In this document: positions 1 through 36,924 of the stretch, one piece after another
How the letters are laid out: every line of letters begins with the position of its first letter
Numbering within the stretch: position 1 is the stretch's first letter
DNA from: an uncultured Bacteroidales bacterium
GTDB taxonomy: Bacteria; Bacteroidota; Bacteroidia; Bacteroidales; Paludibacteraceae
Length of the DNA: 36,924 nt
Direction: 5' to 3'
Assembly: GCA_900321605.1 (NCBI GenBank)
Contig: ONWR01000020.1
Location: 1-36,924, forward strand
Notes under the pieces: generated by a model
Told to the model about the DNA's origin: nothing
Database searches by the model: none
What the model saw: the letters and a program-made list of their open reading frames with translations, nothing else
Translations under genes and position numbers: made by a program

Positions 1-815
1 ACGATCGTGATCTCTTTCGCACGGTCATTGCGGTAGTTAAAGAAGATCACTACATCGCCCTCGGATATACGTCCGTCGCAGTTAGCGTTCACAAGAGGCT
101 CCATGAACTCATCCGTGTCCTTGTGCTCATCCGTATGGCGGTCATAGCAACCCTGTACGGCTGCTACCATATCGCCATCGCTAACCGCTAACCCCTCACC
201 GTTAACCAGTTGCTCATAAGCAACCTTGATGCGCTCCCAGCGTTTGTCGCGGTCCATCGCATAGAATCGACCGATGATGGAAGCGATATGTGCGCCCGTA
301 CGGTCACATACACCTTGAAGGTCCGCGATAAAACCCTTACCGCTACGAGGGTCGGTGTCACGACCGTCCATGAAACAGTGAACATACGTCTTGTCGGCTA
401 CGCCGTACTCCTTGGCTATCTCCACCAATTTGAAGAGATGGTCCAACGAACTGTGTACACCGCCGTTCGAGCACAGACCCATGATATGCAGTTTCTTACC
501 CGCTGCCTGTGCAGCCTTGTAAGCCGCTATTATCTCGGGGTTCTCCATGATCGAGTTATCGCGGATGGAGCGGTTGATCTTCACCAGATCCTGATACACC
601 ACACGACCGGCACCTATATTGAGGTGTCCTACCTCCGAGTTTCCCATCTGCCCGTCCGGCAGACCTACGTTCTCTCCGCTCGCCTGTAACTGCGAGTGCG
701 GATACTTAGCCAACAGCGCATCCCAATGCGGCGTCGGCGTGCAGCTGATTACATCGGCTTTGCTCTTGTTTCCGATGCCCCAGCCGTCTAAAATCATCAA
801 TAATGCTTTACTCAT
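1..815 (-). CDS. gpmI: 2,3-bisphosphoglycerate-independent phosphoglycerate mutase (partial)
   Basis: Cofactor-independent phosphoglycerate mutase converts 3-phosphoglycerate to 2-phosphoglycerate in glycolysis, in the cytosol, using two metal ions and a phosphoserine. The reverse strand reads [15 protein letters not shown] from 815, the family N-terminus. The metal-binding Asp is at residue 10 and the catalytic Ser at residue 60, within [29 protein letters not shown] and [10 protein letters not shown] follow. The frame is open to the window edge, so about 271 residues of a protein of usually about 510 are visible and the C-terminus lies outside. A consensus promoter sits about 35 bases upstream at 851-881. 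The start agrees with homologues as I remember them. Confidence 0.97.
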
Positions 816-850
816 ATTCGTTTTTTTTTATTGTTTACCAATTTGCGGTG

Positions 851-881
851 CAAATTTACTGCTTTTTTTTGACATATGCAA
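851..881 (-). promoter_or_regulatory. Bacteroidota-type promoter of gpmI
   Basis: On the reverse strand TTGCATATGTCA is followed, 20 bases after TTG, by the -7 element TAAATTTG (851-858). The layout matches the TTTG / TAnnTTTG sigma-ABfr promoter. Transcription would start roughly 30 bases before the gpmI ATG. Confidence 0.8.
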
Positions 882-920
882 GAAAAAAGAGCATTAAAAA
901 TGCATTTTCTTTGGAAAATG

Positions 921-952
921 TTTGTGTGTTCCAAATATTTGTAGTACCTTTG
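921..952 (+). promoter_or_regulatory. Bacteroidota-type promoter of nadB
   Basis: TTTG at 921-924 and TACCTTTG at 945-952 are separated by 20 bases, 28 bases upstream of the nadB ATG at 981. It is divergent from the gpmI promoter. Confidence 0.8.
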
Positions 953-980
953 CAGTCGCAAAGGGTAATATATATATACC

Positions 981-2582
981 ATGACGAAAAGATATGATTT
1001 TTTGATTATCGGCGGAGGAGTCGCCGGAATGAGTTTCGCGCTGAAAGTGGCGCGTGCTGGTAAGTACAAGATTGCGTTGTGCTGTAAGACCAAATTAGAG
1101 GAGGCGAACACCGCGAAAGCGCAAGGAGGAATAGCTTCCGTCACGAATCTGTTAGTGGATGATTTCGAGAAGCATATCCACGACACCATGGTGGCAGGGG
1201 ATTGGCTTAGTGACCCTGCTGCGGTGGAGCAAGTGGTACGCAATGCGCCGAGAGGTATTACCGAATTGGTGAACTGGGGTGTCAACTTCGATAAGAAGGA
1301 AGACGGTCAGTTTGACCTGCACCGTGAGGGCGGACATTCCGAGTTCCGAATCCTTCACCACGCTGATGATACCGGTGCTGAGATCCAACGCGGATTGATG
1401 CAAGCCGTTCGGGACAATCCTTTTATTGAGGTGCTGGAGAACCATTTCGCTGTAGAGATCATTACGCAACACCACCTTGGTGTGCGTGTGACGAGACGTA
1501 CCCCCGATATCGAGTGCTACGGAGCGTATATCTTGAACCCTGAGACCCAAAAGATCGATACCTATCTGAGCCGAATCACGCTCATGGCAACCGGCGGAAC
1601 GGGTGCTGTCTATGCGACCACCACCAATCCCGAGATAGCTACGGGAGATGGTATAGCGATGGTCTATCGTGCCAAAGGTCAGGTCAAAGATATGGAGTTC
1701 GTGCAGTTCCACCCGACGAGTCTCTTCAATCCTGCCGAGACACATCCTGCTTATCTGATCACAGAAGCTATGCGCGGATACGGAGGTATCCTGCGTCTGC
1801 CTAACGGCGAGGAGTTCATGCAGAAATACGACCCGCGTCTGAGTCTTGCTCCGCGTGACATCGTTGCGCGTGCGATTGATAATGAGATGAAGATCCACGC
1901 CATCGATCATGTCTGCTTGGATGTGACGCACAAAGATCCCGAGGAGACCAAGCATCATTTCCCGAATATCTATGCAAAATGTCTGAGTATAGGTATTGAT
2001 ATTACCAAGGAGTATATTCCGGTAGCACCGTGTGCGCACTATATGTGCGGAGGTATCAAGGTGGATCTGGACGGACAGTCCTCTATCCGTCGTCTGTATG
2101 CTGTCGGCGAATGTTCTTGCACCGGTCTGCACGGCGGAAACCGTTTGGCTTCCAACTCGCTTATTGAGGCTGTGGTGTATGCCGATGCAGCTGCTAAGCA
2201 TAGTCTCAGTGTGATAGAAAACTACGATTTCAACGAACAAATTCCGGCTTGGAACGATGAAGGCACACTCAGTAACGAAGAGCGCGTGTTGATTGCGCAG
2301 GATGTCAAAGAGGTGGGACAGATCATGTCCACTTATGTGGGTATCGTTCGTTCGGATCTGCGTCTGAGACGAGCATGGGAGCGTCTCGATCTGCTGTACG
2401 AAGAGACCGAAGACCTCTTCAAACGCGTCAAGGCGGACAGGGAGATCTGCGAGTTGCGTAATATGATCAACGTGGGTTATCTCATTACCCGTCAGGCTAT
2501 CGAGCGCAAGGAGAGCCGTGGTTTGCATTATACCATTGACTATCCTCGTACGGATAATAATCATCCGCAGGAAGTGTGGTGA
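981..2582 (+). CDS. nadB: L-aspartate oxidase
   Basis: L-aspartate oxidase is an FAD enzyme that oxidises L-aspartate to iminoaspartate, the first step of de novo NAD synthesis, in the cytosol. The 533-residue product has the N-terminal FAD-binding loop IIGGGVAGMS and the family motifs AKAQGGIAS and REGGHSEFRILHHADDTG. The latter resembles NadB and not succinate dehydrogenase or fumarate reductase. GLHGGNRLASNSLIEA is near the C-terminal part. Length agrees with NadB (about 520-540 residues). The ATG lies 28 bases after a good promoter. nadA and nadC are not in the window, so the gene stands alone here. A large antisense open frame across it is a coding shadow. Confidence 0.95.
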   Translation: MTKRYDFLIIGGGVAGMSFALKVARAGKYKIALCCKTKLEEANTAKAQGGIASVTNLLVDDFEKHIHDTMVAGDWLSDPAAVEQVVRNAPRGITELVNWGVNFDKKEDGQFDLHREGGHSEFRILHHADDTGAEIQRGLMQAVRDNPFIEVLENHFAVEIITQHHLGVRVTRRTPDIECYGAYILNPETQKIDTYLSRITLMATGGTGAVYATTTNPEIATGDGIAMVYRAKGQVKDMEFVQFHPTSLFNPAETHPAYLITEAMRGYGGILRLPNGEEFMQKYDPRLSLAPRDIVARAIDNEMKIHAIDHVCLDVTHKDPEETKHHFPNIYAKCLSIGIDITKEYIPVAPCAHYMCGGIKVDLDGQSSIRRLYAVGECSCTGLHGGNRLASNSLIEAVVYADAAAKHSLSVIENYDFNEQIPAWNDEGTLSNEERVLIAQDVKEVGQIMSTYVGIVRSDLRLRRAWERLDLLYEETEDLFKRVKADREICELRNMINVGYLITRQAIERKESRGLHYTIDYPRTDNNHPQEVW

Positions 2583-2586
2583 TTAG

Positions 2587-2614
2587 TTGATAGTTGATAG
2601 TTGATAGTTGATAG
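2587..2614 (+). repeat. Four tandem TTGATAG heptamers
   Basis: Four exact copies of TTGATAG (2587-2593, 2594-2600, 2601-2607, 2608-2614) begin five bases after the nadB stop codon and run into the 5' end of the next gene. Related short repeats lie inside the HD gene at 15868-15923. Confidence 0.9.
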
Positions 2615-2634
2615 AGGCGCGTGAAGGCGCAGAG

Positions 2635-3381
2635 ATGAGCACGCAGATGCTCTTCAATGAGATCTTTACGATTGTCGCTCAGAAGCCTCGTTGGACGTAT
2701 ATCCGTTTGGACTCCGATGGACAGGAAGGATGGGTTGATGCGAAGATGATTTCTCCGATGAAATCGAAAGAATATACGGATCACAAGGCTTTGCTCAAGA
2801 CGGCAGCTGTGGTAGCTATGCCGATGGCATATGCCGTGAGTGAGAACAACGGTCAGACCATCCCTTTGACGGCAGGTACACGCCTGACGAACTATAAAGA
2901 CGGACGTTTTGAGGTCTTAGGCGTTGGTTTCCGTATCGACCCGAGCATGGTGTGTGTCAAGCCTTGGGAACTCAACCAGCAGAACCTGTTGACGGCTGTC
3001 CGTTTCTTCCTCAATGTGCCTTACCTCTGGGGCGGAAAGAATGCTATGGGCATGGACTGCTCCGGTTTTGTGCAGACGGTCATGAGTCTCTTTGGCAAGA
3101 GTTTGCTTCGCAACGCGAGTGAGCAGGCTACCCAAGGACGCGCTGTTATGAAGCTTTCGAGAGCGCAGGCAGGAGATTTAGTTTTCTTTGACCACTATGA
3201 GTCTTCCGATAAAGAAGAGCAATCTGCGGCTAAGATCACGCATGTCGGTATCGTTATTGATCGCGAGAGAGTGATCCATTGTTCGGGACGCGTGAAGGTA
3301 GAAAAGCTCGATGAAACCGGCATTTATAGCACAGAACAAGGCGGCTATACACACCGCCTTGTTGCTATTCGCCGTCTATAA
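2635..3381 (+). CDS. C40 family (NlpC/P60) peptidase with SH3-like region, apparently shortened N-terminus
   Basis: Probable cell-wall gamma-D-glutamyl-diamino acid endopeptidase. An SH3-like region comes first (RLDSDGQEGWVDAKMIS at about residues 25-42). The NlpC/P60 domain follows, with catalytic Cys142 in NAMGMDCSGFVQ, His203 in THVGIVID and a later polar site near HCSGRV. The first ATG is 2635. A TTG at 2608 would add nine residues, but those are partly made of the TTGATAG repeat, and the codon before is a stop. Homologues I recall begin some 12 residues earlier, so the original start seems to have been overwritten by the repeat. No export signal is visible. It lies 52 bases after nadB and probably shares its transcript. 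Confidence 0.85.
   Translation: MSTQMLFNEIFTIVAQKPRWTYIRLDSDGQEGWVDAKMISPMKSKEYTDHKALLKTAAVVAMPMAYAVSENNGQTIPLTAGTRLTNYKDGRFEVLGVGFRIDPSMVCVKPWELNQQNLLTAVRFFLNVPYLWGGKNAMGMDCSGFVQTVMSLFGKSLLRNASEQATQGRAVMKLSRAQAGDLVFFDHYESSDKEEQSAAKITHVGIVIDRERVIHCSGRVKVEKLDETGIYSTEQGGYTHRLVAIRRL
3335..3363. terminator. Perfect 10-bp hairpin at the 3' end of the C40 peptidase gene
   Basis: AACAAGGCGG, nine bases, then CCGCCTTGTT. The hairpin lies inside coding sequence, ending 18 bases before the end of the stop codon. The convergent OmpA gene begins only 10 bases beyond, so this hairpin may serve as a shared terminator, though no U-tract follows. Confidence 0.45.
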
Positions 3382-3391
3382 GCGTTTTCTC

Positions 3392-5242
3392 TTATTTATT
3401 GGCTTCTTGTTGTTGAATCTCTTCGATTGAGGGGATCACTAATTCTATGCCTACCGGCAGTTCGCTCGGTTTGGACAGTTTGTCTCTGTTGGCTTCGTAG
3501 ATATAGATCCAATAGTCCGGATTGCCATAATGACGTCTTGCTATCTGCGCAAGGCGTGAACCTGCTTTGACTGTCTCGGTGACGCGTCCTTCCGGTGCTT
3601 TTGCTGCCTTCTGCGGACGTGCAACAGGAGCAGCAGGAGCAGCGGGTTTCTCTTCGACAGGAGCTTCTACTTTCTTCTCTTGACCCACAGGCACGATCTC
3701 CACGCGGCGGTCTTTGCTCAGTTGGTGCTTGCCTTTGTAGCGGAACGGCATGTTGTCGCCTAAGCTGGCGATGATCATCTGCTCGTCCTTGACACCGAGT
3801 TCACGCAGTTGGGCTGCTACGGCTTTGGCGCGACGCAGCGCTAAGCGTTTGTTATAGTCGGGTTTGCCCAATTTGCAAGCATGACCGTTGACGTGTATCT
3901 GCTGATTAGGATGACGCTTGAGGATATCCGCAATACGGATGAGGATATCTTCCGGTTCGAGGATAGGAATAGCCTTATCGAGGTCAAAATAGATCACAGC
4001 GGTCTGCAGTTCGTCTTCTAACATCTCTGCTGCGGAGCGTGTGTCAACCGGTTCCGGTTCCGGCTCTTGAACGATGGTATCGGTACAGAACGTCCGGCAG
4101 ATGTCGATATTATTCTCCTCGGCGATGAGCAAGATCTGTTTGATTGCTTCCTCACGCGGGTCGATAGGCTCTTCTACGATAACCGGTACTACGGGCTCTA
4201 CGGGTTCCGGTTCCCAGCTAATGGTCTGAGGAACGCTGTCCTGCTGCTGTGCAGCTTTGCGCAGACGGCGTTGCTCACGGTCGTAGTCACGTTGTGCTTT
4301 CGTGCGGTTAGCGTTGATCTGGAGTCCAATCTTCAGACCGACAGACCAAGGGTGCAACTCTTTGACTTCGTTGGAACGCAGCACACCGGCATAGGACTCG
4401 TTGTACGGCATCGGATACTTACCGGTGGTACGTCCGTCTGCAAAACCGAGTGCTACGTTGCTACGCGACTCCATGAGGTCTGTGAAGTAGTAGTTTCCAT
4501 AGGCAGCGATAGCTAATTCTACGCGCTGATGGAGGCGTATGAGCATGCCTAATTCGAGATAAGCGGCATAATTGAGCGTACGCAGATGACCGGTACCTAA
4601 TCTGCCCTTATCGGACGGAATAGAGAGGTTCTCCACCACGCCCGGCACATTGCTCATCGTCAGGTTGTAGAAGGGATAATAGACGGAGTTCTCTATCATT
4701 CCGTTGGCTCCTAAGTTCTGATTCGTAGCTACCGGAATACCGATCTTGACTCCTGCTGTTCCGGTAAAGCCGACCACACCCGGACGAGCACGGAACTTGA
4801 GAGCAAGCGGAATCTCCACCATGTAGATGTTCTGATCTTCCCTCAGTTTGTTAGGCGTAGAGGTGATGGTGTAGTCGTCGTTATAGATATCTTGGGTAGT
4901 CTGCGTCCACGCTTTGGTGACCGATGCGCGGTTCGGGTACGCAGAGAACTGAGCACCTGTACCGATACCCATCCAAGGTACGAAATAATAGTTGATTCCT
5001 ATGCCTGCATGCCAAGCAGGGAACTTGATCTTGTTTTGTGTATGAGGTGCGCTATAGGATGATCCGAGTTGGTCAAACAGGTAACTGCCGACGCCCAGAC
5101 CTCCTTCGAACTCGAAGTTCCATCCGTATGCTATGTTGGGTTCTTCGGCACTTGCCTGACGAACCGAATCGGGGTATTGTTTCGCCGAGAGAGAAACGGC
5201 GGTGAGCAACATCGTTGCTATGATCATAGTCTTTGTTTTCAT
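3392..5242 (-). CDS. OmpA-family outer membrane protein with N-terminal beta-barrel and C-terminal LysM-like domain
   Basis: A 616-residue envelope protein that probably links the outer membrane to peptidoglycan. Residues 1-20 form a signal peptide ending SLSA. Residues about 35-330 resemble an outer membrane beta-barrel. A basic then acidic/Pro-rich linker follows (about 330-420). The OmpA peptidoglycan-binding domain is at about 425-530 (VIYFDLDKA, VNGHACKLG, NKRLALRRAKAVA). After a Pro/Ala linker a LysM-like domain covers about 560-610 (VKAGSRLAQIARRHYGNPDY). It lies 12 bases downstream of the T9SS cargo gene and is probably its operon partner. A PorE-like T9SS role is possible but the domain order differs, so I give no symbol. 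Confidence 0.9.
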   Translation of the reverse strand: MKTKTMIIATMLLTAVSLSAKQYPDSVRQASAEEPNIAYGWNFEFEGGLGVGSYLFDQLGSSYSAPHTQNKIKFPAWHAGIGINYYFVPWMGIGTGAQFSAYPNRASVTKAWTQTTQDIYNDDYTITSTPNKLREDQNIYMVEIPLALKFRARPGVVGFTGTAGVKIGIPVATNQNLGANGMIENSVYYPFYNLTMSNVPGVVENLSIPSDKGRLGTGHLRTLNYAAYLELGMLIRLHQRVELAIAAYGNYYFTDLMESRSNVALGFADGRTTGKYPMPYNESYAGVLRSNEVKELHPWSVGLKIGLQINANRTKAQRDYDREQRRLRKAAQQQDSVPQTISWEPEPVEPVVPVIVEEPIDPREEAIKQILLIAEENNIDICRTFCTDTIVQEPEPEPVDTRSAAEMLEDELQTAVIYFDLDKAIPILEPEDILIRIADILKRHPNQQIHVNGHACKLGKPDYNKRLALRRAKAVAAQLRELGVKDEQMIIASLGDNMPFRYKGKHQLSKDRRVEIVPVGQEKKVEAPVEEKPAAPAAPVARPQKAAKAPEGRVTETVKAGSRLAQIARRHYGNPDYWIYIYEANRDKLSKPSELPVGIELVIPSIEEIQQQEANK

Positions 5243-5254
5243 ATCCGTTCCTCC

Positions 5255-8200
5255 TTATTTGACGATTAGTTTATGCATCTCGACGGAACCGTCGGGAGCT
5301 GTTATCTGTACGTAGTAGATACCTGCTATGTACGGCGCGTTGATGACGGTGGAGCCGTTCACTTGTTCGGCACGCCGGATGATCTCTCCGGCGAAAGAAC
5401 GTATGAGAACGGTTCCTTCCGCTTCTACGGTAACCGGTTGTCCTGCCGCAGCAGGAACCGGATAGACGGCAGAGCGTTGCGGAGCGGAAGAAGCGGTTTC
5501 CTTAGGCAGGATCACATCGCACGAACGATACCGAACGCCTTTGGTGTCGGTCAACATGACGTAATAGACGCCGTTCAGTTCGCGTCCGTCCTCATGGTAG
5601 TACTGACCGGTCTGACCGTCTTGCTTGACGCCGTTCTTATACCATTGGTAAGCCACGAACTCCAATTTGTCCGTTACACCCGGCAAAGCGCCGTTGTTGG
5701 GGTTGTTATCGACGAACACCACACGGTCGTATTTGCTATAGACGTAACCGCCTAAGCTGACGTACAGGTTCATCCGGTGGCTGCGGCTGAAACAGGTGCC
5801 CGATTCGGATTGGTCGGCGTAACCGATCTGTACGTTCAGGTAACAGTCGCCTTCACCGATATTAGGCATGTTATTGAAGACGATAGCGCCCGGTGTGGTG
5901 ATCACGCCCATGGTGTCTGGACGACCCATGTATTTCGCCAAGTCGGCTGAGTACCGGATGTAGAACACATCGGACAGTCCGGAGGTCTGCTCGTAGTAAA
6001 GCGTCATCGTCTTGGTCTCTTGGCAGAGACTTGCTTCGTCATCCATCTTGAATGCCGGCACGCTGACGGTGTGGACGGTAAAGAGGGTGTCAGCAGGACA
6101 ATCGCCTGTTATATCGCTCACGAGCCATGTGTCGCCGTCGTTGACAAAAGTATGCGTCTGTTTGTTACCGCTTTGGTCGTACCAATCCATCGTGTACGGC
6201 AGGTCTCCGTCGCAGATGGTGACAGACACCTCTTCGCGTGTGCCTTGACCGTAGTACTGAGTAGTCTTACCTTGCGACTCCACGAGTTCGCATCCCGGGT
6301 TAGCCACACGGCGGATATAGGTATATGTAGTACCGATGGTGATCTCGGAGAGCGGGAAGGTGTAATTCAGATCCTTGGTAGTAGCCAGAATAGCGCCATC
6401 CGGCAGACGTACCCATTGGTATTCGAGACCCGGGTCGCCGGTAGCGGCTGTGGTCTCGGCAATAGAGACGGTGATCATCGTTGAGCCCGTAGCGTCATAG
6501 GCAACGCAGTAGTTAGGCAGCGCACCGTCGGAGATAGCTCCCGGCTGCAGTTCGCTCATCACATGAACGGTCGTCTCGCCTGTGCTGAGTGTCAGATGAG
6601 TCGAACCGGTGTTATCTTCCGCTTTACGGACGAAGAGAACGGACTGACCGGCTAAAGGTGCGATGTCACCAAGCGTCAGGTTTTGCTGCGTAGCACCGGA
6701 AATAGCCGTGGTGTCGGTACCGTTCACCGTGTACCATTGATAGCGGTACACACCACTACCGCCTGTAGCCGAAGTCGCCGCTAAGGTATATTCCTGTGCA
6801 GCGGAACGGTTGCAGAACGACAGTACGGAACTCTCGGAGATAATACCCGGGTCAAAAGGATAATAGATGACGACGGTATAAGAGCCATCAGAGAGCGAGT
6901 TGCCGCATTCAGCGCTGTCGTTCACCATGCGGGTGAAGGTATAACTGCCCGGTTCGGTGATCGGATAGATGAGAGAAGGGCTGTTGCTACCCGGCAGAGC
7001 CGAGCCGTTGAGAAGCCATGAATAAGTGAGTGTTCCTCCGCCGCCTGTAGCAGGAGTGGTCTCGCTGATAGTGATCGGCAGCGGAGTAGTGGTCAGATAG
7101 AGCGTGTCACGTCTGTTTTGTATAGCTCCTGCATCAAACGGCTCGTATACGCGATAGACGAACTCATCGTCGGAACGAATCCAATCTGCCACACAGCCTT
7201 CGTCATGTGCAAAACGACGTAAGACGAACGTACCGGCTTTCGTAGCAGGAATAGCATAACCGGTCAACCACGAAGTGAAAGCACCTGCGTTCAGATTATC
7301 GCAAAGGGTTTGCACGAAGACGGTGTCGTTGCCGATTATCTCGTACAGCTCCACGCGGTAGAAATAATCGCCTTCCGTCCATCCGTACGAAGCCGAAGTG
7401 CTGGTGACGAAAGCCGAGAGGATATTTCCCTCTGCGTTATAACAGAAATGACGTTTCTCTCCGTAGAAAGCACCGGCAGCGAAGTCCTCTAAACGTCTCG
7501 GACGCATATAGACGACACGTGTATGACCATTGAGCGTGACGTTGACCAACACGTCGGTCTCCGTACAAGGACGAACGACATTCACGTTCTCTCCGCTGAT
7601 CTGTATCCATCGTTTGGCACTCTCGTCCTGACAAGCCCAGACGATGCCGCCGGTAGTGGATACCGTGAACGGACGCGTCAGGTCGTTGGCATGGTTGATG
7701 GGATCAATCCAATCGGTGTCGATGAACATCGGAGCTGCCGACAGTTTGGCTGCATCGGAAGAGGCGAAAGCCGAGAGGATAGGGTAGCGACCCGAAGCTG
7801 TGGACCAAACGGATGAGTTGGCAAAGAGGCTGAACATCGATGTCGTCACATCCACCGGCATGACCTCGTTATGCTCCACGCCCGGCTGCTGGTAATAGAC
7901 CTTGCGGTCATAATAACAGTCGTCGTACGTGCCGCTTTGGTCAAGACCGACGATGGCGTAGCCGTTCTTGGCATATCCGCTGTTATAGACGCGGCGGAGT
8001 GTACCTTGGTTACGTCCCACGATGCCGCCGATGGTGTCGTTGGCGTTGAGGATCATACCGGTGTTGTAGCAGTCGGTGATCGAACCGTGAGAGGTCAGCT
8101 CGCCGACCAAACCGCCGACCATGTTACCTGCTGCGGCTGTTTGCGCCATGCTCCAACACTGGCGGATCGTACCGTCGCACACTCCGGCAATAACTCCTAT

Positions 8201-8587
8201 ACGGCGTTTGTTCTTCGCTACGATGATACCGTTCAGACCCACTTTCTCGATGACGGCATTCTGACCGACATGCCCGAAGAGTCCGACGCCGTCCGTAGCT
8301 GCGGCATCAAAACGGTGCAAGCCGGTGATAAGATGTCCGTTGCCGTGGAAAGTACCTTGGAAAGGAAGGGTCTTCGTTCCGATCGGTTTCCAATCAAAAT
8401 TACTCAAGTCAATGTCAGTCTGCAGTTCAATCGTCTGCCCGGCAAAATCCGTGGTGGCGGACTGATTTGCGAGTGCGTAGAGTGCGTCCGCGTCCGCGAC
8501 TATATTAGTCTGCGCGGCGAGCGGGCACGTAAAAAGGCACGCAACAATTAGCGTACCTAAAAAGAATAAGGGTAAGTTTTTCCTCAT
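5255..8587 (-). CDS. T9SS-secreted surface protein with GLUG-like and Ig-like repeats
   Basis: A large secreted or surface protein of 1110 residues. The signal peptide is MRKNLPLFFLGTLIVACLFT and on to about residue 25. Residues about 50-230 contain GLUG-like motifs (GNGHLITGL, GGLVGELTSHGSI, GGIVGRNQGTL), a family found in bacterial adhesins. The middle has repeated Ig/PKD-like strands with YxYQWY patterns. The last ~75 residues form a type A T9SS sorting domain (VYPVPAAAGQPVTVEA, GIYYVQI, KLIVK). The start is placed at the ATG at 8587; an open frame reaching further upstream runs through the tRNA-Leu 3' exon. Substrate or ligand unknown. It starts 30 bases after the tRNA and may be co-transcribed with it. 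Confidence 0.9.
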   Translation of the reverse strand: MRKNLPLFFLGTLIVACLFTCPLAAQTNIVADADALYALANQSATTDFAGQTIELQTDIDLSNFDWKPIGTKTLPFQGTFHGNGHLITGLHRFDAAATDGVGLFGHVGQNAVIEKVGLNGIIVAKNKRRIGVIAGVCDGTIRQCWSMAQTAAAGNMVGGLVGELTSHGSITDCYNTGMILNANDTIGGIVGRNQGTLRRVYNSGYAKNGYAIVGLDQSGTYDDCYYDRKVYYQQPGVEHNEVMPVDVTTSMFSLFANSSVWSTASGRYPILSAFASSDAAKLSAAPMFIDTDWIDPINHANDLTRPFTVSTTGGIVWACQDESAKRWIQISGENVNVVRPCTETDVLVNVTLNGHTRVVYMRPRRLEDFAAGAFYGEKRHFCYNAEGNILSAFVTSTSASYGWTEGDYFYRVELYEIIGNDTVFVQTLCDNLNAGAFTSWLTGYAIPATKAGTFVLRRFAHDEGCVADWIRSDDEFVYRVYEPFDAGAIQNRRDTLYLTTTPLPITISETTPATGGGGTLTYSWLLNGSALPGSNSPSLIYPITEPGSYTFTRMVNDSAECGNSLSDGSYTVVIYYPFDPGIISESSVLSFCNRSAAQEYTLAATSATGGSGVYRYQWYTVNGTDTTAISGATQQNLTLGDIAPLAGQSVLFVRKAEDNTGSTHLTLSTGETTVHVMSELQPGAISDGALPNYCVAYDATGSTMITVSIAETTAATGDPGLEYQWVRLPDGAILATTKDLNYTFPLSEITIGTTYTYIRRVANPGCELVESQGKTTQYYGQGTREEVSVTICDGDLPYTMDWYDQSGNKQTHTFVNDGDTWLVSDITGDCPADTLFTVHTVSVPAFKMDDEASLCQETKTMTLYYEQTSGLSDVFYIRYSADLAKYMGRPDTMGVITTPGAIVFNNMPNIGEGDCYLNVQIGYADQSESGTCFSRSHRMNLYVSLGGYVYSKYDRVVFVDNNPNNGALPGVTDKLEFVAYQWYKNGVKQDGQTGQYYHEDGRELNGVYYVMLTDTKGVRYRSCDVILPKETASSAPQRSAVYPVPAAAGQPVTVEAEGTVLIRSFAGEIIRRAEQVNGSTVINAPYIAGIYYVQITAPDGSVEMHKLIVK

Positions 8588-8667
8588 AATAAAAAGGAAT
8601 TGAGGTGATTGATTAGTACCGCGAGCCGGGGTCGAACCGGCACAGCCATCACTGGCCAAAGGATTTT

Positions 8668-9352
8668 CATACATTCGCTGCCGATCATTCAGCGTCTGCT
8701 TGGACTATGTCTTAACCTTATCCAGAGGACTTAGGTTGTGGGTATATAGTCTCTACACATTTAGGCGTTTCCGCCACTTAGCTCGGCGTTCTGAACATTT
8801 AAAGGCTGTTCCATTCACCGAATTAGCCCACTTCTACTTCAAGCCTTTCGACCTGAGCACTCTTTACCTTTGTTCTTTCCTCGATAATTGTCAGTTAGTG
8901 CGTGACAATTGGGGCACAACAGTTGAAGATTTTCTAATCGTTGGTCATCCCGTATGGCATTGATGTGATGTAACTCCAAAGCAATAGGTTGCCCTAACCA
9001 TTCTGTCAGTCCGCAACATTCGCATTTGTGCTGCTTAATCCCTTCGCGTAACAATCGTTCGCGCAGATGATTTGCGTTAACAAATGTTGAGTGTGCCACC
9101 AAAATCTCACTGAGCGGTTGAGGCTCTCGGAGAGGTTTATACCGTGCTCCTTGGTTCCAACCTTTTCCTGTCATATGAGACGTGTCGAGGTGTAACTCTT
9201 GAATTTTGCGTTTCACAGTGTCGTAGTTGCTACCGGCTACTCGCAAATGTAATTTTCCAATTACTTGCGCGTAAGAATAACTTGTACGTACTGCTTCTAC
9301 AAAATCCTGATCTGTCCATTTTCGTTTACTCATAAACTCCAATGTTTCGTCA
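8668..9352 (-). ncRNA. Group I self-splicing intron in tRNA-Leu(UAA)
   Basis: On the reverse strand P1 forms from exon GACUU plus intron UGA pairing with UUGGAGUU, which puts a U-G wobble at the 5' splice site. The core lies after the HNH frame: a P-like AATTCGGTGAATGG (8811-8824), a Q-like AACGCCGAGC (8781-8790), R GTGTAGAGACTAT (8746-8758) and S AAGACATAGTCC (8702-8713). P7 is GACTAT (8746-8751) with ATAGTC (8703-8708). CGCTG/CAGCG near the 3' end resembles P9. The intron ends in the required terminal G (8668). Subgroup is not assigned. The ORF occupies the space between P1 and the P4 strands. Confidence 0.9.
8839..9333 (-). CDS. HNH homing endonuclease encoded in the group I intron
   Basis: A 164-residue putative homing endonuclease. 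It would cut intronless tRNA-Leu alleles and so spread the intron. The N-terminal half is a helical DNA-binding region (KWTDQDFVEAVRTSYSYAQV, then GSNYDTVKRKIQEL and LDTSHMTGKGWNQGARY). The C-terminal half is a zinc-supported HNH domain with CECCG, LELHHINAIRDDQRLENLQL and CPNCH. The ATG at 9333 lies just after P1. A TTG at 9342 inside P1 is the only earlier option and is less likely. The stop precedes the catalytic core, so the ORF sits in a peripheral loop. It has no promoter of its own and would be expressed from the tRNA precursor. Confidence 0.9.
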   Translation of the reverse strand: MSKRKWTDQDFVEAVRTSYSYAQVIGKLHLRVAGSNYDTVKRKIQELHLDTSHMTGKGWNQGARYKPLREPQPLSEILVAHSTFVNANHLRERLLREGIKQHKCECCGLTEWLGQPIALELHHINAIRDDQRLENLQLLCPNCHALTDNYRGKNKGKECSGRKA

Positions 9353-9389
9353 AAGTCCTTCGTGTCTACCTATTCCACCATCGCGGCAT

Positions 9390-9407
9390 CGTTTGGCGCT
9401 CCAAACG
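9390..9407 (-). other. Perfect 7-bp hairpin in the tRNA-Leu 5' leader
   Basis: CGTTTGG and CCAAACG flank a four-base loop. It lies two bases upstream of the mature tRNA 5' end and about 20 bases downstream of the promoter. It may be a processing or stability element. The plus-strand loop CGCT is also found in the hairpin at 14253-14270. Confidence 0.6.
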
Positions 9408-9429
9408 GGGTAGATTTCAAAATCGGCTG

Positions 9430-9460
9430 CAAAGGTACAACAAAAATTTCACATATGCAA
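9430..9460 (-). promoter_or_regulatory. Bacteroidota-type promoter of tRNA-Leu
   Basis: Reverse strand: TTGCATATGT (9451-9460), then TACCTTTG (9430-9437), with 20 bases between TTG and the -7 element. It points at the tRNA gene 43 bases downstream. Confidence 0.8.
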
Positions 9461-9768
9461 GCATTCGGGTCATTTTTCGCTAAATAAAATGGAATTTTAT
9501 GTATTTTGTGCTGATATACCACCGCGTAAACTCCAAGACCGGTCTATTTAGCAGTCATTCCCGTTCGCATGTCGTTACCATTACGGACGTGTACGTACGG
9601 TTTGGGGTGTTTCTGAGAGGCGTTTGAATCTGTTTCCGCCTCCGTTCCGGGTTCGTGGAAGGTCCGTTAATGAATAAGGAATGAATAAGTAATATATAAG
9701 GAATAACTAAAGATTTAATCGATCTGTATTATATACATAGTATATAATACTATACAGAGATAAGTTAA
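9461..9768. other. Intergenic stretch without recognisable gene
   Basis: No convincing coding frame or RNA gene. The 3' part is AT-rich, with short repeats of the type GGAATGAATAAG / GGAATAACTAA (about 9660-9710) and an imperfect AT palindrome at 9724-9757 that begins CTGTAT and ends ATACAG. Confidence 0.5.
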
Positions 9769-9993
9769 TAAAAAAATGACATTGCACTATTTGCACTATT
9801 TGCACTTTGGAAGGGGAAAGTGCAGAAAGTGCAAAGCAAAAAAATGATGTGGCAGAAGTGGCAGAAATGGCAGAAAAGTGGGTGTTGAAGGATAATTTAT
9901 GCCACTTATGCCATTTATGCCAGTGCAAATTTTTATACAAGCGGCAAAATCGGAAGAGGATTTTTTATATCTGTCCAAAATTACCAAAAATGA
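9769..9993 (+). repeat. Modular triplet-palindrome element, copy 1
   Basis: Conserved ends flank palindromic cassettes made of about 9-bp-spaced cores. Cassette A (about 9783-9836) has three TGCAC units followed by two GTGCA units. Cassette C (about 9850-9924) has three TGGCA units, then three TGCCA units. The right flank, from GCAAATTTTTATAC to ACCAAAAATGA, is the same in the inverted copy at 35196-35493, whose cassette C carries a different core. Short open frames across it translate only as repeat strings and are not credible genes. Confidence 0.85.
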
Positions 9994-10167
9994 ATCAAAA
10001 AATATTAAACGGCGAATTGAACGAATTAAGCAAATTTTTCTATTTTCGGACTCGCGGTATTGGAATTTTACGGTCACATCCGCGATGCGAACGAGATGGT
10101 CGCCTAAATGGAAGGGAATTGAAAATATGTGATTATTAAGAATAAGATATTGAGCTAGTTTTAACAT
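9994..10167. other. AT-rich intergenic stretch after element copy 1
   Basis: Two CGAATT cores nine bases apart (about 10013-10030) echo the cassette spacing but lack an inverted partner. Open frames on both strands here have no recognisable motif, and I do not call a gene. Confidence 0.4.
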
Positions 10168-10200
10168 AAACAAGGACATTCGAACGAGTGCCCTTGTTTG
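10168..10200 (-). terminator. Hairpin downstream of the envelope operon
   Basis: AAACAAGG and CCTTGTTT flank an inner paired region with a few mismatches. It lies 28 bases beyond the last gene of the 10228-14001 operon. No strong U-tract follows. Confidence 0.55.
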
Positions 10201-10227
10201 TGTAAATAATTATTCTTTAATAGAGAT

Positions 10228-11064
10228 TTATTGTAACATAAAATTAACTGGTACAGTATATTTTACTCGTACAGGAGAACCTTTCTGCCTACCGGGATTC
10301 CACTTGGGCATCATTTTTATAAGCCGTAAAGCTTCTTTATCAAGAGATTTATCACCCGCAGAACGAACTATCTCCACTTCGGAAATAGAACCATCCTTTT
10401 CCACAACAAATTGACACATGGCCTTTCCTTGTATTCCGTTTTCTTGTGCGAGAGCAGGATATTTAATGTTTTCTGCTATATATCTGGATAAAGCTTGTAC
10501 GCCTCCCGGAAACTCAGGCATTTTCTCTACGACTGTATAAACAACGTCTCCGTCCTCTTCTCCAGCAGGAATAATACCTGATTCTGTATTATTGTCTTTC
10601 TCTCCACATCCCTCATACGCGTAATAAAACGAAGCTGGTTTTGAATAATCTATAGATGCTTTATTGTACGGTTCAATGGCAAAATTATCAATTTTCCATT
10701 TCCCTTCGTCTTTACTCATAACAACGCATACAGGAATAACATCTGAATATCCACAACTCACATATATAATATACGAATTATTCAATTTATTATTCCTAAC
10801 AACACCTTGTATTTTTAAGCATTCGTCTCCTATTCCAAAATCTTGATTATTTGTGAGAACCAAATAACCCCTGCATGAGGTATATTTGATAAAGCGTTTT
10901 GTCTCAAATAGTTCTTGACCACCCCATTGATTGATTTGATCTCTACTCGCAGTATAATATTTCATGAGAGTTACGATGCACTCATTTCCACTATCGGCAT
11001 ATGTTAGCAAAGGAAAACTGATTAATGACAACAGAATAATAAATGTGTGTGCAAACTTTTTCAT
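10228..11064 (-). CDS. Exported protein with C-terminal TonB domain
   Basis: A 278-residue protein. Residues 1-23 form a signal peptide (MKKFAHTFIILLSLISFPLL onward, ending TYA). Residues about 25-150 are an unrecognised domain, possibly DUF3828-like (GKWKIDNFAIEPY). A short linker precedes a TonB C-terminal domain at about 177-278 (MPEFPGGVQALSRYIAENIKYP, GIQGKAMCQFVVEKDGSI, SLDKEALRLIKMMPKWNPG, VPVNFML). Classical TonB has an N-terminal membrane anchor and a Pro-rich spacer, which are absent here, so energy transduction is doubtful. It is the last gene of a four-gene minus-strand operon, five bases after the preceding gene. Confidence 0.85.
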   Translation of the reverse strand: MKKFAHTFIILLSLISFPLLTYADSGNECIVTLMKYYTASRDQINQWGGQELFETKRFIKYTSCRGYLVLTNNQDFGIGDECLKIQGVVRNNKLNNSYIIYVSCGYSDVIPVCVVMSKDEGKWKIDNFAIEPYNKASIDYSKPASFYYAYEGCGEKDNNTESGIIPAGEEDGDVVYTVVEKMPEFPGGVQALSRYIAENIKYPALAQENGIQGKAMCQFVVEKDGSISEVEIVRSAGDKSLDKEALRLIKMMPKWNPGRQKGSPVRVKYTVPVNFMLQ

Positions 11065-11069
11065 AATAC

Positions 11070-11810
11070 TTATTTCTTTTTAAATTTTTTATCTTTTACA
11101 GCTTTATTATAGACAGATTCTGCATGTTCCTTAGCCTCATTAGTAAACTCGAAACTATATTCATCAGTACTAAATACATGCGAGTCATGGAGATTTTTTC
11201 GCAAATTAGTTTTGTATAAAGGCAAAATACTCTCTGCTAAATATTGATTGCCTTGCGCAATAGCCCTCGCTAAGATTCCGTCCAAAGTAGTGTTAAAACG
11301 AGACACAGATTTCATGTAGCGCTCATTACCTTTAATCACTTTCTTTACATCTGTTACGCCAACAATTGGTGTTCCATATATGCGGAAGTCTCCGATTAAA
11401 GTAACTACTCTATCCACATTTGCACGGCTGTCATCTGCCATTAGGTAATTTAGTTCTGCATTGAATAATTTTAAAGCATAAGGTTCGTATAATTCTTCCA
11501 TTTTATCCTCTTTGTTAATCCCTCCGTTTTGGATTGTTTTATATTGAACCTCTAATTTTTTATGCGCCTTGCGGAAATCTTGCTTTTCAATGGCCTTTTC
11601 AATCGCAGGAGAATAATCATGGTAGTGGTTATAATGAAAAAACATAACACCAATAACAATCAATGGATTTAATATGCAGAGACCAGCAGCAATCTCGCCA
11701 AAACATCCTATATCTTCTCCTTCTCTGATTTTATATATAAGGCTTACTATGGGAACACATAGCAATAATATTGTTAGCCACCATCCCCAACTAATATCTG
11801 TAATTTCCAT
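11070..11810 (-). CDS. Membrane protein of unknown function
   Basis: 246 residues; I do not recognise the family. Two hydrophobic segments near the N-terminus (about 9-26, WWLTILLLCVPIVSLIY, and 38-58, EIAAGLCILNPLIVIGVMFF) form a hairpin in the membrane. A mostly helical, charged soluble part follows, with a Lys-rich tail (VYNKAVKDKKFKKK). It lies 13 bases after the lipoprotein gene and five before the TonB-C gene. The helical part could be TPR-like (KQDFRKAHKKLEVQYKTI), but this is weak. Confidence 0.8.
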   Translation of the reverse strand: MEITDISWGWWLTILLLCVPIVSLIYKIREGEDIGCFGEIAAGLCILNPLIVIGVMFFHYNHYHDYSPAIEKAIEKQDFRKAHKKLEVQYKTIQNGGINKEDKMEELYEPYALKLFNAELNYLMADDSRANVDRVVTLIGDFRIYGTPIVGVTDVKKVIKGNERYMKSVSRFNTTLDGILARAIAQGNQYLAESILPLYKTNLRKNLHDSHVFSTDEYSFEFTNEAKEHAESVYNKAVKDKKFKKK

Positions 11811-11823
11811 AATGATTAAAATT

Positions 11824-12975
11824 TTATAAGAATAAGAAACCTAATAATTTTTCTATTCCAAATGTAATAATAGAAACAAACTTATCGCCAATAATACTTG
11901 TTTGTTCTGTTTCTTGGCGTGCTTGTTCCATTCTAACATCTGCTTCTGATTGTGCAATCAAAGCCTCCTGTGCTTTTAACTCGCTTTCTGCTCTGATTTT
12001 CTCTATGGCAAGTTGTTCTTCTTCCATATACATTTCATGCGCGCGTTGCGCATCTGCTATACTCTGTATGCGTTGAATATACTCGTTGAACGCTTTTTCG
12101 GCTTTTGCATAAACGGGAGCATTGAGCGGAATACTTACCATATATGCTCCAACCGTGGGGTTGTAACTACCCTCATTCTCTGCCATCGCAGAAAGCATTC
12201 GCTGATAATATTCATTACTTAGTTGGTTTAAGTAAAGATTATGCACTTCATCCAAATGTTTCTGTGCATATTCAAAACAAGTCTTTGCCTCCTCCGGAAT
12301 GGAAATAAGCATAGCATAAGCTTTTGCGTAATTTCCTATGCGCACATAATTGTTAATCTGTCCAATAACTGTTGATTTATGCGACTCATACCAATTGACT
12401 ATTTTCTGAGAAGATTGTTTGAGCATATTTTGTAGTCCATCATCTGATGCAACAGATTGCATAGCATTCAGCATAGCCATCGTTTCTGAATCGCCCACAC
12501 CCATTACGTCTTGTTGCGATGCGCCAAAAATCTCTCCAGAAGTAACATTTGCGACAAAGAAATTAACTTTGTAACGAATATATGTTTTTGCAGGAGCCGT
12601 TGCTGTAACTCCTTGTTCAAATGGAGTGACTTCTGCTGCAAGGACAAATGATGGATTTCCCCCATAACCGGCTATACCATTTTGCGAAGTAATTTGCAAC
12701 ATCCTTGCTGCTAATGTTTCAGCGGCTCCTTGTGGGAATGTTTCTGTTACTTTTGGTACCCAGATTGTAAGTTTTACGGCATTTTGGTATGATGCAGAAT
12801 CTAACAATCCTTTCATTTCTGCTTTCTTTTGTGCTATAGCAGCCTTACGTTGTTCATCGGTAATTGTGCTTTGTTTCTGCCGGGGCTGATATACTTTTCC
12901 TTGCTGAGGTTGGTTGCACGCGCATAGTATTAAACATGGTAATACAAATGCGAGAAAAATACGATTTACTTTCAT
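11824..12975 (-). CDS. Lipoprotein with CsgG/LPP20-like middle and long coiled coil
   Basis: A 383-residue probable lipoprotein: the signal peptide ends LILCAC, giving lipidation of a Cys near residue 20. The middle (about 70-200) has features seen in LPP20/CsgG-type envelope proteins, such as AAETLAARMLQITSQNGIA and GVGDSETMAMLNAMQSVA. This is a resemblance and not an assignment. Residues about 200-300 are helical. About 305-360 is a strong coiled coil rich in Glu, Ala and Gln (AESELKAQEALIAQSEADVR). A hydrophobic C-terminus follows (ITFGIEKLLGFLFL). It lies 15 bases after the upstream lipoprotein gene. Confidence 0.8.
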   Translation of the reverse strand: MKVNRIFLAFVLPCLILCACNQPQQGKVYQPRQKQSTITDEQRKAAIAQKKAEMKGLLDSASYQNAVKLTIWVPKVTETFPQGAAETLAARMLQITSQNGIAGYGGNPSFVLAAEVTPFEQGVTATAPAKTYIRYKVNFFVANVTSGEIFGASQQDVMGVGDSETMAMLNAMQSVASDDGLQNMLKQSSQKIVNWYESHKSTVIGQINNYVRIGNYAKAYAMLISIPEEAKTCFEYAQKHLDEVHNLYLNQLSNEYYQRMLSAMAENEGSYNPTVGAYMVSIPLNAPVYAKAEKAFNEYIQRIQSIADAQRAHEMYMEEEQLAIEKIRAESELKAQEALIAQSEADVRMEQARQETEQTSIIGDKFVSIITFGIEKLLGFLFL

Positions 12976-12990
12976 AATATATAGATTTTA

Positions 12991-14001
12991 TCACATTCCT
13001 TTAAGCATAATATGCACATCTCCTAATCCTTGAACCTTGTTGGTGCATTTTACACCACAATCTTTCTTCATTTCTTTTATCAATTCACGCGCCCAATTAT
13101 ACGCACTATTTTGCGTACCATCTGGACGAAGTGTTGATATGCGGACATTTGTAAAGTACAATTCATAATCTGTGTTGTTTTGCAACTTATAAGTACCTTT
13201 TTTTGTATGCGAATCCATGTAATCCATAATCCAGTCGCTATATGTGTCACCAGTAATACTTTCGCTAGATAAATTGAAAGAGAGTCCTTTCTTGACAGAG
13301 AAACGTACTGTGATTTCACGACCATGAACAACAATGTCTTTAAAGTATTCATTTATTTCGGGAAGAATACTCTTCATCTCTTTATGAATAGACTTGCTAA
13401 ATAATTCATTAAAATCACTACCAGTACAAGAATTTGTTTTTGTAGAAAAAGCTTTATTTGTATAAGAATCAAAAGCCGAGAGTGTATATGTTAACTTCTT
13501 AGAGAAATTAGGATCTGTAGCATTCATTTTGAAGTCATAATCCAACTCAATGATAATATCGGGCGATGCCGTTTGTAGCAATAATGTTTTGGCATCTTGT
13601 TCTACATCATCAGCAAGATTATGTGCTTGCTTATTTGATAAAGATTTAAGGGTTTGTTCCAAGTCGGTAAGCGGATATTGCATCTGAACAAATTCATTCT
13701 GAATAGCAGAAATTGCTACCTTATTATTCGGGTTGTCTAAAAGATATTTAGCGTAATCACGAACATAAACATTTGCTCCATTATTTGTTACTACTTGTAA
13801 CGCATCATACTGCTGAAGCAATTTGTCGCTTGGAATGACCATAATGGTTGGTTTAGCTTGTTCAATAACATTAACTACGGTATTATCTTCCTCTTCTGTA
13901 AGATTACCATAATTGGTTAGTTTACTTCCTTGTGTTTTTCCATTGCAACCTGCAAAGAGGATACATAATCCCATTAGTAGAATAATTTGATTTTTCATCA
14001 T
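12991..14001 (-). CDS. Lipoprotein, possible DUF6175 family
   Basis: A 336-residue lipoprotein and first gene of the operon. Signal peptide MMKNQIILLMGLCILFAGC gives a lipobox Cys at residue 19. AKPTIMVIPSDKLLQ (about 49-63) and the following pattern (LTDLEQTLKSLSN, SPDIIIELDYDF) recall the Bacteroidales DUF6175 family from memory; the biochemical role of that family is unknown to me. No enzymatic motif is seen. The start could be either of two adjacent Met codons. The leader upstream contains a long inverted-repeat RNA structure (14070-14243) and a consensus promoter at 14304-14334. Confidence 0.8.
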   Translation of the reverse strand: MMKNQIILLMGLCILFAGCNGKTQGSKLTNYGNLTEEEDNTVVNVIEQAKPTIMVIPSDKLLQQYDALQVVTNNGANVYVRDYAKYLLDNPNNKVAISAIQNEFVQMQYPLTDLEQTLKSLSNKQAHNLADDVEQDAKTLLLQTASPDIIIELDYDFKMNATDPNFSKKLTYTLSAFDSYTNKAFSTKTNSCTGSDFNELFSKSIHKEMKSILPEINEYFKDIVVHGREITVRFSVKKGLSFNLSSESITGDTYSDWIMDYMDSHTKKGTYKLQNNTDYELYFTNVRISTLRPDGTQNSAYNWARELIKEMKKDCGVKCTNKVQGLGDVHIMLKGM

Positions 14002-14069
14002 TAGATACCCTATAAGTACGGGCGCACTTTTAATATTATTTTTTGATGTTTTTATCCACTATATACATG

Positions 14070-14243
14070 AAAAACGTGAGGCTTGTTAGCTTCAATCTGG
14101 GTTCTTTAGGGTTCTGGACTACCTCTTTTATCCAAATATCCGAAACAAGGCTCACGTCAAAACGTGAGCAAAAGCCTTGTTCTTGGATAAAAGATTCTTT
14201 AGAATTGTCCAGATTTTAAAGAACCCAAGTTCTAAGCTGAATG
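14070..14243 (-). ncRNA. Long structured leader or small RNA with alternative hairpins
   Basis: Nested inverted repeats on the reverse strand: TAAAGAACCC region with GGGTTCTTTA; TCTGGAC/GTCCAGA; CTTTTATCCAA/TTGGATAAAAG; AACAAGGC/GCCTTGTT; CTCACG/CGTGAG. The segment ACGTGAGCCTTGTT (14144-14157) can pair with the upstream arm (14162-14181). With one mismatch it can instead pair with the downstream arm AACAAGCCTCACGT (14074-14087), which is followed by a run of T. This is the arrangement of an antiterminator and terminator. The promoter at 14304-14334 points into it and the four-gene operon follows. Alternatives are a 6S-like RNA or a palindromic mobile element. Confidence 0.55.
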
Positions 14244-14252
14244 CTTTATTAT

Positions 14253-14270
14253 AGCGCAACGCTTTGCGCT
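14253..14270. other. Small perfect hairpin AGCGCAA-CGCT-TTGCGCT
   Basis: A 7-bp stem with a four-base loop within the transcribed leader of the 10228-14001 operon. Confidence 0.6.
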
Positions 14271-14303
14271 TATTATTTTTCGGTTATAAAACCTTTGCGG
14301 CTG

Positions 14304-14334
14304 CAAAGGTACAACTTTTTTCTGATATATGCAA
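14304..14334 (-). promoter_or_regulatory. Bacteroidota-type promoter of the envelope operon
   Basis: Reverse strand: TTG (14332-14334), 20 bases, TACCTTTG (14304-14311). The -7 region lies in a perfect palindrome, ACCTTTGC-GGCT-GCAAAGGT (14291-14310). The leader to the first gene would be about 295 nt. Confidence 0.75.
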
Positions 14335-14365
14335 ATAAATCTCTCTTTTTTCCAACATCCACAAA

Positions 14366-14392
14366 AAAATCTGCACTTGGGATGCAGATTTT
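14366..14392 (-). terminator. Rho-independent terminator of the toxin-antitoxin operon
   Basis: On the reverse strand a 10-bp stem AAAATCTGCA / TGCAGATTTT with a 7-base loop is followed by further T residues. It lies 37 bases after the PIN gene stop. A degenerate copy is at about 15330-15357. Confidence 0.8.
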
Positions 14393-14429
14393 AAGGATTT
14401 CTCAATGTTTTGTATCCATGAGAGGATGA

Positions 14430-14834
14430 TTATATCAGTTTGATAAAATCAACTATCTTGATAATTTCTACTTTAGGCCAAGGAATAGTTTTTAATGGAT
14501 TGAAGTGTTTGTCATTCGTTACTATGTACTCGGCATCTGATGCTACTGCGCAATCAACGAACTTATTATCGTCCGAATCAGCCGGAAGTAACTCAAAATG
14601 AACATATGTATTTTGAAAAATAGTTGTTGAAAGATGCGCAATCGCATCAACAATATTGCGTGCGATCTCAGGAGTTGTTTTTAGAGCTAATACTTCTTCA
14701 TATTCCTCTAATATATCAGTATTGACGCACAGACAAATATGACCTTCCAAGACCTCAGTCCAAATCTTGTGAAATGGACTGCTGGAAGGCAATGCCTGCA
14801 ACAAACAATTGGTATCAAGAACGATGTACCGCAT
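14430..14834 (-). CDS. PIN-domain toxin (putative ribonuclease)
   Basis: A 134-residue PIN-domain protein, probably a metal-dependent RNase toxin of a type II toxin-antitoxin pair. Acidic residues expected for the active site are in VLDTNCLLQAL (Asp near residue 7), EEYEEVLAL (Glu near 44-47), DNKFVDCAVAS (Asp near 94-99) and VTNDKHF (Asp near 113). Length and motifs fit the PIN-family toxin group COG1569. Its first 20 bases overlap the end of the upstream antitoxin gene, as is usual for such pairs. A good terminator follows. Confidence 0.9.
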   Translation of the reverse strand: MRYIVLDTNCLLQALPSSSPFHKIWTEVLEGHICLCVNTDILEEYEEVLALKTTPEIARNIVDAIAHLSTTIFQNTYVHFELLPADSDDNKFVDCAVASDAEYIVTNDKHFNPLKTIPWPKVEIIKIVDFIKLI

Positions 14835-15045
14835 ATCGATAAGGAGTTCTCATTCGTTCGTTACCCCATTGTTCAATGGTCTGCTCATTGATAGTGCCCT
14901 TTTCCCACAAGGCATCAATTTGCTTTTGAGCCTTGTCTGCAAAATAGCGCGCAAGCATATTTCGGAAGTCCGTATATTCTCCTTCCGTTTGAATGCCTCT
15001 AACAAGATTTAGCACATCTAATTGTGCCATTTGCATGTAACTCAT
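14815..15045 (-). CDS. Antitoxin-like partner of the PIN toxin
   Basis: A 76-residue mainly helical protein preceding and overlapping the PIN gene by 20 bases. From position and size it is the likely antitoxin. Visible features are a central region TEGEYTDFRNMLARYFADKAQKQ and a C-terminal NEQTIEQWGNERMRTPYR, which could be the toxin-binding tail. I do not see a clear ribbon-helix-helix or AbrB motif, so the family is uncertain. The promoter at 15072-15102 lies 27 bases upstream of the start. Confidence 0.75.
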   Translation of the reverse strand: MSYMQMAQLDVLNLVRGIQTEGEYTDFRNMLARYFADKAQKQIDALWEKGTINEQTIEQWGNERMRTPYRYAVHRS

Positions 15046-15071
15046 AGTGATTTTTTGTTAAAAATTCGCTG

Positions 15072-15102
15072 CAAAGGTACAACTTTTTTTTGATATACGC
15101 AA
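15072..15102 (-). promoter_or_regulatory. Bacteroidota-type promoter of the toxin-antitoxin operon
   Basis: Reverse strand: TTG (15100-15102), 20 bases, TACCTTTG (15072-15079). Confidence 0.8.
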
Positions 15103-15114
15103 GAAAATTCGTTC

Positions 15115-15163
15115 TAAACTGCACAAAATCGGCACTTCTCATATTTTAAACTGCACAAAATCG
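15115..15163. repeat. Direct repeat of 17 bp
   Basis: TAAACTGCACAAAATCG occurs at 15115-15131 and again at 15147-15163, upstream of the toxin-antitoxin promoter. It could be an operator or simply repeat debris. Confidence 0.7.
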
Positions 15164-15265
15164 CTCAGTCCAACACAATAAATCCTGCTCAATAATAGGG
15201 ATTGGAATACTACTCTTGAAAAACATCTGCTAATAATTGCTGATTGAGAGAATGAAATTTTTGCA

Positions 15266-15346
15266 GTTGCAAAGGTACAACTTTTTTCTGAATTATGCAA
15301 ATAAATTTCTCTTTTTTCGGGCAGAGACAAAAAAATCTGCACTTAG
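15266..15346 (-). repeat. Second copy of a terminator-promoter unit (orphan promoter)
   Basis: About 80 bases closely match 14301-14382, in the same orientation. They include TACCTTTG (15270-15277) 20 bases after TTG (15298-15300), and the sequence up to AAAAAAATCTGCACTT. No gene on the minus strand lies directly downstream before the toxin-antitoxin promoter. The two copies bracket the toxin-antitoxin operon. Confidence 0.75.
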
Positions 15347-15400
15347 GAGCGGAATTTTTGATAAAATCCCAACAAAAACATCATAAAAATGCACGCGCGC

Positions 15401-15431
15401 TTGCATATGTGAGAAATTTTTTGTACCTTTG
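15401..15431 (+). promoter_or_regulatory. Bacteroidota-type promoter of the HD-lpx cluster
   Basis: TTGCATATGTGA at 15401 and TACCTTTG at 15424-15431, with 20 bases between. It is 38 bases upstream of the HD gene start. Confidence 0.8.
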
Positions 15432-15469
15432 CAGCGGATTTGTGTCCTATATAACAAACAAGACTATTC

Positions 15470-16759
15470 ATGGCCAATAAACGCAAGATAATTAACGACC
15501 CCGTGTTCGGTTTTCTGTCTATACCGAACGAGCTGATCTACGATGTGTTACAGCATCCTTATGTGCAGCGTTTGAACCGAATTCGTCAGTTGGGTCTCTC
15601 GTATCTGGTGTATCCGGGTGCCTTGCATAGTCGTTTCGGACACTCCTTGGGAGCGATGCATCTGATGCACGAGGCGATCAGTTCGCTGCGGCTCAAAGGT
15701 GTGGAGATCACGGACGAGGAAGCAACGGCAGCTATGATAGCTATTCTGCTGCACGACATCGGTCATGGACCTTTCTCCCATGTGTTGGAGCATACCCTCG
15801 TGGACGGCGTGACGCACGAAGATATATCGCTGCTGATGATGGAGCGGATCAATGAGGATCTCTATAAGTTGAGAGTTGATAGTTTAGAGTTGAGAGAAGT
15901 TGAAGAGTCGAAAGTTGAAAGTCATAAGCCTCTTGACATGGCGATCGCGATATTCAAGAACGAATATCCCAAACATTTCCTGCATCAGTTGATTTCGAGT
16001 CAGCTGGATGTGGATCGAATGGATTACCTTTGCCGTGATTCGTTCTTTACCGGCGTGCAGGAAGGTCGTGTGGCGAGTGAGCGTTTGCTCAAGATGTTAG
16101 ACGTCCGTGACGACCGTCTGGTGGTGCAAGTGAAAGGTATCTACTCGGTGGAGAAATTCCTTGTGGCTCGTCGTCTGATGTACTGGCAGGTCTATCTGCA
16201 TAAGACCTCTGTGGCGGCAGAGCAGCATCTGATCAAGATTCTCTCAAGAGCGAAAGAGTTGGCACGAAGCGGAATGCCTTTGTTCTGCTCTCCGGCTTTG
16301 CGGTATTTCCTGTATCAGAAAGTGACGTTCGATATGTTTAGCCCGACGAGCGAAGCCTTGGAGCAGTATGCGCTCTTGGATGACAACGATGTGCTGTGCG
16401 CTATCAAGGTATGGATCAGCAGCGAGGACAAAGTGCTGAGTGCGTTGAGTCGCAGTTTTATTGACCGTCAGCTCTTCCGAGGCGAGCAGTTGGATGCACC
16501 TTTGACGGCGGAGCAGCAGAAAGCGCTCAACGAGTGCTACGCGCAGGCATTGGGAATAAGCGAAGAAGAGGCTTCCTATTGTTGGAGTGAGCACGTCTCT
16601 ACCAGCAATACCTATTCGGAGAAAGCCGACTCGATAGATATATTATACTCGGATGGTACTATCCGTGACATCTCTGAAGCCAGTGAGATACTCGATCTTG
16701 CTGCGCTGACGAGAAAACCGAAGAAGTTATACCTCTTTCGCTTTCGGTTAAACCGTTAA
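15470..16759 (+). CDS. HD-domain phosphohydrolase
   Basis: A 429-residue HD superfamily phosphohydrolase (COG1078-like), related to dNTP triphosphohydrolases; the true substrate is unknown. Metal-binding residues are visible in YPGALHSRFGHSLGAMHL (about 48-65) and AILLHDIGHGPFSHVLEHT (about 91-109), with a later Asp in SSQLDVDRMDYLCRDSFFTG. Between residues about 132 and 155 (KLRVDSLELREVEESKVESHK) the protein is encoded by short GTTGA/GTTGAAAG-type repeats that look like an in-frame insertion. The stop codon lies within a GTTAAAnn repeat. It is first in the lpxD-lpxC-lpxA cluster. Confidence 0.9.
   Translation: MANKRKIINDPVFGFLSIPNELIYDVLQHPYVQRLNRIRQLGLSYLVYPGALHSRFGHSLGAMHLMHEAISSLRLKGVEITDEEATAAMIAILLHDIGHGPFSHVLEHTLVDGVTHEDISLLMMERINEDLYKLRVDSLELREVEESKVESHKPLDMAIAIFKNEYPKHFLHQLISSQLDVDRMDYLCRDSFFTGVQEGRVASERLLKMLDVRDDRLVVQVKGIYSVEKFLVARRLMYWQVYLHKTSVAAEQHLIKILSRAKELARSGMPLFCSPALRYFLYQKVTFDMFSPTSEALEQYALLDDNDVLCAIKVWISSEDKVLSALSRSFIDRQLFRGEQLDAPLTAEQQKALNECYAQALGISEEEASYCWSEHVSTSNTYSEKADSIDILYSDGTIRDISEASEILDLAALTRKPKKLYLFRFRLNR
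15868..15923 (+). repeat. In-frame degenerate repeat inside the HD gene
   Basis: Degenerate units GTTGAGA, GTTGATA, GTTTAGA, GTTGAGA, GTTGAAGA, GTTGAAAG follow one another and are related to the TTGATAG array at 2587-2614. They encode a charged loop between MERINEDL and PLDMAIAIF. Confidence 0.7.
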
Positions 16760-16785
16760 ATTGTTAAATTGTTAAATCGTTAGAT
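16747..16785 (+). repeat. Octamer array GTTAAAnn
   Basis: GTTAAACC, GTTAAATT, GTTAAATT, GTTAAATC and a final GTTAGATA follow each other with an exact 8-base period from 16747. They supply the last codons and stop of the HD gene and reach the lpxD start at 16786. Confidence 0.9.
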
Positions 16786-17832
16786 ATGAAATTTAGTGCA
16801 CAGCAAATTGCAGCAGTATTGGGCGGAGCCCTATACGGAAACACCAACGCGATGGTGAGTGATGTAGCGCCGATTGAGCAAGCTCAAGCGCAGCACTTGA
16901 CCTTTATCACGGACGAGAAATACTTGCCGTTCTTGGAGAAAACCAAGGCAGGTGTGATACTCATCACCCGCAGCTTGGTGGAAGGAAAAATTGCATTTCC
17001 GGAAGGTGAAGGAAAGGCAGGAGGAGCTGTTATTTTAGTGGAGAACGCACGCGGAGCAATGGGACAGTTGTTGCAGATGGTATCGCAGGCGATGTTCCCT
17101 GCCAAGAAAGGCGTGGAGCAGCCGAGTTTTGTGAGCGAAGGAGTGACCGTTCCCGAAGACGCGTACGTGGGCGCTTTTGCCTATATCGGCAAGAACGTAC
17201 ATCTTGGCGCAGGAGTGCAGATCTATCCGCAGGTCTATATTGGCGATAATGTCACCATAGGCGAGGGTACGATCCTCTATTCGGGCGTGAAGATCTATCC
17301 GAACTGCCAAGTCGGCAAGCAATGTATCTTGCATAGCGGCGTGGTAGTCGGAGCCGATGGTTTTGGCTTTGAACCCGATGCACAAGGTATCAACCGTAAG
17401 ATTCCGCAGATCGGTAATGTGATCATCGAGGACGATGTAGAGCTCGGAGCCAACACTTGTGTGGACAGAGCGATGATGGGTTCGACTATCGTTCGCAAGA
17501 ATGCTAAGGTGGATAACCTCGTGCAGATTGCCCATAACGTGGAAGTGGGCGAGTCCACGTTCCTCTGTGCACAAGTGGGAATAGCCGGTAGTAGTAAGAT
17601 CGGCAATCATTGTATCCTTACGGGTCAAGTGGGCGTAGCAGGACACATTGAGGTAGCGGACAACTGCGTCTTTGGCGCTAAGACCGGTATCGCAGGAAAC
17701 ATCCGCAAACCGGGTCAGTACTCGGGCTTCCCTGCTATCGAAGCTGCTAACTGGAGACGTTCGGTAGTTGGTTTCAAACAGTTGCCGGATATGATCAAGC
17801 GCCTTCAAGAATTAGAGAAAAATAGTAAATAA
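16786..17832 (+). CDS. lpxD: UDP-3-O-acylglucosamine N-acyltransferase
   Basis: LpxD transfers a 3-hydroxyacyl chain from acyl-carrier protein to the glucosamine nitrogen, the third step of lipid A synthesis, in the cytosol. The 348-residue length is typical. An N-terminal uridine-binding domain (AQAQHLTFITDEKYLPFL) is followed by a left-handed beta helix of hexapeptide repeats from about residue 105. The catalytic His is in VQIAHNVEVG. The signature VVVGADGFGFEPD precedes it and a helical C-terminus (LPDMIKRLQELEK) ends the protein. lpxC follows after six bases. Confidence 0.96.
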   Translation: MKFSAQQIAAVLGGALYGNTNAMVSDVAPIEQAQAQHLTFITDEKYLPFLEKTKAGVILITRSLVEGKIAFPEGEGKAGGAVILVENARGAMGQLLQMVSQAMFPAKKGVEQPSFVSEGVTVPEDAYVGAFAYIGKNVHLGAGVQIYPQVYIGDNVTIGEGTILYSGVKIYPNCQVGKQCILHSGVVVGADGFGFEPDAQGINRKIPQIGNVIIEDDVELGANTCVDRAMMGSTIVRKNAKVDNLVQIAHNVEVGESTFLCAQVGIAGSSKIGNHCILTGQVGVAGHIEVADNCVFGAKTGIAGNIRKPGQYSGFPAIEAANWRRSVVGFKQLPDMIKRLQELEKNSK

Positions 17833-17838
17833 GATATC

Positions 17839-18744
17839 ATGAAACAAAAAACATTAAAAGAAGAATTTACGCTGCAATCGGTGGGCCTGCATACAGGTCT
17901 TCAAATCACAGCTACTTTTCATCCGGCTCCTGTGAACACAGGTATCTGTCTGCGTCGTGTGGACCTGCCGAAGAAACCCTGTCACCAAGCATTGGCTGAC
18001 TATGTATCGGGAACAGAACGCGGAACGGTCTTAGAGCGCGGTAAATGGAAGATCTCCACGGTAGAGCACGCTTTGAGTGCGCTGTACGCCATGGGAGTAG
18101 ATAACTGTATCATCGATGTGGATGCGCCGGAGATGCCTATTCTGGACGGTAGCGCACGTTATTTCGTCAAAGAGATAGAGCGCGTTGGTCTGGTAGAGCA
18201 GGATGCCGAGCAGAATGTATATGTAGTGACCGAGCCGATCGAGTATATCTCCGAGCACGGAAACATCCTGCGTATTGAGCCTTGCGACCACTACGAGGTC
18301 GATGTGACGATCTCTTTCCGTTCGATGTTCCTGCGTGAACAACACGCTACGCTGACCGACCTGACGAAGTATCCCAAAGAGATTGCTGCGGCTCGTACGT
18401 TCTGTTTCGTTCGTGAGATAGAACCGCTGCTGCGTGTCGGACTCATCAAAGGTGGAGATCTCAAGAACGCGCTCGTCATCTACGAGACCGAGATGAGCCA
18501 AGAAGGAATGGATTATTTCTGCGACAAGATGGGTCAGCCGCATTTCGATGCTACGAAATTGGGTTACCTCTCGCCGCTGAACTACCAGAACGAACCGGCA
18601 CGTCATAAGTTGCTCGATGTCATCGGCGACCTCTCGCTGCTCGGAATGCGTATCCAGGGACGTATCAAAGCCTACAAACCCGGACATACTTTCAACACCC
18701 AGTGCGTCCGTCGTCTGCGTAACCAAATCATCAACGAAGAATAA
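17839..18744 (+). CDS. lpxC: UDP-3-O-acyl-N-acetylglucosamine deacetylase, without fused FabZ domain
   Basis: LpxC is the zinc deacetylase that commits UDP-GlcNAc derivatives to lipid A. Zinc ligands are seen as His77 in STVEHALSAL and His256/Asp260 in ARHKLLDVIGDL, matching the His/His/Asp set of E. coli LpxC. MPILDGSARYFV and the EAARTFCF-like AAARTFCFV are also present. The product has 301 residues and stops shortly after the LpxC fold (RRLRNQIINEE). In many Bacteroidota LpxC is a longer protein fused to the dehydratase FabZ; here that domain is absent and lpxA begins 23 bases later. Confidence 0.95.
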   Translation: MKQKTLKEEFTLQSVGLHTGLQITATFHPAPVNTGICLRRVDLPKKPCHQALADYVSGTERGTVLERGKWKISTVEHALSALYAMGVDNCIIDVDAPEMPILDGSARYFVKEIERVGLVEQDAEQNVYVVTEPIEYISEHGNILRIEPCDHYEVDVTISFRSMFLREQHATLTDLTKYPKEIAAARTFCFVREIEPLLRVGLIKGGDLKNALVIYETEMSQEGMDYFCDKMGQPHFDATKLGYLSPLNYQNEPARHKLLDVIGDLSLLGMRIQGRIKAYKPGHTFNTQCVRRLRNQIINEE

Positions 18745-18767
18745 TAAATCTGAATTCTGAAATCTAT

Positions 18768-19538
18768 ATGATTAGTCCATTAGCAAGTATTCATCCGGAA
18801 GCCAAGATCGGCGCGGATGTAGAAATAGGTCCTTTCGTCTTCATTGACAAGGACGTAGAGATCGGAGACGGTTGTATCATCGACTCCAATGCCACTATCT
18901 GTCAGTACACCAAGTTGGGCAAACACTGCCATGTGTTCCCTTCTGCTGTGATCGGAGCTATCCCGCAGGACCTCAAGTTCCACGGCGAGGTGACTTGGAC
19001 GATCATCGGCGACAACTGCGTGCTGCGTGAGTTCGTTACGGTACATCGTGGTACGTTCAGCAAGGGTCAGACCGTCATCGGCAACAACAACCTGATCATG
19101 GCGTACTGCCATGTGGCGCACGACTGTGTCTTGGGTAATAACATCATTATGTCCAACACGACACAGTTGGCAGGTGAAGTCGTAGTGGATGATTTCGCTA
19201 TCATCGGTGGTGGTACACTCGTGCATCAGTTCAGTCATATCGGTAGCCATGTGATGGTACAAGGCGGTTCGCGTATCAACAAAGACGTGCCTCCGTTCAT
19301 CATCGCTGCCCGTGAGCCGATCTCGTATTGCGGCGTGAACTCGGTCGGTCTCAATCGTCGTGGGTTTACTGCAGAGCAGATCCACACGATCCAAGAAGTC
19401 TATCGTCTGCTCTATCAGGGCGGCATGAACACGACTCAGGCACTCGATCATATCGTAGAGACGATGCCGGCATCCGCTGAACGTGACCTGATTGTAGATT
19501 TCGTTCGTGCGTCAACCAGAGGAGTCGTAAGAGCATAA
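18768..19538 (+). CDS. lpxA: UDP-N-acetylglucosamine acyltransferase
   Basis: LpxA catalyses the first step of lipid A synthesis, O-acylation of UDP-GlcNAc from hydroxyacyl-ACP. The 256-residue protein is a left-handed beta helix built of hexapeptide repeats (IHPEAKIGADVEIGPFVFI), with the catalytic His in MAYCHVAHDC. PQDLKFHGE, VTVHRGT and VQGGSRINKDVPPF match the family. The C-terminal helical part includes VGLNRRGFTAEQI. Length and order lpxD-lpxC-lpxA are typical of Bacteroidota. Confidence 0.97.
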   Translation: MISPLASIHPEAKIGADVEIGPFVFIDKDVEIGDGCIIDSNATICQYTKLGKHCHVFPSAVIGAIPQDLKFHGEVTWTIIGDNCVLREFVTVHRGTFSKGQTVIGNNNLIMAYCHVAHDCVLGNNIIMSNTTQLAGEVVVDDFAIIGGGTLVHQFSHIGSHVMVQGGSRINKDVPPFIIAAREPISYCGVNSVGLNRRGFTAEQIHTIQEVYRLLYQGGMNTTQALDHIVETMPASAERDLIVDFVRASTRGVVRA

Positions 19539-19573
19539 GGAAAAATCAAAGCTTGCAAGTAAAAAACAAATAT

Positions 19574-21295
19574 ATGGAAGTTGAGGAAAAAAGTCTCAAT
19601 TTTATTGAGCAAATAGTACAAAAAGACCTTGCAGAGGGAGTGAACGGTGGACGTATTCAGACGCGTTTCCCGCCTGAGCCGAACGGATACCTGCATATCG
19701 GACACGTCAAGGCGATATGTATGGACTTCGGTATTGCCGAGAAATACAACGGTGTTTGTAATCTCCGTTTTGACGACACGAACCCTGCCAAGGAGGATAC
19801 CGAATACGTAGAGACCATTGAGCGCGATATTCGTTGGCTTGGTTTCAAATGGGGACATATTTTCTATGCCTCCGATTATTTCCAGCAGCTCTATGACCTC
19901 GCTATCCGTTTCATCAAAGAAGGCAAAGCCTATGTGGATGAACAGACAGCCGAGCAGATTGCGGAGCAGAAAGGTACGCCGACCGAGCCCGGTGTGGCTT
20001 CGCCTTACCGTGATCGTCCGATCGAGGAGAACCTGCGTCTCTTCGAGGCAATGCAACGGGGCGAGATAGAGGAAGGCAAGATGGTTCTGCGTGCGAAGAT
20101 CGACATGGCAAACCCCAACATGCATTTCCGTGATCCGATCATGTATCGTATCATCACCTCGCATCCGCATCATCGTACCGGACACACATGGAACGTCTAT
20201 CCGATGTATGACTTTGCGCATGGACAATCCGATTATTTCGAAGGCGTGACGCACTCGATCTGTACGCTTGAGTTCGAGGTGCATCGTCCGTTGTACGACT
20301 ATTTCATCGACCAGTTCAGCGGAGCTAATTTCTGCGGATTGAGTCCTTATGGTCCCGACTATCGTCCCAAACAGCGTGAGTTCAACCGACTCAACATCAC
20401 TTATACCGTCATGTCGAAGCGTAAGATGTTGCAGCTCGTCAAGGAAGGTCTGGTGGCAGGCTGGGATGATCCGCGTATGCCGACCGTCTGTGGTTTGCGT
20501 CGTCGTGGATATACGCCGACTGCTATCCGCAATTTCATGGATCGTATTGGTTATACCAAAGTAGAGGGAATGATTGACCAAGGTCTGTTGGAGCATACTA
20601 TCCGTGAGGATCTCAAGGAGACAGCTCCGCGTGTATGCGCTATCTTCGATCCTGTGAAGTTGGTTATCACCAACTATGAGGGCGAAGGCGAAACCATTAC
20701 CGCAGAGAATATCGACGGACACGAGGAGCTCGGTACGCGTGAGATCCGTTTTGGTCGTGAGCTGTGGATTGAACGTGGTGACTTCCTCGAAGAGGCGGAT
20801 AATAAGTTCTACCGTCTCTCTCCCGGTGGTCGCGAGGTGCGTCTGAAGAGCAGTTATATCATTCAGGCAACCGGTTGCGAGAAGGATGCAGAAGGAAAGC
20901 TCACTACCGTCTATGCAACGTATGATCCGAACTCCAAGTCGGGCACAGAAGGCGGTAACCGCAAGACCAAAGCGACTATCAACTGGGTAGAATGCGATAC
21001 CTGTCTCGATGCTGAGGTACGTATGTACGACCGTCTCTTTGCTTGCGAGAACCCGAGTGCTGAGGAAGGTGACTTCCGTGATCTGCTCAACCCCGAAAGC
21101 CTCAAGGTGGTGACTGCCAAAGTGGAAGGTTCGCTGCGCAGCGAGTTGCACGAGCCGGTTCTGGTCGATGGTATCGAGCAGGAGAACCACTACCAGTTGC
21201 TCAAACAAGGTTACTTCGTGGTTGATCCGGACACTACCGCTGACAAACTGGTTCTCAACCGTACTTGCTCCCTCAAGGATAACTACTTGAAATAA
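19574..21295 (+). CDS. glnS: Glutaminyl-tRNA synthetase
   Basis: Class I aminoacyl-tRNA synthetase charging tRNA-Gln with glutamine. The HIGH motif is in RFPPEPNGYLHIGHVKAI and the KMSKS-like motif in TYTVMSKRKM. NLRFDDTNPAKED is the GlnRS signature after the first helix. The C-terminal anticodon-binding beta-barrels follow (about 340-570). The ATG at 19574 (MEVEEKSLNF) is preferred; a TTG seven codons earlier is possible. Length of 573 residues fits. It lies 35 bases after lpxA and probably continues that transcript. A very long antisense open frame is a coding shadow. Confidence 0.96.
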   Translation: MEVEEKSLNFIEQIVQKDLAEGVNGGRIQTRFPPEPNGYLHIGHVKAICMDFGIAEKYNGVCNLRFDDTNPAKEDTEYVETIERDIRWLGFKWGHIFYASDYFQQLYDLAIRFIKEGKAYVDEQTAEQIAEQKGTPTEPGVASPYRDRPIEENLRLFEAMQRGEIEEGKMVLRAKIDMANPNMHFRDPIMYRIITSHPHHRTGHTWNVYPMYDFAHGQSDYFEGVTHSICTLEFEVHRPLYDYFIDQFSGANFCGLSPYGPDYRPKQREFNRLNITYTVMSKRKMLQLVKEGLVAGWDDPRMPTVCGLRRRGYTPTAIRNFMDRIGYTKVEGMIDQGLLEHTIREDLKETAPRVCAIFDPVKLVITNYEGEGETITAENIDGHEELGTREIRFGRELWIERGDFLEEADNKFYRLSPGGREVRLKSSYIIQATGCEKDAEGKLTTVYATYDPNSKSGTEGGNRKTKATINWVECDTCLDAEVRMYDRLFACENPSAEEGDFRDLLNPESLKVVTAKVEGSLRSELHEPVLVDGIEQENHYQLLKQGYFVVDPDTTADKLVLNRTCSLKDNYLK

Positions 21296-21306
21296 CGTTT
21301 GAAGTC

Positions 21307-21723
21307 TTGCGTACGCGCGTGTATAATAATAAGGAGCAGATCTTCTGCGAATGGAGGCATCGTTGGGTGCGTCTGACGCCGGAAGAGTGGGTTCGTCAAC
21401 AGTTGCTTCACCGTCTGGTGGAGCAACTTGACTATCCGGCTTCCCTTATTGCTGTGGAGCAGGCGATTAACGTCGGCGAAGCTAAGAAACGATGCGATGC
21501 TGTCGTCTATGACCGGCAGATGAATCCGCTCATGGTTATCGAATGTAAGGCGGAGACCGTGCCGCTGACGCAAAAGACTTTAGATCAGGCAATTACGTAT
21601 AATAGAAAACTCAATGTACCTTTTCTGATGCTCCATAACGGAGTGCAGACTATTTGTATTCATGGAACAAATCATTACACTTCTGGATTCCCTCGATACA
21701 CCGACCTTTTACGGTGTGAATAA
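21307..21723 (+). CDS. PD-(D/E)XK nuclease-like protein (type I restriction R N-terminal-like)
   Basis: A 138-residue protein resembling the stand-alone Bacteroidota proteins with an HSDR_N_2-type domain. RLTPEEWVRQQLLHRLVEQL leads into the nuclease-like core CDAVVYDRQMNPLMVIECKA, where Asp and the Glu-x-Lys pair form a PD-(D/E)XK site, then LDQAITYNRKLNVPFLMLHNG. The function is unknown. No ATG is available at the N-terminus. TTG at 21307 is chosen, but the frame is open further upstream into glnS, so an ATA or other start overlapping the glnS stop is possible. The last 62 bases overlap phoH in another frame. Confidence 0.75.
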   Translation: MRTRVYNNKEQIFCEWRHRWVRLTPEEWVRQQLLHRLVEQLDYPASLIAVEQAINVGEAKKRCDAVVYDRQMNPLMVIECKAETVPLTQKTLDQAITYNRKLNVPFLMLHNGVQTICIHGTNHYTSGFPRYTDLLRCE

Positions 21724-22585
21724 TAAAAACATCCTCTGTCTCAAGAACCAACACCCCGATGTCCGTGTGGTAGCACGCGGCTATCAGGTGAAAGTGACGG
21801 GAGCAGAAAAAGCGATAGAGCATTTCGAGAAATCGCTGCATCTATGCGAGCAGTTCTGCGTACGCAATAACCGTCTCTCGGAGCAGGATATTCTCCTTCT
21901 GCTGCACGGCGATAGGCCCCAAGAGCAAGCTACCGATAACTTGATTCTTCATGGTGTGAACGGCAAGTCTATCTATGCCCGTTCGGCTAATCAGCAGGCT
22001 TTGGTCAAAGCATACGAAGAGAACGATCTGCTATTTGCAGTCGGTCCTGCCGGTAGCGGTAAGACCTATACAGCTATCGCTTTGGCTGTACGCGCCTTGC
22101 GGAACAGAGAGGTGAAGCGGATCATCCTTTCCCGTCCGGCTGTTGAGGCAGGAGAGAAATTAGGATTCTTGCCCGGAGACATGAAAGAGAAGATTGATCC
22201 CTATTTGCAACCTCTATATGATGCCTTGCAGGACATGATTCCCGGAGCCAAACTCGCGGAGTTCATGGAGAAAGGAACGATCCAGATTGCGCCTTTGGCA
22301 TTCATGCGCGGACGGACACTCTCCGATGCCGTGGTGATTTTGGATGAGGCGCAGAACACGACTGCTTTGCAGCTGAAGATGTTCCTCACCCGTTTGGGAT
22401 TAGGAGGAAAGATGATTGTTACCGGCGATATGACGCAGATTGACCTGCCGCCGACTCAGAAGTCCGGTTTGAGGGATGCTATGGAGCGGTTCAGAGACAT
22501 CAAAGGTATCAAAATCATCGAATTCAACGAGAAAGATATCGTCCGTCATCCGCTTGTTAAGAAGATCGTGGCGGCGTATAAATAG
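21662..22585 (+). CDS. phoH: PhoH family ATPase
   Basis: A 307-residue PhoH-like protein, a P-loop ATPase linked to RNA metabolism in other bacteria. Walker A is GPAGSGKTYTA (about residues 129-139), Walker B is VVILDEAQNTT, and VTGDMTQIDLP and LSRPAVEAGEKLGFLPGD are family motifs. The N-terminal about 100 residues include a KH-like region (VRVVARGYQVKVTGAEKAIEHF). The ATG at 21662 matches the family N-terminus, so the 62-base overlap with the preceding gene appears real. Confidence 0.93.
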   Translation: MEQIITLLDSLDTPTFYGVNNKNILCLKNQHPDVRVVARGYQVKVTGAEKAIEHFEKSLHLCEQFCVRNNRLSEQDILLLLHGDRPQEQATDNLILHGVNGKSIYARSANQQALVKAYEENDLLFAVGPAGSGKTYTAIALAVRALRNREVKRIILSRPAVEAGEKLGFLPGDMKEKIDPYLQPLYDALQDMIPGAKLAEFMEKGTIQIAPLAFMRGRTLSDAVVILDEAQNTTALQLKMFLTRLGLGGKMIVTGDMTQIDLPPTQKSGLRDAMERFRDIKGIKIIEFNEKDIVRHPLVKKIVAAYK

Positions 22586-22665
22586 GTTTGCTAAAGCAAA
22601 CGTTAAAATGTTAAAATGGTCACTTTGTGACGTTAAAACGTTAAATTGTTAAATGATAAATCGTT
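22586..22665 (+). repeat. Composite of two small hairpins and GTTAAAnn octamers
   Basis: The order is GTTTGC-TAAA-GCAAAC (22586-22601), two GTTAAAAT (22602-22617), GTCAC-TTT-GTGAC (22619-22631), then GTTAAAAC, GTTAAATT, GTTAAATG and a degenerate end GTTAATAG. It fills nearly the whole gap between phoH and the secreted protein. Related octamers lie at 16747-16785. Confidence 0.85.
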
Positions 22666-22671
22666 AATAGC

Positions 22672-24699
22672 ATGAAATCACACAATCAATTGGTACTGGG
22701 TACTTTGAGTCTTTGTACATTCCTTTTGTTTCTTTTCCCGCTGTCTGTAGCAGCAGGAGTGACGACTTATACCTTCACTTCCAAGACATGGGCAAGCAAG
22801 GTGGGTGCGACGGTTTGTGACGGTGTTACGGACGGTTGGAGATGCGACCAAGAGGCGTATGAGTATAGCGCGGGTCGTACGGCTGCTGATGGTCGTCTTT
22901 ATTCATGCGGAGTTGGTGTTAAAACCAGTACTTCCGGAGCCGGAGCTACGTCTGTACAGACTTTTCAGGGCGTACGGCGTGTTACCATTAACTTTTGCCA
23001 GAACAGCAGTAAAGGCAAAGGAACCATCTATATACAAGTCGGCGAAAACGATCCACAATCTATTATTGTGAACCGACCGGCTGTAAGTGGAGAAGGGGTA
23101 TATAATCGCGATTCCATCGTACTTTTTGAAGCTCCGCAAGATGGTGCTATTAAGTTTTGGGTCGATTGTACAGAGAATGGAATTTATATCAATAGTATAT
23201 CTATCCGTTCGGCTTCAGGCGGTAGTTCGGTCTTTACGATGGATACTTATCAGTTGGTAACGGACGTAACTCAGTTGCAGGATTCGGATCAAGTCATCTT
23301 TGGTGTTTATCAAGAGGGCGTGAACTATATCATGGGCTATTATGATGAGTTCGAAAGCGTGAATAATATCCATGCTATCAAAGGACGTTATACCGCTGAC
23401 AGGATGCAGGTAGATGCAGATGATAGAGCCGTTTATACCTTAAGAATCGCCGATTTGAACGGAGAAATCGCGTATATATTCCAAGATGAGTTGCGGTACG
23501 AAGAAGCGTATTTGGTAGCTTCCGGTGGTCAGACCAAAAACCGTTTGGCTCTATGGACGGATGTGGTGAGTGAGAAGAGTTACGGCAATTACGGCTATTG
23601 GAATATTCAGATCGAGAACGGCGGTGAGGCGGTAATCACAAACCTTGGTACGAGTCGTTCCAAGATCATACAATATAACGCCCAGAATAATCCAACGCTT
23701 TTTGCTTGTTACGCAGAGCGTTCGCAGACTCCGGTTTGTCTCTATCGACGAGTAGAGGCGATGGGAGATGTAGCGGCTATAATAGCGCCGATGGTAAACT
23801 TCGGAATAACGACCGAGACTTCCGGAGCGAAGACTATTGAGATCAATGCAAATCTTTTGTCTGAGGATATTCAGGTGAGTCATACGAATACGCAATTCTT
23901 CTCGCTTTCATCGGAACTTTTAGACCGTGACGGAGATGTATTGACGATTACGTATCATGTCACTCAAGCGGGTCATTATGCGGATACTTTGTTGTTTATG
24001 TCCGGCGATGTACAAACGTCGGTTTTGGTTCTGCTGCATGTGGAAAATATGAAGACTGTGCGCGAGGCAGTTGAGTCGGTTGATCATGCGGTCGTTTATC
24101 TGAAGGATGTAGTGGTAACCAAGAAATACGATAATTATATCTATGTCCGTGATACTACCGGCAGTATGTTGCTTTTCGACCGTGGTGACGGTGTGACAGG
24201 CAAACGCTATGGAGCGAATTTGAAAGCCGGTGACCCATTGTCCGGAGTAGTCGGACGTTTTATCAATTATTTCGGTGTGCCGGAGATCTCGCCGACAGAG
24301 CAGTTCCGTGTGGGAACGAATAGCGAAGTCCTGCCTGAACAAGCAGGTGTGTCGATTGATTCGGCAGATGTGTGTCGCTATATGGTGTTGGATAGCGCAG
24401 TAGTGAACGGTTGGACGGAGTTGGTGTATAATGGTAAGACTTATGCCGTGGAGAATAAGTTTAAGTTGGCTTCTTTTATCACAGGAGTACCGACACGCAC
24501 CTGTGTCATGGTAAGTTATGACTATTCTGTTGTGACGCTTTATATCGTCAAACAAGACACCTATTCGGAGCCGCAAGGCTTAGATACAATCGGTAATCAA
24601 CCGTCCGCGTTCAAAAATCGTATTATTGAACGGAATGGTATTCTCTATGTGGAGACCGAGCAAGGTCTCTATACCTTACAGGGAGAAAAGGTAATCTAA
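22672..24699 (+). CDS. Secreted protein with OB-fold-like domain, unknown function
   Basis: A 675-residue exported protein. Signal peptide about 1-28 (LCTFLLFLFPLSVAAG). Residues about 30-180 look like a beta-sandwich, carbohydrate-binding-like domain. About 190-355 holds a repeat seen in Bacteroidales secreted proteins (YQLVTDVTQLQDSDQVIFGV). About 460-585 resembles the OB-fold-like domain of such proteins (VYLKDVVVTKKYDNYIYVRD). The C-terminus ends NGILYVETEQGLYTLQGEKV, a short Bacteroidales tail; a full T9SS sorting domain is not seen. Ligand and role are unknown. Its last 24 bases overlap convergent aroB. Confidence 0.85.
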   Translation: MKSHNQLVLGTLSLCTFLLFLFPLSVAAGVTTYTFTSKTWASKVGATVCDGVTDGWRCDQEAYEYSAGRTAADGRLYSCGVGVKTSTSGAGATSVQTFQGVRRVTINFCQNSSKGKGTIYIQVGENDPQSIIVNRPAVSGEGVYNRDSIVLFEAPQDGAIKFWVDCTENGIYINSISIRSASGGSSVFTMDTYQLVTDVTQLQDSDQVIFGVYQEGVNYIMGYYDEFESVNNIHAIKGRYTADRMQVDADDRAVYTLRIADLNGEIAYIFQDELRYEEAYLVASGGQTKNRLALWTDVVSEKSYGNYGYWNIQIENGGEAVITNLGTSRSKIIQYNAQNNPTLFACYAERSQTPVCLYRRVEAMGDVAAIIAPMVNFGITTETSGAKTIEINANLLSEDIQVSHTNTQFFSLSSELLDRDGDVLTITYHVTQAGHYADTLLFMSGDVQTSVLVLLHVENMKTVREAVESVDHAVVYLKDVVVTKKYDNYIYVRDTTGSMLLFDRGDGVTGKRYGANLKAGDPLSGVVGRFINYFGVPEISPTEQFRVGTNSEVLPEQAGVSIDSADVCRYMVLDSAVVNGWTELVYNGKTYAVENKFKLASFITGVPTRTCVMVSYDYSVVTLYIVKQDTYSEPQGLDTIGNQPSAFKNRIIERNGILYVETEQGLYTLQGEKVI

Positions 24700-25701
24700 T
24701 GCCTCTGAGGCGTCTTCGGGAGAGATGATCTGATTGATGACAGGTTGACCGATGGAACGAATGAGTGTGCAGTTGATCTCAGCCGCACGCTCGTTCTTTT
24801 TATCGTGCTGCATAAGCGAGATAAGCGCCTCGCGGTCGGAACACTTACATTGCGGACGACCGTAATAATGGAGCATGATCTGCGTCAGTTGTTGCAGCAG
24901 TTCTTTTGGGCAACCAAGTTGTGTGACACTCAGATATAATTCGGCAATCATCCCATATACGACCGCATAGCCGTGAAGAATAGGCTGAGTTCCGGCTTCT
25001 GAATGCTGAAAACTGATCTCTTCCAACGCGTGTCCGAACGTGTGCCCGAAATTGAGAACTTTGCGAAAGCCCGTTTCGTGGGGATCCGATTTGACAATAC
25101 GCTCTTTGACCGCTACGCATTCCTCAATCAGCGGAGCCAACGAATCTAGCGGCATAGTATCAAGATCGTATTGGAGTAAGACGTGCCAAAGCCGACTATC
25201 CCTATCAATGATGGATGTCTTGAGCATTTCGGCAAAGCCGCTGAGAAATTCTTGGGCAGGTAAGGTCTCTAACCATTTCGTGCAGATGAGCGTCTCTACA
25301 GGCGGATAAAACGCGCCTATGCTGTTTTTGAGTCCTTGGTAGTTAAAGCCTGTCTTGCCGCCTGAAGAGGCATCCACCATTGACAAAAGAGTAGTGGGGA
25401 TATTGATATAGTCGATACCGCGTTTGTATGTAGCAGCAGCGAATCCGGCAAGGTCGGTCAGTACGCCTCCGCCGACAGCTACCATCAGATCTTTGCGCGT
25501 CATCTCATGTGCAAACAGAAAATCCCAGATCTGCGTTACTGTGTTAAGAGACTTCGCTGTCTCGTTGATTTTCAGTCGCAAAACAGGCATTCCTTCCAAA
25601 GCAGGTATGTCCAAACATACCGCCTCATCGGCGATGACACACACCTGTTCGTAGCGTTTCATCCGCTCTTCTAAGGCGCTATGGATATCCTGATAAACCA
25701 T
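24676..25701 (-). CDS. aroB: 3-dehydroquinate synthase
   Basis: AroB makes 3-dehydroquinate from DAHP using NAD and a divalent metal, the second shikimate pathway step. Motifs: MVAVGGGVLTDLAGFAAATY (NAD-binding), INIPTTLLSMVDASSGGKTG, FAEMLKTSII, and metal ligands in LNFGHTFGHALE. The start at 25701 (MVYQDIHSALEERM) gives 341 residues, fitting the family. An earlier in-frame ATG at 25752 lies upstream of the promoter and is rejected. The -7 element ends about nine bases before the start, so the mRNA may be almost leaderless. Its end overlaps the convergent gene by 24 bases. Confidence 0.96.
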   Translation of the reverse strand: MVYQDIHSALEERMKRYEQVCVIADEAVCLDIPALEGMPVLRLKINETAKSLNTVTQIWDFLFAHEMTRKDLMVAVGGGVLTDLAGFAAATYKRGIDYINIPTTLLSMVDASSGGKTGFNYQGLKNSIGAFYPPVETLICTKWLETLPAQEFLSGFAEMLKTSIIDRDSRLWHVLLQYDLDTMPLDSLAPLIEECVAVKERIVKSDPHETGFRKVLNFGHTFGHALEEISFQHSEAGTQPILHGYAVVYGMIAELYLSVTQLGCPKELLQQLTQIMLHYYGRPQCKCSDREALISLMQHDKKNERAAEINCTLIRSIGQPVINQIISPEDASEALDYLFSL

Positions 25702-25709
25702 TTCGAGTG

Positions 25710-25740
25710 CAAAATTACTGCTTTTTTTTGAATTATGCAA
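25710..25740 (-). promoter_or_regulatory. Bacteroidota-type promoter of aroB
   Basis: Reverse strand: TTGCATAATTC, 20 bases after TTG, then TAATTTTG (25710-25717). It lies back to back with the promoter at 25758-25788. Confidence 0.8.
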
Positions 25741-25757
25741 TAAATTCCACATTTTTT

Positions 25758-25788
25758 TTGCATATGTCGGAAAAAATGCGTACCTTTG
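25758..25788 (+). promoter_or_regulatory. Bacteroidota-type promoter of the BRO-N gene
   Basis: TTGCATATGTCG from 25758 and TACCTTTG at 25781-25788, 20-base spacing. Confidence 0.8.
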
Positions 25789-25808
25789 CAGCCATAAAGG
25801 AATTTACA

Positions 25809-26684
25809 ATGGAAGACAATTTTGCCATACAACTTTTTGAAGGAAAGAAGGTCCGAATCGTTTGGGACGAGGAGCAGGAAAAGTACTATTTCTCGGTCGT
25901 AGATATAGTACAAGTGTTAACGGATAGTACTGATACTAAGCAGTACATTAAGAGAATGCGTTCGCGTGACGAGGAATTAAATTCCAAGTGGGGTACAATT
26001 TGTACCCCTGTAGAAATGAGAGCATTTGATGGCAAACGAAGAAAGGTGCAAGCTGCTGATTTACAGGGTATTTTTCGTATTATTCAATCTATTCCGTCCA
26101 AGAAAGCGGAACCTGTGAAACAATGGTTAGCGCAATTAGGAGAGCAACGTATTGACCAGATGATCGATCCGGAGCTGACCTTCCAAATGGCAGTAGAGGA
26201 CTATCGTCGGCAAGGCTATTCGGACAAATGGATCAACGAACGAATGCGTTCTATAGAGATGCGTAAGGAGCTAACGGACGAATGGCAGAGAGCCGGTATA
26301 ACGGAGCATAGGGATTTTGCTATTTTGACGAATGTGCTGACGAAAGCATGGAGTGGAATGACTACCGGAGAGTACAAACGTCACAAAGGGCTGACCAAAG
26401 AGAACTTACGCGACAACATGACGAATGTGGAATTAGCGCTCAACACCTTAGCCGAGGTGGCAACTACGGAGCTTTCCCGCCAACGAAATCCGAAAGGTAT
26501 GCTTGAAAGTCAGCAGGCTGCGCAAGCTGGTGGCAAAGTGGCAAGGAACGCACGCGAAGATTTAGAGCGGCAATTAGGACGTAGTGTTATCTCTTCGGAA
26601 CGTGCCTCTGACTATCTCCGCCCAATTGAAGATAGTTCTGCGCAAGAATTGCCTCTTGATACGGATAAAAAAGACAAGCAATAA
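25809..26684 (+). CDS. BRO family N-terminal domain protein (antirepressor-like)
   Basis: A 291-residue protein with an N-terminal Bro-N domain (FEGKKVRIVWDEEQEKYYFS onward, VVDIVQVLTDSTDTKQYIKRM). This DNA-binding module is found in phage antirepressors and DinD-like bacterial proteins. The C-terminal half is helical and charged: AEDYRRQGYSDKW-like region, MRKELTDEWQRAGI, LTKAWSGMTTGEYKRHKGL, ending in an acidic tail. Such genes are often solitary in Bacteroidales chromosomes; whether it is a phage remnant is unclear. The ATG at 25809 is 20 bases after the -7 element. Its target is unknown. Confidence 0.85.
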   Translation: MEDNFAIQLFEGKKVRIVWDEEQEKYYFSVVDIVQVLTDSTDTKQYIKRMRSRDEELNSKWGTICTPVEMRAFDGKRRKVQAADLQGIFRIIQSIPSKKAEPVKQWLAQLGEQRIDQMIDPELTFQMAVEDYRRQGYSDKWINERMRSIEMRKELTDEWQRAGITEHRDFAILTNVLTKAWSGMTTGEYKRHKGLTKENLRDNMTNVELALNTLAEVATTELSRQRNPKGMLESQQAAQAGGKVARNAREDLERQLGRSVISSERASDYLRPIEDSSAQELPLDTDKKDKQ

Positions 26685-26724
26685 ATTCCATCTATTGTGT
26701 CTGTCGAAAAAAATCAAGATTTAT

Positions 26725-26755
26725 TTGCATATGTCAGAAAAAGGTTGTAATTTTG
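26725..26755 (+). promoter_or_regulatory. Bacteroidota-type promoter of the caspase-sigma operon
   Basis: TTGCATATGTCA from 26725, TAATTTTG at 26748-26755, spacing 20. The leader to the caspase ATG is about 60 bases. Confidence 0.75.
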
Positions 26756-26820
26756 CATCGTAAATGAGCAAAGGAGATCAATTTTATAGATTTTAAGATT
26801 CTAAACTTTTAGCATCGGTC

Positions 26821-27726
26821 ATGCAATTATCCAAATTTTGTTTACATATTTTTGTTTTGGGTATTATATTGATGAGTAATAGCCTATTTGCCTTTTCTGA
26901 ATCCAGAGCACTACTAGTTGGTATTTCGCAGTATTCAAAATACAAAAATAGTCAATGGAATGATATCAATGGAGCTAACGATATTCGGATTCTCAAAACG
27001 ATTATGCAATCAAAGGGATTTACTTTTGATACGCTGGTAAATATGACTGCAACTGCTGCCAACATTCGTCAAGCATTAGAAACGTTAACCATGATTTGCA
27101 AGCCTAATGATACTATTTATATCCATTTATCAGGTCATGGACAGCCGTATGAAGATATAAATGGAGACGAACAAGACGGATGGGATGAGTCCTTTGTTCC
27201 TATTGATGCTTCGATGTACTATCGTAAAGGTATTTATGAAGGAGAAAAACATATTTTGGATGATGAACTAAATGCATTCTTTAACAAGATAAGAGAGAAA
27301 ATCGGACAAAAGGGCATGTTATTGGTTGTGATAGATGCTTGTCATTCGGGAACAATGTCGCGGGAAGAAAATGATGTACCTTTTGATGATGATGCACCTG
27401 TGCGAGGAACTTATATCGGATTTTCAGAAGACAAGATCTTTCGTCCTATCCGAGAACAAGAAACATCATACCATTATGTGCTGCAATCAAACAAAAACAT
27501 GTCTCCGATTATCGTTCTCGAAGCCTGTCAAGCATGGCAACAAAACACAGAAGTACAGATTGATGGCATTTATTATGGTCCATTGAGTTTTGCATTATAT
27601 CAGGAACTCAAAAATAAGTCTTTCAAACAAATAATTCAAAATATCAATGCGGTGGGAGAAACCATGCAACATATATTACCTAATTGGAGAAAGCAACATA
27701 TTGTAGTTGAAACAAGCATAAAATGA
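26821..27726 (+). CDS. Exported caspase-like peptidase (C14 family)
   Basis: A 301-residue caspase-family protein. It begins with a hydrophobic signal peptide (about residues 1-25, ending NSLFAF), so it is likely periplasmic or cell-surface. The caspase fold includes RALLVGISQYSKYKNSQWND, IYIHLSGHGQ with catalytic His106, and LLVVIDACHSGTM with catalytic Cys174. A later strand has SPIIVLEACQAWQQ and PLSFALYQEL. Bacterial members often cut after Arg or Lys; the specificity here is not known. The stop overlaps the start of the sigma factor gene by four bases (ATGA), so the two are translationally linked. The gene is AT-rich compared with the lpx genes. Confidence 0.92.
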   Translation: MQLSKFCLHIFVLGIILMSNSLFAFSESRALLVGISQYSKYKNSQWNDINGANDIRILKTIMQSKGFTFDTLVNMTATAANIRQALETLTMICKPNDTIYIHLSGHGQPYEDINGDEQDGWDESFVPIDASMYYRKGIYEGEKHILDDELNAFFNKIREKIGQKGMLLVVIDACHSGTMSREENDVPFDDDAPVRGTYIGFSEDKIFRPIREQETSYHYVLQSNKNMSPIIVLEACQAWQQNTEVQIDGIYYGPLSFALYQELKNKSFKQIIQNINAVGETMQHILPNWRKQHIVVETSIK

Positions 27727-28331
27727 AACTTAATTCCATCCATAGTATAACATCTTCTGAGCTTAATGCTTTCTTTGAAGAAAATAGGCAAAGGACATTA
27801 TGCTATCTTGAATCACGTTTCCCTGTATTGCAGGAAGATGATATTGAGGATATATTTCAGGATTCCTCTATTGCTCTTTTTCTCAAAATTCAGAATAACG
27901 AATTATTGGATTTGACCAGTTCATTATATACTTTTTTCCTCTCAATCTGTATCAATCAAGCACGCAATAAAGTTAATCGTACTCATCCGACCTATTTATT
28001 ATCGGATAATATAACCGAATCGGACTTTGAGCCTATACGAAATGACAAATTGGAGGAACTGGAAAATTTAGTTGGTTATGATATAGCTGAAGAACAAACA
28101 GATCAAGAATATCTTAATTGGATAGAACAACAAGTCCGGGAAGGAGTGCGACAGATGAAACCTCCTTGCAATCAAATCCTTTGGAGTTTCTATTGGGATG
28201 GATTAAGCCATCGGACTATAGCGGATATGTTTGGAATGAAGAGCGAAGATGTAAGCAAAACACAAGCCAATAGATGCAAACATAAGTTTAGTGATTTTAT
28301 AAAGAAAGTGATAGCGTCCTATGAAAGATAA
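27723..28331 (+). CDS. Sigma-70 family RNA polymerase sigma factor (ECF-like)
   Basis: A 202-residue sigma factor of the extracytoplasmic-function type. Region 2 is at about residues 20-85 (LESRFPVLQEDDIEDIFQDS, then SLYTFFLSICINQARNKVNR). Region 4 is at about 140-190, with the helix-turn-helix LSHRTIADMFGMKSEDVSKT. The linker is longer and more acidic than usual (SDFEPIRNDKLEELENLVG). It overlaps the caspase gene by four bases and the anti-sigma-like gene by 11, an operon in which all three products are probably made together. Target promoters are unknown. Confidence 0.9.
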   Translation: MKLNSIHSITSSELNAFFEENRQRTLCYLESRFPVLQEDDIEDIFQDSSIALFLKIQNNELLDLTSSLYTFFLSICINQARNKVNRTHPTYLLSDNITESDFEPIRNDKLEELENLVGYDIAEEQTDQEYLNWIEQQVREGVRQMKPPCNQILWSFYWDGLSHRTIADMFGMKSEDVSKTQANRCKHKFSDFIKKVIASYER

Positions 28332-29028
28332 TAACATATATAATGAGCAAATAGACCGATTTCTCAAGGGTAAGATGTCTGCTGATGAAGAGCAGCAGTT
28401 CAAGAAAGAGATAGGACAAAACCCGGAACTAAAGCAACAGGTGCGTGAACATCTGTATCTTATCCGTGGAATCAAGCAAGTCAAGAGCCAAGAGGAACAG
28501 AAGATTATCCAGAAAGAGCAACATGAGCAGAAAGTCACACCTCTCAGAAGGAATTGGATTAAGATTACAAGTATTGCAGCATCTATCGCCTTTATTATGG
28601 TTCTTTCCGGTATAGAAGGAAGTCGTCTTTATTTTCGGCATGAAATACGTCAATATGCTTATAATGCATCTGTTGGTGTGATGTCTGATTTTACAGCATC
28701 TTCACGTGGTACAATAGACGAGGAAACAAAGGCTCATCTTACGGATTTATTTACTAATGCCCAAGACGGAAAAGATTTGGCTGAAACTATAGACGAACTT
28801 TCCCGATTGTATGCTGTAACAAAAGATGAATTTGTAGATATAGAAGATGATTATGCATATCAAATAGGTTGGTTTCTTGCTGTATCTTATATAAATGATG
28901 GAAATTATAATGCAGCACTTGGAATTGTTGATGATATGATAAATAATGGTGCAGAGAATGAGCAACTTGACGCATTTCGAAAGAAGATTTCTCAAAAATA
29001 TAAATATAATATATTTATAAAAAAATAG
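28321..29028 (+). CDS. Single-pass membrane protein, probable anti-sigma factor
   Basis: A 235-residue protein. Residues 1-77 are cytoplasmic and charged, with the pattern EQIDRFLKGKMSADEEQQFK and NPELKQQVREHLYLI, like the N-terminus of Bacteroidota anti-sigma factors. One transmembrane helix is at about 80-99 (ITSIAASIAFIMVLSG). The remaining ~135 residues would be periplasmic and helical, with TPR-like spacing (FLAVSYINDGNYNAALGIVDDM). It follows the sigma gene with an 11-base overlap. Topology would expose its C-terminal part to the exported caspase and CHAT proteins. The anti-sigma role is inferred from context and the N-terminal pattern. Confidence 0.75.
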   Translation: MKDNNIYNEQIDRFLKGKMSADEEQQFKKEIGQNPELKQQVREHLYLIRGIKQVKSQEEQKIIQKEQHEQKVTPLRRNWIKITSIAASIAFIMVLSGIEGSRLYFRHEIRQYAYNASVGVMSDFTASSRGTIDEETKAHLTDLFTNAQDGKDLAETIDELSRLYAVTKDEFVDIEDDYAYQIGWFLAVSYINDGNYNAALGIVDDMINNGAENEQLDAFRKKISQKYKYNIFIKK

Positions 29029-29050
29029 TGGTTGTTTTTATTTAAAATTA

Positions 29051-29082
29051 TTTGCTTAATTCAAAAAAATGCAGTACCTTTG
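29051..29082 (+). promoter_or_regulatory. Bacteroidota-type promoter of the small protein-CHAT operon
   Basis: TTTG (29051-29054), 20 bases, TACCTTTG (29075-29082), 44 bases before the ATG at 29127. It is of the house-keeping type, so the pair is not obviously dependent on the neighbouring sigma factor. Confidence 0.75.
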
Positions 29083-29126
29083 CGCCGTTCACTTAATAAA
29101 TAATTTTAATTAAAAACGATAAAATT

Positions 29127-29423
29127 ATGACTGCAAAATTAAATTTTTCATTTGAAGCAATTCAAGATATTTCAACAGGAGAAAAAGTATATGAATATGC
29201 TATATATTCAAAAGATAATATTGATGAAGCGATAAAATCTCAACTACATGAAAACTTATCCGGATTATCTAATCCTGTAACAAAAGGTGAAATCATAAGT
29301 CTTCTTACAAAAGCATGTAATGACAATATGCATTCTCCAATTGATATTTCTTTTAATGATTTTGCTCATCATCTACTCAATTCAGAATTAATAGGAGATT
29401 TTAGTTGCAGTATAAGTTACTAA
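29127..29423 (+). CDS. Small protein of unknown function paired with TPR-CHAT
   Basis: A 98-residue acidic protein without signal peptide or membrane segment. I do not recognise it. It begins MTAKLNFSFEAIQDISTGEK and ends FSCSISY; the middle is helical (NIDEAIKSQLHENL, KGEIISLLTKACND). The stop codon is directly followed by the ATG of the CHAT gene, so the two are in strict operon order behind their own promoter. It could be a protease substrate, an inhibitor or an adaptor. None is shown by the sequence. Confidence 0.75.
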   Translation: MTAKLNFSFEAIQDISTGEKVYEYAIYSKDNIDEAIKSQLHENLSGLSNPVTKGEIISLLTKACNDNMHSPIDISFNDFAHHLLNSELIGDFSCSISY

Positions 29424-32063
29424 ATGCAGCGTATTTATAAAATATTATTTATTGTAATTCTCATAATTACACGCTTGCACATCTCCGCTCAAGAAGGTGT
29501 TTTACAGCATGTTTCTGCAATTCAAAACTATCTTCAAGATAAAACAGAATGGGATATTGCTGATTCTGCTCTCTATGACCTTGCTCAATTTGGCGTCTAC
29601 AGCATGAGAGGGCAAGAAGATAGTGCAATCTATTTCTTAGTTGATGCAGAAATCCTCTCCGCAAAGCTTCCAGAACCTAATAATTTGATTATTTTACGCG
29701 AGGTATATCTTGGATATAGTGGTTTATGCAAAGAGAATAATGAAGCTCTATATTGGCTGCTTAAATCCAAGGAGTTATATCAACAATTAGATGATATTGA
29801 TTCTCATCCTTATGCAACTCTCATTGCTCATATTGCTGACACATATGAAAAAGTCGGAGATATCAAAAAAGCAAAAGAATATGCAGATATATACATGTCA
29901 TGGTATTATAATTTATACTTCTTTGATGTAAATTCAGAAGACATAGCTACAGAATTGTTTCTCATAGCGAGATGTTATCATGCCGCAGAAGAATACGAGA
30001 GTGCTATATCTTGTTTTAATATAGCGATAGGAATGATGCGAAAAGCATTAGGTGAGACACATCCATATTATGCCAATTATATTAGGTTTCTTAGCCATTG
30101 TTATGCAGATCAACATAAATTAAGCGATGCTGAAGCTTTGCTTAGTTACGCAATCGAAATATTATCCAAAAATGGGGCAGAATATAAATGTCAACTTACT
30201 AATTGGAATATTGAATTGTCTAATTATATATTTGAAAATGGGGTTAACTCTTCAGATGAAGATAAAATAAAAAAAGCTGTAGATTTATTACTATCAGTTG
30301 CGCCACAAAACATAGAATGTTATGGGGAAAGTGCATTACTAATGATGAAAATTGCAAGAGCGTGTTGGGTAACAAATAATGAAGATAAAATTTTTACATA
30401 CATAAATAGGTGTTTTCAACTTCAAAAAAATAAGACACTACTTAGTTTAGGACAGTCATATTCCAAATACAAATCAGAAATAATACCATCTATTTTGTAT
30501 CAAACGATATACGAATATGTCATTGATAGTATCCAAAATGCACAAATGGATTCACTAGCATATGAGGTATGTTTATTTAATAAAGGCTTACTACTTAATA
30601 GTGAGAGAATATTTCAACAATCAATATTGAACACACAGGATTCTATATTGTCCGCCAAATATGAAAGACTGAGTGAGTTACGAAAACATCAAAATATCTC
30701 AACAGGAATATCACATAATGAGAATTTAAATGATGAGGTTATTTTATTAGAGCATGAAATTATTTCTAAATTATCGGAGTCACACGATTCTACTATACAT
30801 AAAATTACCCATAACGGAGTTCCGCAAATACAACAAAACCTTACTCAAAAAGATATAGCCGTAGAGTTTATAAAAGTAAATTTGAAAGGCGGAACACTTA
30901 TACCTCAAGGGGAAGAAAAATACATCGCCCTCATCCTCCGCAAAGACTGGGATGCTCCGAAATGTGTTATTTTGGGGAATGAAGCAGAGTTATACTCTAT
31001 GTCATACCCCAAATTACAGCAAGCCGTTTGGCAAGCTATTATTGATTCGGCTCAAATTAAAGAAGGAGAGAATATTTACTTTGCACCGGATGGTATCTTC
31101 TATAATATCCCTATTGAGTATCTGCCAACAGTTGACGGACGAAACATGTCAGACAAATACAATATGTTCCGCGTATCATCCACCCGCGAGTTATGTTATC
31201 GGGACACAGCAAATACATATTCCACAGCAGTTTTGTATGGTGGTCTTAAATATGATGCAACACCACAAAATCTAATAGCACAAAATTCTTCAACAAGAGG
31301 ATGGAAAGAGGGCATCCCTGAATCTGTTTTATCCCAATGGCGCGCAGATGATAGAGCCAAATACAACTATTTGCCCTATACACTCATGGAAGTGGATTCT
31401 ATTTCACAGACTATTGGAAATGCTATACAAGTCACAACTTATACAGATAAAGAAGGAAGTGAAGAATCTTTCAAATCTTTATCAGGTCATTCTCCATCTA
31501 TCTTGCACATAGCTACTCATGGCTACTACATCACTCCGACTAAAGCAGAAATGATGTCAAAGGAAAATTTGTATCGTTATGGTCTAACCGCCATGAATGA
31601 TAGACCAAGCGTCATAGATTATTCCATGGAGCGGACAGGTTTGCTTATGGCAGGAGCGAAACACACATTGCGAGGCGATTCTGTTCCTCAGACGGCGGAA
31701 GATGGTATCTTGTCTGCCAAAGAAATCAGTCATTTAGATTTGAGCAATACTGATTTGGTGGTTTTGTCTGCATGCCAAACGGCACTTGGTGATATAACGA
31801 ATGACGGCGTTGCCGGATTGCAACGCGGTTTCAAGATTGCCGGAGTCAAGTCTGTTTTGATGAGCCTTTGGAAAGTGGATGATGCCGCTACTTATTTATT
31901 GATGAAACAATTCTATAAATCGTTATTTGCTGGAAAAAACAAACAGCAAGCATTGAGAGATGCGCAGAATTATCTACGTTCATACATGGTCGGTAATGAA
32001 CACCCATATAACGACATTCACTATTGGGGCGCATTTATATTATTAGACGCCATAGAAAATTAG
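29424..32063 (+). CDS. Exported TPR-CHAT protease
   Basis: An 879-residue protein with a signal peptide at about 1-22 (ILFIVILIITRLHISA). Residues about 45-350 have tetratricopeptide-like repeats (HIADTYEKVGDIKKAKEYAD, ARCYHAAEEYESAISCFNIA, YIRFLSHCYADQHKLSDAEA). A helical link follows, and the C-terminal part (about 480-879) is a CHAT domain, a caspase relative. Its catalytic pair is His699 in ILHIATHGYY and Cys784 in VVLSACQTALG, with HYWGAFILLDA at the end. Related cytoplasmic TPR-CHAT proteins include the Csx29 protease of type III-E CRISPR systems; here the protein is predicted to be exported and no CRISPR is present. It starts immediately after the 98-residue protein. A strong terminator follows. 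Confidence 0.92.
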   Translation: MQRIYKILFIVILIITRLHISAQEGVLQHVSAIQNYLQDKTEWDIADSALYDLAQFGVYSMRGQEDSAIYFLVDAEILSAKLPEPNNLIILREVYLGYSGLCKENNEALYWLLKSKELYQQLDDIDSHPYATLIAHIADTYEKVGDIKKAKEYADIYMSWYYNLYFFDVNSEDIATELFLIARCYHAAEEYESAISCFNIAIGMMRKALGETHPYYANYIRFLSHCYADQHKLSDAEALLSYAIEILSKNGAEYKCQLTNWNIELSNYIFENGVNSSDEDKIKKAVDLLLSVAPQNIECYGESALLMMKIARACWVTNNEDKIFTYINRCFQLQKNKTLLSLGQSYSKYKSEIIPSILYQTIYEYVIDSIQNAQMDSLAYEVCLFNKGLLLNSERIFQQSILNTQDSILSAKYERLSELRKHQNISTGISHNENLNDEVILLEHEIISKLSESHDSTIHKITHNGVPQIQQNLTQKDIAVEFIKVNLKGGTLIPQGEEKYIALILRKDWDAPKCVILGNEAELYSMSYPKLQQAVWQAIIDSAQIKEGENIYFAPDGIFYNIPIEYLPTVDGRNMSDKYNMFRVSSTRELCYRDTANTYSTAVLYGGLKYDATPQNLIAQNSSTRGWKEGIPESVLSQWRADDRAKYNYLPYTLMEVDSISQTIGNAIQVTTYTDKEGSEESFKSLSGHSPSILHIATHGYYITPTKAEMMSKENLYRYGLTAMNDRPSVIDYSMERTGLLMAGAKHTLRGDSVPQTAEDGILSAKEISHLDLSNTDLVVLSACQTALGDITNDGVAGLQRGFKIAGVKSVLMSLWKVDDAATYLLMKQFYKSLFAGKNKQQALRDAQNYLRSYMVGNEHPYNDIHYWGAFILLDAIEN

Positions 32064-32088
32064 CACTGTAAATCAATGGATTATAGGC

Positions 32089-32123
32089 AAAAGAAGAGAA
32101 AATAAAAAAATCTCTTCTTTTTT
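32089..32123 (+). terminator. Rho-independent terminator after TPR-CHAT
   Basis: AAGAAGAGA, an A-rich loop, TCTCTTCTT and a run of T. It lies 26 bases after the stop. Confidence 0.85.
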
Positions 32124-32215
32124 TGTTTACCTTTATGGTTGTAATGTTATAGAAGAGTGTAAGGCTTCAAAAACTTACGCAACAAATAGTGTATAACATT
32201 AAAATCATAATCCGT

Positions 32216-34276
32216 ATGGAAACAGCAACTATTAAAAAACTCAATGAAGAACAACAAGTAGCATTTGATCTTGTTCGGGATACAAACCGCAGTTTCTTCC
32301 TTACAGGAAAAGCCGGAACTGGTAAGACTACTTTTGTCAAGTATATTCAGGAGACTCTGACAGACAAACGTTTTGTAATAGTAGCTCCAACCGGTTTGGC
32401 TGCTATTACCGCCGGAGGACAGACTATCCATTCTTTCTTTGGATTGCCTCTTGACCCGATTGCGCCTGATGCAGAATTTGAAATGTTTAATATCAATTAT
32501 GAGAAGCAATGCCTTCTTCAGAAAGTAGATACTATCATTATGGATGAGGTGTCTATGGTTAAATGTGACATTGTAGATGCTATCGATTCTATTTTGCGGC
32601 ATGTTATGAAGAACTCAATGCCTTTCGGCGGAAAACAAGTGATCTTTATAGGAGACTTGTATCAATTGGATCCTATTGTAGATACTAATGATGAAGGGTT
32701 GAGAAAATTTTATCATCACTATTATAATACGACCATTCCTTATTTCTTTAAGGCTCGGGTATTTCAATCATATTTGTTGCCGTCTATTGAGTTTTCCAAG
32801 GTTTATCGTCAAAAAGACAAAGAATTTCTGCAAATGCTTGAGCATATACGCATCGGAAAATATGTAAAGGAAGAAATTGATAAAATAAATATATCAAGTA
32901 TGGGAAATATACTAACGGAAGATCACAACACAAAAGAAAATAAAGATTTGGTACTCACTCCGTTTAACAAGAAAGCCGACAATATCAATAACATGGAGTT
33001 GGAGAAAATTCCAAATCAGGCATATACGTATATTGGGAAACTTGAAGGGGATTTTAACCGAAAGAATTTTCCGGCACCTTATGAACTGACATTAAAAGAA
33101 GGTGCGCAAGTTATGTTTTGTCGTAATGACGCAGATCATCAATGGGTAAACGGGACATTAGGTGTTGTGTCTTCGCTATCCGAAGATTCTGTATCTGTCA
33201 TGGTAGATGGAGAGGATATTAAAGTGGCAAAAGAAACATGGGAAGCTGTAAAGTATGTCTTTAATGAGGAAACGCAAAAATTGGATAAAGAAATTATAGG
33301 TACATATACCCAATATCCCTTAAAACTTGCTTGGGCTATTACTATTCATAAAAGCCAAGGTCTGACATTTGACCATGTGACATTGGATCCTAATGGAATA
33401 TTTTCACCGGGTCAGTTATACGTGGCCTTGAGTAGAGTCCGTTCTTTGGAAGGCTTAACGCTTGTAAACCGCGTATACCGGAATTATATTTATGAAAAAC
33501 AGGACATAAATATGTTTATGATGCAGTACAATAATTTGAACACTATTCAAAATGACATTATTCTGCAAAAGCCGGTTACAGAAGCAATTGCCAAGTGCGA
33601 TTATGATACTGCGGCTTCCTATCTGTTAAAGCATGTTCTTTCGGCTGTCAATGATAGCGACATTACTAAAGCATGGCATTGTGCTTGTCAGATGATGTCT
33701 GTATTATACAATCTTGATATTTTTAAGAAACTGGAAAGCACAGAATGGTTATCCGGAGATGATGAGAAAACTTTGTTCCTCAATACAATTATAGCTATCT
33801 GCAACAGGAAATATGACTTTGCTATAGCACTTGCGGAAAGAGGTTGCAATCTTAATATTAACTCTGATTTTGATTATCTTAAATGTATCGCTTTGTTTAT
33901 GAATAGCAACTATGATGAAGCCGAACTTGCATTGACAGAGTGGAAGAATAAACTGAAAGAACACAACAGAGTATTGGATGACAGATACTATTATCTATTA
34001 GCTTGGATCAATAAGAAACAGGGAAAACCATACATATCTGCTACTCAACATGTTATCCGTCATACTCCTCGTTATATAGCACCTCTGCTTTTCTTGAAGG
34101 AAAGCATGAATGAAGCCGGGCTTATTCTGGAAACTGGAGATGATAACTCACGTTTGGTCGATGCGTTTAATCAATCAGCCACAAGTCAAGAGTTCAAAAA
34201 CGCATGGAAAGATGCTACTTCCGAAGAACGCGCAACTCTAATTCTTGCTGTTTTAGATTATCCTTATGAACAATAA
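32216..34276 (+). CDS. PIF1-like superfamily 1 helicase
   Basis: A 686-residue helicase of the PIF1/RecD type. Walker A is FFLTGKAGTGKTTFVKYI (about residues 27-44), then VAPTGLAAITAGGQTIHSFF, Walker B VDTIIMDEVSMV and VIFIGDLYQLDPI. The C-terminal helicase part has WAITIHKSQGLTFDHVTLD and LYVALSRVRSLEGL. Residues about 440-686 form an unrecognised helical domain, perhaps TPR-like. It is common in Bacteroidota as an accessory helicase; the biological role is unclear. ATG 32216 (METATIKKL) is preferred over a GTG nine codons earlier. A weak -7 match TACCTTTA lies at 32127-32134. Confidence 0.9.
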   Translation: METATIKKLNEEQQVAFDLVRDTNRSFFLTGKAGTGKTTFVKYIQETLTDKRFVIVAPTGLAAITAGGQTIHSFFGLPLDPIAPDAEFEMFNINYEKQCLLQKVDTIIMDEVSMVKCDIVDAIDSILRHVMKNSMPFGGKQVIFIGDLYQLDPIVDTNDEGLRKFYHHYYNTTIPYFFKARVFQSYLLPSIEFSKVYRQKDKEFLQMLEHIRIGKYVKEEIDKINISSMGNILTEDHNTKENKDLVLTPFNKKADNINNMELEKIPNQAYTYIGKLEGDFNRKNFPAPYELTLKEGAQVMFCRNDADHQWVNGTLGVVSSLSEDSVSVMVDGEDIKVAKETWEAVKYVFNEETQKLDKEIIGTYTQYPLKLAWAITIHKSQGLTFDHVTLDPNGIFSPGQLYVALSRVRSLEGLTLVNRVYRNYIYEKQDINMFMMQYNNLNTIQNDIILQKPVTEAIAKCDYDTAASYLLKHVLSAVNDSDITKAWHCACQMMSVLYNLDIFKKLESTEWLSGDDEKTLFLNTIIAICNRKYDFAIALAERGCNLNINSDFDYLKCIALFMNSNYDEAELALTEWKNKLKEHNRVLDDRYYYLLAWINKKQGKPYISATQHVIRHTPRYIAPLLFLKESMNEAGLILETGDDNSRLVDAFNQSATSQEFKNAWKDATSEERATLILAVLDYPYEQ

Positions 34277-34314
34277 AACAAATCAACATAATTAACAATT
34301 TAATTCTTATCATT

Positions 34315-34818
34315 ATGAAACCTATTATTAAAAACATCTTAGCTGGTTTTGCCGGCTCGTTAGTATCTATTGCCCTTTTTATTGGCGTTATATGGTGTAT
34401 TGACAAATTTCAAGAACACCAAGAAGAAAAAGACAAACTACCTCTCAATGAAAAGGTGCTTGCATATCTGGATAAACATAATATTCCATATGAAGAGGTG
34501 GACACATTTACATACGTATTCACCTATAATGACGATAAATATTTTTACTTATATGATCCCGAGGATCCGGAGTATATGTTGATAATATCATCATGGTCGA
34601 TAAATAACGACAATTATCATTCATTACTTGAGGCTACTAATGAATTGCAATGGAAGAAAAAGTTCATTAAGATAAGAGCAGATAAAGACTGTATAGTATT
34701 TTCTATAGAGCAAATTGTGGATGCTCAAGCCGAAATCGATGAGGCTCTTACTCGATGGCTCAAGGTATTAAACTCAACAGCCTTGGAATTTGCTATAAGA
34801 ATGGACATTCAACGTTAG
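34315..34818 (+). CDS. Membrane-anchored protein of unknown function
   Basis: 167 residues; not recognised. One transmembrane helix at about 8-29 (ILAGFAGSLVSIALFIGVIW) anchors an acidic soluble domain with many aromatic residues (YVFTYNDDKYFYLYDPEDPE). It begins 38 bases after the helicase gene and is followed by another small membrane protein, which suggests one transcript. Confidence 0.75.
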   Translation: MKPIIKNILAGFAGSLVSIALFIGVIWCIDKFQEHQEEKDKLPLNEKVLAYLDKHNIPYEEVDTFTYVFTYNDDKYFYLYDPEDPEYMLIISSWSINNDNYHSLLEATNELQWKKKFIKIRADKDCIVFSIEQIVDAQAEIDEALTRWLKVLNSTALEFAIRMDIQR

Positions 34819-34842
34819 TTTAATTTAAAACAAATTGTTATC

Positions 34843-35064
34843 ATGTATCTCAAATTTTTTATCTTTATATACATTGTATTTTGCATCATCTTCTTCATAT
34901 GGCTGGAAAATAAGGCTTCTGAGGATGAATCTCCAAATAAATTGACTTGGGGCGATATACTTAAAATCTTTCTGCAAACTCTTATAGTCGGATTTTTTGC
35001 TACGGCTCTAATATCTGCCATATTATACCCGATATTTGCGGGCGTATTTGGCTTGGATTATTAA
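34843..35064 (+). CDS. Small two-helix membrane protein
   Basis: 73 residues, not recognised. Two transmembrane helices (about 3-20, LKFFIFIYIVFCIIFFIW, and about 44-66, FLQTLIVGFFATALISAILY) are joined by an acidic loop. It starts 24 bases after the preceding gene and is followed by a terminator-like hairpin. Confidence 0.65.
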   Translation: MYLKFFIFIYIVFCIIFFIWLENKASEDESPNKLTWGDILKIFLQTLIVGFFATALISAILYPIFAGVFGLDY

Positions 35065-35079
35065 CATATTGGTTAAAAA

Positions 35080-35126
35080 CTTTGAGACTATGAGACTTTA
35101 AATTTCCAAAGTCCCATAGTCTCACG
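35080..35126 (+). terminator. Hairpin after the helicase operon, made of GAGAC repeats
   Basis: Two GAGACTnT units eight bases apart, an AT-rich loop, then two inverted units (AAAGTCCC, ATAGTCTC) form a 16-bp stem with one mismatch. It may act as terminator. Its construction recalls the cassettes of the element at 35196-35493. Confidence 0.65.
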
Positions 35127-35195
35127 TGCATTTTTTATATACGTGCAATTTTGTTTCCTTTGCGTCCTTTGTGAAAGATAACAAAATTTTTGGAA

Positions 35196-35493
35196 TCATT
35201 TTTGGTAATTTTGGACAGATATAAAAAATCCTCTTCCGATTTTGCCGCTTGTATAAAAATTTGCGCTGAGAATTGTGATAATTTTGAGAATTCTCACATT
35301 TCTCACTTTTCTCACATCATTTTTTGTATTGACCATTTTGACCATATTGACCGTTTCATCCCCTAAATGGTCAAAACGGTCAATATGGTCATGTACTTTT
35401 TTATACCATTTTTTTGCTTTGCACTTTCTGCACTTTTTGCACTTTCTCGGCCCAAAGTGCAAATAGTGCAAATAGTGCAATGTCATTTTTTTA
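35196..35493 (-). repeat. Modular triplet-palindrome element, copy 2
   Basis: This is the inverted counterpart of 9769-9993 and shares its two ends nearly exactly. Cassette A (35417-35482) has three GCAC and three GTGC units. An extra cassette B (35329-35392) has three TGACC and three GGTCA units. Cassette C (about 35262-35318) has TGAGA-type units paired with TCTCA units. Core repeats are about 9 bases apart in all cassettes. The number and core sequence of cassettes differ between the copies while the ends are constant. Confidence 0.85.
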
Positions 35494-35615
35494 TAACTAC
35501 GGACTTTTTCTTTTCCCAATTCTTTTTCTCCTTTCTATATAGTATTATTGTCTTATACTGAAATAGGTTTACTCATAAAACATATAAAAAGTGTCAAATT
35601 TTAATATTTTGTTTT

Positions 35616-35732
35616 ATGAACCGTGGTCAGTACAACAATTATCCCGAGTCGTTTCGTCGACAAGTTTTGGAAGATTATTTCAGTAGTAATGGTACAATTC
35701 AAGCGTGTGCAAACAGGTGGGGAATCCTATAG
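35616..35732 (+). pseudogene. Transposase N-terminal remnant
   Basis: A 38-codon frame beginning MNRGQYNNYPESFRRQVLED and ending in ACANRWGIL then stop. It resembles the helix-turn-helix start of an IS3-type OrfA or similar transposase. The rest of the gene is missing, and the following sequence holds hairpin DNA and the IS30 element. Family assignment is tentative. Confidence 0.55.
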
Positions 35733-35776
35733 TTTCCATTTAGAAACGCAATTTTTAGACTAGTATTAATAGTAGT

Positions 35777-35813
35777 CTCTATCCCTGTTTCGGGTTCCGG
35801 AACAGGGATAGAG
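35777..35813. other. 17-bp hairpin between transposase remnant and IS30 element
   Basis: CTCTATCCCTGTTTCGG and its complement, with a 3-base loop and one T-G pair. This may be an end structure of the lost element or a terminator. Confidence 0.6.
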
Positions 35814-35841
35814 GGACCAAAAATTAGAGGGACCAAAAATT
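35810..35841 (+). repeat. Tandem direct repeat of 16 bp
   Basis: AGAGGGACCAAAAATT occurs twice without gap (35810-35825 and 35826-35841), just left of the IS30 element. Confidence 0.85.
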
Positions 35842-35848
35842 AAGAAAA

Positions 35849-36918
35849 GTTTGACAGCAATGCAGAAAAAACGGGAAAGATTTGCACCTTTCCCGGAAAA
35901 TAGTTAATTTTGTATTGCCTATGTCAAAACAACTAAATTCGCTGCAAAGGTACGCAATTTATTTGGGACTTGCAAGAAAACAGTCAAAAAAAAGTATCGC
36001 GATGGAAATTGGAGTCCATCCTTCGACGGTAACGAGGGAGATTCAGCGTAACCGAAACAAGTATGGTCAGTATGTCCATACCATCGCTCAGCAGAAATGC
36101 GACAGTCGCAAACACAGTACCTTAGGAAATCACCGCAAGAGTGCTCTTTTGTGGTGGCGTGTAGAACAAATGATCAAAGATGAGGACTGGTCTCCTCGTC
36201 AAATCAGCGGTGTGCTAGCCAAAGAAGGTGTGCATATATGTGCGCAGACCATCTATAACCATGTGCATGCGGATGAGACGGGTGAACTGGCTAAACACAT
36301 GCCTCATGAGTTGCGTTACAGACGCCGGCAGAAGAAGCTGCGTCCGACCAAGACGACCTCTATCCCAAACAGAACCAGCATCCATGAACGACCGGTAGAA
36401 GCGGATGGCAAGCGTTTTGGAGACTGGGAGATGGATCTGATAGTGGACGGTTACAAGCATGTCATTCTTACTTTGGTGGAGCGCAGCACTAATATGCTGA
36501 TGATGGAAAAACTGCCGTATGGAAAGAAAGCCGTTCCAGTAGCCAAGACGGTTGTGCGTTTGCTGATGCCTTACCGTGAAACGGTCAAAACAATTACCAC
36601 GGACAACGGAACGGAGTTTGCCGCACACCAGCTGATCACGAAAGGATTAAGAATGAAAGGGAAAGAAGATGTTATTGTGTATTTTGCGGACTCTTACTCC
36701 TCTTGGCAGAAGGGATGTATAGAAAACACCAACAAACTCATCCGTAAATACATACCCAAGCATGCTAATTTTAACCGTTTTTCGGATGAAACAATCCGAC
36801 AGATCCAGTACAAACTGAACAAGCGTCCGAGAGAAAAATTGAATTTTTTTACTCCTTTATTTTGTTTTTCCAAACATTTTTACTAACTTTGCACCCGAAA
36901 TTGCATTTGCTGTTGGAC
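35849..36918 (+). mobile_element. IS30 family insertion sequence
   Basis: A left inverted repeat near 35851 (TTGACAGCAATGCA) matches imperfectly the reverse of the sequence at 36901-36918 (TTGCATTTGCTGTTGGAC); both contain TGCA and ACAGCA. An IS30 transposase gene fills the interior. Near the left end CGGGAAAG/CTTTCCCG (about 35872-35896) forms a hairpin. The exact ends and target duplication are not fixed because the right end lies at the window edge. Confidence 0.7.
35921..36886 (+). CDS. IS30 family transposase
   Basis: A 321-residue transposase starting MSKQLNSLQRYAIYLGLARK. The N-terminal helix-turn-helix is KKSIAMEIGVHPSTVTREIQ, and a second one lies in WSPRQISGVLAKEGVHICAQ. The DDE catalytic residues are in GDWEMDLIVDG, TITTDNGTEF and KGCIENTNKLIRKY. 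It appears complete, ending FFTPLFCFSKHFY. The ATG at 35921 is chosen; a TTG at 35882 lies near the left hairpin and is less likely. Confidence 0.93.
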   Translation: MSKQLNSLQRYAIYLGLARKQSKKSIAMEIGVHPSTVTREIQRNRNKYGQYVHTIAQQKCDSRKHSTLGNHRKSALLWWRVEQMIKDEDWSPRQISGVLAKEGVHICAQTIYNHVHADETGELAKHMPHELRYRRRQKKLRPTKTTSIPNRTSIHERPVEADGKRFGDWEMDLIVDGYKHVILTLVERSTNMLMMEKLPYGKKAVPVAKTVVRLLMPYRETVKTITTDNGTEFAAHQLITKGLRMKGKEDVIVYFADSYSSWQKGCIENTNKLIRKYIPKHANFNRFSDETIRQIQYKLNKRPREKLNFFTPLFCFSKHFY

Positions 36919-36924
36919 AGTACA

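Follow-up and report, generated by a model that had tools for sequence, protein, structure and literature searches.

A group I intron with an HNH endonuclease in the only detected tRNA-Leu(UAA) gene of an uncultured Bacteroidales bacterium, and its kinship with phage introns

The group I intron of the cyanobacterial and plastid tRNA-Leu(UAA) gene belongs to subgroup IC3, and since the known tRNA-Leu(UAA) introns mostly lack an endonuclease, their origin and past mobility are an old question. The intron of the Synechocystis tRNA-fMet gene encodes its own endonuclease, I-Ssp6803I, which has the PD-(D/E)xK fold.

In the accessible excerpts of the literature, the cyanobacterial tRNA-Leu(UAA) intron is called ancestral, and bacterial tRNA group I introns are listed for cyanobacteria and alpha- and beta-proteobacteria (PMC4033280). 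Lateral movement of the cyanobacterial intron was proposed earlier by Rudi and Jakobsen (cited in the excerpt of PMC5733544), and putative tRNA-Leu introns are reported in BOGUAY and Thiomargarita (PMC4853749, in whose accessible text we found no mention of an ORF). Concerning phages, the available sections describe collaborative homing for F-CphI and the psbA intron of cyanophage S-PM2 (PMC6083498, PMC2988022) and many group I introns in protein genes of Bacteroidota phages (PMC12363816, PMC7886860; the word tRNA is absent from the available part of the first). An excerpt from 2014 states that all phage introns observed until then lay in protein-coding genes despite the many tRNA genes of phages (PMC3984707). 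Within the portion of the open PubMed Central literature covered here, we came across no description of phage tRNA-Leu genes with group I introns.

The window analysed here, by which we mean the whole stretch of 36,924 nt, contains a tRNA-Leu(UAA) gene at 9387-8617 on the minus strand that is interrupted between U34 and A35 by a 685-nt group I intron. Gene and site, the latter read from the sequence, are those of the cyanobacterial and plastid intron, as the initial annotation had proposed. The locus comprises the following features:

9353..9387, minus strand: 5' exon of tRNA-Leu(UAA), 35 nt, with U34 as its 3' end (sequence reading and ARAGORN)
8668..9352, minus strand: group I intron, 685 nt, final base G8668 (ARAGORN on the joined exons; RF00028 match at 8681-8914)
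8617..8667, minus strand: 3' exon of tRNA-Leu(UAA), 51 nt, with A35 as its first base (sequence reading and ARAGORN)
8839..9333, minus strand: HNH endonuclease ORF of 164 aa inside the P1 loop, from ATG 9333 to the stop at 8839 (Pfam and PHROG matches)
8859..8862, minus strand: internal guide GAGU, pairing with exon A31 C32 U33 U34 to form P1, with U34-G at the splice site (read from the sequence)
8839..8856, minus strand: P2 hairpin with a GAAA loop, including the stop codon of the ORF (read from the sequence)
8701..8831, minus strand: ribozyme core P3-P8 including the P7 pseudoknot (alignment and covariation; 126.5 bits with model R1, the window being one of that model's own sequences)
9430..9437, minus strand: TACCTTTG, a promoter-like element which we take, from the consensus, to be a -7 element of the Bacteroidota type

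Both exons make up a complete leucine tRNA, as first annotated: once joined they give an 86-nt product that ARAGORN calls tRNA-Leu(taa), with a G1-U72 pair, and exon reading and ARAGORN agree on the break between U34 and A35. The P1 helix with a U-G pair at the 5' splice site and the terminal G, both described initially, can be read in the sequence, and together with the product given by exon joining they constitute hallmarks of a group I intron. The earlier placement of the ORF had to be corrected: because P1 is formed by A31 C32 U33 U34 with GAGU at 8862-8859, the ORF fills the P1 loop, and its 3' end overlaps both the guide and the P2 hairpin (8856-8839). The motif GAGTG is found behind the ORF in the type-1 relatives (see below) too, and the letters of the putative -7 element recur upstream in loci L002, L004, L005, L012, L014 and L015.

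ARAGORN run without introns detected no tRNA in the window, and the default Rfam scan of the window at gathering came back empty because the RF00028 score lies under the gathering score; two default scans therefore overlook this gene. In the assembly (2.3 Mb, 94.9% complete), RF00005 matches 39 places, among which the leucine calls are gag, cag, tag and caa with no taa. An intact second tRNA-Leu(UAA), which the initial annotation had named among the findings that would speak against it, is absent from the assembly, and the split gene is the only tRNA-Leu(UAA) detected in this draft genome. Empty sites are present in four genomes of the same genus, in which a gap-free alignment with the joined exons shows identity at 77-78 of the 86 positions. 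At the end of the window, an ORF resembling an IS30-like transposase (35882-36886) was noticed by eye.

The group I model RF00028 matches positions 8681-8914 of the minus strand with 35.6 bits (E 3.2e-7), under its gathering score of 50; the lack of any group I hit, also named initially as a refuting finding, is thereby countered. We aligned 24 cores (13 bacterial, 11 from phages) over 159 columns. In a full structure that includes the P7 pseudoknot, 85.9% of 767 cells pair, versus 31-41% when the partners are slid, the P6 pairs being misplaced in this structure (27% paired) and the other helices being 72-100% paired. The covariation score is 0.423, versus 0.07-0.13 for slid partners, and none of 500 shuffles reaches it; one of five measures, the number of further pair types, did not rise above shuffles of the 24 cores (122/500). 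P7 is near-invariant and therefore gives no covariation signal. RNAalifold, unaided, recovers P3, P4 and P8, with compensatory change in 15 of 20 pairs, and also yields a hairpin of two pairs that does not belong to the group I fold. The locus holds a group I intron core whose pairs are kept by compensatory change, and the P3-P8 core with its P7 is upheld by alignment and covariation, in line with the core segments read at the outset. The type-2 cores (L048, L049, L119) have a poor P4 with mismatches, yet these cores are common to bacteria and phage.

The 164-aa ORF matches the Pfam HNH family PF01844 above the cut-off (E 1.2e-5), in agreement with the HNH gene first noted in the intron, and phrog_10822 over residues 2-159 (E 2.4e-47). 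The HNH triad and the CxxC pairs are present, and residues C104, C107, H123, N135, C140, C143 and H144 are invariant in sets of 23 and 32 sequences. An AlphaFold model (pLDDT 87.5, pTM 0.58) shows N-terminal helices, a putative DNA-binding part, followed by a C-terminal HNH part; comparison with the solved structures of the PDB gave no match, either by sequence (E<=0.1) or by fold (E<=0.001). We know of no HNH member of PHROG 10822 / PF01844 with a tested target. The dN/dS ratio is 0.055-0.149 in eight of the nine bacterial ORF pairs with measurable dS, the other pairs being saturated, and 0.27 in the ninth, the near-identical pair G117/G182. Because of these low values among intact bacterial copies, the ORF looks to be under purifying selection and the enzyme to have been kept.

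Model R1 finds the intron in 24 of 178 genomes of the same genus, including 13 of 68 good genomes; since R1 was partly built from these sequences and strict filters were applied, this count is a floor for other intron types. By R1 score, 20 of the 24 introns are of one type. The ORF is intact in 12 (ten of type 1, two of type 2), decayed in 6, without a match in 5 and cut off in 1. All 24 genomes have the 3' junction GAAAATC. ARAGORN gives Leu(taa) for 5 of the genomes, Phe for 9 and Ser for 9, the last two labels arising because the program slides the junction, and could not call L307, whose 5' exon lies off the contig; the loci in which both exons were read are Leu(UAA). The sequence records name Paludibacteraceae, rumen and red deer.

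In 138 of the 178 genomes, a Leu(UAA) pattern without interruption is matched with at most three mismatches. Such a copy is present in 135 of the 154 intronless genomes versus 2 of the 24 intron-bearing ones (G027 and G117, with contamination of 7% and 5%), the match in G118 being the start of its own intron. Among the 14 genomes of the genus matched by RF00028, 12 are confirmed by R1, which gives no match at the RF00028 loci L105 (G097) and L097 (G146).

In a wider set of 395 Bacteroidota genomes, 27 are matched by R1. The tRNA calls in the 29 loci that were read (L320-L348) include tRNA-Leu(UAA), tRNA-Arg and others, and one of these loci, L320 (G379, same class, other family), has an intact HNH of the window family. 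The break in L320 is apparently one nucleotide off, between U33 and U34. Other tRNA group I introns of Bacteroidota (L336 in G484, L340, L342, L343 and L344) carry ORFs of 139-161 aa that by eye we take to resemble PD-(D/E)xK endonucleases, the one in L336 being I-Ssp6803I-like; their hosts are a tRNA-Met-like gene and tRNA-Arg-like genes. A free-standing HNH adjoins an intact tRNA-Leu(UAA) in Hymenobacter, and at L013 a Hymenobacter HNH lies beside a tRNA-Leu(UAA) in two pieces about 860 bp apart.

We recovered rpoB from 19 of the 25 genomes queried. Core and rpoB distances are uncorrelated (Spearman 0.13, p 0.17; 105 pairs among 15 type-1 genomes). Genomes G117 and G182 share 99.2% identity in the ORF and 99.5% in the core (HNH dS 0.019), versus 80.6% in the upstream and 87% in the downstream flank, a contrast that is independent of binning because the flanks lie on the same contigs. 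Likewise, G000 and G137 agree at 98.6% in the ORF and 99.5% in the core, with flanks at 72.9% upstream and 93% downstream, and G170 and G182, only one of which has the ORF, have cores 98.9% identical with an upstream flank at 86.0% and rpoB 14.1% different. The pair G022 and G129 looks vertical (flank 95.0%, ORF 95.9%, core 99.0%, rpoB 5.9% different). These comparisons show recent transfer of the intron within the genus and speak for a horizontal spread independent of the host genome. They partly answer the question raised initially, independent homing to the same site or transfer: the intron is present in 24 of 178 genomes and moves between them, and at least two distinct core lineages occupy the one site, each grouped with phage introns.

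The window HNH finds 34 loci in IMG/VR, near-identical phages included, and 32 of these 34 nearest viral HNHs lie inside, or at most 101 nt from, a tRNA-Leu(UAA). In 26 loci a free-standing HNH is preceded, at a distance of at most 101 nt, by the end of an uninterrupted tRNA-Leu(UAA); in four (L069, L072-L074) an ORF-less group I intron interrupts the tRNA gene and the HNH lies immediately outside it; and in two (L051, L052) the HNH lies within the intron, in a window-like arrangement. At L075 and L084, the remaining loci, Leu(UAA) is no more than 370 nt away. The terminase phrog_2 was matched in four of ten records queried (L119, L197, L202, L106). A subsequent search for further phage markers in L051 and L052 found polymerase, ligase and tail/lysis genes in L051, and capsid, portal and polymerase genes in L052.

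Wider scans gave 158 distinct HNHs past the length and score limits, forming 114 clusters at 70%, and 16 of the 158 have no tRNA within 250 nt. With five intron-split tRNAs relabelled Leu(UAA) by hand, 25 of the 27 clusters nearest the profile are inside or adjoining Leu(UAA), the exceptions being L075 and L222, the latter with Leu(UAA) at 50 nt. Clusters farther from the profile adjoin many other tRNAs, members of the wider family being found by tRNA-Gln, Trp, Gly, Asn and others. Of the 90 clusters with at least two tRNAs in the locus, 31 have Leu(UAA) as the nearest one, versus 11.6 expected for a tRNA drawn at random from the locus, and none of 100,000 draws reaches 31. Because the profile was made from the window's own relatives, this adjacency describes the clade and not all HNHs; judged by gene neighbourhood, the closest HNH clade is tied to Leu(UAA). 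A terminase-side HNH chosen as an outside control gave a single relative, and the internal comparison was therefore used. Matches to several other RNAs were seen close to tRNA-linked phage HNHs: a sub-threshold permuted tmRNA match just upstream of the HNH in L085 (Dulem virus 42; 3453-3844, 37.4 bits, gathering 47), a ROOL RNA match in L109 (3005-3450), a cow-rumen-3 RNA match below gathering in L140 (605-700) and a skipping-rope RNA match in L143 (1926-1995).

In an HNH tree of 109 rows, made by a quick method and with 56 of its 106 inner branches under 80, the window falls in a nine-row clade (support 99) of bacterial introns, phages L051, L052 and L085 and the free-standing L008, and the type-2 HNH groups with phage L119 (97). 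Along this tree the tRNA label changes 14 times, the fewest in 300 shuffles being 25, and the inside/outside state also changes 14 times, the fewest in shuffles being 19. A single clade of all seven bacterial rows is not rejected by the HNH tree (AU p 0.39); as proof of several bacterial acquisitions this tree was set aside as not significant, and the core tree carries the claim. The latter (24 rows, 138 columns, four long branches, bootstrap not settled) places type 1 with phages L051 and L203 (99/100), type 2 with phage L119 (100/100) and type 3, represented by G027 (a MAG contaminated at 7%), with phage L052 (98/92). Bacterial monophyly of the cores is rejected (AU p 1.8e-6), as is that of types 1 and 2 (p 6e-6). 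By these phylogenies, both cores and HNHs are akin to those of phages.

The position of the HNH in phage introns varies. It lies 5' of the core in L051, L052, L119, L126, L144, L197-L200, L202 and L203 (no 3' splice site was found in L199 and L200, and no split tRNA was called in L144 and L200). In L051, L052, L126 and L202 the guide stands behind the ORF, which in these four is therefore in L1. The HNH is in L6 in sense orientation in L106 (a 595-kb phage), L134 (tRNA-Leu(CAA)), L140 and L143, in L6 in antisense in L127, L128, L132 (called Leu(tag)) and L138, and outside the intron in L069, L072, L073, L116, L131, L135, L147 and L153. Judged by layout, a free-standing HNH stands beside an ORF-less intron at its putative target gene in L069, L072-L074, L116, L131, L135-L137, L147 and L153, several of which are near-identical phages and two of which (L131, L153) have a broken or partial HNH. 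The series from a free HNH, through an HNH beside an ORF-less intron, to an HNH within the intron is what collaborative homing predicts (PMC2988022, PMC6083498).

Pattern scans found an L069-like core in at least 120 viral contigs and a window-type core in 16, with a Leu-type junction in 83 of the 120 L069-like contigs listed and in 14 of the 16. ARAGORN calls Leu(taa) in 41 of the 120 listed, Tyr(ata) in 35 (a slid reading in the cases read), Arg(tct) in 8, others in 16 and none in 20. An HNH of the window family lies beside 31 and inside 2 of the 120 L069-like introns listed, and inside 3 of the 16 window-type ones, with 1 more at a contig edge; the stretch examined held no HNH of this family in 87 of the 120 listed and 12 of the 16. 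In three of those 12 (L503, L507, L510), an unrelated HNH_3 + zf-FCS ORF stands 5' of the core, so that one endonuclease has been exchanged for another. Self-protection of phages by altered anticodon arms, suggested by three locus pairs, was not supported: next to an HNH the canonical motif is kept in 13 of 41 distinct arms, and away from one in 3 of 7, which is no difference. Phage class I tRNA genes in L114, L255, L271 and L289 are apparently split by a different group I intron that carries a longer HNH of the same family (ARAGORN calls Lys in L255, L271 and L289), and second group I matches were seen in the phage contigs of L052 (745-991) and L131 (2803-2984, with a tRNA-Arg(tct) call).

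Taken together, we consider it probable that the locus is a mobile group I homing intron in the sole detected tRNA-Leu(UAA) gene, exchanged with phages and assembled by collaborative homing. The precursor would fold and the intron remove itself, leaving a tRNA that reads UUA codons. The HNH protein would be made from the unspliced precursor and cut intronless tRNA-Leu(UAA) genes near the anticodon, and repair off the intron-bearing copy would spread intron and ORF together. The HNH lineage would at first have been free-standing beside phage tRNA-Leu(UAA) genes, and would have joined introns at this gene more than once and in different loops, with collaborative homing as the first stage and capture as the second. 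An exchange of such introns between phages and rumen Bacteroidales would have taken place, probably at least twice; the number and direction of these transfers are inferred. Because relatives of the intron and of the HNH lie in or beside the same tRNA in many phages, a selfish element of viruses and bacteria is suggested.

An old, vertically inherited intron, as argued for plastids and part of the cyanobacteria, with the ORF as a late passenger, would fit the presence of the cyanobacterial intron at the same site, the predominance of one type by score (20 of 24 in the genus) and pairs such as G022/G129 that diverge in step with their flanks. Such inheritance would, however, have to accommodate a patchy occurrence (24 of 178), core distances that do not track rpoB, introns 99% identical inside upstream flanks at 81% and the sharing of one site by two or more core types, each grouped with phages; it is already disfavoured by the rpoB comparison, the flank contrast and the core tree, and we hold it to be very improbable. 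Even less credible is a dead, unspliced tRNA with an intron decaying as junk. The ORF is indeed decayed in 6 and absent in 5 of the 24 relatives, but no other tRNA-Leu(UAA) was found in the assembly, compensatory change maintains the core pairs and the ORF looks to be under purifying selection.

The strongest competitor, still unlikely in our judgement, grants that the intron is mobile and has the HNH hitchhike without targeting the anticodon, as a phage exclusion nuclease or an agent of tRNA-gene duplication or spread. The family members by tRNA-Gln, Trp, Gly, Asn and other tRNAs would suit such a role, as would the available account of the GIY-YIG enzyme SegB, by which tRNA loci of phages are amplified to counter a defence that cuts tRNAs (PMC13096335). 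Against it stand the tie of the closest clade to Leu(UAA), the several places that the ORF occupies in introns at one site and the recent transfer of intron and ORF between hosts. By analogy with SegB, amplification of tRNAs against defence is a possible added role of tRNA-linked HNHs in a homing intron of the kind that we favour. A broader proposal, which we put forward tentatively as possible yet rather doubtful, is that tRNA-Leu(UAA) is the home of a class of phage-borne mobile introns, powered by a tRNA-tracking HNH lineage that would have captured introns at this gene time and again; the bacterial introns, perhaps those of cyanobacteria and plastids as well, would be settled descendants of this phage pool.

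With the cyanobacterial and plastid tRNA-Leu(UAA) intron, the intron of the window shares the gene, the break and the layout of a small group I core; it differs in its HNH ORF in the P1 loop, its phage relatives and its transfers between close hosts. Like the I-Ssp6803I intron, it is a group I intron that interrupts the anticodon region of a tRNA and carries the gene for its own endonuclease, whereas the tRNA is another one and the enzyme is an HNH here and a PD-(D/E)xK there. The protein itself is like the HNH endonucleases of PHROG 10822 / PF01844 in its match over residues 2-159 and in the HNH residues kept. T4/T6 SegB, a free-standing homing endonuclease, is similar in its location in phage tRNA arrays, but in the excerpts available it belongs to the GIY-YIG family and has no intron. 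The phage tRNA-Leu introns described here run against the excerpted statement of 2014 on phage introns (PMC3984707). A parallel in mechanism is offered by F-CphI and the psbA intron, where a free-standing endonuclease likewise lies by a gene whose intron breaks the cut site and a mobile intron would originate by joining; here, in contrast, the gene is a tRNA gene, the enzyme an HNH, the states run from free to captured in several places and there are relatives in bacterial chromosomes. The tRNA-Leu(UAA) site is found here with an engine attached, in empty, ORF-bearing, decayed and ORF-less states within one genus and with phage counterparts, and the collaborative-homing model gains a natural series for one target gene.

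Follow-up and report, generated by a model that had tools for sequence, protein, structure and literature searches.

A composite group I intron with an HNH endonuclease gene in a chromosomal tRNA-Leu(UAA) of Bacteroidales, with relatives at the same site in phages

Vertical inheritance has often been argued for the tRNA-Leu introns of cyanobacteria and plastids. These tRNA-Leu(UAA) introns (IC3) are known as ORF-less, and their insertion site lies between U34 and A35. I-Ssp6803I is a PD-(D/E)XK enzyme, SegB belongs to the GIY-YIG family, and I-HmuI is the HNH enzyme of a phage group I intron in a DNA polymerase gene. I-Ssp6803I is reportedly the endonuclease of the Synechocystis tRNA-fMet intron and specific for the tRNA anticodon region, a result attributed to Bonocora and Shub in 2001 and to Zhao in 2008. 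I-PfoP3I is described as an HNH enzyme from a group I intron of a phage DNA polymerase gene. SegB of T-even phages is presented as the product of a free endonuclease gene in a tRNA array and cuts within tRNA genes; SegB homing endonucleases are linked to tRNAs without isotype preference (PMC13096335). A 2014 review places all phage introns to date in protein-coding genes, despite the many phage tRNA genes, and proposes collaborative homing in phages as a route to composite introns (PMC3984707). For crAss-like phages, which are said to infect Bacteroidetes, the accessible portion of one study describes group I introns in core phage genes and makes no mention of introns in tRNA genes (PMC7886860).

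We analyzed a stretch of 36,924 nucleotides (hereafter, the window) that makes up positions 1 to 36,924 of contig ONWR01000020.1 from an uncultured Bacteroidales bacterium of the Paludibacteraceae (assembly GCA_900321605.1). On its minus strand, positions 9387-8617 hold a tRNA-Leu(UAA) gene interrupted by a group I intron of 685 nt that carries an HNH gene. This intron lies in the same gene as the cyanobacterial and plastid introns and at the same site, but whereas those are known as ORF-less, this one has an HNH gene that fills L1. Like the Synechocystis tRNA-fMet intron it is a tRNA intron encoding an endonuclease, although the enzyme there is of the PD-(D/E)XK type and the gene tRNA-fMet, and here the enzyme is an HNH protein and the gene tRNA-Leu(UAA). 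I-HmuI and I-PfoP3I are HNH enzymes of group I introns, as in the window, but their host genes encode DNA polymerases. SegB differs in being of another family, free-standing and without reported isotype preference. Collaborative homing, as presented in the review, involves two phages; here, at a tRNA site, a single HNH family displays the successive stages next to one another, and adds insertion in both L1 and L6, in both orientations, as well as entry into bacterial chromosomes (PMC3984707).

A group I intron with a homing gene is a known kind of element. What appears to be new is an HNH family that is tied to tRNA-Leu(UAA) and common to phages and hosts, together with assembly stages found side by side and a repeated exchange of cores. 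Among the matches listed in a search of open-access titles and abstract starts, preprints aside, there was no report of group I introns in phage tRNA genes, nor of an HNH-bearing tRNA-Leu intron in Bacteroidales. The features of the locus are given below.

9353..9387, minus strand: 5' exon of the tRNA-Leu(UAA) gene, with the 3' end ...GGACUU (U34); identical in the empty-site relative L003
8617..8667, minus strand: 3' exon of the tRNA-Leu(UAA) gene, starting AAAAUCC (A35) and stopping at discriminator A73
8668..9352, minus strand: group I intron, 685 nt with a terminal G, supported by covariation and matched by our R1 model and, below its gathering score, by RF00028
9337..9340, minus strand: Shine-Dalgarno-like GGAG before the HNH start codon, absent in L034-L038, L040 and L041
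8839..9333, minus strand: HNH endonuclease ORF with an ATG start, 164 aa and a TGA stop, located in L1
8859..8862, minus strand: GAGU internal guide (3' strand of P1), pairing with ACUU of the 5' exon with a U-G at the splice site; within the 3' end of the HNH frame
8839..8856, minus strand: P2 hairpin with a GAAA loop, overlapping the last HNH codons and stop; 5 of 7 pairs changed on both sides
8827..8831, minus strand: 5' strand of P3, partner 8742..8738; 100% paired, double changes in 2 of 5 pairs
8817..8822, minus strand: 5' strand of P4, UUCGGU, partner GCCGAG at 8787..8782; 98.5% paired, no double change
8746..8751, minus strand: 5' strand of P7, GACUAU, partner AUAGUC at 8708..8703; invariant

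When the exons were joined by script, ARAGORN called the product tRNA-Leu with anticodon TAA, which bears out both the gene identity and the break between U34 and A35 claimed in an earlier reading made from the letters alone (the sequence-only reading). ARAGORN run without introns found no tRNA in the window. That reading had also described a group I core with P7 and a terminal G, in agreement with the RF00028 match, the covariation and the G at the intron end, and had proposed a search with RF00028. The model does match, at 8914..8681 (minus strand, full-length model, E 2.9e-7), but its 35.6 bits lie below the gathering score of 50, at which the window has no match. RF00028 was the sole family listed up to E 10 in the region 8550-9450. 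A covariance model that we made from 15 introns (R1) scored the window intron at 182.9 bits (8863..8699), a value that is circular for the window because its intron is among the 15. A search of the window's own genome (64 contigs, 94.9% complete) with the joined tRNA hit nothing but the window exons at E ≤ 0.001. No second tRNA-Leu(UAA) gene, which the sequence-only reading had named as part of a refutation, was found in this assembly, and its RF00028 matches and its HNH occur at this locus only.

The HNH gene that the same reading placed in the intron was confirmed by PF01844, with 25.8 bits against a cut-off of 21.4, and the protein matches phrog_10822 at 1.3e-47. Seven motif residues (C104, C107, H123, N135, C140, C143 and H144) are invariant across 26 HNH sequences. 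L232 and L256 were left out of the HNH structure alignment. The AlphaFold2 model of the window protein has a mean pLDDT of 86.9 and a pTM of 0.55, and in it the HNH part follows after the helices. Foldseek gave no match at E ≤ 0.001, and chains of solved structures match the family weakly (EcoKMcrA, E 0.04).

We assessed the fold of the ribozyme on an alignment, from the guide to the intron 3' end, of 11 window-type introns, eight of them bacterial and three from phages (L045, L118 and L159). Across P2, P3, P4, P5, P6, P7, P8 and P9, 97.7% of 484 cells are paired versus 84.6% in shuffles, and 20 of 45 pairs are changed on both sides in at least one sequence versus 8.9 in shuffles. None of 500 shuffles was as high on any of five measures. 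Sliding the partner strands lowered pairing to 28-38%, and RNAalifold, unaided, returned 47 pairs, 18 of them with double changes. The P3-P4-P5-P6-P7-P8 core with its P3/P7 pseudoknot is supported by covariation, with double changes in P2, P3, P5, P6, P8 and P9. P4 varies at one pair, on one side, and P7 does not vary, so the support for these two helices is one of fit and not of covariation. Subgroup IA was rejected for this core, as no extra helices were seen between P3 and P7.

The P1 described in the sequence-only reading was right in part. The U-G at the splice site stands, as U(-1)-G8862. The guide that was probably meant, GGAG beside the start codon (9340..9337), was rejected because it is not conserved, and GAGU at 8862..8859 takes its place. 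GAGUGC is invariant in all 11 aligned introns and precedes the covarying P2; P1 itself shows no covariation because both of its strands are invariant. Copies in which the HNH gene is largely or wholly gone (L042, L043 and L296, the last from G466) still have the GAGU guide. Since the guide lies at the 3' end of the HNH gene, that gene fills the loop of P1, and the E-C codons of KECSGRKA at the HNH end double as guide and P2. From this anatomy, the pre-tRNA at the window locus is predicted to splice itself.

We searched for related introns in the host genus. R1 matched 24 of 178 genomes (13 of the 68 good ones), and all 24 matches are located in a tRNA-Leu(UAA). Twenty-two are complete introns in the usual tRNA-Leu(UAA) gene, and L287 is truncated by a contig end, with the 3' exon present. 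L300 (about 1490-1810), a group I intron without an ORF, sits in another tRNA-Leu(UAA) of genome G027, which has an intact UAA gene as well and whose bin is 7% contaminated. Across a sample of the order, R1 under strict filters matched 3 of 393 genomes, namely the window's own, one more of the genus, and L281. RF00028, searched over 295 genomes of the order, returned the same three loci and one taken for false (L332, 27.7 bits), which was dropped, as it sits in what was read by eye as a protein gene (sufB-like). L281 (about 1445-1740) is a group I intron at 34|35 of a tRNA-Ile(UAU) in a phage-like tRNA array of another Bacteroidales family.

The HNH frame is full in 10 of the 22 complete introns (L279, L282, L283, L285, L286, L288, L291, L293, L297 and L298), open with an unclear start in two (L301 and L302), and eroded in the other 10. 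Erosion takes the form of a stop (L284), a frameshift (L292), partial deletion (L289, L295 and L299) or near-total loss (L280, L290, L294 and L296); L303 is a degraded copy of the second intron type. The empty-site relatives L003 and L004 have exons identical to those of the window and share its downstream gene, at 68.8% (921 nt) and 68.5% (746 nt). One genus thus displays a complete homing cycle. Presence and absence across close relatives, with sharing at odds with host divergence, mark the intron as mobile.

The intron has also spread horizontally within the genus in recent time. Between G501 and G479, introns with full HNH genes are 99.3% identical over 690 nt, versus 75.1% for rpoB over 3270 nt. 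Within 60 nt of the intron the flanks of the two agree at 93% and 90%, but over 400 nt identity falls to 76% and 53%. G004, the rpoB sister of G501, has an empty site (L013). With 5% contamination in G501, misbinning could account for its host label, although the contrast between intron and flanks holds regardless of bin. We obtained rpoB from 25 of 30 genomes queried, and used the rpoB tree for all rows except G034 and G032, for which identities were used. The window intron is a real and recently mobile element, and it is of the phage kind.

We collected viral HNH loci from IMG/VR (the best 80 of at least 509 matches in the HNH scan) and from 7 of 116 INPHARED HNH records, and classed 14 loci by hand (L118, L152, L189, L191, L240, L247, L251, L254, L255, L259, L264, L265, L267 and L268). 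Among the matches listed, 65 viral representatives were chosen purely on HNH similarity, and 60 of them are linked with a UAA tRNA: the HNH gene is free-standing beside an intact tRNA-Leu(UAA) in 33, free beside a UAA tRNA interrupted by an ORF-less intron in 15 (intron length about 200 nt in cases with both ends located), and inside a UAA-tRNA intron in 12, two of them antisense; the other five are L229, L244, L253, L272 and L278. Of the 45 representatives in the free-beside-intact and other classes, 36 have at least two tRNAs in the locus. The tRNA nearest to the HNH gene is UAA in 28 of these 36 versus 9.5 expected (p ≤ 5e-6, among the matches listed), and in four of the remaining eight it is another tRNA-Leu. 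The link to the site is not absolute, since members occur in or beside tRNA-Leu(CAA), Asn and Glu/Gly (L071, L194, L195, L196 and L278).

Inside phage introns, the HNH gene lies in L1 (for example in L045, L046, L201, L206, L228, L270 and L277; antisense in L049) or in L6 (L192, L233, L100 and L129; antisense in L260 and L072), the L6 placement of L072, L100, L129 and L192 being made by reading P and Q. When exons were joined, 44 of 45 group I cases were called as tRNAs (43 Leu(UAA) and one Ile(UAU)), L201 being the case that was not called. Phage L045 has the same insertion site as the window (HNH 72%); an alternative genetic code considered for this phage was unsupported (2, 3 and 3 frames of at least 200 aa in 13.3 kb). 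A DNA search with the window core gave no match in INPHARED and PLSDB. In L191 (Dulem virus 42, 1404-2021), the tRNA-Leu(UAA) is split by an HNH gene with no ribozyme core seen; as the HNH is kept without a visible core, this tRNA looks broken. The gene beside it has its nearest INPHARED relatives in cr-series phages, of which cr126_1 is labelled Crassvirales, and in a Bohxovirus, and L046 and L191 look syntenic by eye.

We compared the histories of the HNH protein and the ribozyme core. Loci with ≤ 100 aligned residues were left out of the HNH trees, which kept 110 of 118 loci as 90 representatives, and a second tree omitted L194-L197, L253 and L278 (long or odd) as well as L033 and L037. On the starred branches of the 90-protein tree, the state 'inside, same strand' requires at least 10 changes. 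AU tests rejected a single clade of all intron-encoded HNH rows (p 0.0006), of the six L6 rows (p 0.0005), and of the free HNH rows beside introned tRNAs (p 0.0003), so the HNH gene joined, or left, introns repeatedly. The main Bacteroidales rows form one branch with the free-standing L039 (98/88), and this branch joins L045, L046 and L191 (100/100). L301 and L302 group with phage L223 in both HNH (99/88) and core (100/100). A single clade of all 12 bacterial HNH rows was rejected (p 0.0005), so the site was invaded at least twice in the host genus.

In the core tree, window-type cores form a clade with L045, L118 and L159 (100/99), and the deeper branches are poorly resolved (4 of 31 starred). 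The core data reject a clade of bacteria with L045 and L046 (p 9e-5); the HNH data reject one of bacteria with L045 and L118 (p 0.011) and do not reject bacteria with L045 to the exclusion of L046, L191 and L039 (p 0.073). The two histories disagree, and the HNH gene was exchanged between cores. A placement of the L045 and L046 cores in different subgroups was not upheld; they are different clades of alike cores. The sequence-only reading had asked whether the intron arose by independent homing or by transfer from another lineage, and the trees give a partial answer: the HNH and the core both lie among sequences that phages carry at this tRNA position, with at least two invasions. A phage-to-host direction we infer from the nesting in midpoint-rooted trees.

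We consider it likely that the group I intron in this chromosomal tRNA-Leu(UAA) is a composite, mobile one and derives from a phage-borne homing system that is aimed at tRNA-Leu(UAA) and has, time and again, assembled composite introns and entered Bacteroidales chromosomes. Splicing, cleavage and the target site are predictions. ACUU at the 5' exon end would pair with GAGU near the end of the HNH gene, and the pre-tRNA would splice itself. The HNH protein would introduce a cut or nick at the anticodon loop of intronless tRNA-Leu(UAA) genes, and repair would copy intron and HNH gene into the cut gene. Phages have this HNH family next to or within tRNA-Leu(UAA) genes of their own, and the Bacteroidales genus acquired the intron with its HNH two or more times at the same nucleotide, such phages being the most likely source. 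Once the intron has arrived, the HNH gene decays, but the parts that serve the ribozyme persist, among them the guide located in the former reading frame.

A very unlikely explanation is that this is an old, vertically inherited tRNA-Leu intron whose HNH gene was lost or kept at random and whose phage copies were taken from hosts. Vertical descent fits the single branch of the main Bacteroidales HNH rows and the likeness of G022 and G514 in introns (96.8%) and upstream flanks (95.0%), but it sits poorly with the 154 of 178 genus genomes without an R1 match (some incomplete, under strict filters), with the three matches in 393 genomes of the order, one of them a tRNA-Ile case in a phage-like array, and with near-identical introns across hosts whose rpoB is at 75%. 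It would also have to account for two different introns at one site and for the phages, which hold most of the HNH diversity found among the matches listed. Nor is it at all probable that the intron is dead and the locus a broken tRNA gene, UUA codons being read by another tRNA. The RF00028 score is low, and L191 provides a tRNA split by an HNH gene with no core seen; against this, the 94.9% complete assembly yielded a single UAA gene, the core is retained even where the HNH is gone, and joined exons were called as tRNAs in 44 of 45 group I cases.

HNH genes might instead gather in phage tRNA arrays generally, the UAA link being a by-product and the HNH having no target here. We regard this as improbable. 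HNH members do lie beside tRNA-Asn, Glu/Gly and Leu(CAA), and SegB is tied to tRNAs without isotype preference (PMC13096335). The excess of UAA as nearest tRNA among the matches listed argues against it, and HNH genes inside introns at one site, in two loops and in both orientations, are hard to obtain without targeting. Among its natural variants this one HNH family shows the stages proposed for making a mobile intron, and also two captures that a single bacterial genus made separately at the same nucleotide. The sharing between phages and hosts suggests how such introns assemble and move between viruses and gut-bacterial hosts. Movement of tRNA-Leu introns, and the joining of ribozyme and endonuclease, can now be assayed with a 164-residue enzyme and an 86-nt tRNA target.

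We searched for the core more widely with a pattern derived from the window tRNA intron, which matched at least 120 viral loci, not dereplicated. Among the 120 matches listed, 71 lie in split tRNAs, versus 0 of 120 on the other strand and 0 of 120 in block shuffles. These split tRNAs carry 16 anticodon labels, 22 being Leu(UAA), although ARAGORN labels for tRNAs with introns can err (most bacterial Leu introns were called Phe). Phage split-tRNA loci contrast with the 2014 statement that phage introns sit in protein-coding genes (PMC3984707).

In L238, a free HNH gene accompanies an ORF-less intron. The gene beside this HNH has 80 INPHARED matches, all of them Synechococcus, Prochlorococcus, cyanophage or marine virus records. 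The L238 exons are 93-97% like the tRNA-Leu of listed cyanophages, for example S-TIM5, in which the two tRNA pieces are adjacent, that is, without an intron. A 735-kb phage and a Bradyrhizobium plasmid likewise have ORF-less introns with a like core in tRNA-Leu(UAA). The UUGAG guide and core of the ORF-less phage introns appear to resemble those of cyanobacterial and plastid tRNA-Leu introns. As ORF-less introns at this site, with an adjoining HNH, are present in phages related to cyanophages, the ORF-less cyanobacterial and plastid intron may be a fixed relic of collaborative homing in phages, and a phage-borne HNH aimed at the tRNA-Leu(UAA) anticodon may be a general engine that assembles and spreads tRNA-Leu(UAA) introns. 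We offer this wider reading as a speculation that we think doubtful.

Several further loci were observed. The plasmid introns L334 (822-1111) and L335 (786-1084) lie in a tRNA-Leu(UAA) in Bradyrhizobium and in a split tRNA in Salmonella IncI-gamma/K1, with a total of 1268 matching PLSDB records. In Pelagibacter phage HTVC120P (H81), positions 19653-19807 are 75% like the L238 intron in DNA and lie where a capsid protein is annotated; this may be the same core, here placed within a protein gene. L201 (1395-2409), a phage tRNA-Leu intron of 1014 nt, has the HNH in L1 and, between R and S, a second reading frame. In L229 (about 1190-1310), a UAA-like tRNA-Leu has an anticodon-loop insert of about 80 nt with no group I core by eye. 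L039 (1501-2104), from a Bacteroidales bin, is a free HNH (79% identical) with no core seen, adjoining, at a contig end, what appears to be the 3' portion of an opposite-strand tRNA. Eight loci (L240, L251, L254, L255, L259, L264, L265 and L267) have a UAA tRNA with a short variable arm and an ORF-less intron beside the HNH; five of the eight were joined and tested, giving products of 73-75 nt that were called Leu. In L253, a tRNA-like sequence with a CCA end (about 1302-1372; RF00005 26.9 bits against a gathering score of 29, E 0.0012) interrupts a phage UAA tRNA at U34|A35 and has an HNH of the window family downstream, a tRNA inside a tRNA.
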